NCBI GenBank assembly: GCA_009786125.1
Contig: WQTU01000130.1
Span: 1-41,159, forward strand
DNA length: 41,159 nucleotides
Direction: 5' to 3'
Source of the DNA: Spirochaetota bacterium
GTDB taxonomy: Bacteria; Spirochaetota; Spirochaetia; CADAEX01
Both the position numbers and the translations under genes were made by a program. Position 1 is the stretch's first letter; the number at the start of each line of letters is the position of its first letter. Shown here piece by piece: positions 1 to 41,159 of this stretch. The notes under the pieces are model-generated. The model was not told the DNA's origin. It saw only the letters and a list, made by a program, of their open reading frames with translations, and searched no databases.

Positions 1-138
1 GACCACGCTTTCAAGGTAATTGAGAGACAATTCACGGGCTATGTTAAAAGAACGCCACAACTGAAAAGTAGAAAGCCCTCCTACCACAACGATCATTAAA
101 CCCATTACCACCAAGCTGAATTTGTAACTAATCTTCAT
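1..138 (-). CDS. Membrane-anchored sensor, MCP-like (5' end only)
   Basis: This is the first 46 codons of a gene that runs off the left edge. The start codon at 138-136 follows a good Shine-Dalgarno (AGAGGAG, read on the minus strand). The product begins MKISYKFSLVVMGLMIVVVG, a short positive N-terminus and then one hydrophobic helix, followed by a polar stretch (FQLWRSFNIARELS). That is the usual start of a methyl-accepting chemotaxis protein or other periplasmic-sensing signal protein, but nothing diagnostic of either is visible. It is divergent from the signalling operon that starts at 473 and has its own strong promoter. Confidence 0.55.
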   Translation of the reverse strand, partial: MKISYKFSLVVMGLMIVVVGGLSTFQLWRSFNIARELSLNYLESVV

Positions 139-167
139 TGGTATCACTCCTCTAGTTCATGTTAAAT

Positions 168-218
168 TTAGATTATCTATGAAAACTAGATTATAGATAA
201 TCTAAGCAAATTTGTCAA
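168..218 (-). promoter_or_regulatory. Consensus promoter overlapped by a 13-bp inverted repeat
   Basis: On the minus strand a perfect -35 (TTGACA, 218-213) and a perfect -10 (TATAAT, 195-190) are separated by 17 bp. An inverted repeat, TTAGATTATCTAT at 168-180 and its exact complement at 193-205, overlaps the -10 and the start region. Each arm is itself nearly palindromic (TAGATWATCTA). A site placed this way is typical of a repressor operator, which is inference. It drives the gene at 138-1. Confidence 0.75.
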
Positions 219-251
219 CTTAACTGTCAGCGTTTGACGTGATAACCAGTG

Positions 252-391
252 CAGCAATTCGGAATTTGGATTTTTTCTCTCGAAATATTACCAAAATTGA
301 TGAAAAACAGGGGGCTGCTCATCTGCAGCCTACGATTTTATGTGTATTTCGGGGTATTTCGAGCAAGCCTTTTCTAAATTCCGAATTGCTG
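252..391. mobile_element. MITE-like element, 140 bp, with 9-bp target site duplication
   Basis: Terminal inverted repeats match at 18 of 19 positions: CAGCAATTCGGAATTTGGA at 252-270 and the complement of 373-391. The element is flanked exactly by the direct repeat TAACCAGTG (243-251 and 392-400), as expected for a 9-bp target duplication. It has no coding capacity, and a GGCTGC/GCAGCC hairpin lies at 313-330. It is therefore a non-autonomous element that would need a transposase in trans. The insertion-sequence family could not be identified. Confidence 0.8.
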
Positions 392-409
392 TAACCAGTG
401 ATCATTTCG

Positions 410-438
410 TTGAAACCGGAATAAAGTCGTGTTATAAT
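410..438 (+). promoter_or_regulatory. Promoter of the HD-GYP / histidine kinase operon
   Basis: TTGAAA (410-415) and TATAAT (433-438) are 17 bp apart, which puts the transcript start about 25-30 bases before the ATG at 473. The -35 lies only 9 bp beyond the right target duplication of the MITE-like element, so the insertion replaced whatever lay upstream of this promoter. Confidence 0.7.
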
Positions 439-472
439 AATGTACCCGCACTTGCTTTGGAGAGAACTTATT

Positions 473-1486
473 ATGCAGAAGACAATTTTTGTCGTAGATG
501 ATAACCCAACGAACCTGTCTGTAGCTAAAGACGCGCTGAAAGATCATTATAGGGTGAGAACACTCTCTTCGGCAGCAAAAATGTTTGAAATTATGAATAA
601 AATAATTCCGGACATGATTTTACTGGACATTGAAATGCCAGATATGGACGGTTTTAAGGCTTTAGCAATTTTAAGGGAAAACAAGGTTACATCGAAAATT
701 CCTGTTATTTTTCTTACCAGCTTAACCGATGTTCACGTAGAAGCGCGGGGATTTGAAATGGGCGTGATCGATTTTATCAACAAACCTTTTTCGGAACTCG
801 TCCTGCTAAACAGGATCAAAACCCACATGGACATTGATAAGATCATAAAAGAGAGAACGGCCCGTTTGCAAAATTTGCAAAATGCTCTGGTGTTCACATT
901 GGCGGACATGGTAGAAAACCGTGACAAAACGACAGGCGGGCATATTGAGCGCACGACAGAGTATATAGAAATTCTGCTTGAGGAAATGCTCTCAAATGAT
1001 GTGTATACGGAAGAACTGAGCGAAATGGATTTAGATTTGATAATTTCTTCGGCACGGCTGCATGACGTGGGGAAGGTTTCTGTTTCAGATGTTGTGCTTA
1101 ACAAAGCTGGGCGGCTTACAGACGATGAATTCACGGCTATACAGACGCATTGTAAGGCGGGCGAACGAATTATAGATAATATCATATCCCGTTCGGAAGA
1201 TGTGGAGTTTTTGAATTACGCCAAAATGATCGCGGGCAGCCATCATGAGCGCTGGGACGGCAAAGGCTATCCGTGCGGGCTTGCTGGGACAGACATTCCG
1301 CTTCAGGGGCGTATTGTTGCCATTGTTGATGTTTATGACGCCCTTGTTTCTGTGCGTCCTTATAAAAATGCGCTCTCACCGGACGAGGCTGTTGAAATTA
1401 TCATGGAAGCTGCAGGTACTCAATTTGATCCCAAGATAGCGGAAGTATTTTTTAAGGCGAGAAAACGCTTTGGAGCTGTAAAATGA
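473..1486 (+). CDS. Response regulator with HD-GYP cyclic-di-GMP phosphodiesterase domain
   Basis: The product (337 aa) is a cytoplasmic signalling output protein. Residues 1-120 form a receiver domain with the acidic pair in VVDDN, the phospho-acceptor Asp in LLDIEMPDMDG and a conserved Lys in NKPF. The second half is an HD-GYP domain with LHDVGK, the HHERWDGKGYP motif and DVYDAL, so the metal-binding and GYP residues expected of an active c-di-GMP hydrolase are present. The start at 473 is preferred over an upstream ATG at 440 because GGAGAG lies 8 bases before it. The neighbouring hybrid kinase, 18 bp downstream, is its likely phosphodonor. Confidence 0.9.
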   Translation: MQKTIFVVDDNPTNLSVAKDALKDHYRVRTLSSAAKMFEIMNKIIPDMILLDIEMPDMDGFKALAILRENKVTSKIPVIFLTSLTDVHVEARGFEMGVIDFINKPFSELVLLNRIKTHMDIDKIIKERTARLQNLQNALVFTLADMVENRDKTTGGHIERTTEYIEILLEEMLSNDVYTEELSEMDLDLIISSARLHDVGKVSVSDVVLNKAGRLTDDEFTAIQTHCKAGERIIDNIISRSEDVEFLNYAKMIAGSHHERWDGKGYPCGLAGTDIPLQGRIVAIVDVYDALVSVRPYKNALSPDEAVEIIMEAAGTQFDPKIAEVFFKARKRFGAVK

Positions 1487-1504
1487 GAAAAAGGAATGAT
1501 AAAA

Positions 1505-4500
1505 ATGATAAACAGCAATGAGGACTCTTTGAAATTAACCAAACTGAATCTGATGATAAAGGCCACAAATATAGGGCTGTGGGATATGGAAATGGTAAGC
1601 GGCGACCCCAGTGATCCAAACAATGAATTTACATTTTCCGATGAATTCAGACGCCTGCTTGGGTTCAATGACGAAACCGATTTCCCAAACAAATTCAAAA
1701 GCCAGGTAGACTGTATGCATCCGCAGGACAGGGCTCATGTGCTGGAAGTCTTTAGAAAACATGTACTTGACCGCACTGGCCAGTCGCCTTATGACCTTGA
1801 ATATAGAATGATTAAAAAAAACGGCGAAATCGGATACTTCCGCGATGTTGGCGAGACTACGCGCGATACCGATGGCAACCCCCTGCATACGGCAGGGGCG
1901 CTTATGGACGTAACGGAAAAGTGGAAGGCGGCGATTGCTAAAGAAGAGCAGTTGACAAAAAACAACATTATGGTAAGGGCCGCAGGTCTGGGCATGTGGG
2001 AGATGCACATATGTTCCCGCAGTTCCAATATGTATTTTGAATTTGCTGATGATCTTAGAAAAATGCTGGGATATAAAAACGAGACTGATTTTCCCAATGA
2101 TGCGTATAGCATTGGTAACGTCACCCATCCGGATGACTACGAGAGAGTTACAGAGGCATTATCCGGCCATATATTTGACAAAGCCGGGCAAACGCCATAC
2201 AGCATCGAATACCGCATAAAGAAAAATACGGGCGAATATATTCATATCCATGATTCTGCCGATACCCTGCGCGACGCTGACGGCAATCCTATTTACACAG
2301 TTGGGGCTTTTCGGGATATCACAGAAACAAAAAATCTAATGCTTGAAAACGAACAGCGGCTGAACATATTAAATATGGCCGTTAGAGCTACGAAGATTGG
2401 GCTTTGGTATACGGAAGTTTTGGAAGGGCCCATTAGCATTGAAAATAATTCATTTTCATATTCAGAGGAGTTTAGGCGGCTGCTGGGATATGAGGGCAAG
2501 GAGGATTTTCCTGATACTTTCCAAAGCCTGGCTTCCAGCTTGCATCCCGATGACGCGGAGATGTCTGCGGCTGCCTTTAACAATCACTTAAAAGATACCA
2601 GCGGCAATACCCTCTTTGATATCGAATGTAGAATGATAAAGAAAAACGGAGATGTGGCATACTATCGCGCTACAGCCGACACCAGCCGGGATAAAAATGG
2701 AAATCCCGTGCGCTCCGTTGGGGCTACGCAGGATATTACATGGATGAAAACCCTCATTATGGAGCTGGATAAGCAGCGGCGGGAAGCAGAAAGGGCTAAT
2801 TTGGCAAAAAGCGCGTTTCTCAGCACAATGAGCCATGAAATTCGCACACCTATGAATGCCATTTTGGGGATAACAGAAATTCAACTGCAAAAATCAGATT
2901 TAGACCAAGGAAACAGAGAAGCGTATGAAAAAATTTATACATCGGGAGACCTGTTGCTCAGCATTATAAACGATATTTTAGACCTTTCCAAAATAGAGGC
3001 GGGCAAACTGGAATTGATTAACTTAAAGTATGAGGTAGCAAGCTTGCTTAGCGATACTGCGCAGCTTAATATGATGCGTATCGGCAGCAAACCCATCGAA
3101 TTTGAGCTGCATGTTGATGAGGACATGCCCACACATTTAATCGGAGATGAACTTCGCATCAAGCAGATACTTAGTAATCTGCTGTCCAACGCTTTTAAGT
3201 ACACAGAGTCCGGCATGGTTAAAATGATCGTCGGCGTTGCTGCGGGGAAAAATGCCGGCGAAGAAATATTGACGCTTACGATTAGCGATACAGGTCAAGG
3301 CATGACAAAAGAGCAGGTCGACCAACTTTTTGACAAATATGCACGGTTTAACCTGGAAGCTAACCGCGCTAAAGAAGGCGTAGGGCTTGGAATGAATATC
3401 ACACGGAACCTCGTTTTGCTTATGGGCGGGCACATAAACGTTGAAAGCACACCGGGAAAAGGCTCTGTTTTTGAGGTTCATCTTACGCAAAGATCTTGCG
3501 GGGCGGATAAAATGGGCAAAGAATTGGCGGAAAGTCTTCGCCAGTTCCGCTCAAGCAGCCGCGCCCAGATGAAGAGGGTACAGATTTCCCGTGAGCCTAT
3601 GCCCTATGGCAAGGTTTTGATAGTGGACGATGTAGAGACCAATATTTATGTTGCAAGAGGGCTTATGGTCCCATATGAACTAGAAATTGATTCGGCAAGC
3701 AGCGGAGTTTCAGCTATAGAGAAAATAAAGAGTGGGCAAGTTTATGACATAATATTTATGGATCATATGATGCCGCTGATGGATGGCATTGAAACTACAA
3801 AACGTATCAGAGCTATGGGATATGACAAGCCCATTGTCGCGCTGACAGCCAATGCCATCTCCGGGCAGGAAAAAATGTTTTTGTCCAGCGGGTTTAATGA
3901 CTATATTTCCAAGCCTATAGATATACGGCAATTGAATTTTGTGCTTAACAAGCTGGTTCGAGACAAGTACCCTGAGGAGGCGGAGAAAGTGCGCCAAAGG
4001 GAGCAAAAACCAAATGACCCGCTGTCGAACCTGGACGCGGAAAAGCCTGCGGCGGATACTAAACTTGCAGAACTCTTCGCCCGGGACGCAGTTAAGATTT
4101 TGAGCATACTGGAAGACTTGTTTGAAAAGGGTATATCGCCCGGTTCGGAAGAATTGCGTACATATACTATCCACGTGCACGGGTTAAAAAGCGCTCTGGC
4201 AAATATAGGTGAAACAAACCTTTCCGGCCTGGCTGGGGAACTGGAAGATGCCTGCCGTGAAGAAAAAATTAAACTAATAAATGCTGAAACTCCTGTATTT
4301 TTGAAAAATGTACGGGAGTTTATTGCAAAAACAGCTCCATCGGCCGATGCGTCTGTGGAAGAAAGTGAAGAAGACAGGAATTTTTTGCAAGAGAAATTTG
4401 AAGTTATCAAAGCAGCCTGCAAGGAGTATGATGATGTAGCCGTGGAAAACGCACTTTGTGAGTTAAAAACCAAAAGATGGTCACGGCCGACACATGAACT

Positions 4501-4573
4501 GCTTCTGACAATCTCCGATCACTTATTGATGGGTAGTTTCGATGAAATTATGGAAACATTGGAAAAAAGATAA
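1505..4573 (+). CDS. Hybrid sensor histidine kinase: three PAS, HisKA, HATPase, receiver, HPt
   Basis: This is a large phosphorelay kinase with no visible membrane segment, so probably a cytoplasmic sensor. Residue numbers here count from the ATG at 1496; the start at 1505 is preferred because AAGGA then sits 9 bases upstream. Three PAS copies begin near residues 20, 159 and 294. They are clearly related to each other, each ending in a DGNP...GA..DIT-type motif. They are followed by HisKA (SHEIRTPMN, His447), a HATPase (DTGQGM and GVGLGMNI), a receiver (LIVDD, phospho-Asp756) and a C-terminal HPt (HGLKSA, His895). All phosphotransfer residues are present. It lies 18 bp after the HD-GYP gene. 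Confidence 0.93.
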   Translation: MINSNEDSLKLTKLNLMIKATNIGLWDMEMVSGDPSDPNNEFTFSDEFRRLLGFNDETDFPNKFKSQVDCMHPQDRAHVLEVFRKHVLDRTGQSPYDLEYRMIKKNGEIGYFRDVGETTRDTDGNPLHTAGALMDVTEKWKAAIAKEEQLTKNNIMVRAAGLGMWEMHICSRSSNMYFEFADDLRKMLGYKNETDFPNDAYSIGNVTHPDDYERVTEALSGHIFDKAGQTPYSIEYRIKKNTGEYIHIHDSADTLRDADGNPIYTVGAFRDITETKNLMLENEQRLNILNMAVRATKIGLWYTEVLEGPISIENNSFSYSEEFRRLLGYEGKEDFPDTFQSLASSLHPDDAEMSAAAFNNHLKDTSGNTLFDIECRMIKKNGDVAYYRATADTSRDKNGNPVRSVGATQDITWMKTLIMELDKQRREAERANLAKSAFLSTMSHEIRTPMNAILGITEIQLQKSDLDQGNREAYEKIYTSGDLLLSIINDILDLSKIEAGKLELINLKYEVASLLSDTAQLNMMRIGSKPIEFELHVDEDMPTHLIGDELRIKQILSNLLSNAFKYTESGMVKMIVGVAAGKNAGEEILTLTISDTGQGMTKEQVDQLFDKYARFNLEANRAKEGVGLGMNITRNLVLLMGGHINVESTPGKGSVFEVHLTQRSCGADKMGKELAESLRQFRSSSRAQMKRVQISREPMPYGKVLIVDDVETNIYVARGLMVPYELEIDSASSGVSAIEKIKSGQVYDIIFMDHMMPLMDGIETTKRIRAMGYDKPIVALTANAISGQEKMFLSSGFNDYISKPIDIRQLNFVLNKLVRDKYPEEAEKVRQREQKPNDPLSNLDAEKPAADTKLAELFARDAVKILSILEDLFEKGISPGSEELRTYTIHVHGLKSALANIGETNLSGLAGELEDACREEKIKLINAETPVFLKNVREFIAKTAPSADASVEESEEDRNFLQEKFEVIKAACKEYDDVAVENALCELKTKRWSRPTHELLLTISDHLLMGSFDEIMETLEKR

Positions 4574-5136
4574 AGTCATAAAATCGAATATATTGTTTTT
4601 GAATTAAATTCTTTTTCTCCAGGATAGGATATTCGTTGAAAACACAAATTCGACATATTCAACGAGCGGTTAATGCTGCGCCGCTAAAGCGGCTTGGGTT
4701 TCGTTTCGGCTGGGTTAATAAACTGCTTTTGCACTAAGAATGGGTAAAATGCGCGGGCGCGCTCCCGAACGTGACTGAAAAAAGCTCTAACTTGGGCAAT
4801 TTGCATTTAAAGTGGTTCAAAGTGTGAGGGAAAGAATGGAAGTTGCTGGAATTTGGGGAAAAGGCATGTAAAATTAAACGAAAGTGTGAGGGATTGAAGC
4901 GGAAAGCCCGGAGCAGCAAAGCTTGAATGGAGCTTTGTGCGAGGACTTGGAGCGAAAAGCCCGACCCGCAAGCCGGCGCTGCCTAAAATTAAAGATAAAT
5001 TTTGGCGAAAAAGGCTGCGAAGCGCTGAATTTGCTGTCTGCCGCCAAATTTTAGGGGCAAAACCTGCCGGGCGCTGCGGGGCACACCCAAAAAAGTAAAA
5101 AAAAATAAAAAAAAGCAAAAAAATTTGATATAATTA
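4574..5136. other. Gene-less region with hairpins and short repeats
   Basis: No convincing gene is seen here. The stretch holds an 8-bp inverted repeat (TCGTTGAA 4633-4640 / TTCAACGA 4658-4665), a GCCGCT-aa-AGCGGC hairpin (4680-4693) and a 13-bp direct repeat AAAGTGTGAGGGA (4819-4831 and 4881-4893). It also has a CAAAGCT/AGCTTTG hairpin (4917-4937) and partly complementary AAATTTTGG/CCAAATTTT-type stretches between about 4980 and 5055. A minus-strand open frame of about 100 codons exists but has low-complexity composition and no start signal. It resembles accumulated palindromic repeats or decayed DNA. Confidence 0.5.
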
Positions 5137-5166
5137 TTGACAGAGTTTTTTTCTCCGGAATATAAT
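5137..5166 (+). promoter_or_regulatory. Promoter of the 2-oxoacid:ferredoxin oxidoreductase operon
   Basis: A perfect -35 (TTGACA, 5137-5142) and perfect -10 (TATAAT, 5161-5166) are separated by 18 bp. It lies about 90 bp before the first gene, leaving an untranslated leader of roughly 85 bases. Confidence 0.8.
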
Positions 5167-5257
5167 GGCGTTGTCAGATTTTATGTAGTTTTTTTAGAAC
5201 TTCTAATGTCTGGTCTTAAGTGTTCTTGAGTTATTCTTTAATTGAGGAGTAAAAATC

Positions 5258-5470
5258 TTGTCAAAAGGCAAACCTCTAATTAACCGTGAAAGGTGCAAAG
5301 GGTGTGTTCTATGTATTGGCGCGTGCCCAAAGAAAGTTTTAAAAATGTCGCAGCAGATAAACAAGCTGGGTTTCCATTATCCAGAGTGTGTTGATGAAGC
5401 AAATTGTACTGCTTGTACTTTTTGTGCTGTTGTTTGTCCCGACATAGCGATTGAAATTGAGAAATTCTAG
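5258..5470 (+). CDS. 4Fe-4S ferredoxin subunit of 2-oxoacid:ferredoxin oxidoreductase (delta)
   Basis: This small (70 aa) electron-transfer subunit carries two cluster-binding motifs, CKGCVLCIGACP and CTACTFCAVVCP, enough for two [4Fe-4S] clusters. It starts with TTG at 5258; a strong GAGGAG lies 8 bases upstream and no ATG is better placed. It is the first gene of a four-gene operon in delta-alpha-beta-gamma order, 16 bp before the alpha subunit. It would pass electrons from the thiamine-dependent subunit to free ferredoxin. Confidence 0.9.
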   Translation: MSKGKPLINRERCKGCVLCIGACPKKVLKMSQQINKLGFHYPECVDEANCTACTFCAVVCPDIAIEIEKF

Positions 5471-5486
5471 CCGAGGAAAGTAAAAA

Positions 5487-6533
5487 ATGAAAAAAAAGAT
5501 TCTAATGAGAGGAAACGATGCTGTGGCAGAAGCAGTAATTCGAGCAGGATGCCGGCATTATTATGGTTATCCTATTACGCCGCAAAATGAAATTCCCGAA
5601 TATTTGGCGCAAAAGTTCCCTGAGCTTGGAGGAACTTTTGTTCAGGCAGAAAGTGAAATTGCTGCTGCCTGTATGGTGCTTGGTTCTTCTGCAGCAGGTG
5701 TGAGGACGATGACTTCAACATCATCCCCTGGGATGACTTTGAAGCTGGAAGCGATTTCGTATATGTCCGGTGCCCGTCTTCCGTGTGTAATTGTAAATGT
5801 TATGAGGGGTGGTCCGGGTCTTGGAAATATTGCGGGTTCGCAAAGTGATTATTTTCAGGCTACCAAGGGCGGCGCGCATGGCGATTATCAGTCAATTGTT
5901 CTTGCTCCGGAAAATGTTCAGGAGTTTGCAGATCAAACAATGTTAGCCTTTGATCTTTCTGACAAATACAGAGTGGTTGCAATGGTTCTTGGAGATGGGT
6001 ATCTTGGACAGATGTCTGAGCCTGTTGTTCTTCCGGATCCTGTTCAATCAGTTCCAAAAAAACCATGGGCATTAACAGGCAAAAAAGGAAGAGACCAGCA
6101 AGTTCTGGCTTCTTTAAGGCTTCTGCCGGATGCTCTTGGTAATCACAATATTGATCTTCAGAACTTGTATGCAGAGATAACGAAGGCTGAAGTTCGTTTT
6201 GATTCGTATATGACGGAAGATGCTGATTACCTTATTGTTGCTTATGGTACTTGTGCCAGGGTTAGCAGAACAGCTATTAAGGCTTTGAGAAACAGCGGTA
6301 TTAAAGTAGGTCTTTTTAGACCAATAACTCTATGGCCGTTTCCTTCTGCGCAGATTGGCGAGCTTGCAAAAAAAGTAAAAAAGATACTCACAATAGAAAT
6401 GTGTATGGGTCAAATGGTCCAAGATGTTAGGCTAAGTGTTGGATGCAAAACAGAAGTTGATCTTTATGGAGTAGCAGGCGGCGTGATTCCGGATGTTGAT
6501 AAAATTGTGGAAAGGATAAAGAGTTATGAGTAA
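5487..6533 (+). CDS. vorB: 2-oxoacid:ferredoxin oxidoreductase alpha subunit, VorB type
   Basis: The 348-aa product matches the pyruvate-ferredoxin-oxidoreductase domain I/II family. It contains GYPITPQNEI, AESEIAAA, TSTSSPGMTL and MRGGPGLG, followed by a transketolase C-terminal-like domain (YGTCARVSRTA, GLFRPITLWPFP). These motifs place it with the 3-methyl-2-oxobutanoate (branched-chain) and 2-oxoglutarate oxidoreductases. Substrate choice between branched 2-oxo acids and 2-oxoglutarate cannot be settled from sequence alone, but the acyl-CoA synthetases downstream favour branched or short-chain acyl-CoA. It overlaps the beta subunit by 8 bp. Confidence 0.85.
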   Translation: MKKKILMRGNDAVAEAVIRAGCRHYYGYPITPQNEIPEYLAQKFPELGGTFVQAESEIAAACMVLGSSAAGVRTMTSTSSPGMTLKLEAISYMSGARLPCVIVNVMRGGPGLGNIAGSQSDYFQATKGGAHGDYQSIVLAPENVQEFADQTMLAFDLSDKYRVVAMVLGDGYLGQMSEPVVLPDPVQSVPKKPWALTGKKGRDQQVLASLRLLPDALGNHNIDLQNLYAEITKAEVRFDSYMTEDADYLIVAYGTCARVSRTAIKALRNSGIKVGLFRPITLWPFPSAQIGELAKKVKKILTIEMCMGQMVQDVRLSVGCKTEVDLYGVAGGVIPDVDKIVERIKSYE

Positions 6534-7284
6534 TAAAATATATGAATTTCCTAAATCTATAAAAAAAGATGTGATTCCCCACTACTGCGGAGGATGCGCA
6601 CACGGTGTTGTTCACAAGCTTATTGGACAGGTTATGGATGAGCTTGGCATACAAGGTGATGTTATTCTTGCTGCCCCTGTTGGTTGTGCTGTATTCGCAT
6701 ATAGGTATTTAGACATTGATGGTCTTGAATCGCCTCATGGCAGAGCGGGTGCTGTTGCAACAGGACTTAAGAGAGCGCATCCTGATAAAATTGTAATGAC
6801 CTACCAGGGTGACGGCGACCTTCTTGCAATTGGAGCATCAGAAACGCTTCATGCTGCAAACAGAGGCGAAGGGATAGTTACATTTTTTGTTAACAATGCT
6901 ATTTATGGAATGACCGGCGGACAGATGGCTCCTACTACAATGCCGGGGCAGGTTTCATCTACTACTCCTTTTGGAAGAAAAGTAGAAGATGCAGGGTATC
7001 CGATGAAGGGTTGTGAGCTTTTAAATACTCTTGAAAGACCTTATTATATCGAAAGATGCAGCACTCATGATGTTAAGCATATTCTTAAAACAAAAGCTGC
7101 AATAAAGAAAGCTTTCGAGTATCAAAAAGAAAATAAGGGATATTGTTTAGTTGAAATCCTTGGTATATGTACAACAAACTGGGGCATGGGTGCCGTAGAG
7201 TCTACTGAGTGGTTGATAAAAGAAATGTTACCATATTTCCCACTTAAAGTTTTTAGAGATAAAGGGGTGCGAACAGATGCATAA
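6526..7284 (+). CDS. 2-oxoacid:ferredoxin oxidoreductase beta subunit (thiamine diphosphate-binding)
   Basis: This 252-aa subunit binds thiamine diphosphate and carries out the decarboxylation or reverse carboxylation chemistry. The cofactor motif is visible as GDGD followed by NNAIYGMTGGQ, and a CGGCAHG motif sits near the N-terminus. Its start overlaps the end of vorB by 8 bp and its end overlaps the gamma gene by 8 bp, so the operon is translationally coupled. The enzyme interconverts a 2-oxo acid plus CoA with acyl-CoA, CO2 and reduced ferredoxin. Confidence 0.88.
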   Translation: MSNKIYEFPKSIKKDVIPHYCGGCAHGVVHKLIGQVMDELGIQGDVILAAPVGCAVFAYRYLDIDGLESPHGRAGAVATGLKRAHPDKIVMTYQGDGDLLAIGASETLHAANRGEGIVTFFVNNAIYGMTGGQMAPTTMPGQVSSTTPFGRKVEDAGYPMKGCELLNTLERPYYIERCSTHDVKHILKTKAAIKKAFEYQKENKGYCLVEILGICTTNWGMGAVESTEWLIKEMLPYFPLKVFRDKGVRTDA

Positions 7285-7816
7285 AGAAATGATAATTGCG
7301 GGATTTGGCGGACAGGGAGTATTAGTTGCAGGAAAAATTGCTTGTATAGCTGCAATGACAGAAGGAAAGCATGTTTCGCATATTCCGTCATACGGTGCAG
7401 AGATGAGAGGCGGAACAGCGCATTGCGGTGTTGTAATATCAGATGAACCGGTTTCATCACCTGTTGTTGTTAACCCGGATATTTGTATGGTTTTTAGTAC
7501 ACCGTCTTTGAATAAATTTGAACCAAGGCTTAAAAAGGGCGGGATTCTTATTTATAATACTTCTCTTATTAAAGAAAAACCAAAAAGAGATGATATTGTA
7601 GCTATTGCAATTGATGCAAATGACATATCACTTAAGCATGGCTCTAAAAATGGGATGAATATGGCAATGTTGGGTGCGCTTGTTAAAAAAGTGCCGGAAA
7701 TTGCTAAACTTGATTCTCTTAAAGCAGCTCTTGATGAAGGGATGACGGAAAGGAACAAAAAGCATAATCCTACAAATGCTACGATAATGACTGATGCTTA
7801 CAACCTGATTTCATAA
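7277..7816 (+). CDS. 2-oxoacid:ferredoxin oxidoreductase gamma subunit
   Basis: The product is 179 aa and begins with the family signature GFGGQGVLVAGKI, followed by PSYGAEMRGGTAHC, both typical of the gamma (CoA-binding side) subunit. It is the last gene of the delta-alpha-beta-gamma operon and is followed 25 bp later by an intrinsic terminator. Confidence 0.88.
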   Translation: MHKEMIIAGFGGQGVLVAGKIACIAAMTEGKHVSHIPSYGAEMRGGTAHCGVVISDEPVSSPVVVNPDICMVFSTPSLNKFEPRLKKGGILIYNTSLIKEKPKRDDIVAIAIDANDISLKHGSKNGMNMAMLGALVKKVPEIAKLDSLKAALDEGMTERNKKHNPTNATIMTDAYNLIS

Positions 7817-7841
7817 AATAAGGCTTTACTAAATAACGTAA

Positions 7842-7878
7842 AAGCCGGACTTGCTGTGTGCGTGTCCGGCTTTTTTTT
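7842..7878 (+). terminator. Intrinsic terminator of the oxidoreductase operon
   Basis: The stem AAGCCGGAC (7842-7850) pairs with GTCCGGCTT (7864-7872) across a 13-base loop, and the final Ts continue as an eight-T run ending at 7878. It lies just downstream of the gamma subunit stop codon. Confidence 0.9.
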
Positions 7879-7898
7879 GTTGCAACAGGGACGTTGCA

Positions 7899-8048
7899 CC
7901 TCGCGCTGCGGCACGGATGTCGCGAAAAAGCGCGAGGCAGAGCGCGGGGGACACAGTGCCTTTGCGAAGCACGCCGCTATCCCGCGCTGCGGCATGGACG
8001 CCACGCTCTGCGGCACGGACGCCGCAGTCGCGATAGCGGCCAAAGGCA
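7899..8048. repeat. GC-rich palindromic repeat block
   Basis: This block is much richer in GC than the flanking genes. It holds CCTCGCGC (7899-7906) paired with GCGCGAGG (7930-7937). A larger imperfect inverted repeat has TGCCTTTG (7957-7964) and CCGCTATC (7974-7981) paired with GATAGCGG (8032-8039) and CAAAGGCA (8041-8048). The unit CTGCGGCAYGGACGCC or a close variant recurs about three times. Open frames across it are low-complexity and unlikely to be real. It separates the oxidoreductase terminator from the XRE-cupin gene. Confidence 0.6.
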
Positions 8049-8093
8049 AGTGCGGGGCGGCAGGATTGTGATACGGGAGGAAAAGGAGAAAAA

Positions 8094-8669
8094 ATGGAAA
8101 ATAAAAACAAATTTGGAAAAAAAATTAAAGCTATAAGGGAAACAAGAAATATTTCTATAGAAGATCTTGCGGAAAAGGCAAGTCTTGCTGTCGAAGATGT
8201 AAAAAAAATAGAAAACGGGGAGCTGGTTCCAGGTCTTGCTCCTCTTATAAAGCTTGCAAGAACTATGGGCGTAAGGCTCGGCACTTTTATGGATGATCAT
8301 GAGAATATTGGTCCTGTGGTAAGCAGAAAAAATGAAAAAAAGAGCATTACGAGATTTTCGAATAAAGATACGCCTTTGAGTTCTGACCTTGATTTTTACT
8401 CGCTTGCTGCGAACAAGGCGGGCAGGCACATGGAGCCGTATGTGATTGATATATATCCGTCATCGGAAAAGGGGTATAAATTATCTACCCACGAAGGGGA
8501 GGAATTTATATATGTACTCCAGGGAGAAATTGAAATTATCTACGGCAAGGATGTTTATACGTTAACCGAAGGGGACAGTATTTACTACGATTCTATAGTA
8601 AAACACCATCTTCATTCCAAGGGCGAAACTACTGCAAAAATACTTGCGGTTGTGTATGCGCCTGTTTAA
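8094..8669 (+). CDS. XRE-family regulator with C-terminal cupin domain (first copy)
   Basis: The 191-aa product has an N-terminal XRE helix-turn-helix (about residues 5-62, with IRETRNISIEDLAEKAS) and a C-terminal cupin barrel (about 110-190). The cupin shows the STHEGEEFIYVLQGEIE metal or ligand-site stretch and HHLHS. Such fusions usually sense a small molecule and control neighbouring catabolic genes. It lies 12 bp before an acyl-CoA synthetase and has a strong AAGGAG upstream. The ligand is unknown; an acid or acyl-CoA handled by the next gene is an inference. Confidence 0.87.
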   Translation: MENKNKFGKKIKAIRETRNISIEDLAEKASLAVEDVKKIENGELVPGLAPLIKLARTMGVRLGTFMDDHENIGPVVSRKNEKKSITRFSNKDTPLSSDLDFYSLAANKAGRHMEPYVIDIYPSSEKGYKLSTHEGEEFIYVLQGEIEIIYGKDVYTLTEGDSIYYDSIVKHHLHSKGETTAKILAVVYAPV

Positions 8670-8681
8670 AGGAGACGCGGG

Positions 8682-10328
8682 ATGTTTGAAATAACTTTGA
8701 GTAAACTTCTTCGCCAGAAGGCTCAGGAATATCCGGACAAGGAATTCATTGTTTACTCTGACAGGGATTTAAGGTTTACATACAAGCAATTTAACGAAAG
8801 GGTGAGTAATCTTGCAAAGGGTTTTCTTTCTATTGGGGTAAGGAAGGGCGACCACCTTGGAATATGGGCGACGAATGTTCCTGACTGGCTTACGATTATG
8901 TTTGCTGCTTCGCGTATCGGCGCGGTTTCTGTTACTGTAAATACGAACTATAAGCTTCACGAGCTTGAATATCTTGTTAAGCAGTCTGATATTACGACTC
9001 TTTGTCTTGCAGATGGTTTTAGGGACAGTGATTATGTAAAAATGATTAATGAGCTTGTGCCGGAAATTAAGGAGTCTGAGAGGGGGCATCTTAAGAGCAG
9101 CAAATTCTCATTTCTTAAAAATGTTATTTTTATTGGTCCGCAAAAGCATCGCGGAATGTTTTCGCTGGCTGAATTAATTCTTGTGGGCTCACACACGAGT
9201 GACGATGAAATGCTTGAGGTTGAGAATTCGATAGATCATCATGATGTTGTTAATATGCAATACACATCCGGAACAACGGGTTTTCCTAAAGGGGTTATGC
9301 TTACCCATTACAATATTATAAACAACGGGTTTTCCATTGGGGAGCGCCAGAAATTTACAACAGCGGAAAAGCTTTGTCTGCCTGTTCCTCTTTTCCACTG
9401 TTTTGGCATTACTCTTGGGGTTATGGCGATTCTTACGCATGGCGCGACTCTTGTAATACTTGAGACTTTTGATCCGCTGCTGGTGCTTGCTTCTGTGCAG
9501 AAGGAAAAATGTACTGCGCTTTATGGTGTGCCAACGATGTTTATCGCAGAGCTTAATCATCCGATGTTTGATATGTTTGATCTTTCGAGTTTGCGTACCG
9601 GCATTATGGCTGGCTCTCCCTGTCCGATGGATGTTATGCGGAAGGTAATAGACAAGATGTATATGAAGGATGTTACGATTGTCTTTGGTCTTACTGAGTG
9701 TTCGCCGGGCATGACGCAGACAAGAGCCGACGACCCTGTTGAGAAAAAGGTTGGCACGGTTGGCACGGAATTTGACGGAGTAGAAGTTAAGGTCCTTGAT
9801 CCGGAAACAGGGGAGGAGTGTCTTCCGGATGTCCCCGGCGAGCTTTGCTGCAGGGGTTACAATGTAATGAAGGGCTATTACAAAATGCCGGAAGAGACTG
9901 CGAGAATAATCGACAAGGACGGCTGGCTTCATTCAGGTGATATTGGCATTAAGGACAAAGATGGGTTTTTCTCTGTTACGGGAAGAATCAAAGATATGAT
10001 TATTCGGGGAGGAGAAAATATCTATCCCCGCGAAATTGAAGAGTTTCTCTATTCTATGAAGGGAATAAAAGATGTTCAGGTTGCAGGAATTGCAGATGAA
10101 AAATATGGTGAAGTTACAGGGGCATTTATTATTCTTGATGAAGGAGTCAAGCTTTCGGAAGAAGATGTAATTGATTATTGCAGAGGAAATATTTCTCGCT
10201 TTAAAATTCCTCAATATGTGTTTTTTGTTGATTCATTCCCAATGACTGGAAGCGGAAAAATCCAGAAATACAAGCTGCGAGAAATGGGTAATGAGCTTGT
10301 AAAAAAAAGGAGCGAAAATGAACGATAG
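8682..10328 (+). CDS. AMP-forming acyl-CoA synthetase (fatty-acid/medium-chain type)
   Basis: This 548-aa ANL-superfamily ligase activates a carboxylic acid with ATP and CoA. It contains the P-loop [13 protein letters not shown], the adenylate motif [11 protein letters not shown], the hinge-region [19 protein letters not shown] and the C-terminal [12 protein letters not shown] with the catalytic Lys. It resembles FadD-like medium/long-chain synthetases, but the chain length is not deducible. It follows the first XRE-cupin gene and overlaps the second by 11 bp, so all are probably cotranscribed. Confidence 0.88.
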
Positions 10329-10872
10329 TATTAAAATGATTGCAGAAAGGCTTAAGGGTCTGCGGGAAATTATGGAAATCTCTGTTGAAGAAGCTGCTGA
10401 AACATGCGGGATTTCTCTTGAAACTTATGTTGAATATGAAAAAGGCGAAAAAGATATACCGGTAAGCGTACTCTACAGTATGGCGAATGCTTATGATTTT
10501 GAACTTACAACGCTTCTTACAGGAGAAGAGCCTCTTATGAATAGTTACTCTGTAACAAGAAAAGGAAGAGGAATTGTTGTAGACCGCCGGGAAAGCTATA
10601 AGTATCAGGCTCTTGCGGGTAACTTTAAGGGAAGAAAGGCAGAGCCGTTTATTGTTACTGTAGAGCCAAAAGAAACAGATAAAATAAATTTGCATGGTCA
10701 CAATGGGCAGGAATTTAATTATATTCTTGAGGGCAGGCTTTTGATTGTAATTGATAAAAAAGAATTGGTTCTTGAAGAAGGCGATTCTATTTATTTTGAT
10801 TCCACAAAACCGCATGGAATGAGAGCGCTCGATGGAAAAAATGCAGTATTTTTTGCATTAATACTTGAATAG
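10318..10872 (+). CDS. XRE-family regulator with C-terminal cupin domain (second copy)
   Basis: This 184-aa paralogue of the gene at 8094 has an N-terminal helix-turn-helix ([20 protein letters not shown]) and a cupin domain with [16 protein letters not shown] and a later KPHGM. These retain the His/Glu ligands expected of a metal-binding cupin. It overlaps the preceding synthetase by 11 bp and sits 14 bp before another synthetase. The two regulator-ligase pairs suggest duplication of a regulator-enzyme unit. Confidence 0.86.
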
Positions 10873-10886
10873 GATAGGAGACTTTA

Positions 10887-12548
10887 ATGTCTATAATTGG
10901 AAAACTTACAACAAAACTTGATTTTTCTTCTTATGAAGATTTTAATAAAAATTTTAGGGTAAAAGTTCCTGAGAATTTTAATTTTGCATACGATGTTGTT
11001 GATGTTCTTGCACAAGAGCAGCCGAATCTCAAAGCAATGGTATGGACAAATGAAGATGGGGATTACAGGGAATTTACTTTTGGCGAAATGAAGGAATACA
11101 GCGACAAAGCTGCATCTTTCTTTTCTTCGCTTGGAATAGGCAGGGGCGATATGGTAATGCTTGTTCTTAAGAGAAGGTATGAGTTCTGGTTTTCGATACT
11201 TGCTTTGCACAAGCTAGGCGCAATATGTATTCCGGCAACGCACATGCTTACTTATGATGATCTTGTTTACAGAAACAATGCTGCAAGCGTTAAGATGATT
11301 GTTGCTGTTGACAATGATGAGATTATAAAAAATATAGAGCTTTCAAAGGAAAAATCTCCAAGTCTTGAGAAGCTTGTAATATGCGGGAAGGAAAAGGATG
11401 GCTGGGCTAATTTTAACAAGGGAATAGAAGATGCAGCTCCGTTTAAAAGACCTACCGGCAAAGATGCGTCTGTAAACAGCGATGTATCGCTTTTATATTT
11501 TACGTCCGGAACAACGAATTTTCCAAAGATGGTAACGCATGATTTTACATATCCTCTTGGTCATATTACAACAGCCTATTTCTGGCAAAGAGTAAGAAAA
11601 GGCGGGCTTCACTATACGGTTGCAGATACAGGCTGGGGAAAAGCAGTGTGGGGCAAGCTATATGGACAGTGGATATCTGAATGTGCTGTTTTTGTATATG
11701 ATTATACTGCGAAATTTAATCCAACGCTGCTTCTTGAAATGCTGGAAAAGCATAAAATAACATCGTTTTGCGCGCCGCCTACAATTTATAGGTTTATAAT
11801 AAGAGAGGATTTGTCAAAGTATGATCTTTCTTCTCTTGAATATTGTACAACAGCAGGCGAGCCTCTTTCCGAAGAGGTCTCCAATGCGTTTCACAAGCTT
11901 ACGGGGCTAAAACTTGCAGAGGGTTTTGGGCAAACAGAAACAACACTGTCTCTTGCAAATTATGAATGGATGAAGCTGCGGCCCGGCTCAATGGGAAAAC
12001 CTTCCCCAAGTTATCATGTAACTCTTTTATCTCCTGATAATGTTATATGTGAAGATGGGGAAATCGGGGAAATTGTTATTAATATAAAAGGCGAGCGGCC
12101 TGCAGGGCTTTTTACAGGGTATTACAGGGATGAAGAGAAGACAAATTCTGTAATTGTTAATGGCATTTATCATACCGGCGACATGGCGTGGCGGGATGAA
12201 GACGGATACTACTGGTTTGTGGGCCGGTCGGATGATGTAATAAAATGTTCGGGATACAGGATTGGCACTTTTGAAGTAGAAAGTGTTCTTATGGGACATC
12301 CTGCGATTGTTGAATGTGCGGTAACCGGGGTTCCAGATGAAATTCGCGGACAGGTTGTAAAGGCAACAGTAGTTCTTGCAAAAGAATATAAGCCTGGAAA
12401 TGATGAGCTTGCGGAAGATATAAAGCGATATGTTAAAAAAGTAACAGCTCCGTATAAATACCCCAGGATTGTTGAATTTGTTGATGAACTTCCGAAAACA
12501 ATCAGCGGAAAAATTCGAAGGGTTGAATTGAGGAAAAAAGATAACTAG
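10887..12548 (+). CDS. AMP-forming acyl-CoA synthetase (acetyl-CoA/medium-chain MACS-like)
   Basis: This 553-aa ligase has the motif FTSGTTNFPKMV, the form seen in the acetyl-CoA/medium-chain synthetase group rather than in FadD. It also has EGFGQTETTLS, YHTGDMAWRDEDGYYWFVGR, the DDVIKCSGYRI segment and the catalytic C-terminal KTISGKIRR. The VADTGWGKAVWGKLYGQW stretch is typical of the MACS branch. Together with the first synthetase it could activate acetate, isobutyrate, isovalerate, 2-methylbutyrate or similar acids. It ends the operon and is followed by a terminator. Confidence 0.88.
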   Translation: MSIIGKLTTKLDFSSYEDFNKNFRVKVPENFNFAYDVVDVLAQEQPNLKAMVWTNEDGDYREFTFGEMKEYSDKAASFFSSLGIGRGDMVMLVLKRRYEFWFSILALHKLGAICIPATHMLTYDDLVYRNNAASVKMIVAVDNDEIIKNIELSKEKSPSLEKLVICGKEKDGWANFNKGIEDAAPFKRPTGKDASVNSDVSLLYFTSGTTNFPKMVTHDFTYPLGHITTAYFWQRVRKGGLHYTVADTGWGKAVWGKLYGQWISECAVFVYDYTAKFNPTLLLEMLEKHKITSFCAPPTIYRFIIREDLSKYDLSSLEYCTTAGEPLSEEVSNAFHKLTGLKLAEGFGQTETTLSLANYEWMKLRPGSMGKPSPSYHVTLLSPDNVICEDGEIGEIVINIKGERPAGLFTGYYRDEEKTNSVIVNGIYHTGDMAWRDEDGYYWFVGRSDDVIKCSGYRIGTFEVESVLMGHPAIVECAVTGVPDEIRGQVVKATVVLAKEYKPGNDELAEDIKRYVKKVTAPYKYPRIVEFVDELPKTISGKIRRVELRKKDN

Positions 12549-12580
12549 AAAAGAATAAAAGGTTGCAAAGCATACCATTT

Positions 12581-12613
12581 AAGCCTGTCTTCTATCTGGG
12601 GACAGGTTTTTTT
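12581..12613 (+). terminator. Intrinsic terminator of the acyl-CoA synthetase operon
   Basis: AAGCCTGTC (12581-12589) pairs with GACAGGTTT (12601-12609), including one G-T pair, and a T-run follows. It lies about 30 bp after the synthetase stop codon. Confidence 0.85.
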
Positions 12614-12753
12614 ATGTGTCATTTTGTACCTTTTGTTAAGGCAAGATTCCCGGTCAAGCTCTGGTTTTTCTCATCCTGCCACCAATCATCGGAGAGTGTG
12701 AAATTCACAATTTCAAGCTTTTTTTAAAAAAATAAAAAAATAGTTGCAAGTTA

Positions 12754-12802
12754 TTGACAGAATCTTAAAAAAAGGGTTGATTTATTAGTTTAGCTAACTA
12801 AT
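12754..12802 (+). promoter_or_regulatory. Putative promoter and FabT-type operator of the fatty-acid operon
   Basis: A perfect -35 (TTGACA, 12754-12759) is followed at 17 bp by a weak -10 (TTGATT). Immediately downstream lies an imperfect palindrome at 12784-12802, ATTAGTTTAGCTAACTAAT, with perfect 6-bp arms. Its position around the expected transcript start, in front of a fabT-like remnant and the fab genes, fits a MarR-family operator. The assignment to FabT is inference. Upstream, at 12688-12716, there is also a TGTGAA-A-TTCACA palindrome of unknown role. Confidence 0.5.
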
Positions 12803-12830
12803 TATTGGAAAAATGGTAAAGGAATGGCAG

Positions 12831-13033
12831 ATGCCTTTAAATGAAGAACTAAACGAGTTATTGGTAGACACTTTTAATGTGATCCTGAAAAGCGAAGAAA
12901 AAACCTTAAAGCTGGCAGGAACACAGCCATATGATTCAAGGAATTACCGAACAAATAACAAGTAGAGGAAAAAGAGTTGTTATATAAAGCTATATTAAAG
13001 TTAAACAGATTTTTTAAAAAGGCGGTGAGGTAA
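12831..13033 (+). pseudogene. fabT: Remnant of a FabT-like MarR regulator, winged helix deleted
   Basis: The N-terminal piece reads LNELLVDTFNVILKSEEK, matching the first helix of clostridial-type FabT/MarR regulators. It has an AAAGGA 7 bases before the ATG at 12831; another ATG lies at 12813. The frame then runs into unrelated residues and stops at 12963-12965. The typical C-terminal helices are readable just downstream in other frames: HSHMIQGITEQI (frame from 12922), then EEKELLYKAILKLNRFFKK ending at 13033. About 70-80 residues between the pieces, including the whole DNA-binding domain, are missing. A full-length member is about 145 aa. It sits exactly where fabT sits in Firmicutes operons. 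Confidence 0.7.
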
Positions 13034-13036
13034 AGA

Positions 13037-13996
13037 ATGAGCTTTTCAATATTAGGTACTGGCTGCGCTTTGCCCGAGCTTGCAGTTAAAAATGAGGATC
13101 TTTCAAAAATTATGGATACCTCCGACGAATGGATTGTGAAAAAATCGGGCATTAAAGAGCGGCGCATAGTTTCGCATGAATCGTTAACCGATTTGTCGGA
13201 AACAGCAGCGCTGAATGCGCTTGCAGACGCTAATGTCAAGGCTCAGGAAATAGATTTGCTTATTTACGCAACGCTTATGGGCGATACGGTTACGCCGTCA
13301 ATGGCGTGCGTTGTTGCCGGAAGGATTGGCGCTGTATGCCCGGCGTTTGATTTAAACGCAGCCTGTTCCGGGTTTGTTTATGCAATGGATATTGCGGCAG
13401 GGTACTTTGCGCGCAAGAAAGTAAAAAAAGTGCTTATCATTGGCGGAGAGCACCTTAGCCGGCATACTGACTGGGCAGACCGGGGAACCTGCGTATTGTT
13501 CGGAGACGGCGCAGCAGCAGCTGTACTTGGCGAAGGAGACGCGCTCTGTTCGCTGCATATCGCTTCAACGCCGAATAAAGAGTTTCTTTCTCAAAATTTT
13601 ATTGGCGGTGAAAGCCCCTTTTGCAAGCGCGATTACGGGCAGCCTTATATTCGCATGAACGGGCAAGAGGTTTATAAGTTCGCGGTTAACGCGATTTGCA
13701 ATGACTTAAAATATGTAATGGAAGAAGCTCGCTTAAGCGAAAAAGATATAGATCATTTTTTACTGCATCAGGCGAATATACGAATTATCGATGCAGCAAT
13801 AAAAATGCTCGATTTTCCGAAAGAGAAATTTTTAAACAGTATTGAGCAGACCGGCAATGTTTCGGCTGCTTCGATTCCGATATTGCTTGATAAGGGAAAT
13901 CGCAGCGGGCGATTCAAAAAAGGCGATACTTTGGCAATAAGTGCGTTCGGAGCCGGTCTTACAACAGGATCAGCTATCATTCGATGGACAAAATAA
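13037..13996 (+). CDS. fabH: 3-oxoacyl-ACP synthase III (FabH)
   Basis: FabH starts fatty-acid chains by condensing an acyl-CoA primer with malonyl-ACP. The 319-aa product has the triad Cys110 (NAACSG), His244 (LLHQANIR) and Asn274 (TGNVSAAS), essentially at the canonical spacing, and the C-terminal GAGLTTGSA. GGTGAGG lies 6 bases before the ATG. It heads the intact fab/acc operon. Primer preference (acetyl versus branched acyl-CoA) cannot be read from sequence, but acyl-CoA synthetases and a branched-chain-type oxidoreductase lie just upstream. Confidence 0.95.
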   Translation: MSFSILGTGCALPELAVKNEDLSKIMDTSDEWIVKKSGIKERRIVSHESLTDLSETAALNALADANVKAQEIDLLIYATLMGDTVTPSMACVVAGRIGAVCPAFDLNAACSGFVYAMDIAAGYFARKKVKKVLIIGGEHLSRHTDWADRGTCVLFGDGAAAAVLGEGDALCSLHIASTPNKEFLSQNFIGGESPFCKRDYGQPYIRMNGQEVYKFAVNAICNDLKYVMEEARLSEKDIDHFLLHQANIRIIDAAIKMLDFPKEKFLNSIEQTGNVSAASIPILLDKGNRSGRFKKGDTLAISAFGAGLTTGSAIIRWTK

Positions 13997-14039
13997 TGAG
14001 AAAAAGAATTATAAAATTTTTAAAAAAAGGAGATAAAAA

Positions 14040-14264
14040 ATGAGTGCAACAGTAGAAAAAATTGTAAAAGTTTTGGTAGAGTACAGGGATTTTGACGCTG
14101 CCACAGTTACGCGCGATACAACTTTCGGCGATCTGGGGCTCGATTCACTTGACACCGTAGACCTCGTAATGAAACTTGAGGAAGAATTCGGCATGGAAAT
14201 TCCGATGACCACAGACATTAAAACTATTGGAAACCTTGCAGATTTTATTGACGGAGCGAAATAA
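14040..14264 (+). CDS. acpP: Acyl carrier protein
   Basis: This is a 74-aa ACP with the phosphopantetheine attachment site GLDSLDTVDLV at Ser36, the usual acidic helix II and a strong AAAGGAG ribosome site. It carries the growing acyl chain between the Fab enzymes. Its stop codon directly abuts the fabK start. Confidence 0.95.
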   Translation: MSATVEKIVKVLVEYRDFDAATVTRDTTFGDLGLDSLDTVDLVMKLEEEFGMEIPMTTDIKTIGNLADFIDGAK

Positions 14265-15218
14265 ATGAACAAAGACGTCTTTAAAGACAACAGCTTTTGC
14301 AAAATGCTCGGGATAGAATATCCTGTGATTCAAGGCGGAATGGCGTGGATTGCTGATGCGGGTCTGGCTGCTGCAGTATCGAACGCAGGCGGTCTGGGTT
14401 TAATTGCTGCGATGAGTTCAAACGCGGAGCAGCTTCGCGCGGAAATTCGGAAAGCTCAAAAATTAACAGACAAGCCGTTCGGCGTAAACATTATGCTGAT
14501 GAGCCCGTTTGCGGACGAAGTGGCGCAGGTTGTAGTTGAAGAAGGCGTAAAAATTCTGACGACAGGCGCCGGCAGCCCTGCGAAGTATATGAGCGCCTGG
14601 CTTGGTGCGGGTATAAAAGTATTGCCGGTTGTGCCGAGCGTAGCGTATGCAAAGAAGATGCAGCAGAGCGGGGCAATAGCAATAATCGCGGAAGGCTGCG
14701 AAGCGGGCGGGCATATCGGAGAACTTACGACAATGGCGCTCGTGCCGCAAGTGGTTGACGCAGTTGAGATTCCGGTTGCGGCGGCCGGAGGTATCGCGGA
14801 CGGCAGAGGAATTGCAGCAGCATTTATGCTCGGCGCCCGCGCTGTACAGATTGGTACTCGCTTTCTGGTTGCCAGAGAGTGCAACATTCATCAAAATTAC
14901 AAAGACCTTGTAATAAAAGCGGGCGACATTGAGACAATGGTAACAGGCCGGCGCACGGGGCATCCGGTACGCGCCTTAAAGACTGAGTTTTCGCGCAGCT
15001 TTGTAAAGATCGAAGCTGATCCAAATGTAAGTAACGATGATATCGCAAAGCTTGGGAGCGGCGCATTGCGCGCGGCAGCGGTGGACGGCGATAAAGCAAA
15101 GGGCAGTTTTATGGCCGGGCAAATCGCAGGATTGGTTAAAAAAGAGCAAACTTGCGCCGAAATGATTTCGGAGATGTTTAATGAATTTGAAACAGTAATA
15201 AAATCGGTAAAACTATGA
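14265..15218 (+). CDS. fabK: Enoyl-ACP reductase II (FabK, FMN-dependent)
   Basis: The 317-aa product belongs to the nitronate monooxygenase-like FMN barrel family. It shows GGMAWIADAGLAAAVSNAGG at the N-terminus, EGCEAGGHIGE and AAGGIADGRGIAAAFMLGA. Its position between acpP and fabD is the classic Firmicutes arrangement, which identifies it as FabK rather than a nitronate monooxygenase. It carries out the final reduction of each elongation cycle; the family is insensitive to triclosan. It overlaps fabD by 4 bp (ATGA). Confidence 0.93.
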   Translation: MNKDVFKDNSFCKMLGIEYPVIQGGMAWIADAGLAAAVSNAGGLGLIAAMSSNAEQLRAEIRKAQKLTDKPFGVNIMLMSPFADEVAQVVVEEGVKILTTGAGSPAKYMSAWLGAGIKVLPVVPSVAYAKKMQQSGAIAIIAEGCEAGGHIGELTTMALVPQVVDAVEIPVAAAGGIADGRGIAAAFMLGARAVQIGTRFLVARECNIHQNYKDLVIKAGDIETMVTGRRTGHPVRALKTEFSRSFVKIEADPNVSNDDIAKLGSGALRAAAVDGDKAKGSFMAGQIAGLVKKEQTCAEMISEMFNEFETVIKSVKL

Positions 15219-16072
15219 ATGATAATAAAAATTTAGCGCTTGTATTTCCGGGGCAGGGCGCGCAGTTTCCCGGCATGGGCAAAGAACTTTACGAAACTTC
15301 ACAAGCTGCGCGCAAGATTTTTGATGCAGCGGAAGCGATACGCAAAGGGACGATAACGCAATGTTTTGAAGCAACAAAAGAAGAGTTGTCGCAAACAAAT
15401 AACACTCAACCCTGTATTTTTACAGTTTCGCTTGCGTATGCAGCGAGCCTGGAAGAGCAAGGCAAACGCGCAGCTGTAACTGCAGGATTCTCTGTCGGAG
15501 AAGTTGCAGCGCTTACATACGCGGGAGTTTTTTCATTTGAAGATGGGTTTAAAGCAGTTATAAAACGCGCAGAACTTATGAGTGCATGTGCAGCAAAAAC
15601 AAAAGGCACAATGGCAGCAGTATTAAAACTGGATGCCGGAAAGGTTGAAGAGCTGTGCAAGGAGCATGGGGTTTTTGCTGTTAATTATAATTGTCCGGGG
15701 CAGATTGTGGCGAGCGGCGAAGAGAACGCGATGGCAGCTTTTGTTGCGAAGGTGAACGCCAGCGGCGGACGCGCTATGCCTCTGGCAGTTAGCGGCGCGT
15801 TCCATTCTCCGCTTATGACAGAAGCTGCGGACGAGTTCCGCAAATATCTGGAAAGCATCAGTATATCAGCGCCGAAAATATCAGTATATGCGAATCTTAC
15901 TGCAAAACCTTACGAAGGAGATATAAAAGATATTTTCGCAAAACAGATAAAAAGCCCGGTGCTGTGGGAACAGGCCGTAACGAATATGCTGGCACACGGA
16001 ATTACAGAATTTATTGAAGCAGAACCCGGCAAAGTCTTAACAGGATTAATCAGTAAAATCAGGAGTAAATGA
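15215..16072 (+). CDS. fabD: Malonyl-CoA:ACP transacylase
   Basis: The 285-aa product transfers malonyl groups from CoA to ACP. The nucleophile elbow GFSVGE, the FPGQGAQFPGMG N-terminal motif and the catalytic His in GAFHSPLM are present. It overlaps fabK and fabG by 4 bp each, indicating tight translational coupling. Confidence 0.95.
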   Translation: MNDNKNLALVFPGQGAQFPGMGKELYETSQAARKIFDAAEAIRKGTITQCFEATKEELSQTNNTQPCIFTVSLAYAASLEEQGKRAAVTAGFSVGEVAALTYAGVFSFEDGFKAVIKRAELMSACAAKTKGTMAAVLKLDAGKVEELCKEHGVFAVNYNCPGQIVASGEENAMAAFVAKVNASGGRAMPLAVSGAFHSPLMTEAADEFRKYLESISISAPKISVYANLTAKPYEGDIKDIFAKQIKSPVLWEQAVTNMLAHGITEFIEAEPGKVLTGLISKIRSK

Positions 16073-16815
16073 ATTATATGATGTTAAAAGGAAAAGTTGT
16101 ATTTATAACAGGCGGCTCGCGCGGTATAGGAAAAACAATTGCGGAAGCGTTTGCGAAAAACGGCGCAGACATTGCACTTAATCATTTAAACGATGCGGAA
16201 GCAGAGGAAATCCGCGCGCTTATTTTGAAAGAGGGCGTGCGTTGTGAGACATATTACTGCGATGTAAGTGATTTTGCTGCATCAAAGGAAATGGTAGACA
16301 AAATCCTGAAGGACTTTGGCCGCGTGGATGTTTTGATTAATAACGCCGGGATTACGCGCGACGGATTGATAGCTACGATGAGCGAAGCTGATTTCGATGC
16401 TGTTATAAATATAAATCTTAAAGGTGCATTTAATATAACAAAACATCTGTTTTCGAATTTTATCCGTTCTAAAACCGGCGGCGCAATTATTAATATTGCA
16501 AGCGTTGTCGGTCTTATGGGCAATGCAGGGCAGGCAAACTATGCTGCAGCAAAAGCAGGGCTTATAGGGCTCACAAAATCTACTGCAAAAGAGCTTGGCA
16601 GCCGCAGCATAACCTGTAACGCTATTGCTCCGGGTTTTATAGAGTCGCCCATGACAGCAGCTTTGCCGGAGGAAGTCAAGCAAAAATATCTTAGTGCGAT
16701 TCCGCTTAAAAAGTTCGGAAGCGCGGACAACATTGCCGAACTTGCAATATATCTGGCAAATGCAAAATATATAACCGGCGAAGTAATTAAAATTGACGGG
16801 GGTTTGTACATCTGA
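16069..16815 (+). CDS. fabG: 3-oxoacyl-ACP reductase (FabG)
   Basis: This 248-aa short-chain dehydrogenase has the NADPH motif TGGSRGIGK, NNAGITRDG, the catalytic Ser region (NIASVVGLMGNAGQ) and YAAAKAG. It reduces 3-oxoacyl-ACP. The ATG at 16069 overlaps fabD by 4 bp; an ATG at 16078 (MMLKGK) is a possible alternative. It shares one base with fabF. Confidence 0.95.
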   Translation: MNYMMLKGKVVFITGGSRGIGKTIAEAFAKNGADIALNHLNDAEAEEIRALILKEGVRCETYYCDVSDFAASKEMVDKILKDFGRVDVLINNAGITRDGLIATMSEADFDAVININLKGAFNITKHLFSNFIRSKTGGAIINIASVVGLMGNAGQANYAAAKAGLIGLTKSTAKELGSRSITCNAIAPGFIESPMTAALPEEVKQKYLSAIPLKKFGSADNIAELAIYLANAKYITGEVIKIDGGLYI

Positions 16816-18044
16816 TGAAAAGAGTAGTTATTACAGGCATCGGCGCTGTTTCGCCTTTGGGAAACGATGCAAAAACTTATTGGGAAAACATTAAAGCAGG
16901 CAAGTGCGGAATTGATTTTATTACGAGATTTGATACTTCGGATTTTAAGGTAAAAATCGCTGCCGAGGTGCGCGGATTCGATCCGTTGCTTTATATTGAC
17001 AAAGGCGAAGCGCGCCGCACGGACTTATATACTCAATATGCGATTGCTGCGAGCGCAGAAGCAGTGGCTGACAGCGGACTGGCAGATATAGTAGACCCTG
17101 AAAGATTCGGCGTATACTTTAGCTCCGGCATCGGCGGTCTTAATACTTTTTACGACGAATCTGTAAAAATACATACCGGCGGAGCAAGCAAAGTATCGCC
17201 ATATTTTATCGCGATGATGATTATAAATATCGCTGCGGGCACAATCGCGATCCGGCATAAGGCGCAAGGTCCGTCGCTGCCGGCTGTTACTGCATGTGCT
17301 TCTTCGACTAACTCGATCGGCGAGGCGTTCCGGGCAATTAAGTTTGGTTATGCAGATGCAATTATTGCAGGCGGCAGCGAAGCGACGATTCATCCGCTTC
17401 CGATAGCCGGGTTTACGAACTGCATGGCATTAAGCAAACGAAATCTTCCGAATGAAACCAGCGTGCCGTTCGATAAGCGGCGCGATGGCTTTGTTATGGG
17501 CGAGGGCGGCGGCGTCTTGATACTCGAAGAATATGAACATGCGAAAAAGCGCGGCGCAAAAATTTATGCAGAAATTGCCGGGTACGGAAATACATGCGAC
17601 GCGCACCATGTAACTGCGCCGTCGCCCGACGGAAGCGGCACGGCAAAAGCTATTGCAGACGCAATAAAAGAAGCAGGGATACCAGGCGATAATTTATATA
17701 TTAACGCACACGGGACAAGCACGCCGCTTAACGATAAATCCGAAACCGGCGCCATCAAGCTTGCCCTGGGGGAAAAAGCAAAGACAGCGCTTGTAAGCTC
17801 AACAAAGTCCATGATTGGGCATTGTCTGGGCGCAGCAGGCGTATTGGAAGCTATAACTGTGATTAAAGCTTTGGAAACAGGAGTTGTTCCGCCAACAATT
17901 GGCTATAAAGAACCAGACCCTGAATGTGATTTAGACTATGTGCCGAACAAGGCGAGAGAGCATCAGATAAATGCTGCTATTTCGACATCCCTGGGATTCG
18001 GCGGGCACAATGCTTGCATCGCATTAAAAAAATGGAATGAATAA
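16815..18044 (+). CDS. fabF: 3-oxoacyl-ACP synthase II (FabF)
   Basis: This 409-aa elongating condensing enzyme has the Cys-His-His triad in TACASSTNSIGEA, NAHGTSTPLND and MIGHCLGAAG, plus the C-terminal GFGGHNAC. It performs all elongation condensations and can influence membrane fluidity. It starts on the last base of the fabG stop (TGATG). Confidence 0.96.
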   Translation: MKRVVITGIGAVSPLGNDAKTYWENIKAGKCGIDFITRFDTSDFKVKIAAEVRGFDPLLYIDKGEARRTDLYTQYAIAASAEAVADSGLADIVDPERFGVYFSSGIGGLNTFYDESVKIHTGGASKVSPYFIAMMIINIAAGTIAIRHKAQGPSLPAVTACASSTNSIGEAFRAIKFGYADAIIAGGSEATIHPLPIAGFTNCMALSKRNLPNETSVPFDKRRDGFVMGEGGGVLILEEYEHAKKRGAKIYAEIAGYGNTCDAHHVTAPSPDGSGTAKAIADAIKEAGIPGDNLYINAHGTSTPLNDKSETGAIKLALGEKAKTALVSSTKSMIGHCLGAAGVLEAITVIKALETGVVPPTIGYKEPDPECDLDYVPNKAREHQINAAISTSLGFGGHNACIALKKWNE

Positions 18045-18062
18045 AAAAGGACGTGAAAAATT

Positions 18063-18527
18063 ATGGATGTAAATAATATCAAAACGCTCGCAAAGCTTTT
18101 GGATGAATCGGGATTGTCTGCAATAGAAATAATCGAAGGTAAAACCAAGATTCGGCTGGAACGAAATATCGTTCATAATACAGTTGTGCATCAGGCGCCG
18201 GCTGCGCCCGGAAATTCAGATGCAGGGTTGTCGGCGGCGCAAGCACAAACGCCGGCATCGATTAGTTCCGATAACGCAATCGATTTTAATAATGTTTCTG
18301 AATTTCGTTCGCCGATTATCGGCGTATTTTGCGCTGCGCCAACACCCGGCGCAAAGCCGTTCGTGCAAGTCGGAGATCGCGTTAAAAAAGGCGATGTATT
18401 ATGCATCATCGAAGCGATGAAAGCCCTGAATGAAATTACCTCTGACCGCGACGGTGAAATCGTCGATATTTGTGTGCAGAACGGACAGGTTGTCGAGTAT
18501 TCGCAGGTATTATTTAAAATCTTTTAA
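18063..18527 (+). CDS. accB: Biotin carboxyl carrier protein of acetyl-CoA carboxylase
   Basis: The 154-aa product has an N-terminal segment, an Ala/Pro-rich linker (about residues 42-70) and a C-terminal biotinyl domain with EAMKALNE; biotin would attach at Lys120. It has the thumb-like insert ([17 protein letters not shown]) typical of bacterial AccB. Confidence 0.94.
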
Positions 18528-18544
18528 AGAAAAGGGAAAGAGAT

Positions 18545-18940
18545 ATGAATCTGGAAGAAATCAAAAAAATTCTGCCGCACAGAGAACCAATGCTATTGCT
18601 GGATGAAGCATGGGAAGGCGGCGGTGCATACAAAGTTAAAGGCGATGAATTTTTTTTGCAAGGACATTTTCCTGGCAATCCGGTGGTGCCTGGCGTAATT
18701 TTATGCGAGATTATGGCACAGAGCGCTTGCGCTTCTTTGCATGGAAAACTTGATGGAAAAACTCCCTATTTCACAGGGATTGACGGCGTTCGAATTCGCA
18801 ACAAGGTTGTTCCCGGAGATACGTTTAAAACAGAAGTTGTAATAAAAACCCAAAAGGGTCCGTTTTATTTTATCGACGCGAAAGGATTTGTAGATGGCAA
18901 GTTGTGTATCAGCGGCGCACTTTCGTTCGCTGTTGTATAA
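18545..18940 (+). CDS. fabZ: 3-hydroxyacyl-ACP dehydratase (FabZ)
   Basis: This 131-aa hot-dog-fold enzyme has the catalytic His in LQGHFPGNPVVPGV and the acidic residue in LCEIMAQ. It dehydrates 3-hydroxyacyl-ACP. Its place between accB and accC matches Firmicutes operons. The N-terminal ILPHREPMLLLDE is typical of the family. Confidence 0.95.
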   Translation: MNLEEIKKILPHREPMLLLDEAWEGGGAYKVKGDEFFLQGHFPGNPVVPGVILCEIMAQSACASLHGKLDGKTPYFTGIDGVRIRNKVVPGDTFKTEVVIKTQKGPFYFIDAKGFVDGKLCISGALSFAVV

Positions 18941-18953
18941 GGATTAAAAAAAT

Positions 18954-20291
18954 ATGTTTTCAAAAATATTGATTGCAAACCGCGGCGAAATCGCTGTGCG
19001 GATTATTCGTGCGTGTAAAGAAATGGGAATCGCCACTGTTGCTGTTTTTTCGGAAGCTGACCGCAACGCATTGCATGTAAACCTGGCGGACGAAAGCTAT
19101 TGTATTGGAGCTGCGCCTGCTGCAGACAGCTATTTAAACATGTCTGCAATTATTACAGCTGCGGTTAGCTCCGGCGCTTCGGCCATTCATCCTGGGTATG
19201 GCTTCTTGTCCGAAAACACAAAGTTTGCTGCGTTATGCGAAAAATGCAACATAACATTCATTGGTCCGGGGCCGGAAGTTATCGAAATAATGGGCGATAA
19301 GGATTCTGCGCGGCGCACCATGAAAGAAGCCGGCGTTCCGGTTATACCAGGCACCGACATTCTTAAAAACACAGAAGAAGCGCTGGAAGCTGCTCGTGAG
19401 ATTGGGTTTCCGGTATTACTAAAAGCGCGTTCCGGCGGCGGCGGACGGGGCATAAGGCTTGTTGAAAAAGAAGAAGATTTGGAACACGCTTTTAATGTGG
19501 CGAGCGCCGAAGCTATTGCCGCATTTTCCGATGGCGCAATGTATATGGAAAAGTTTTTATATCCTGTTAAGCATGTCGAGGCGCAGGTTTTGTGCGATAA
19601 ATTTGGAAACGCATTGTGTCTGGGAGAGCGCGAGTGTTCGGTTCAGCGAAGGAATCAAAAGCTTATAGAAGAGAGCCCGTCTCCGGCTGTGTCGGAAGAA
19701 CAGCGCAAGCAGATTATCGAAGTGTCAAGAAAAGCTGCGCTTGCTTCCGGGTATGTAAATGCAGGAACAATTGAATTTTTACTTGCGGATGACGGTGAGT
19801 TTTATTTTATGGAAATGAATACGCGGCTCCAGGTTGAGCACGGCGTAACAGAAATGGTTACCGGCATCGATATTGTAAAGTGGCAGATTCGCATTGCTGC
19901 GGGTTTACCGCTTACTTTTAAGCAAGAGGACATTCTTTTAGACGGCAGCGCGATCGAGTGCAGGATAAACGCGGAAAACCCGCGCCAAAATTTCCGCCCT
20001 TCATGCGGGAAAATCGAGCTTTTGCACTTTCCTGCGGGTCCCTGGGTGCGCGTGGACTCAGCTTTATATCAAAATTATATTGTGCCGCCGTTCTACGATT
20101 CGCTGGTGTCGAAAATCCTTGTGTTTGCCAAAACGCGCGAAGAGGCTATCCGAAAAATGCGTGCTGCATTGTGCGAACTTGTTATCGAAGGTATTGACCA
20201 CAACGCAGATTTTCTTTGTGAAGTTATGTCGATGGAAGAATTTGAAAACGGCAGCTATCACGTTGATTTGTTATCTAAAAAAAAGGATTAA
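18954..20291 (+). CDS. accC: Biotin carboxylase subunit of acetyl-CoA carboxylase
   Basis: This 445-aa ATP-grasp enzyme has the N-terminal ILIANRGEIAVRIIRACKE, the glycine-rich SGGGGRGIRLV, the KHVEAQVLCD strand and the EMNTRLQVEHGVTE catalytic segment. It carboxylates the biotin on AccB. Length is normal for the family. Confidence 0.96.
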   Translation: MFSKILIANRGEIAVRIIRACKEMGIATVAVFSEADRNALHVNLADESYCIGAAPAADSYLNMSAIITAAVSSGASAIHPGYGFLSENTKFAALCEKCNITFIGPGPEVIEIMGDKDSARRTMKEAGVPVIPGTDILKNTEEALEAAREIGFPVLLKARSGGGGRGIRLVEKEEDLEHAFNVASAEAIAAFSDGAMYMEKFLYPVKHVEAQVLCDKFGNALCLGERECSVQRRNQKLIEESPSPAVSEEQRKQIIEVSRKAALASGYVNAGTIEFLLADDGEFYFMEMNTRLQVEHGVTEMVTGIDIVKWQIRIAAGLPLTFKQEDILLDGSAIECRINAENPRQNFRPSCGKIELLHFPAGPWVRVDSALYQNYIVPPFYDSLVSKILVFAKTREEAIRKMRAALCELVIEGIDHNADFLCEVMSMEEFENGSYHVDLLSKKKD

Positions 20292-20294
20292 TTT

Positions 20295-21155
20295 ATGGCC
20301 TTCAAGATTTTTAAAAACCCCAACAATGCGCCGGAAATAAAAGGCTCAGAACTGCAAAAACCAAAGCTTCCTGACGGCGAGCTTTGCACTGTTTGCCCTG
20401 CTTGCAAAAAAAGCTTTTTCCACAGTGATTTGGCAGAAAACTGTTTTGTTTGTTTAAAATGCGAACATCATCATCGTCCCGGCGCGCGTGCGCGGATAAA
20501 AATGATAACAGACAAAGGAAGCTTTAAAGAACTCTTTGCGGAGTTCTCGTCGAAAAACATAATCGGGTTTCCGGACTATGGACAAAAGCTAAAAGCAGCG
20601 ATGGAAGCAAGTAACGAAAAAGAAGCTGTGGTTTGCGGCGCTGCGCAGATTAACGGAATCAAAGTAGCTATGTTCGTTATGGACAGCAATTTTATGATGG
20701 GCAGCATGGGCACGGTGGTTGGCGAAAAAATCACGCTGTTGTTCGAGTATGCGCTTAAACAGAAGCTGCCTGTTGTGGGCTTTGCGGTTTCGGGCGGCGC
20801 GAGAATGCAGGAAGGCATTCTCTCTTTGATGCAAATGGCAAAAACAAGCGCTGCAGTCAAGCGCCATTCGGATAAGGGATATTTATATATTGCTGTTTTG
20901 ACCGATCCGACAACAGGCGGCGTTACCGCAAGCTTTGCGATGCAGGGCGATATTATTCTGGCTGAGCCAAAAGCGCTGATTGGCTTTGCCGGACCGCGCG
21001 TAATCGAAGATACAATCCGCCAAAAGCTGCCGCCGGGTTTCCAGACCGCGGAATTTTTGCTGGAAAAAGGTTTTGTGGACAAAATTGTTCCGCGCAAAGA
21101 ACAAAAAGCAGTATTAACAACCATTTTGAAGCTGCACAGGAGGAACGCCGGATGA
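20295..21155 (+). CDS. accD: Acetyl-CoA carboxylase carboxyltransferase beta subunit
   Basis: The 286-aa product has the N-terminal zinc ribbon (CPACKKSFF and CFVCLKCEHH) and the crotonase-like carboxyltransferase core (VSGGARMQEGILSLMQMAK, DPTTGGVTASFA, GFAGPRVIEDT). It transfers carboxyl from biotin to acetyl-CoA together with AccA. It overlaps accA by 4 bp. Confidence 0.96.
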   Translation: MAFKIFKNPNNAPEIKGSELQKPKLPDGELCTVCPACKKSFFHSDLAENCFVCLKCEHHHRPGARARIKMITDKGSFKELFAEFSSKNIIGFPDYGQKLKAAMEASNEKEAVVCGAAQINGIKVAMFVMDSNFMMGSMGTVVGEKITLLFEYALKQKLPVVGFAVSGGARMQEGILSLMQMAKTSAAVKRHSDKGYLYIAVLTDPTTGGVTASFAMQGDIILAEPKALIGFAGPRVIEDTIRQKLPPGFQTAEFLLEKGFVDKIVPRKEQKAVLTTILKLHRRNAG

Positions 21156-21910
21156 ACCCATATGAAAAAGTATTGGCAGCGCGAAAACCTGCGCGGTCGA
21201 CAGGAATGGATTTTATTAAAGCTATTTTTGATGAGTTTATTGAGCTGCACGGCGATCGCAGGTTTTCCGATGACAGCGCGATGGTAACAGGAATCGCTCG
21301 GTTAAACGATATCGCCGTTACTGTAATTGCACAGGAAAAAGGGCGCGATGTAAAAGATAAAGACTACAGGAATTTCGGAAGCTCGCATCCTGAGGGTTAT
21401 CGAAAAGCGCTTCGCCAAATGAAATTGGCTGAAAAATTCCAGCGCCCCATAATCTGCTTTGTGGATACTTCCGGAGCATATTGCGGCATTGGCGCAGAGG
21501 AGCGAGGCCAAGGTCAGGCGATTGCCGAAAATCTTGCAGAGATGTCAAGTTTAAAAACTCCGATTGTTTCGGTTTTGATCGGTGAAGGCGGTTCGGGCGG
21601 CGCGCTCGGAATTGCGCTCGCGGACGAAGTCTGGATGCTCGAAAATTCAGTCTATTCGGTTATTTCGCCCGAAGGCTGCGCGAGTATTCTTTGGAAAGAC
21701 AGCAAAAAAGCCGAGTTGGCAGCAGAAAGCTTAAAGTTAACAGCAAAGGATTTATTAAGCTTTGGCGTGATTGAAAAAATAATTCCGGAAGAAGAAGGTT
21801 TATTTGGAGGATTAAAAAATGATTTGATCGAAGTTATCAAAAAATTGCAGAAATTGTCCGATAAAAAATTGCTGGAGAACCGGTATCAAAAATTTCGAAA
21901 AATCAAGTAG
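21152..21910 (+). CDS. accA: Acetyl-CoA carboxylase carboxyltransferase alpha subunit
   Basis: The product is 252 aa, shorter than the roughly 320-aa proteobacterial form because the N-terminal helical part is reduced. It has DFIKAIFDEFIELHGDR, FVDTSGAYCGIGAEERGQGQ, GEGGSGGALGIALADEV and SPEGCASILWKD. It is the partner of AccD and the last enzyme gene of the fatty-acid operon. Confidence 0.95.
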   Translation: MNPYEKVLAARKPARSTGMDFIKAIFDEFIELHGDRRFSDDSAMVTGIARLNDIAVTVIAQEKGRDVKDKDYRNFGSSHPEGYRKALRQMKLAEKFQRPIICFVDTSGAYCGIGAEERGQGQAIAENLAEMSSLKTPIVSVLIGEGGSGGALGIALADEVWMLENSVYSVISPEGCASILWKDSKKAELAAESLKLTAKDLLSFGVIEKIIPEEEGLFGGLKNDLIEVIKKLQKLSDKKLLENRYQKFRKIK

Positions 21911-21922
21911 GAGAAAGAACGA

Positions 21923-22735
21923 ATGATCACAATTGTCAGCGACAGTTCTGTCGCGTTAACCAAAAAAGCAGCCGAAGATTTAGGGATTCAAATCGTTCCT
22001 ATGACCTATACGCTCGATGGCCGCACGTTTTACGATTATTTTACAGATGTGAGCGAGCCGCTTGAACGTGTGTGCAATTCTCCTTGCACAACCTCCAGGC
22101 CAGTGCCCGCTGCTTATGCAGAGTGCTTTCAAAAGATTATTGCGCAAGGAAACAAGGTATTGTGCCTTACAACTTCATCGCGCCTTTCGGGGTCTTTTTC
22201 AAGCGCTTCTATTGCAGCGAAAACACAGAGCGAACAAAATATCCGCGTTGTCGATACGCGCACAACAGCTGGCGGTATGCGCTTTTTGGTTGAGCGCGCA
22301 AAGGAATTAATTGCACAAAACAAAACACTTGATGAAATTGCAGCAACGCTTGAGAAAGAGCGCGACAATATTATCCTTGCGTTTTCTGTTGAAAATATGG
22401 AGCCATTAAGACGCAGCGGAAGGCTTGGCTTTGTCCGGCAATCAGTTAGTACAATTTTAAATATTCGTCCTATTTTAGAGTGCCGCGACGGAACTTTTAT
22501 CGGCTGCGGATTCATAAGAGGAAAACATCAGCAGGTTGAAAAGCTTTTTGAGTGTATTCCAGCCAATGCCAGAAAAATCGCTGTGCATCATTTAAGGAAC
22601 GAGGACTCCGCAAAAACTCTTGCAGATTTGATTGTGCAAAAATTCCCGGGAATTTTACCCGTGATTTCGCCCATAGGACCTGTGCTTGCGACTCATACAG
22701 GGATTCCAATGATTGCAGTTGTGTGGAGCTTGTAA
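21923..22735 (+). CDS. DegV family fatty-acid-binding protein (FakB-like)
   Basis: The 270-aa product has the DegV hallmarks: N-terminal VSDSSVAL, CTTSRPVPAAY, the TTSSRLSGSFSSA fatty-acid carboxylate site, RRSGRLGFV and a C-terminal HTGIPMIAV. DegV/FakB proteins bind a fatty acid for phosphorylation by FakA, feeding exogenous chains into lipids. No FakA gene is in this window. It lies 12 bp after accA and shares the CGN-rich codon style of the operon, so it probably belongs to it. Confidence 0.88.
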   Translation: MITIVSDSSVALTKKAAEDLGIQIVPMTYTLDGRTFYDYFTDVSEPLERVCNSPCTTSRPVPAAYAECFQKIIAQGNKVLCLTTSSRLSGSFSSASIAAKTQSEQNIRVVDTRTTAGGMRFLVERAKELIAQNKTLDEIAATLEKERDNIILAFSVENMEPLRRSGRLGFVRQSVSTILNIRPILECRDGTFIGCGFIRGKHQQVEKLFECIPANARKIAVHHLRNEDSAKTLADLIVQKFPGILPVISPIGPVLATHTGIPMIAVVWSL

Positions 22736-22761
22736 AATTCCGGGAACAAGCCTTCTGGTAA

Positions 22762-22790
22762 TTGACATTCTTACAACAGTATAAAATAAT
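22762..22790 (+). promoter_or_regulatory. Promoter giving a possibly leaderless pyrG transcript
   Basis: TTGACA (22762-22767) and AATAAT (22785-22790) are separated by 17 bp. The expected transcript start, about 7 bases after the -10, coincides with the pyrG ATG at 22798. No Shine-Dalgarno sequence is present before that ATG. Confidence 0.6.
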
Positions 22791-22797
22791 CAATTAT

Positions 22798-24411
22798 ATG
22801 AGTAAGTATATCTTTGTTACAGGCGGGGTTTGTTCAAGTCTTGGAAAAGGTATAGCAGCGTCTTCGCTCGGCAGTTTACTTGAATGCCGCAAGTTAAAAG
22901 TAAGATTTATCAAGGTCGACCCATATCTTAATGTAGACCCAGGAAGAATGAGTCTGTATCAGCATGGCGAGATTTATGTTACTGCTGATGGTGCAGAAAC
23001 AGATCTTGACCTTGGCAACTACGAAAGGTTTACCAGCACCATGTTAGGCAGGGCAAATTCCGTGACTACAGGGCAGGTTTATCAGGCTGTTATACAAAAA
23101 GAGCTTGAAGGCCGCTATCTTGGAAAAACAGTGCAGGTAATTCCCCATATTACAGATGAAATAAAAAGCAGGATTTTTGCAATAGGAGAATCTCCGGATG
23201 TTGATGTTACAATAGTAGAAATTGGCGGAACAGTCGGGGATATTGAATCTATTCCGTTTATTGAAGCAGCAAGGCAGTTCAGGCACGATATAGGAAGGGA
23301 AAATGTCGCATACGTCCACCTTACCCTTGTGCCGGAAGTAGTAGACGGGGAGCTTAAAACAAAACCTACTCAGCATTCTGTAAAAGCCCTTAGTGAGCTT
23401 GGGATTCAGCCGGATATTCTTCTCTGCCGCGCTCCTGTTGAACTTACAGAAAGTATGAAGAAAAAAATCTCTCTTTTTACAAACGTGGATAATAATGCTG
23501 TAATATCAGCATTTGATATAAAAACAACAATTTATGAAATCCCGCTTGTTTATCACAAGCAGAATCTTGATAAAATTATAATAGAAAAACTTAATATAAA
23601 AAATGCAGATAATATAGATTTAAGCCAGTGGGAAAATGTTATAAACAGTTTTAAGAATGCAACCCAGACAGTAAAAATTGCTCTTGTTGGCAAATATATT
23701 CATTTAAATGATACATATAAGTCAGTTGTAGAAGCTATTTTTCATGCTTCCATAGCGAATAATGTAAAAGTTAATCTGGTAAAAATAGATTCTGAAGAGC
23801 TTGAAAAAGCAGGGTTAGACGAAATTAAAAAGATTTTTGCCAATACATCGGGCATCCTTGTCCCCGGCGGCTCTGGACAAAGAGGTATTGACGGAATGAT
23901 TCAAACCATAAAGTATGTTAGGGAAAATAATATACCTTTTTTTGGAATATGCCTTGGAATGCATATAATGGCAATTGAATATGCAAGAAATGTGCTTGGT
24001 TATGAAAATGCAAACAGCACAGAATTTTCCCATAATACACCATATCCTGTTGTAGGGCTTCTTGAAGAACAGCTTGACACCAAGCTTTACGGAGGAGTAG
24101 TAAAACTTGGAAACAGCGATATAAAACTTGAACAGGGAACAAAAATTTTCGATATATATAAAGAAGAAATAATTACAGAAAGACAAAAAAACAGATATGT
24201 ATTTTCAACTAAATACAAAGATGCTTTTAAAGATGCAGGGCTTATAATCGGCGGATATACTCCTGATCAAGCGCTTGTGGAATCAATTGAGTGGCAAGAT
24301 CATAAATGGGGTATTGGAGTTCAGTTTCATCCGGAATTTAAATCTAAGCCTTTTTCTCCGCATCCGCTTTTTGTACAATTTGTAAAGGCGAGTAAGGAGA
24401 ATGTTAAATAA
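22798..24411 (+). CDS. pyrG: CTP synthase
   Basis: This 537-aa enzyme makes CTP from UTP, ATP and glutamine. The N-terminal synthetase domain has [17 protein letters not shown] and [12 protein letters not shown]. The C-terminal class I glutamine amidotransferase has [13 protein letters not shown], the nucleophile Cys in FFGICLGMH, and the His/Glu pair in [10 protein letters not shown]. The start at MSKYIF matches the family. A TTG at 22762 is in frame but lies inside the promoter. Confidence 0.97.
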
Positions 24412-24566
24412 TTATTGGACGAATAAGCGAGAATCTCCGATAAAACGAGGGTCGCGGGCAAGCGAAAGCTTGCACATGACCGAGTGTAGAGGAGAAAACG
24501 AAGTATCATGCGAAAGCTTGCTTTCGCATGATCGAGCGATGAGGAACAAAAAGGATAATATCCTTT
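24412..24566 (+). repeat. Dispersed repeat family 1 (copy 1) with strong hairpins
   Basis: The unit begins at the pyrG stop codon and contains GTCGCGGGCAAGCGAAAGCT, then CACATGACCGAG. It also holds a perfect 13-bp hairpin (24505-24517 with 24520-24532, two-base loop) and a GAGGAACAAAAAGG end. That end leads into an AAAGGATA-A-TATCCTTT stem (24550-24566), and a T-rich tract follows to about 24582. Related copies lie at 28634-28708 (minus), 35151-35228 (plus) and 34253-34284 (minus, partial). It forms or abuts the pyrG terminator and runs into the 5' end of the next gene. Confidence 0.65.
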
Positions 24567-25144
24567 ATTCCTTTTGTTTTTTTGTACTAATTCGCCGACT
24601 AAGCCGCAGAGCAGCACCTTTGGTTTTTCTTTTCCTGCTGTTTTCCTGCAGTTTTGACTATAGAGCAGCAATGCTTGCAGATGAGATTGGTGCAGGGACG
24701 CCCAATGCAATTATTATTAACCTGGAAGAAACAGTTGTAAGAAGAGGCGTCGTGGCCTATCGCTTAAGAGCAGACAGAGCAGAGGTTTTCGAAAGAGACA
24801 ATCTTACAGTTTTTACAAATATCGGGTTTACTGAATATACCAGAAGAGGCGAAATAGCAACCCAGGGAGAAGTTGGACATGCAAATTTTTTCTCAGATAC
24901 CGAAAACATGGAATTTTATGATTTATTCAGAATCGAATCTTTGCAGCAGGGTTACTTTATTACAGGAGAAACAATTTTTTGGGATGGAAGAAACCGGACT
25001 CTTGCGGCAGATTTCGACCAAAAAGTAACTATAGGAAGAGAAGATGGTTCTTTTATTAGAGGCAGGGGATTTAGTGCCGGAGCTTCGGATAACAGTTTTA
25101 AATTTGAGGGCGGAGTAGAAGGAGTTTTTGTTTCCGAAGATTAG
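24539..25144 (+). CDS. lptC: LptC-like lipoprotein (periplasmic lipopolysaccharide/glycolipid export protein)
   Basis: The product (201 aa from this start) has a positively charged, hydrophobic leader ending in VFLFLLFSC, a plausible lipobox. A beta-rich domain of the LptC/OstA type follows (VAYRLRADRAEVFERDN, GEIATQGEVGHANFFSDTEN). It would bridge the inner-membrane LptBFG transporter and periplasmic LptA. The start is uncertain: the frame extends up to 24401 through the repeat element, and no good ribosome site is visible at either ATG. The order lptC-lptA-lptB supports the call. The substrate in a spirochaete may not be classical LPS. Confidence 0.65.
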   Translation: MRNKKDNILYSFCFFVLIRRLSRRAAPLVFLFLLFSCSFDYRAAMLADEIGAGTPNAIIINLEETVVRRGVVAYRLRADRAEVFERDNLTVFTNIGFTEYTRRGEIATQGEVGHANFFSDTENMEFYDLFRIESLQQGYFITGETIFWDGRNRTLAADFDQKVTIGREDGSFIRGRGFSAGASDNSFKFEGGVEGVFVSED

Positions 25145-25191
25145 GGAAGCACTGATTAAATTTGACTCTAATCAGTGCTTCCACATTTTTT
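25145..25191 (+). terminator. Intrinsic terminator between lptC and lptA
   Basis: A perfect 14-bp stem (25145-25158 with 25169-25182) begins with GGAAGCACTGATTA, and six Ts follow after ACA. It starts at the base after the lptC stop codon. Placement inside an otherwise cotranscribed lpt cassette is unusual. Confidence 0.8.
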
Positions 25192-25298
25192 CTCGTTTTC
25201 TTGCAGAAAACTACGAAAAAAGGATAATAAGGTAAAGTAGCCCCGAACAAGTTCGGGATGCTGCGCAATTTATTCTCGATTGAATAAATCAGCGGGTT
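25186..25298. repeat. Dispersed repeat family 2, copy A (113 bp)
   Basis: This 113-bp unit matches 27250-27362 at 110 of 113 positions in the same orientation. It contains a CCCGAAC-aa-GTTCGGG hairpin and a second small inverted repeat around ATTCTCGATTGAAT. It follows the T-run of the terminator after lptC and ends about 20 bp before lptA. Confidence 0.85.
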
Positions 25299-25319
25299 CC
25301 TTAGGAGAAAAAACCCAAA

Positions 25320-25943
25320 TTGATGAGTAAAAAAACCGTTTTTTTTATTATAGTATTAATAGTTTCGGCAACCTATTGCATGGCAGATACCTTTAGATTT
25401 AGCGCAGATAGTTTTTCGTCAATAATGTCCAGAGGCAGGGAAGTTACAGTGCTTTCCGGAAATGCAAGAATAGTATCGGGCTCTACAATAATATATGCTT
25501 CGAGAATAGAGTTATTCGGAAATAATTACCGCTTTGCAGAATGTACAGGAAATGTGCGGGTTATTGATCATCAAAAAGGGCTCCACATGACGGCAGACAG
25601 ATTGGTTTTTGACAGAATAGAAAATATATTCAGGCTGGAAGGTTCTGTCGTAATGGAAGATTTCAGGAACGAAGTAATTGTAAGAGGAAACTTCCTTGAA
25701 TATTCAGACCAGACAGAATATGTTACTATACAAGTAGGCGTTAGAATATTAAGAGAAGATATGATTTGCCGCTCTGAATTTGCGCTTTTTAACAGAAGAA
25801 CCAATATTCTTCAGCTTTCGGGGCTTCCTTTTGTTTACCGGAGAGGGGACGAGTTCAGGGCGCTAAGGATAACAATAAATCTTGATACAGATGAAATCAC
25901 GCTTGAGGGTCAGGTTTCAGGTTTAATACATAATGAAAACTGA
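25320..25943 (+). CDS. lptA: LptA/OstA-like periplasmic transport protein
   Basis: The 207-aa product has a signal peptide (KKTVFFIIVLIVSATYCMA) and then an OstA/LptA beta-jellyroll domain with repeating strands such as GNARIVSGSTIIYASRIELF and MTADRLVFDRIENIFRLEGS. LptA forms the periplasmic bridge for lipid export to the outer membrane. AGGAG lies 12 bases before the ATG at 25320 and an alternative ATG follows at 25323. It overlaps lptB by 11 bp. Confidence 0.82.
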   Translation: MMSKKTVFFIIVLIVSATYCMADTFRFSADSFSSIMSRGREVTVLSGNARIVSGSTIIYASRIELFGNNYRFAECTGNVRVIDHQKGLHMTADRLVFDRIENIFRLEGSVVMEDFRNEVIVRGNFLEYSDQTEYVTIQVGVRILREDMICRSEFALFNRRTNILQLSGLPFVYRRGDEFRALRITINLDTDEITLEGQVSGLIHNEN

Positions 25944-26709
25944 AAGATTGCAGGAGCAGGAATTGATAGAAAGCAAAGAAAGTCATGCAGTGTTGGGAGT
26001 TGAAGGTCTTAAAAAAGTTTACGGAAAAAAAACAGCAGTTGTGGATGTAAGTTTTTCCATGAAAAAAGGAGAAATTGTAGGGCTTTTGGGGCCGAACGGC
26101 GCAGGAAAAACTACAGTATTTTACCTTATCGTAGGATTTATAAAACCAACAAGCGGCAGGGTTTACCTCGGCAGCGATGAGATATCCAGCTTTCCAATGT
26201 ATAAGCGGGCAAGGCTTGGAATATCATATCTTCCGCAGGAGACATCAATTTTTAGAAAACTCTCGGTTGAAGATAACATAAAAGCGATACTCGAAATACG
26301 CAAAGATATAGGTAAAGAAGAAAAAAAAGAAATTCTGGAATCCTTGCTGCAAGAACTTGGGATAACTGCAATAAGAAAGCAAATGGCTTTTACACTTTCC
26401 GGCGGCGAGAGAAGGCGCACCGAAATTGCAAGAGCTCTTGCCATAAAGCCATCGTATCTTCTTCTTGACGAACCCTTTGCCGGTATAGACCCTATTGCTG
26501 TGTATGAGATAAAACAGATTGTCAAAAATCTTGCAACAAAAGGAATAGGAATACTTATAACAGACCATAATGTAAGAGATACGCTTGAAATAACCGACAG
26601 GTCATACATAATAAATCTGGGCGAAATACTTATAAGCGGGTCGCTCGAAGAAATTCTTAATAATGAGCAGGCACGCCTCACTTATCTTGGTCGTAACTTT
26701 TCGATGTAA
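25933..26709 (+). CDS. lptB: LPS export ABC transporter ATP-binding protein
   Basis: This 258-aa ATPase has Walker A GPNGAGKTT, the Q-loop in LPQETSIF, the signature LSGGERRR, Walker B LLLDEPFAGID and the H-loop TDHNVRDT. The LSGGERRRTEIARAL and EPFAGIDPIAV stretches are characteristic of LptB among ABC proteins. It has an N-terminal extension of about 20 residues compared with E. coli LptB. It energises lipid extraction from the inner membrane with LptFG, which are not in the window. Confidence 0.93.
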   Translation: MKTERLQEQELIESKESHAVLGVEGLKKVYGKKTAVVDVSFSMKKGEIVGLLGPNGAGKTTVFYLIVGFIKPTSGRVYLGSDEISSFPMYKRARLGISYLPQETSIFRKLSVEDNIKAILEIRKDIGKEEKKEILESLLQELGITAIRKQMAFTLSGGERRRTEIARALAIKPSYLLLDEPFAGIDPIAVYEIKQIVKNLATKGIGILITDHNVRDTLEITDRSYIINLGEILISGSLEEILNNEQARLTYLGRNFSM

Positions 26710-26725
26710 CATCCGGATAAATATG

Positions 26726-26740
26726 AACGACACAGGGGAA
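26726..26740 (+). repeat. Direct repeat left of hicBA
   Basis: AACGACACAGGGGAA recurs as AACGACACAGGTGAA at 27208-27222 (14 of 15 identical). The pair brackets the hicBA module exactly between the lptB 3' end and the terminator, as expected if the module was inserted with duplication or by recombination at this sequence. Confidence 0.65.
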
Positions 26741-26771
26741 GAAATGTAATGCATATTTTTATTGTATAAGT

Positions 26772-26777
26772 TATAAT
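26772..26777 (+). promoter_or_regulatory. Probable -10 of hicBA
   Basis: TATAAT lies 19 bp before the hicB ATG, inside the segment bounded by direct repeats. No good -35 is visible, so activation or an unusual promoter is possible. Confidence 0.4.
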
Positions 26778-26795
26778 GAATACAGGGAGAAATTT

Positions 26796-27011
26796 ATGGA
26801 CCAATATACTATAGCAATAGCTTTTGACGAAGAGACGCAAAGATGGTATGCAATAAATAATGATATACCTATAGCCTTTGAGGATGGTTCTCTTGATGCA
26901 CTTATGAGCCGAATAAAAACAACAGTTCCTGAAGTATTAGAAATAAATAATAAACCCTGCAAAGATGTTTCTTTGCTTTTTAAAGTAGAAGCGCAGGCGG
27001 TCTTGGCTTAA
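26796..27011 (+). CDS. hicB: HicB-like antitoxin (DUF1902 family)
   Basis: This 71-aa protein has the DUF1902 pattern: IAFDEETQRWYAINNDIPIA, then SLDALMSRIKTTVPEVLEIN. These partial HicB folds neutralise HicA; no separate DNA-binding domain is seen. AGGGAGA lies about 7 bases upstream of the ATG. It shares one base with the toxin gene, so translation is coupled. The antitoxin-first order differs from the classic hicA-hicB order but is usual for this subfamily. Confidence 0.8.
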   Translation: MDQYTIAIAFDEETQRWYAINNDIPIAFEDGSLDALMSRIKTTVPEVLEINNKPCKDVSLLFKVEAQAVLA

Positions 27012-27205
27012 TGGCAGAATATGAAAAGAAAGTTCGCCAGATTCTAAAAGAAAATGGCTGTTACTTTGTACGCCATGGCAAAGGCTCTCATGACTTTTGG
27101 TATAGTCCTATAAATAATCACAGCTTTCCAGTTGCAACAAAAATAAAAATCAGGCATGTTGCAAACGCAATTATGAAACAAGCCGGAATCAATCATCACT
27201 TTTAG
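27011..27205 (+). CDS. hicA: HicA-like mRNA interferase toxin
   Basis: This 64-aa double-stranded-RNA-binding-fold toxin has the conserved LKENGCYFVRHGKGSHDFWY segment with the catalytic His in GSH, then HSFPVATKIKIRHVANAIMKQAG. It would cleave mRNA when unneutralised. It ends 20 bp before an intrinsic terminator. Confidence 0.87.
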   Translation: MAEYEKKVRQILKENGCYFVRHGKGSHDFWYSPINNHSFPVATKIKIRHVANAIMKQAGINHHF

Positions 27206-27207
27206 TT

Positions 27208-27222
27208 AACGACACAGGTGAA
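27208..27222 (+). repeat. Direct repeat right of hicBA
   Basis: AACGACACAGGTGAA is the partner of the 26726-26740 repeat. It lies between the hicA stop codon and the terminator hairpin. Confidence 0.65.
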
Positions 27223-27224
27223 TA

Positions 27225-27255
27225 AAAAAAAGCGCCGGGGAACCGGCGCTTTTTT
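27225..27255. terminator. Intrinsic terminator after hicA
   Basis: AGCGCCGG (27231-27238), loop GGAA, CCGGCGCT (27243-27250), with A-run on the left and T-run on the right, so it could act in both directions. It separates hicA from the convergent beta-barrel gene. It may originally have been the lptB terminator. Confidence 0.9.
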
Positions 27256-27362
27256 CTCGTTTTCTTGCAGAAAACTACGAAAAAAAGATAATAAGGTAAA
27301 GCAGCCCCGAACAAGTTCGGGATGCTGCGCAATTTATTCTCAATTGAATAAATCAGCGGGTT
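27250..27362. repeat. Dispersed repeat family 2, copy B (113 bp)
   Basis: This copy is 110/113 identical to 25186-25298, starting in the T-run of a terminator as copy A does. It contains the same CCCGAAC-aa-GTTCGGG hairpin. It ends just before the stop codon of the minus-strand beta-barrel gene. Confidence 0.85.
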
Positions 27363-27363
27363 T

Positions 27364-28293
27364 TTAGAAGCTAAACTGAACGCCTAGAGTAAGACCAACG
27401 TTTACGCTGTCATCAATATTAGAACCAAGACCGCTAATTTGGAATTCTGCATAAGCCATAAGACCATCTACGCCAGGAATAAATACTTCTACTCCAGGAA
27501 TTATAGTCATACCATACAGATCCATACCATTTTCCATAAGCGGTATATAAACTCCAAGATATGCTAAGAGAAGATCTTCCATATAAAAAGACGGCATTAT
27601 TTGAAGAAGTCCTAGCGCAAATTCACCATCATCGCCAGCTAATCCAAAGTTAAGCCCAGCTCCAGATCCAGCCCATGGAAAATGATTATATCCATCAGGA
27701 CCGCCTACTAAGCCTACCTGAATGCCTAAGCCCATATCAAAGTTAAAGCCGGCAATAATGTCCATACCCATGTCAAAATCGCTGTCCTCAACAGTATTAA
27801 CCCACATAGGAATTCTTAAACCAGCATAAAGAGCTCCGTGTCCGGCAATCGCCTGAGTAAACATAGCTTCTGGTCTTATTGTAAAGTAAAGATCTGTATC
27901 GCCGTCACCTGTAAGATCAGGAATCCACATATTAATTCCAAGTCCAAGAGCCAAAGTTTGGTCCGGAGAGAGTTCCAGAGAGTAAGTTCCTATTACTGTA
28001 AGGTCCATGTTTAGTACAAGGTCTTCATCTCCTGCGAGATTATACATAGGAAGTCCAAGTCTTGCGAAAAGCGAAAAGTCATCTACAATTTCACTTTCAA
28101 AAGCAATTGACGGCTCAATGTACATAGTATCTACAGCATCTACATCTTCATCTTCAGGAAAAATACCATCAGGGGTATTTAGTGACATAAAACCAAATTC
28201 AAGACCTGCTGTAAGTCCGATTGGCTGTGCCGGAGCTGTAAAAACTCCAAAACAAAATAATAAAGCTAGAGAGAGAACTAGTATTTTTTTCAT
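27364..28293 (-). CDS. Outer-membrane-like beta-barrel protein of unknown function
   Basis: The 309-aa product has a signal peptide (MKKILVLSLALLFCFGVFTA, cleavage near APA-QP) and then alternating amphipathic strands rich in Gly and aromatic residues. It ends in GVQFSF, a C-terminal Phe typical of outer-membrane barrels. It is notably acidic, with an EDEDVDAVD stretch near residue 45. TAAGGAG lies upstream of the start; an upstream in-frame ATG at 28341 is less likely. The fold is inferred from pattern only and no specific family was recognised. Confidence 0.6.
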   Translation of the reverse strand: MKKILVLSLALLFCFGVFTAPAQPIGLTAGLEFGFMSLNTPDGIFPEDEDVDAVDTMYIEPSIAFESEIVDDFSLFARLGLPMYNLAGDEDLVLNMDLTVIGTYSLELSPDQTLALGLGINMWIPDLTGDGDTDLYFTIRPEAMFTQAIAGHGALYAGLRIPMWVNTVEDSDFDMGMDIIAGFNFDMGLGIQVGLVGGPDGYNHFPWAGSGAGLNFGLAGDDGEFALGLLQIMPSFYMEDLLLAYLGVYIPLMENGMDLYGMTIIPGVEVFIPGVDGLMAYAEFQISGLGSNIDDSVNVGLTLGVQFSF

Positions 28294-28378
28294 TCTTTCT
28301 TTTTTCTCCTTAAAAATATTGCAATTGTTATACAAATGCATTTAATCATTTCACTATGGAAATGTTTGTTCAGTAAAA

Positions 28379-28407
28379 TTAATACATATATTTATATTTT
28401 TTGTCAA
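28379..28407 (-). promoter_or_regulatory. Probable promoter of the beta-barrel gene
   Basis: On the minus strand TTGACA (28407-28402) and TATTAA (28384-28379) are 17 bp apart, about 85 bases before the start. The -35 lies in an inverted repeat TTTTTGTCAA/TTGACAAAAA (28398-28407 and 28424-28433). Confidence 0.5.
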
Positions 28408-28824
28408 GGATGGGAAAAATTTTTTGACAAAAACAGAAATTTTTTGCAAAAATTGATTTTCGATGCGCTTTTTTTGACAAAAAATAGTGCTTTTGCCATT
28501 TGTTAAGGGATCTTACGGAAATATTCTCTTCCTCCATTTTTTCTAAAAGGTAGACGTATTTTGGATTCTTTCATCTTTAATTACTTATAAATGGTACGCA
28601 AAGCGACCGCAATGCACCCTGCACCTGCGCGACCCTTTGTTTCCTCATTCGCTCGGTCATGTACAAGCTTCGCTTGCCCGCGACTCTCGCTTCATTCGGA
28701 AATAATTAATCTAAACTGTTTTTTTGACCGAAAATAATACCGTGCCTTGCGTAAATTTGGCTTTATACTATATTATTTATCAGGCACAAAAACGCTTTTG
28801 TTCTATAATTTAATGGGAGTTAAA
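28408..28824. other. Gene-less AT-rich spacer
   Basis: The spacer holds recurring T-run/GACAAAAA motifs near 28424 and 28475, and one copy of dispersed repeat family 1 (28634-28708, minus). A TATAAT (28804-28809) lies 15 bp before the TPR gene start, with no clear -35. No coding frame in it looks real. Confidence 0.5.
28634..28708 (-). repeat. Dispersed repeat family 1 (copy 2)
   Basis: Read on the minus strand it contains GAATGAAGCGAGAGTCGCGG, GCAAGCGAAGCTTGTACATG and ACCGAGCGAATGAGGAAACA, closely matching 24412-24552, including the TAATTATT lead-in. The order and spacing of motifs are the same; copy 1 has an extra internal segment. Confidence 0.7.
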
Positions 28825-30264
28825 ATGGCAAAGACTTTTTTTAAAATTATTATGGGTTTTTCTTTAATAATTGCAGTTTGCATTGTTCTTGGCTGCGCGA
28901 CAACGGATAAAAGACCTGTAAGGGAAGGTGTTGTAAAGGAAGTTGTGAGAGACGACAGAGAAGAGAGGCTTATCGAAAGGATTATGGCAGAGGTTGAAAG
29001 GGGAAATTTTGCCAGAGCTTTGGAAATATATGAAGAGGGTGATGGGCGAGACTCGCTTCTTCGCTCTATATTGCTGATTCAAAACGGAAGACTTGATGAG
29101 GCAGAGGGTATTCTCGCAAAGATAATCAAAGAAGATGGTTCGAATACAACTGCTTTGTTTTATACTTCTCTTATTTATAATGCTAGAGATGAATTTGATA
29201 GGGAAAAAGGGGTTCTTGAAAGAATAATTGCGCTTGATGCGAATCATATTGATGCGAATCTTGCATTGGGAAGGTTTTATGCAAGGGAAAGGAATCATGG
29301 CAGGGCGGAAACTATTTTTAAAAATGTAATATCCAAGAATGGTTTTGTGGAAGAGGCTGCTTTGGGTTATGGGATGGCTCTTCTTGCTCAGCGAAGAACT
29401 TTGCCTATGGGGCTTACTATTGAACAGGCAGAGGCCAGAGACAGAGCAAGCGCTGCATTGAGCCGGAGAGCGCTGGATCAATTTAATACTATAATAGAAT
29501 ATAATCCCAACAATATGTTTGCGTTTGTTCAGAGGGCGAATGTGAGAATCGGTGAAGATGATTTTATGGGAGCAGAGGCGGATCTTAGCGAGGCTATTAG
29601 GCTAGACCCCGGTTATATGTGGAATTATCTTGACAGGGGACGGGTAAGGCTTCATGACAACAGGTTTGCAGCTGCTGTAGAGGATTTTACAAAAGCTCTT
29701 TCGTTTGATGATTCTCTTTTTATAGCTTATATTCACAGGGCGCAGGCGAATGAGCGAATGGGAAGGGATGATCTTGCATTGGCTGACTATAGAAGGGCGT
29801 TTCAGCTAAGGGATGATTACCAAAGGGGTATTGTTCCTTTTGCCCTGCAATTATACAGAGCCGGGTATTGGTCGGAGGCTGCACTTCACTTTATTAGGGC
29901 GTATAATATAGATCACAGCCCGGAGTTTTTACTTTTGGCTGCTGCGTCTCTTAAAAAAGCGGGTAGTAATGATATGGCAACCAGGCTTATCAGAGACAAC
30001 TTGAACAGGATTCCGAGAGAGAATATCCTTCATCATATTGCAAGAATGTATATTGATCCTCCTTATGAAGGGATTGTATTAAATATGCTTAGAAGAGAAA
30101 CTGACACTTTTATGCAGATGAAGGCGATATTTTATATTGGGCTCTATTACAGCATTGCGGGAAATAATGCGCTTAGTGAAAAATTTTTTACAGATATTCT
30201 GAATGCCGGATTCCCGGGAACACTGGAGCATAGAATAGCTGGCTGGAAGCTTCAATCGAGGTAA
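28825..30264 (+). CDS. Tetratricopeptide-repeat lipoprotein
   Basis: The 479-aa product starts at the ATG with GGGAG 5 bases upstream. Its signal peptide ends in AVCIVLGC (Cys24), a lipobox. The rest is tandem helical TPR units, for example ALEIYEEGDGRDSLLRSILL, DANLALGRFYARERNHGRAE, AEADLSEAIRLDPGYMWNYL and FTKALSFDDSLFIAYIHRAQ, spanning most of the protein. TPR lipoproteins scaffold envelope complexes; the specific partner is unknown. It lies 35 bp before the TraB-family gene and may be cotranscribed with it. Confidence 0.82.
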   Translation: MAKTFFKIIMGFSLIIAVCIVLGCATTDKRPVREGVVKEVVRDDREERLIERIMAEVERGNFARALEIYEEGDGRDSLLRSILLIQNGRLDEAEGILAKIIKEDGSNTTALFYTSLIYNARDEFDREKGVLERIIALDANHIDANLALGRFYARERNHGRAETIFKNVISKNGFVEEAALGYGMALLAQRRTLPMGLTIEQAEARDRASAALSRRALDQFNTIIEYNPNNMFAFVQRANVRIGEDDFMGAEADLSEAIRLDPGYMWNYLDRGRVRLHDNRFAAAVEDFTKALSFDDSLFIAYIHRAQANERMGRDDLALADYRRAFQLRDDYQRGIVPFALQLYRAGYWSEAALHFIRAYNIDHSPEFLLLAAASLKKAGSNDMATRLIRDNLNRIPRENILHHIARMYIDPPYEGIVLNMLRRETDTFMQMKAIFYIGLYYSIAGNNALSEKFFTDILNAGFPGTLEHRIAGWKLQSR

Positions 30265-30299
30265 AGGGCTGGTAAGAGCAGTGCATCAAGGAGAGGAAT

Positions 30300-31487
30300 T
30301 TGTTAGTTACTGAAAGTAGCGATACAATTACAAGAATAAAAATAAAAGACCGGGAAATAATACTTATTGGCACTGCTCATGTTTCAAAGGAAAGCGCGGA
30401 AGAAGTTTCGCGGATGATTCTGGAGGAAAAGCCGGACAATGTATGCGTGGAGATTGATGCTGCGCGCTACAATGCTTTGCAGTCGCCTAACGCATGGAAG
30501 GACCTGGATATTTTTAAGGTTTTGAAAAACAAGCAGGGGTTTCTCCTGCTTGCAAACCTTGCTCTTTCTTCGTTTCAAAAGAGAATAGGAAAATCTCTTG
30601 ATATGAAGCCGGGCGGCGAGATGAAGGCTGCTATTGATACTGCGCAGGCAGAAGGGATTCCGTTTACGTTTGCGGACAGGGATATTCAGGTAACTTTGAA
30701 AAGGGCGTGGCGAAGGTCGAGTCTGTGGGGGAAAAACAAGTTGTTTGCTGCTCTTCTGGGAGCTGTTTTTTTTGATGAGAAGCTTTCGGACGCTGATATT
30801 GAAAATATGAAAAAGAAGAGTGAGCTTGACGGAATGATGACCCAGCTTGCGGATTATCTTCCTTCGGTAAAAGAGGTTTTGATTGATGAGAGGGATCAGT
30901 TTCTTGCATCTAAAATATTTACTGCCAATGGGAAAAAAATTGTAGCTGTTGTTGGCGCGGGGCATGTTCCTGGAATTATAAAATGGATAGAAAAGCTTGA
31001 TATGGGAGAAGATTCGAATGTTGATTCGATTAATGTTATTCCTCCGTCCAACCGCGTTATAAAAATTCTTCCGTGGATAATTCCTGTTGCTATTATTGCT
31101 TTATTTTCTGCCGGGTTTTTCATACATGGGGCAGAGAAGAGTCTTTCTATGGCAATGTGGTGGGTTATAATAAACGGCGGGCTGGCATCTCTTGGCGCAT
31201 TGATTGCAATGGCGCACCCGCTTACGATTCTTCTTGCTTTTGTTGCAGCGCCGATTACGACGATGACTCCGATGATTGGCGTGGGTATGTTTACGGGTCT
31301 TCTTGAGGCTTTTTTAAGAAAGCCGCGGGTCGCGGATTTTGAAAAGCTTACTGAGGATATTACGACAATAAAGGGCTTTTGGCGGAATAGGATTACTCAT
31401 ATTCTTATTGTGTTTCTTTTGTCTTCGATTGGGAGCTCGATTGGAACATTTATTGCGATTCCGTATCTTACGTCGCTGCTGTCGTAG
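30300..31487 (+). CDS. TraB/PrgY family membrane protein
   Basis: The 395-aa product uses a TTG start with AAGGAG 6 bases upstream. The N-terminal TraB domain has ILIGTAHVSKESAEEV, PDNVCVEIDAARYNAL and, near residue 215, VAVVGAGHVPGI, the paired GxxH motifs of this family. The C-terminal third has about four membrane helices (ILPWIIPVAIIALFSAGFFI onward). The family includes enterococcal PrgY, linked to pheromone shutdown, and putative metalloproteases related to Tiki. The role here is unknown. It converges on radA with a 25-bp gap. Confidence 0.82.
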   Translation: MLVTESSDTITRIKIKDREIILIGTAHVSKESAEEVSRMILEEKPDNVCVEIDAARYNALQSPNAWKDLDIFKVLKNKQGFLLLANLALSSFQKRIGKSLDMKPGGEMKAAIDTAQAEGIPFTFADRDIQVTLKRAWRRSSLWGKNKLFAALLGAVFFDEKLSDADIENMKKKSELDGMMTQLADYLPSVKEVLIDERDQFLASKIFTANGKKIVAVVGAGHVPGIIKWIEKLDMGEDSNVDSINVIPPSNRVIKILPWIIPVAIIALFSAGFFIHGAEKSLSMAMWWVIINGGLASLGALIAMAHPLTILLAFVAAPITTMTPMIGVGMFTGLLEAFLRKPRVADFEKLTEDITTIKGFWRNRITHILIVFLLSSIGSSIGTFIAIPYLTSLLS

Positions 31488-31512
31488 CTGCGCAGGCGAT
31501 GCCCATTTCCTA

Positions 31513-33054
31513 TCATTTAAATATAATTTTAATAATTTCGGTTAGTGTTTCTGCTGTTATGTGCTTGCTGCCAAGGGGTTTGCTGTTCAAACTTTCTTTC
31601 GAAGAGTAAAACTCTTTTATGCCGCAGCTCGAAGCGGATTTTAATCTTTTGCCTATAAACGGAACAGGCCGTATCTCGCCTGTAAGGCTTAATTCTCCGA
31701 TAGCAGCAGTATTGTTATTTATGGGAATGCCTGTGCGGCTAGAGTAGAGGGCAAGAGCTGCGGGCAGATCCACGCCAACTTCTTTTATTTTCATTCCGCC
31801 TGCAACATTTATATAAATATCCTGATCTGAGAATCTTACTCCTGTCTGTTTTTCGAGAACAGCAGCAATTCTTGAAATCCGCGAGCTGTCTATCCTGTCC
31901 GAGAAAACTCTTGAAAGCCCGCCTTTTGCAGGTACAGTAAGCGCCTGGATTTCAACAAGAAAAACTCTTGAGCCCTCATGAATTGCTGCAATGCAAATTC
32001 CGGGAGGATTGTTTTTTTCTCTGTGTATTAAAAAACTGTTTTCGGGCGAAGTTATCTGCTGGAGCCCTGTACTGTCCATTTTGAAAAGAGCAAGTTCATC
32101 TATTGAGCCAAATCTGTTTTTTACAGCGCGCAATATGCGCATCTCGTTTTCCGAATGTTCAAAGTATAAAACAGTGTCTACCATGTGTTCTATTGATTTT
32201 GGTCCTGCGATTATCCCTTCTTTGGTAACGTGCGCAATCAGGAAGAGCGAGGTCCCGGCTAACTTAGTTATGCCGATAAGCTCCTGGCAGCAATACTTAA
32301 GCTGATTGATGGTTCCGAGAACTGCTCCTGCTTCCGGGGAAAAGAGGGTCTGTATTGAGTCAACGATTACTGTCTCTGGTTTAAGATTGCTGATTGTATC
32401 TTTTATGGTATATATGTCTGAAGAAAAGAGAAAGATAAGTTCGCTGCTTGTTTCGCTTATACTTGCGGGTTCTTGCTCTGCATTTGCTGAGGCGTCATGC
32501 TGTTGGGGCGCTTGCCCCCCGCGCTGCTGTACTCCGGTTTGTGCGGGGTTGCCAAGCCGGTTCGCACGCAATCTTATTTGGGGCTGCGACTCTTCGCCGG
32601 ATACATAAAGAACTTTGCCGGAGCTGCGGGTGCTGCTGTTGGCGCTGTTCTCCTGGTTGCTGCTGCTTTCTTTGCTGCTGTGGCTTCTGCTGGCGGCGCT
32701 AAGTTTTTGGGCGAGTTGCATCATCAGTGTAGATTTGCCTATGCCCGGCTCGCCGCCTATGAGTATGACGCTTCCGGAAACAATGCCGCCGCCCAGCACT
32801 CTGTTAATTTCTTCTATGCCGCAATCTTTGAGTATTGGGTTGTCGTTATCTGCTGTAATCTCCGCAATGGAGATTGCCTTTCCGGGCGCTGAATCTTTTG
32901 CAGAGGAATTATATTTGCTTCCGAAGCTTTTGCCTGAGGGCACGGAAATTTCCGAAAAGCTGTTCCACGAGAGGCAAGCAGGACATCTTCCTGCCCATTT
33001 TGGTTCTTCGTGACCGCAGTTATCGCATAAATACCTTGTTTTTTCTTTTTTCAT
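31513..33054 (-). CDS. radA: DNA repair/recombination protein RadA with two low-complexity insertions
   Basis: This RecA-like branch-migration ATPase is 513 aa; the family norm is about 450-460. The N-terminal C4 zinc finger (CDNCGHEEPKWAGRCPAC), Walker A GEPGIGKST, the KNRFGS motif and the C-terminal Lon-like domain (GGMKIKEVGVDLPAALAL) are intact. Extra residues sit at about 119-146 (Ser/Asn-rich) and about 169-204 (Gln/Ala/Gly-rich), between the Walker A helix, the VLYVSGEES strand and the following ELIFLFSSD strand. No clear Shine-Dalgarno precedes the ATG. Confidence 0.95.
   Translation of the reverse strand: MKKEKTRYLCDNCGHEEPKWAGRCPACLSWNSFSEISVPSGKSFGSKYNSSAKDSAPGKAISIAEITADNDNPILKDCGIEEINRVLGGGIVSGSVILIGGEPGIGKSTLMMQLAQKLSAASRSHSSKESSSNQENSANSSTRSSGKVLYVSGEESQPQIRLRANRLGNPAQTGVQQRGGQAPQQHDASANAEQEPASISETSSELIFLFSSDIYTIKDTISNLKPETVIVDSIQTLFSPEAGAVLGTINQLKYCCQELIGITKLAGTSLFLIAHVTKEGIIAGPKSIEHMVDTVLYFEHSENEMRILRAVKNRFGSIDELALFKMDSTGLQQITSPENSFLIHREKNNPPGICIAAIHEGSRVFLVEIQALTVPAKGGLSRVFSDRIDSSRISRIAAVLEKQTGVRFSDQDIYINVAGGMKIKEVGVDLPAALALYSSRTGIPINNNTAAIGELSLTGEIRPVPFIGKRLKSASSCGIKEFYSSKESLNSKPLGSKHITAETLTEIIKIIFK
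32443..32550 (-). repeat. GC-rich in-frame insertion within radA
   Basis: This segment encodes about residues 169-204 of RadA, absent from typical RadA proteins. It is more GC-rich than the flanks and contains a GGGGC-gctt-GCCCC hairpin (32505-32518). It looks like a palindromic element that stayed in frame. A second, Ser-rich insertion lies at 32617-32700. Confidence 0.55.
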
Positions 33055-33169
33055 TTTATTATTTATATTTTCCCGCTCTGCTCCGTGCCGGAGTCCGGAG
33101 CGGGATTTATTTCCGAATGGAGTTAGAGCCGCGGCAAGCTTGCGCAGTCATCCACCGAATAAATGAGTG
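33055..33169. other. Spacer between the PPIase and radA genes with GC-rich hairpin
   Basis: CCCGCTC (33079-33085) can pair with GAGCGGG near 33106, with further CTCCG/CGGAG pairing inside, and GCAAGCTTGC is a perfect 10-bp palindrome near 33134. Both flanking genes are on the minus strand. The T-rich side of the hairpin faces plus, so it is not an obvious terminator for either gene. Confidence 0.45.
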
Positions 33170-34198
33170 TTACTGGAAGTCAATAAGCTCTACTTCAAAC
33201 ACAAGCCATGTATTTGGAGGAATTACTCCGCCTGCGCCTCTGCTGCCGTAGCCAAGAGCCGGGGGAATTATTAAAGTTCTTTTTTCTCCTCGCGTCATGC
33301 TCATAAGAGCTTCGTTCCATCCTTCAATTACCCTGCCTACTGCAAACTGAACAGGCTCCCCCCTGTCATAAGAGCTGTCGAAAACCCTTCCGTCGAGAAA
33401 CATTCCTTTGTAATGGGTTGTAACGGTAGTTCCCATTCTTGGGGAATCGCCGCCGCGCCCTTCTCTTTCAACTATATACATAAGCCCGCTTGGGGTTCTT
33501 GTTGCATTAGGCCATCTTTCGCTTACAATTTGCTCCTGCCTCGTCATTTCTTCTTCTGCTCTTTGCCTCTCCGCAGCTCCGATCTGGTCAACAAGTCTTC
33601 GGAAAGCAGCCTGATCATTTTCAAAAGCTTCTGCCCTTTCTCCTACTCTTATAATCCTTATGGAGTTAATTCTGTCTCCCTGCCTTATTGCATTTACAAC
33701 ATCTTGCCCGCTAACGACATTGCCGAATACAGTATGGTTTCCGTCAAGCCAGGGAGTGGCTGTGTGTGTAATAAAGAACTGGCTTCCATTGGTGTTTGGC
33801 CCGCTGTTTGCCATGGATAAAATACCGGGACCCGAATGTCTGAGAGAAGGGACAATTTCGTCCGGAAAAGAATAGCCGGGGTTACCGGTGCCATTTCCAA
33901 GAGGACATCCGCCCTGAATCATAAAATTATTTATTACTCTATGGAATATAAGTCCATCATAAAAAGGCTGCCCTGCACCTCGGCTGCCGTCAATTTTTCC
34001 TTCTGCAAGTCCTGTAAAATTTGCAACAGTCATTGGTGTTTTTTCGAATTCAAGATTGATAATAATTCTGCCTCTGTTGGTATCTATTTCCGCATAAAGC
34101 CCGTCCGGCAAGTTTGTAGTTTGCGCACAACTATTAATTGCAGCCAGTGAAAATAACATTATAGTTACTACTCCTTTTAGTATTAATTTTTTTCCCAT
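33170..34198 (-). CDS. Dual-domain peptidyl-prolyl isomerase lipoprotein (cyclophilin + FKBP)
   Basis: The 342-aa product is probably a lipoprotein (LFSLAAINSC, Cys24). Residues about 30-185 are a cyclophilin (FHRVINNFMIQGG, NGSQFFITHTATPWLDGNHT). A charged helical linker of about 50 residues follows, then an FKBP domain (TTHYKGMFLDGRVFDSSYD, VIEGWNEAL, IPPALGYGSRG). Active-site residues of both halves look intact. Fusions in this order are known as CFBP-type dual immunophilins in some bacteria, including spirochaetes. It likely folds periplasmic or outer-membrane clients. AGGAGG lies 13 bases before this ATG; an in-frame upstream ATG at 34249 is less likely. Confidence 0.9.
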   Translation of the reverse strand: MGKKLILKGVVTIMLFSLAAINSCAQTTNLPDGLYAEIDTNRGRIIINLEFEKTPMTVANFTGLAEGKIDGSRGAGQPFYDGLIFHRVINNFMIQGGCPLGNGTGNPGYSFPDEIVPSLRHSGPGILSMANSGPNTNGSQFFITHTATPWLDGNHTVFGNVVSGQDVVNAIRQGDRINSIRIIRVGERAEAFENDQAAFRRLVDQIGAAERQRAEEEMTRQEQIVSERWPNATRTPSGLMYIVEREGRGGDSPRMGTTVTTHYKGMFLDGRVFDSSYDRGEPVQFAVGRVIEGWNEALMSMTRGEKRTLIIPPALGYGSRGAGGVIPPNTWLVFEVELIDFQ

Positions 34199-34546
34199 TA
34201 AGATACTTTGCCCTCCTGTAGGTTGAAAATAAAAGGTATGCTGCCGCAACCTTTTGTTAGCCTCCTCGCTCGGCCGCGAGCAAGCTAAATCTTATAATGA
34301 AAGTTAACATGCCGGAAAATAAAAAGCAACCGTACATCTTGTTTTTCCTTTGAATGTGATAGCTCCCATGAATTATATAGGGGGTATTTCAAATTATATT
34401 TTCTCCGCTGGCAGAGATGCTTGGGTTAGTCCGAGTCATTAATAAAATTAACAGAAAATTGAATCAAACTGCAATTCTTTGAGTTATAGATGTAATCACA
34501 CAAAAAATTGCCTGCCTTGACAGGTACCCGAAAAAAGGTTACATTT
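34199..34546. other. Spacer with a terminator-like stem and partial repeat
   Basis: An AAAAGGT/ACCTTTT stem (34231-34237 and 34249-34255), followed on the minus strand by a T-rich tail, adjoins a partial copy of repeat family 1 (34253-34284, minus). The remainder up to the toxin gene is AT-rich with no recognisable gene or convincing promoter. Confidence 0.45.
34253..34284 (-). repeat. Dispersed repeat family 1 (partial copy)
   Basis: On the minus strand it reads GCTTGCTCGCGGCCGAGCGA followed by GGAGGCTAACAAAAGG, the right half of the family consensus. As in other copies, the CAAAAGG end forms the left arm of a terminator-like stem. Confidence 0.5.
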
Positions 34547-34819
34547 ATGAATGCAAAATATGTAGTAAATATGCCAAAGAAAATTGACAAAGTAAGGCGG
34601 GATATGCCGCAAAATGCAAGAACAGTTTTAGCACAATTGATTGAAGATTTAGAAAAGAGCGGACCTGAGCAAGCGGCTTATCCTAATTACAGTAAGCTTG
34701 GCAAAGAGACTTATCATTGCCATTTAGCTTACAAATGGGTCGCTTGCTGGCGATGCAAAAACGGAGAATATATAGTGGAGGTATACTATGTTGGTAGTCG
34801 TGAAAAAGCCCCCTATTGA
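34547..34819 (+). CDS. RelE/HigB-type toxin
   Basis: The 90-aa product ends in YHCHLAYKWVACWRCKNGEY and EVYYVGSREKAPY, matching the C-terminal half of RelE/ParE-superfamily toxins that cleave ribosome-bound mRNA. The start at 34547 is preferred; an in-frame ATG 39 bases upstream lacks a ribosome site. It overlaps the downstream antitoxin by 32 bp, a toxin-first order as in higBA. Confidence 0.75.
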   Translation: MNAKYVVNMPKKIDKVRRDMPQNARTVLAQLIEDLEKSGPEQAAYPNYSKLGKETYHCHLAYKWVACWRCKNGEYIVEVYYVGSREKAPY

Positions 34820-35150
34820 ATTTACAATAGAAGGGAATATACCTGAAAAACTTCTTAAGTTTATAAAAAAAGACTATGGGGATGATGTAAAAATTGAAGA
34901 CGATGACGATGAGTTGGTTATAGCAACAGAAATGGAATGGTACAAAGAGGAGAAGGCAAAACAAACGCCCGGAGGAAATATGTGTTTTTACAGAAGGCTT
35001 CATAAACTAACCCAGCAACAGCTTGGAAAAAAATTGGAAATCACAAAACAAGAAGTGTCGAACATGGAGAATAATATTGTTCCCATAAGCAGACAAATGG
35101 CTCATAAGCTTGCCGAAATTTTTAACGTGCATGCAGAAAAATTTATTTGA
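34788..35150 (+). CDS. XRE-family antitoxin with acidic N-terminal domain
   Basis: The 120-aa product has an acidic N-terminal domain of about 65 residues (IEGNIPEKLLKFIKKDYGDD, EDDDDELV) that could bind the basic toxin. An XRE helix-turn-helix follows (LTQQQLGKKLEITKQEVSNM) that could autoregulate the operon. GGAGG lies about 7 bases before the ATG, inside the toxin gene. Its stop codon adjoins a repeat family 1 element and a terminator. Confidence 0.78.
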   Translation: MLVVVKKPPIEFTIEGNIPEKLLKFIKKDYGDDVKIEDDDDELVIATEMEWYKEEKAKQTPGGNMCFYRRLHKLTQQQLGKKLEITKQEVSNMENNIVPISRQMAHKLAEIFNVHAEKFI

Positions 35151-35228
35151 CGACAAAGCGAGGTCGCGGGCAAACGTAGTTTGCACACAAAGTACCCCTT
35201 GTGGGTGTGACCGAGCGAGGAGGCAAAC
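35151..35228 (+). repeat. Dispersed repeat family 1 (copy 3)
   Basis: It contains GACAAAGCGAGGTCGCGGGC, a perfect GCAAAC-gta-GTTTGC hairpin, a CACAA/TTGTG hairpin and GTGACCGAGCGAGGAGGCAA. It begins directly after the antitoxin stop codon and its end merges with the following terminator stem, as in copy 1. Confidence 0.7.
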
Positions 35229-35270
35229 AAAAAGTGTTACCTTGCTGAAAATAGCGGGGTAACACTTTTT
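35229..35270. terminator. Bidirectional terminator between antitoxin and deoR-family gene
   Basis: A perfect 13-bp stem, AAAAAGTGTTACC (35229-35241) with GGTAACACTTTTT (35258-35270), has A- and T-runs at its ends, so it can serve both convergent genes. Confidence 0.92.
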
Positions 35271-35294
35271 ATTTAAATAGAATCATCCTGTTTC

Positions 35295-36071
35295 TTAGCT
35301 TCCTGCGCGAATGATTCTCACGCCATTTCGCGCAAAGTTTTGCAAAATCCCGTCATCCAGTCGGGAATCAGTAATAATGCACTCAACGCTGCTCAAATCA
35401 GCCACCTTGACAAGCGATATCTCATTAAAAATAGTGCTGACCGCAACCAGAATCCTGCGCTGCGCAATTTCCGCCATCACCTTTTTGGCCTCCACTTCTA
35501 CAATACCAAAATCCGTTATGCCATTCTCAAGTGAAACCCCGTTGGCGCTGACAAAATACAAATCCACATTATACTGCCGCATATTCGCAAGACACATATC
35601 GCCAACCACAGCCAACTGATCCCCTAACAACCGCCCGCCGGGAATAATAATGTCGAAAGACTTGGCATCGGAAAGCTCTGTCGCGATTGCGAGCGAGTTC
35701 GTTAGTATCGTAAGCTGCGAGAATTTCTTTTTGATTGCTTTGGCAACTTCCAGATTGGTTGTGCTAATATCCAGAGCTATTGACATTCCTTCCTGCACAA
35801 AATCACAAGCTGCTTCGGCTATCTCAATCTTTTCATCGATATGGAGCGCTTTCCTGTCTACATATCTGGGCGCACTAAAACCAAAATCCCCGCTTGTCGC
35901 GCCGCCATGAACTTTTGTAAGCTGACCTGCAGCATCCAGGAAAGCAAGATCCCGCCGAATCGTTTCGCCGGATACCTGAAACCGAGTAATCAAATCATCA
36001 GTCTTTACCGAACCATGCTTTTGAAGCAGCTCGAGAATTATTTTACATCTTTCGTCGGATGCTATGCCCAT
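35295..36071 (-). CDS. DeoR/GlpR family transcriptional regulator
   Basis: The 258-aa product has the N-terminal DeoR helix-turn-helix (HGSVKTDDLITRFQVSGETIRRDL, with VHGGA just after) and the C-terminal sugar-phosphate sensor domain (LTILTNSLAIATEL, PGGRLLGDQLAVVG, ILVAVSTIF). Members usually repress sugar or polyol genes and respond to a phosphorylated intermediate. It is divergent from the DUF1015 gene. Identical 13-bp repeats on both sides of the divergent promoter are likely binding sites. Confidence 0.9.
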   Translation of the reverse strand: MGIASDERCKIILELLQKHGSVKTDDLITRFQVSGETIRRDLAFLDAAGQLTKVHGGATSGDFGFSAPRYVDRKALHIDEKIEIAEAACDFVQEGMSIALDISTTNLEVAKAIKKKFSQLTILTNSLAIATELSDAKSFDIIIPGGRLLGDQLAVVGDMCLANMRQYNVDLYFVSANGVSLENGITDFGIVEVEAKKVMAEIAQRRILVAVSTIFNEISLVKVADLSSVECIITDSRLDDGILQNFARNGVRIIRAGS

Positions 36072-36103
36072 ATCAATCCTTTTTAAGCCAACTAATTATA
36101 CTC

Positions 36104-36116
36104 AAAACCACATTAT
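36104..36116. promoter_or_regulatory. Putative operator 1 of the DeoR-family regulator
   Basis: AAAACCACATTAT is repeated exactly at 36205-36217, 101 bp away. This copy lies 33 bp upstream of the deoR-family start codon. Confidence 0.5.
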
Positions 36117-36159
36117 AGCAAAAAAATGCAAAAAATCAAAGGAAATTTTATAAAAATTA

Positions 36160-36190
36160 TTGACAAATGTTGTTTATTATGATATATAAT
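36160..36190 (+). promoter_or_regulatory. Promoter of the DUF1015 gene
   Basis: TTGACA (36160-36165) is followed by TATAAT (36185-36190, 19-bp spacing) or the overlapping TATATA (36183-36188, 17-bp spacing). Confidence 0.65.
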
Positions 36191-36204
36191 AACTAAGTAC
36201 AGGA

Positions 36205-36217
36205 AAAACCACATTAT
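36205..36217. promoter_or_regulatory. Putative operator 2 of the DeoR-family regulator
   Basis: This second exact copy of AAAACCACATTAT starts about 8 bases beyond the expected transcript start of the DUF1015 gene, where a bound repressor would block it. A partial repeat (CCACATAA) follows. Confidence 0.5.
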
Positions 36218-36279
36218 TCCACATAAATCAAATACTTGATGGGTTAGTGCCTGAGAATTATTCAAAAGGAGAACTTAAT

Positions 36280-37527
36280 ATGGCAGCAATAAGACCTTTT
36301 CAAGCTTTTCGGCCAAAGCCGGAGTTTGCAGAAAAAGTAGCAGCTCTTCCCTATGATGTCCTTGACCGCGAGCAGGCATTAAAAATAGCAAAAGACAATC
36401 CTTATTCATTTTTACATGTGGATAAAGCAGAGATCGATCTTGACCCCTCTGTTAATCCCTACGACCAAATGGTTTACCAAAAAGCTGCGGAAAACCTGAA
36501 TGGGCTTATTTCCAAAGAAATTCTGATTCAGGACAAGGCTCCCTGTTACTATATCTACAGCCTTGCAACGCGCGGCAGAACCCAAACTGGTCTGGTTTGC
36601 TGTACTTCGATTGACGACTATCTGAACAAAGTCATAAAGTGCCACGAGTTTACCCTTGCTCCAAAGGAACAGGATCGCATCAACCACGTAAATACGCTGG
36701 ATGCCAATACCGGACCTATTTTTATGGCTTGCCGCCCCAACTCTATGTTGTCTGATACAATGAGGATATGGGTTGGTACGCATAAGCCAATCTATAATTT
36801 TAAAGCAGATAACGGAGTCGCGCACGCTGTATGGGTAATTGACGATAAATATACTATCGAAAAGCTTACAAAAATCGCCAAAGATATCGACAGCCTTTAT
36901 ATTGCCGATGGTCACCACAGGACTGCTGCTGCTGCCAAGGTTGGTCAGATGCGGCGCGAAGCGCTTCCCGGCTATACTGGAGAAGAGGAGTTCAATTCCT
37001 TTCTGGCAGTTATTTTTCCTTCTGATCAATTGGAAATTCTCGATTACAATCGCGTGGTACAGGATCTTAATGGATACACGAAAGAACAGTTTTTGGAGAA
37101 GCTAACGGAAAACTTTACTGTTGAGCCATATACAGGGGCAGGAGCTTTTGTTCCAAATCAAAGGCGCACATTCGGCATATATCTGGAAGAGAAGTGGTAC
37201 AAACTTACAGCCAAGCCGCATATTTGTGATGATAGTAACCCGGAGAAAGGACTGGATGTCTGGATTCTCCACGATCATTTGCTGGAGCCTGTTCTTGGCA
37301 TTGTAAATCCTCGCACAGACAAGCGCATTGCTTTTTACGGCGGTCTCGACGGGCTTAAAGAAATAAAAGAAAAAGTAGAATCCGGCTGGAAAATTGCCTT
37401 TGCTCTTTATCCGCCATCGATGGATGAGTTTATGGAGATTGCAGATTACGGCAAGGTAATGCCGCCGAAATCCACCTGGTTTGAGCCGCTTTTGTTAAGC
37501 GGACTGTTTATACATAAACTTAGCTAA
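36280..37527 (+). CDS. DUF1015 family protein, candidate serine-metabolism enzyme
   Basis: The 415-aa product matches the DUF1015 pattern: N-terminal IRPFQAFRPKPEFAEKVAAL and PYDVLDREQA, central KCHEFTLAPKEQDRINHV, and YIADGHHRTAAAAKV with DGHHR at residues 210-214. The DGHHR-type motif resembles that of ParB-like serine kinases (SerK, SbnI), and DUF1015 genes often accompany serA/serC. A role in converting serine and phosphoserine is therefore possible but unproven. AAAGGAG lies 8 bases before the ATG. It is convergent with serA across a shared terminator. Confidence 0.85.
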   Translation: MAAIRPFQAFRPKPEFAEKVAALPYDVLDREQALKIAKDNPYSFLHVDKAEIDLDPSVNPYDQMVYQKAAENLNGLISKEILIQDKAPCYYIYSLATRGRTQTGLVCCTSIDDYLNKVIKCHEFTLAPKEQDRINHVNTLDANTGPIFMACRPNSMLSDTMRIWVGTHKPIYNFKADNGVAHAVWVIDDKYTIEKLTKIAKDIDSLYIADGHHRTAAAAKVGQMRREALPGYTGEEEFNSFLAVIFPSDQLEILDYNRVVQDLNGYTKEQFLEKLTENFTVEPYTGAGAFVPNQRRTFGIYLEEKWYKLTAKPHICDDSNPEKGLDVWILHDHLLEPVLGIVNPRTDKRIAFYGGLDGLKEIKEKVESGWKIAFALYPPSMDEFMEIADYGKVMPPKSTWFEPLLLSGLFIHKLS

Positions 37528-37612
37528 TTTGTTATTATCTTTTTCCAGAGGGGAACCTTCGTTCGCTAATGCTCTCTCGGCGGGAAGTTCCGAATCTGAC
37601 GAATTCCCTTTT

Positions 37613-37652
37613 AAAAAAAGGGCTGTCCTAAAACTTTTAGGCAGCCCCTTTT
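37613..37652. terminator. Bidirectional terminator between DUF1015 and serA
   Basis: A long stem with one internal mismatch (AAAAGGGCTG.CCTAAAA pairing with TTTTAGG.AGCCCCTTTT, single-base loop) has A/T runs on both sides. Confidence 0.9.
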
Positions 37653-37676
37653 AATTTTAAATTAACTAACCAAAGC

Positions 37677-38855
37677 TTAAACTTTTGGTATATCTATTTT
37701 TCTTACAGAAATAATTCCTTCAATTGATTTTAGTTTCTGAATAACGTCATCAGAAATATCAGAATCAGTATCAACAAGGTTGTACGCAACATCATTTCTG
37801 TGCTTGTTAAAATATTCACTAATATTTATCTTACTTTCAGCAAGAGTAGATGTAATCGCCGCTATAATAGCAGGAACATTTTTGTTCGTAATCGCAAGCC
37901 TCGTTGTTCCGTTAAAAGCCATTTTACATTCCGGAAAGTTTACAGAATTTTTTATGTTTCCTGTTTCAAGATAATCCATAATCTGCAAAGCAGCCATTGT
38001 CGCACAGTTGTCTTCAGCCTCTTCTGTCGATGCTCCAAGATGCGGAATACATATAACATTGTCTGTTTTAATAAGATCTTCATCCGGAAAATCTGTTACA
38101 TAACAAGATACTATTCCTTCTGCAAGAGCTTCTTTAAGATCCGCATTGTTTACAATACCGCCGCGCGCAAAGTTGATTATTACAGCCCCTTTTTTCATAA
38201 TCTTAAACTTATCTTTGTTTATCAATCCCTTTGTATCATCTTTAAGCGGCATATGAATCGAAATAAAATCAGAATTAGCAAGAACATCATCAAGACTTAC
38301 ACCTTTTTTTGTGTCTCTTGATAAACCCCATGCAGATTCTACGGAAATAAACGGGTCATATCCTGTTACTTTCATGCCAAGCGCAGAAGCATCATTTGCA
38401 ACCTTTACTCCAATTGCGCCAAGGCCTACAACGCCAAGGGTTTTGCCTCTTATTTCCGTGCCGGCAAAAAGCGATTTTCCTTTTTCAATAAGTTTTGGAA
38501 TCTCGTCTCCGGAAGTTGCAAGATTTTTTGTCCATACCATTGCATTGCCCAATTTTCTTGCGGAAATAATCAAAGAAGCAAGAACAAGTTCTTTAACACT
38601 GTTTGCATTGGCGCCCGGAGTATTAAAAACAACAATTCCTCTGTCTGTACATTTCGGAATAGGAATATTGTTTGTCCCCGCGCCGGCTCTTGCAACCGCA
38701 AGAACAGACTCCGGTATTTCCATATTGTGCATATCAAAACTTCTTAAAATTATTGCATCGGGATTCACGATTTCAGATGCAGTTTCATATTTGTCTCTTG
38801 GCAAAAGGTTAAGACCTGTTGCTGATATTTTGTTTAAAGTTTGTATTTTGTACAT
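37677..38855 (-). CDS. serA: D-3-phosphoglycerate dehydrogenase with C-terminal ACT domain
   Basis: The 392-aa product catalyses the first step of serine synthesis. It has the NAD motif GVVGLGAIG, the catalytic Arg in NFARGGIV, the His in PHLGASTEEAEDNC, and a C-terminal ACT domain (NVPAIIAAITSTLAESKINI) that may bind serine for feedback control. It starts on the last base of the serC stop codon (TAATG overlap), so the two are coupled. Confidence 0.94.
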   Translation of the reverse strand: MYKIQTLNKISATGLNLLPRDKYETASEIVNPDAIILRSFDMHNMEIPESVLAVARAGAGTNNIPIPKCTDRGIVVFNTPGANANSVKELVLASLIISARKLGNAMVWTKNLATSGDEIPKLIEKGKSLFAGTEIRGKTLGVVGLGAIGVKVANDASALGMKVTGYDPFISVESAWGLSRDTKKGVSLDDVLANSDFISIHMPLKDDTKGLINKDKFKIMKKGAVIINFARGGIVNNADLKEALAEGIVSCYVTDFPDEDLIKTDNVICIPHLGASTEEAEDNCATMAALQIMDYLETGNIKNSVNFPECKMAFNGTTRLAITNKNVPAIIAAITSTLAESKINISEYFNKHRNDVAYNLVDTDSDISDDVIQKLKSIEGIISVRKIDIPKV

Positions 38856-39928
38856 TAACTATTCTCCTGTTCAAATTTTTTCATTAATTCCACAAGGCCT
38901 TTAACGCCTTCGATTGGCATAGCATTGTAGATACTTGCTCTCATTCCGCCTACAGACCTATGGCCCTTAAGCTCAACAAATCCCTGCTTCTTCGCCGTAT
39001 CAATAAACTTTTTGTTTAAATCATCATTCGGAAGAATAAAAGGAATATTCATAAGCGACCTGTCTTCCTTTGCGGCAGTTCCCTGAAACAGTTTTGAATT
39101 GTCAAGGAAGTCATACAGAAGCCCTGCTTTTTTAATATTTTTTTCTTCTATAGCTTTAACTCCGCCCTCTGCTTTGACCCATTCAAGAACAAGTTTAAGT
39201 ATGTATATAGAATAACATGGAGGCGTATTGTAAAGCGACTTGTTTTCATCGTGTATCTTGTACTGAAGCATCGTTGGCGTTCCAGGGAGGCAATTTCCAA
39301 TAAGGTCTTTTCTCATAATAACAAGAGCTACACCGGATGGTCCAAGATTTTTTTGCGCGCCCGCATAGATAAGCCCGAACTTCGATACATCAAGCTGCTC
39401 AGAAAGAATATTCGAAGACATATCCGCAACAAGAGGAAGATTCCCCGTCTGCGGAAGCGTTGCATAGCGCGTGCCTGTAATTGTTTCGTTAGACGTTATG
39501 TGAACATAATCAGAATCCGGATTAAAAGCACTAACCTTTGGAATGTACGAAAAGTTCTTGTCTTTGGAAGACCCGACAATCCTTACTTCTCCGAAAATTT
39601 GAGCATCCTTTATCGCCTTGTCTGCCCATGCTCCGGTGTGGATATAATCAGCCTTTTTATTCTTAAAGAGGTTAAGAGGAACCATCGCAAACTGCGTAGA
39701 TGCTCCGCCCTGCAGAAACATAACCGAATAATTTTCCGGAACCCCCATAAGCTCCCTTACCAGCGCTTCTGCTGTTGTTATTATCCCCTCAAAAGCCGCT
39801 GATCTGTGACTCATTTCCATTACAGACATTCCTGTGCCGCCATAATTTACCAGCTCTGTCTGTGCTTTTTTTAGAACCTCAAGCGGAAGCCCGGCAGGTC
39901 CTGCAGAAAAATTAAATACTCTGTCCAT
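38855..39928 (-). CDS. serC: Phosphoserine aminotransferase
   Basis: The 357-aa PLP enzyme makes phosphoserine from 3-phosphohydroxypyruvate. It has FSAGPAGLPLEVL at the N-terminus, SHRSAAFEGI, the PLP Lys in YAGAQKNLGPSGV, and KGHRSVGGMRASIYNAMP near the end. AAGGAG lies 9 bases upstream. No phosphoserine phosphatase (serB) is present in the window. It lies about 100 bp downstream of rex in the same direction. Confidence 0.95.
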   Translation of the reverse strand: MDRVFNFSAGPAGLPLEVLKKAQTELVNYGGTGMSVMEMSHRSAAFEGIITTAEALVRELMGVPENYSVMFLQGGASTQFAMVPLNLFKNKKADYIHTGAWADKAIKDAQIFGEVRIVGSSKDKNFSYIPKVSAFNPDSDYVHITSNETITGTRYATLPQTGNLPLVADMSSNILSEQLDVSKFGLIYAGAQKNLGPSGVALVIMRKDLIGNCLPGTPTMLQYKIHDENKSLYNTPPCYSIYILKLVLEWVKAEGGVKAIEEKNIKKAGLLYDFLDNSKLFQGTAAKEDRSLMNIPFILPNDDLNKKFIDTAKKQGFVELKGHRSVGGMRASIYNAMPIEGVKGLVELMKKFEQENS

Positions 39929-40026
39929 TTTTTTTACTCCTTATGTTGTTTCAGAACTATCTTTATAACTATTGAGAATTAGCTGCATTCAAAAGCCGCC
40001 GCCGGCGCTCGCTCTGCGCGTGCTTT

Positions 40027-40090
40027 TCACGTATCGCAACATTGTTGCTGCGCTGAGCGCGACATGCTTCGCAATGTCGCAGAAAGCAAA
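40027..40090. repeat. Palindromic element at the 3' end of rex
   Basis: Two adjacent hairpins, GCAACA-T-TGTTGC (40037-40049) and GCGACAT with ATGTCGC (between about 40060 and 40080), lie inside the last codons and stop region of rex. A GC-rich stretch (GCCGCCGCCGGCGC) follows just beyond. They resemble the palindromic blocks elsewhere in the window. Confidence 0.55.
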
Positions 40091-40683
40091 CGCAATTCTT
40101 CAACAAGATATATATTTCTTATTTGAACCCCATTCCTGGGGGCAATAATTATAGGCGAAAAATTAAGTATGCCCTTCACCCCGCCTGCAATAAGCCGCTC
40201 AGCGCTCTTAACCGCATTTTCCGGGTTAACCGCAAGAATCGCATACTCAATCCCAAGCTCCCGCACCTTTTCTTCTATTTTATAGACATGAAAAAGCGGA
40301 ACATTCGTCGAAATAATTTCCATTCTGTTTGTATTGCTGTCAAACCCCGCCGCAATTTCGAACTCCGAACTCCCTGCATCAGGATTGCTCAGCATCGCCG
40401 CGCCAAACATATCAAGCCCCACAACACAAACCCGTTTCTTTTTTTTAAAGTCAAAAGTCGCGCTTATGACATTTTTAAGATCCTCAAGAACATATCCGTC
40501 CTTCCCTCCCTCAAGAGCCTCAGTCATACTGATATCCTTTCGGATACTGTGCGCATGAAACCCCGTAAGAGTGCCAAGCTCCGCAGACGAAATCTTTTCT
40601 TTCCCCTCTTTCTTTACGCTCTGCAAAAGGCTAAAGAGCTTTGTTAATCTTTCTACTGACGGAAACGGAATACTTTCTTTCAT
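40027..40683 (-). CDS. rex: Redox-sensing transcriptional repressor Rex, variant NADH motif
   Basis: The product is 218 aa from this start, chosen because the alternative ATG at 40704 abuts the operator and has no ribosome site. An N-terminal winged helix includes FHAHSIRKDIS, followed by a Rossmann domain (KKRVCVVGLDMFGAAML). Rex senses the NADH/NAD+ ratio and represses fermentative or respiratory genes when NAD+ is high. The usual GxGxxG appears as GLDMFG, with Asp in place of the second Gly. The last 10-15 residues (SMSRSAQQQCCDT) are encoded by palindromic DNA and look unlike normal Rex ends. Confidence 0.85.
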   Translation of the reverse strand: MKESIPFPSVERLTKLFSLLQSVKKEGKEKISSAELGTLTGFHAHSIRKDISMTEALEGGKDGYVLEDLKNVISATFDFKKKKRVCVVGLDMFGAAMLSNPDAGSSEFEIAAGFDSNTNRMEIISTNVPLFHVYKIEEKVRELGIEYAILAVNPENAVKSAERLIAGGVKGILNFSPIIIAPRNGVQIRNIYLVEELRLLSATLRSMSRSAQQQCCDT

Positions 40684-40705
40684 AATCTCTTTTGAAACTT
40701 TCATC

Positions 40706-40753
40706 TGTGAAATATTTCACAGATAGGATAGCTCTTTTTATTTTTCTTGTCAA
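40706..40753 (-). promoter_or_regulatory. rex promoter with Rex operator
   Basis: On the minus strand TTGACA (40753-40748) and TATCCT (40730-40725) are 17 bp apart. The expected start falls in the palindrome TGTGAAATATTTCACA (40706-40721; extended by C/G to 18 bp). This fits the Rex half-sites TGTGA/TCACA with a 6-base spacer, so autorepression is likely. Confidence 0.8.
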
Positions 40754-40930
40754 CATTTTTTTAAAAAATTATTTTTTTGTTTTTTTACACTATGTTGTAA
40801 TGAGATAACTTTTTTCATGCGTTTGGCGGAATATTTAGTAAAATTTTACTTGTATAATTCCAAATAAGACTGATAAAATACCATACTAATGAATTTTGAA
40901 CAACAAGCTGTGGCACAAGCGCACAGCAAC
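40754..40930. other. AT-rich spacer upstream of rex
   Basis: Poly-T/A tracts are followed by a plus-strand TATAAT (40853-40858) and an ATG at 40889. That ATG opens a 41-codon frame running through the AAGAC tandem repeat (five KTRQD units) and stopping at 41012-41014. No Shine-Dalgarno or homology supports a gene. Confidence 0.35.
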
Positions 40931-41005
40931 AAGACAAGACAAGACAAGACAAGACAAGACAAGACAAGACAAGACAAGACAAGACAAGACAAGACAAGAC
41001 AAGAC
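40931..41005. repeat. Pentanucleotide microsatellite (AAGAC)15
   Basis: Fifteen perfect tandem copies of AAGAC (75 bp). The unit length is not a multiple of three, so copy-number change shifts any frame that reads through. One plus frame beyond it stays open to 41150. Confidence 0.98.
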
Positions 41006-41101
41006 ATTATGTAGCCTAACATCACCGTGTCAAGCACTCTATAGTTTATTTTCTTCGATATTATACCTTTTATTTACTCAAAAAAGTTGCCTAATAAGTT
41101 T

Positions 41102-41159
41102 GGGCAGGTTTTATATATTTCTGCCCTTGAGGGCGGTTAATCAAACATGATTAGCTGCC
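41102..41159. other. Paired stem-loops at the right edge
   Basis: GGGCAG (41102-41107) pairs with CTGCCC (41121-41126). GGCGGTTAATC (near 41132-41142) pairs with GATTAGCTGCC at the window end, allowing two G-T pairs. On the minus strand a frame ending QLIMFD-stop (stop at 41139-41137) enters from outside the window, so this could be the 3' end of a gene plus its terminator. Evidence is thin. Confidence 0.3.

Follow-up and report, generated by a model that had tools for sequence, protein, structure and literature searches.

The 41,159-nucleotide stretch analysed here (the window: contig WQTU01000130.1 of the Spirochaetota bacterium assembly GCA_009786125.1) carries an intact FASII operon in which fabH, fabK, fabD, fabG, fabF, accB, fabZ, accC, accD, and accA all gave NCBIfam matches, and in which acpP, without an NCBIfam match at the 1e-20 cut used, was named from its sequence (Table 1). 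Directly upstream of the operon, at 8094-12548, are two consecutive gene pairs, each consisting of an XRE-cupin regulator and an AMP-dependent acyl-CoA ligase, and the terminator-like hairpin that follows the upstream ligase gene is predicted to delimit the fab transcription unit on its upstream side. The region of interest, 12831-13033, lies between this hairpin and fabH (13037-13996) and ends 4 bp upstream of the fabH ATG.

Table 1. Coordinates of the features at and around the fab locus, numbered from the first nucleotide of the window
Feature	Position	Strand	Basis
XRE-cupin regulator, pair 1	8094-8669		
Acyl-CoA ligase, pair 1	8682-10328		
XRE-cupin regulator, pair 2	10318-10872		
Acyl-CoA ligase, pair 2	10887-12548		
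Terminator-like hairpin after upstream acyl-CoA ligase gene	12581-12609	+	Consensus scan, 12 pairs and T tail; prediction
-35 box TTGACA, ancestral fabT-fabH promoter	12754-12759	+	6/6; TTGACA at homologous place in 10/10 relatives
Altered -10 position TTGATT	12777-12782	+	3/6 match to TATAAT
Retained FabT-type operator ATTAGTT-N5-AACTAAT, apparently orphaned	12784-12802	+	Core exact once in genome
Predicted fabT pseudogene, N-terminal helix piece (ELNELLVDTFNVILKSEEKTLK)	12831-12914	+	N model 21.6 bits; model residues 4-29
Predicted fabT pseudogene, weak helix-5 piece (HSHMIQGITEQIT), third frame	12922-12963	+	Collinear, 5 bits; residue 115 of the model onward
Predicted fabT pseudogene, C-terminal helix piece (EEKELLYKAILKLNRFFKKAVR, stop)	12965-13033	+	C models 21.8-23.5 bits; model residues 129-147
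Intact FASII operon fabH-acpP-fabK-fabD-fabG-fabF-accB-fabZ-accC-accD-accA	13037-21910	+	Open frames; family matches
DegV/FakB-type gene	21923-22735	+	TIGR00762 217.8 bits; FakB1 model 88 bits (cut-off 350)

FASII operons of the Firmicute type begin with fabT, the gene for a MarR-family, acyl-ACP-responsive repressor. A first-pass annotation made from the letters of the window had recognized the first and last helices of a MarR/FabT protein at 12831-13033, spread over three frames. Read directly, frame A (12831-12962) begins with MPLNEELNELLVDTFNVILKSEEKTLKLAG and is 44 AA long, its open frame from 12831 continuing to a stop that ends at 12965, and frame C (12959-13030) reads QVEEKELLYKAILKLNRFFKKAVR, again followed by a stop. 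The C-terminal peptide VEEKELLYKAILKLNRFFKKAVR ends at 13033 and is in another frame than the MPLNEELNELLVDTFNVILKSEEKTLKLAG peptide.

To place these pieces, HMMs of the N-terminal, C-terminal, and winged-helix portions and of the full-length protein were constructed from 10 intact FabTs encoded upstream of fabH, with the window left out. Among 1693 six-frame segments of the window, the first piece was the best match to the N model (21.6 bits, runner-up 6.0) and the second piece the best match to the C model (21.8 bits, runner-up 6.9), the two being in the correct order and orientation relative to FabT, and when the region was shuffled 4000 times under a first-order Markov model neither score was reached, the top shuffles giving 10.3 and 11.1 bits. 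The full-length model placed residues 4-29 on 12837-12914 and residues 129-147 on 12965-13021, and a third frame aligned residues 115-135 with 12922-12984 at 5 bits, a collinear match that is not significant alone. The first and last helices of the annotation were thus recovered, and of its three frames the two holding the end pieces stood, while the third depends on the collinearity of a weak middle piece. The winged-helix sub-model gave no match in 12831-13033, in agreement with the earlier statement that this domain is gone, and the remnant lacks model residues from about 30 to 114, some 85 codons that include the winged helix. Both the N- and C-terminal FabT-type dimerisation helices are present in the remnant, but in different frames.

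Scans of the two scraps alone against Pfam and NCBIfam gave no match, because the scraps are too short, and the FabT identification therefore hangs on the profiles of close relatives, which matched both ends in the translated frames. This silence of the general databases is the one point in favor of reading the pieces as chance or unrelated helices at a site where fabT never stood, an explanation to which we assign practically no weight and which is refuted by the shuffles, by the first rank and correct order of both pieces among the window's segments, and by the presence just upstream of the clade's own FabT operator, described below.

Among fabH loci gathered from 60 related whole genomes and from GTDB genomes, 10 had an intact gene of the MarR type, about 150-175 codons long, just upstream of fabH, mostly abutting it directly. 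Seven of these (L004-L010) come one from each of the seven genomes (G004-G010) of a sister genus belonging to the same family; the other three are Bacillota loci (L035-L037), the three best FabH matches among the Bacillota records, each with fabT before fabH. The annotation's claim that the position before fabH is that of fabT is therefore borne out in relatives of the window as well as in Bacillota. For the intact proteins, FabT was the best NCBIfam family, with scores of 88-103 bits that fall short of the curated cut-off (200), the best PDB match was the FabT structure 6jbx (4.1e-29), and the winged helix was present in all ten. The distance from the start codon to fabH was 454-488 bp in nine of these loci and 585 bp in L036, as against approximately 206-213 bp in the window, which is about 250 bp below that of most intact relatives. 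In about 20 other Bacillota loci, including L098, L079, L052, L094, and other Lachnospiraceae and Eubacterium, fabH does not follow a FabT-like gene but closely precedes one, which lies at about +900 to +1450 relative to the start of fabH.

Judged from its sequence, the window copy is a fabT pseudogene and not a functional member of the FabT family, and the coding frame at 12831-13033 can yield no DNA-binding FabT, because a deletion of about 85 codons has taken the winged helix and frame changes have split the rest. An improbable alternative is that the genome has an intact fabT and that assembly or binning left the contig short of about 250 bp and with frame errors, as might be suspected of a draft assembly of 139 contigs in a region that contains long A runs. 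However, a clean loss of about 85 codons together with at least two frame changes, in a setting where the flanking genes are all open, does not resemble a single homopolymer slip, and a fabT fragment was not found elsewhere in the genome.

The 44-codon frame is open and preceded by AAAGGA 7 nt upstream of the ATG at 12831, so that a working N-terminal microprotein, or alternatively an RNA leader, could be proposed for the remnant; we consider either to be very improbable. With the C-terminal dimer helix out of frame the dimer core cannot form, and a structured RNA leader was rejected on a folding z of -0.93 and the lack of any Rfam match above threshold.

The origin of the operon was investigated with a maximum-likelihood FabH tree of 61 rows, in which the window joined the FabT-first clusters of the Bacillota and the sister genus with support of 100/99. 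FabH from two same-genus genomes and from the class formed a group of its own, separate from that of the window. The tree placement makes transfer of the operon from a Bacillota-type source well supported as a reading of the sequences, and the FASII operon would have come horizontally with a Bacillota-type, FabT-first cluster, as the annotation's view of an operon that had arrived from elsewhere supposed. Within the FabT-first group the window was not closest to the sister genus; its nearest neighbor was L036 (93/89), with both branches long. The annotation had further stated that the repressor was lost after this arrival. That the remnant can still be read makes this order of events likely, but the case for it is weaker than claimed because a close intact donor or sister copy of fabT was not found among the collected fabH loci. 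Elsewhere in the FabT-first clade, two loci from MAGs labelled Bacteroidales (L049:3001-3945 and L068:3001-3945) had neither fabT nor the operator upstream of fabH, and possibly represent another transfer with fabT loss.

The window keeps the -35 box TTGACA of the ancestral fabT-fabH promoter. In the intact relatives, TTGACA is followed after 16-17 nt by a good -10 box, by the palindrome TTAGTT-N5-AACTAA, and by fabT; the palindrome was exact at nine of the 10 intact loci and had one mismatch at the tenth, and the exact core was found at the fabT promoter in all seven sister-genus genomes. In the window the operator is intact at 14 of 14 arm positions, extended to ATTAGTT and AACTAAT, and at the homologous distance from TTGACA, and its core (12785-12801) is the sole exact copy in the genome, the exact core being absent from both same-genus genomes searched (G001 and G003). 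In contrast, the -10 box, which matches TATAAT at five or six of six positions in all 10 intact relatives, matches at only three in the window. The weakness of this box may be compensatory, or it may indicate transcription from a different start. An operator that had gone unused for a long time would not be expected to be perfect in both arms, which may mean that the loss was recent or that the site has another user.

Searches for such a user covered the whole genome, rated 99.2% complete. The FabT profile had no other match at E <= 1e-3, and there was no match to the FapR model NF003359. Of the proteins matching PF01047 (MarR) and PF12802 (MarR_2), two were, from reading their sequences, large ATP-binding HTH proteins, one was an HTH protein of 220 AA, and one was LexA-like, and the idea that a second MarR, FabT, or FapR of this genome had taken the place of the lost repressor was accordingly rejected. 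Because the FabT, MarR/MarR_2, and FapR searches all gave none, the operator is shown, at the level of families and from sequence, to lack any recognisable MarR- or FapR-type protein that would bind it.

It is nevertheless conceivable, if unlikely, that another regulator of the same genome still uses the operator, so that fabT is dead and the operon is controlled in trans. The intact arms at the homologous place would be explained in this way, and the two XRE-cupin regulator genes are nearby; yet no MarR-type repressor is left in the genome, we know of no binding of XRE-cupin proteins to MarR palindromes, and a recent loss accounts equally for the intact site. A slightly less doubtful but still speculative idea is that the operator was kept on purpose, either because the orphan site passed to a regulator from a different family or because decay of the -10 box replaced the feedback as a fixed compensation.

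Based on these data, we hold with considerable confidence that 12831-13033 is a fabT pseudogene, which would leave an acquired FASII operon without FabT feedback and an operator without a recognisable binder. With the repressor lost, probably after the arrival of the operon, the intact enzymes would be transcribed without acyl-ACP feedback through FabT, either from the old promoter with its weakened -10 box or from another start. The annotation had suggested that the operon was left constitutive or under other control; constitutive expression is plausible but less firm than was stated: the operator is still perfect, although the genome has no FabT, MarR, or FapR candidate and the -10 box is altered.

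In the fabT-first FASII operons of Lactobacillales, the gene for the MarR-family repressor is located directly before fabH and an operator palindrome is present in the promoter (PMC13046290). The window has the same fabT position, a promoter palindrome, and a gene set similar to that of S. pneumoniae, E. faecalis, and L. lactis, but its repressor gene is destroyed, and its operator is TTAGTTN5AACTAA as compared with the pneumococcal ANTTTGACTGTNAAATT (as quoted in PMC8406281). The sister genus and the three Bacillota loci share with the window the FabH clade, the operator, and the TTGACA spacing. They retain both a FabT of about 150 AA, winged helix included, and a -10 box of good quality, neither of which the window has.

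Loss of fabT is plausibly tolerable, because its deletion in enterococci, streptococci, and lactococci raises transcription of the operon 2-5 fold and leaves growth unaffected (PMC13046290). Those engineered mutants likewise have a FASII operon without its repressor, whereas the loss in the window is natural, is in a distant host, and is accompanied by an altered promoter. No natural loss of this kind was apparent from the titles and abstract openings of the papers retrieved on fabT and pseudogenes, and a literature search on orphan sites found no report. In sum, fabT is here a natural pseudogene and its operator apparently an orphan, with parts and a process of known kinds; the case is clear, clean, and useful, but modest and not surprising. 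Its value is as a snapshot of a transferred core operon shedding its feedback regulator with the operator and all enzyme genes kept, for which the ten relatives with intact fabT make a before-and-after comparison possible, and the fate of the -10 box raises the idea that promoter weakening can compensate for lost repression. The clade-specific operator TTAGTTN5AACTAA can also be used to find further FabT regulons and losses. In one sister-genus genome a second exact copy was observed away from fabT (G010:C80:74950-74966), possibly marking a further FabT target.

At the other end of the operon, the DegV/FakB-type fatty-acid-binding gene begins 12 bp past accA and is likely the last operon gene. 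The window's genome has no other DegV match, DegV was without a match in ten family members, and FakA/YloV had no match in either the window's genome or those ten, so the gene is possibly a second orphan of the transferred operon. The absence of FakA as the cause of the FabT loss found no support, since the sister-genus genomes that keep FabT are also without a FakA match. Near the contig end, at 40896-41150, the window contains a short tandem repeat that translates as repeated TRQDK.
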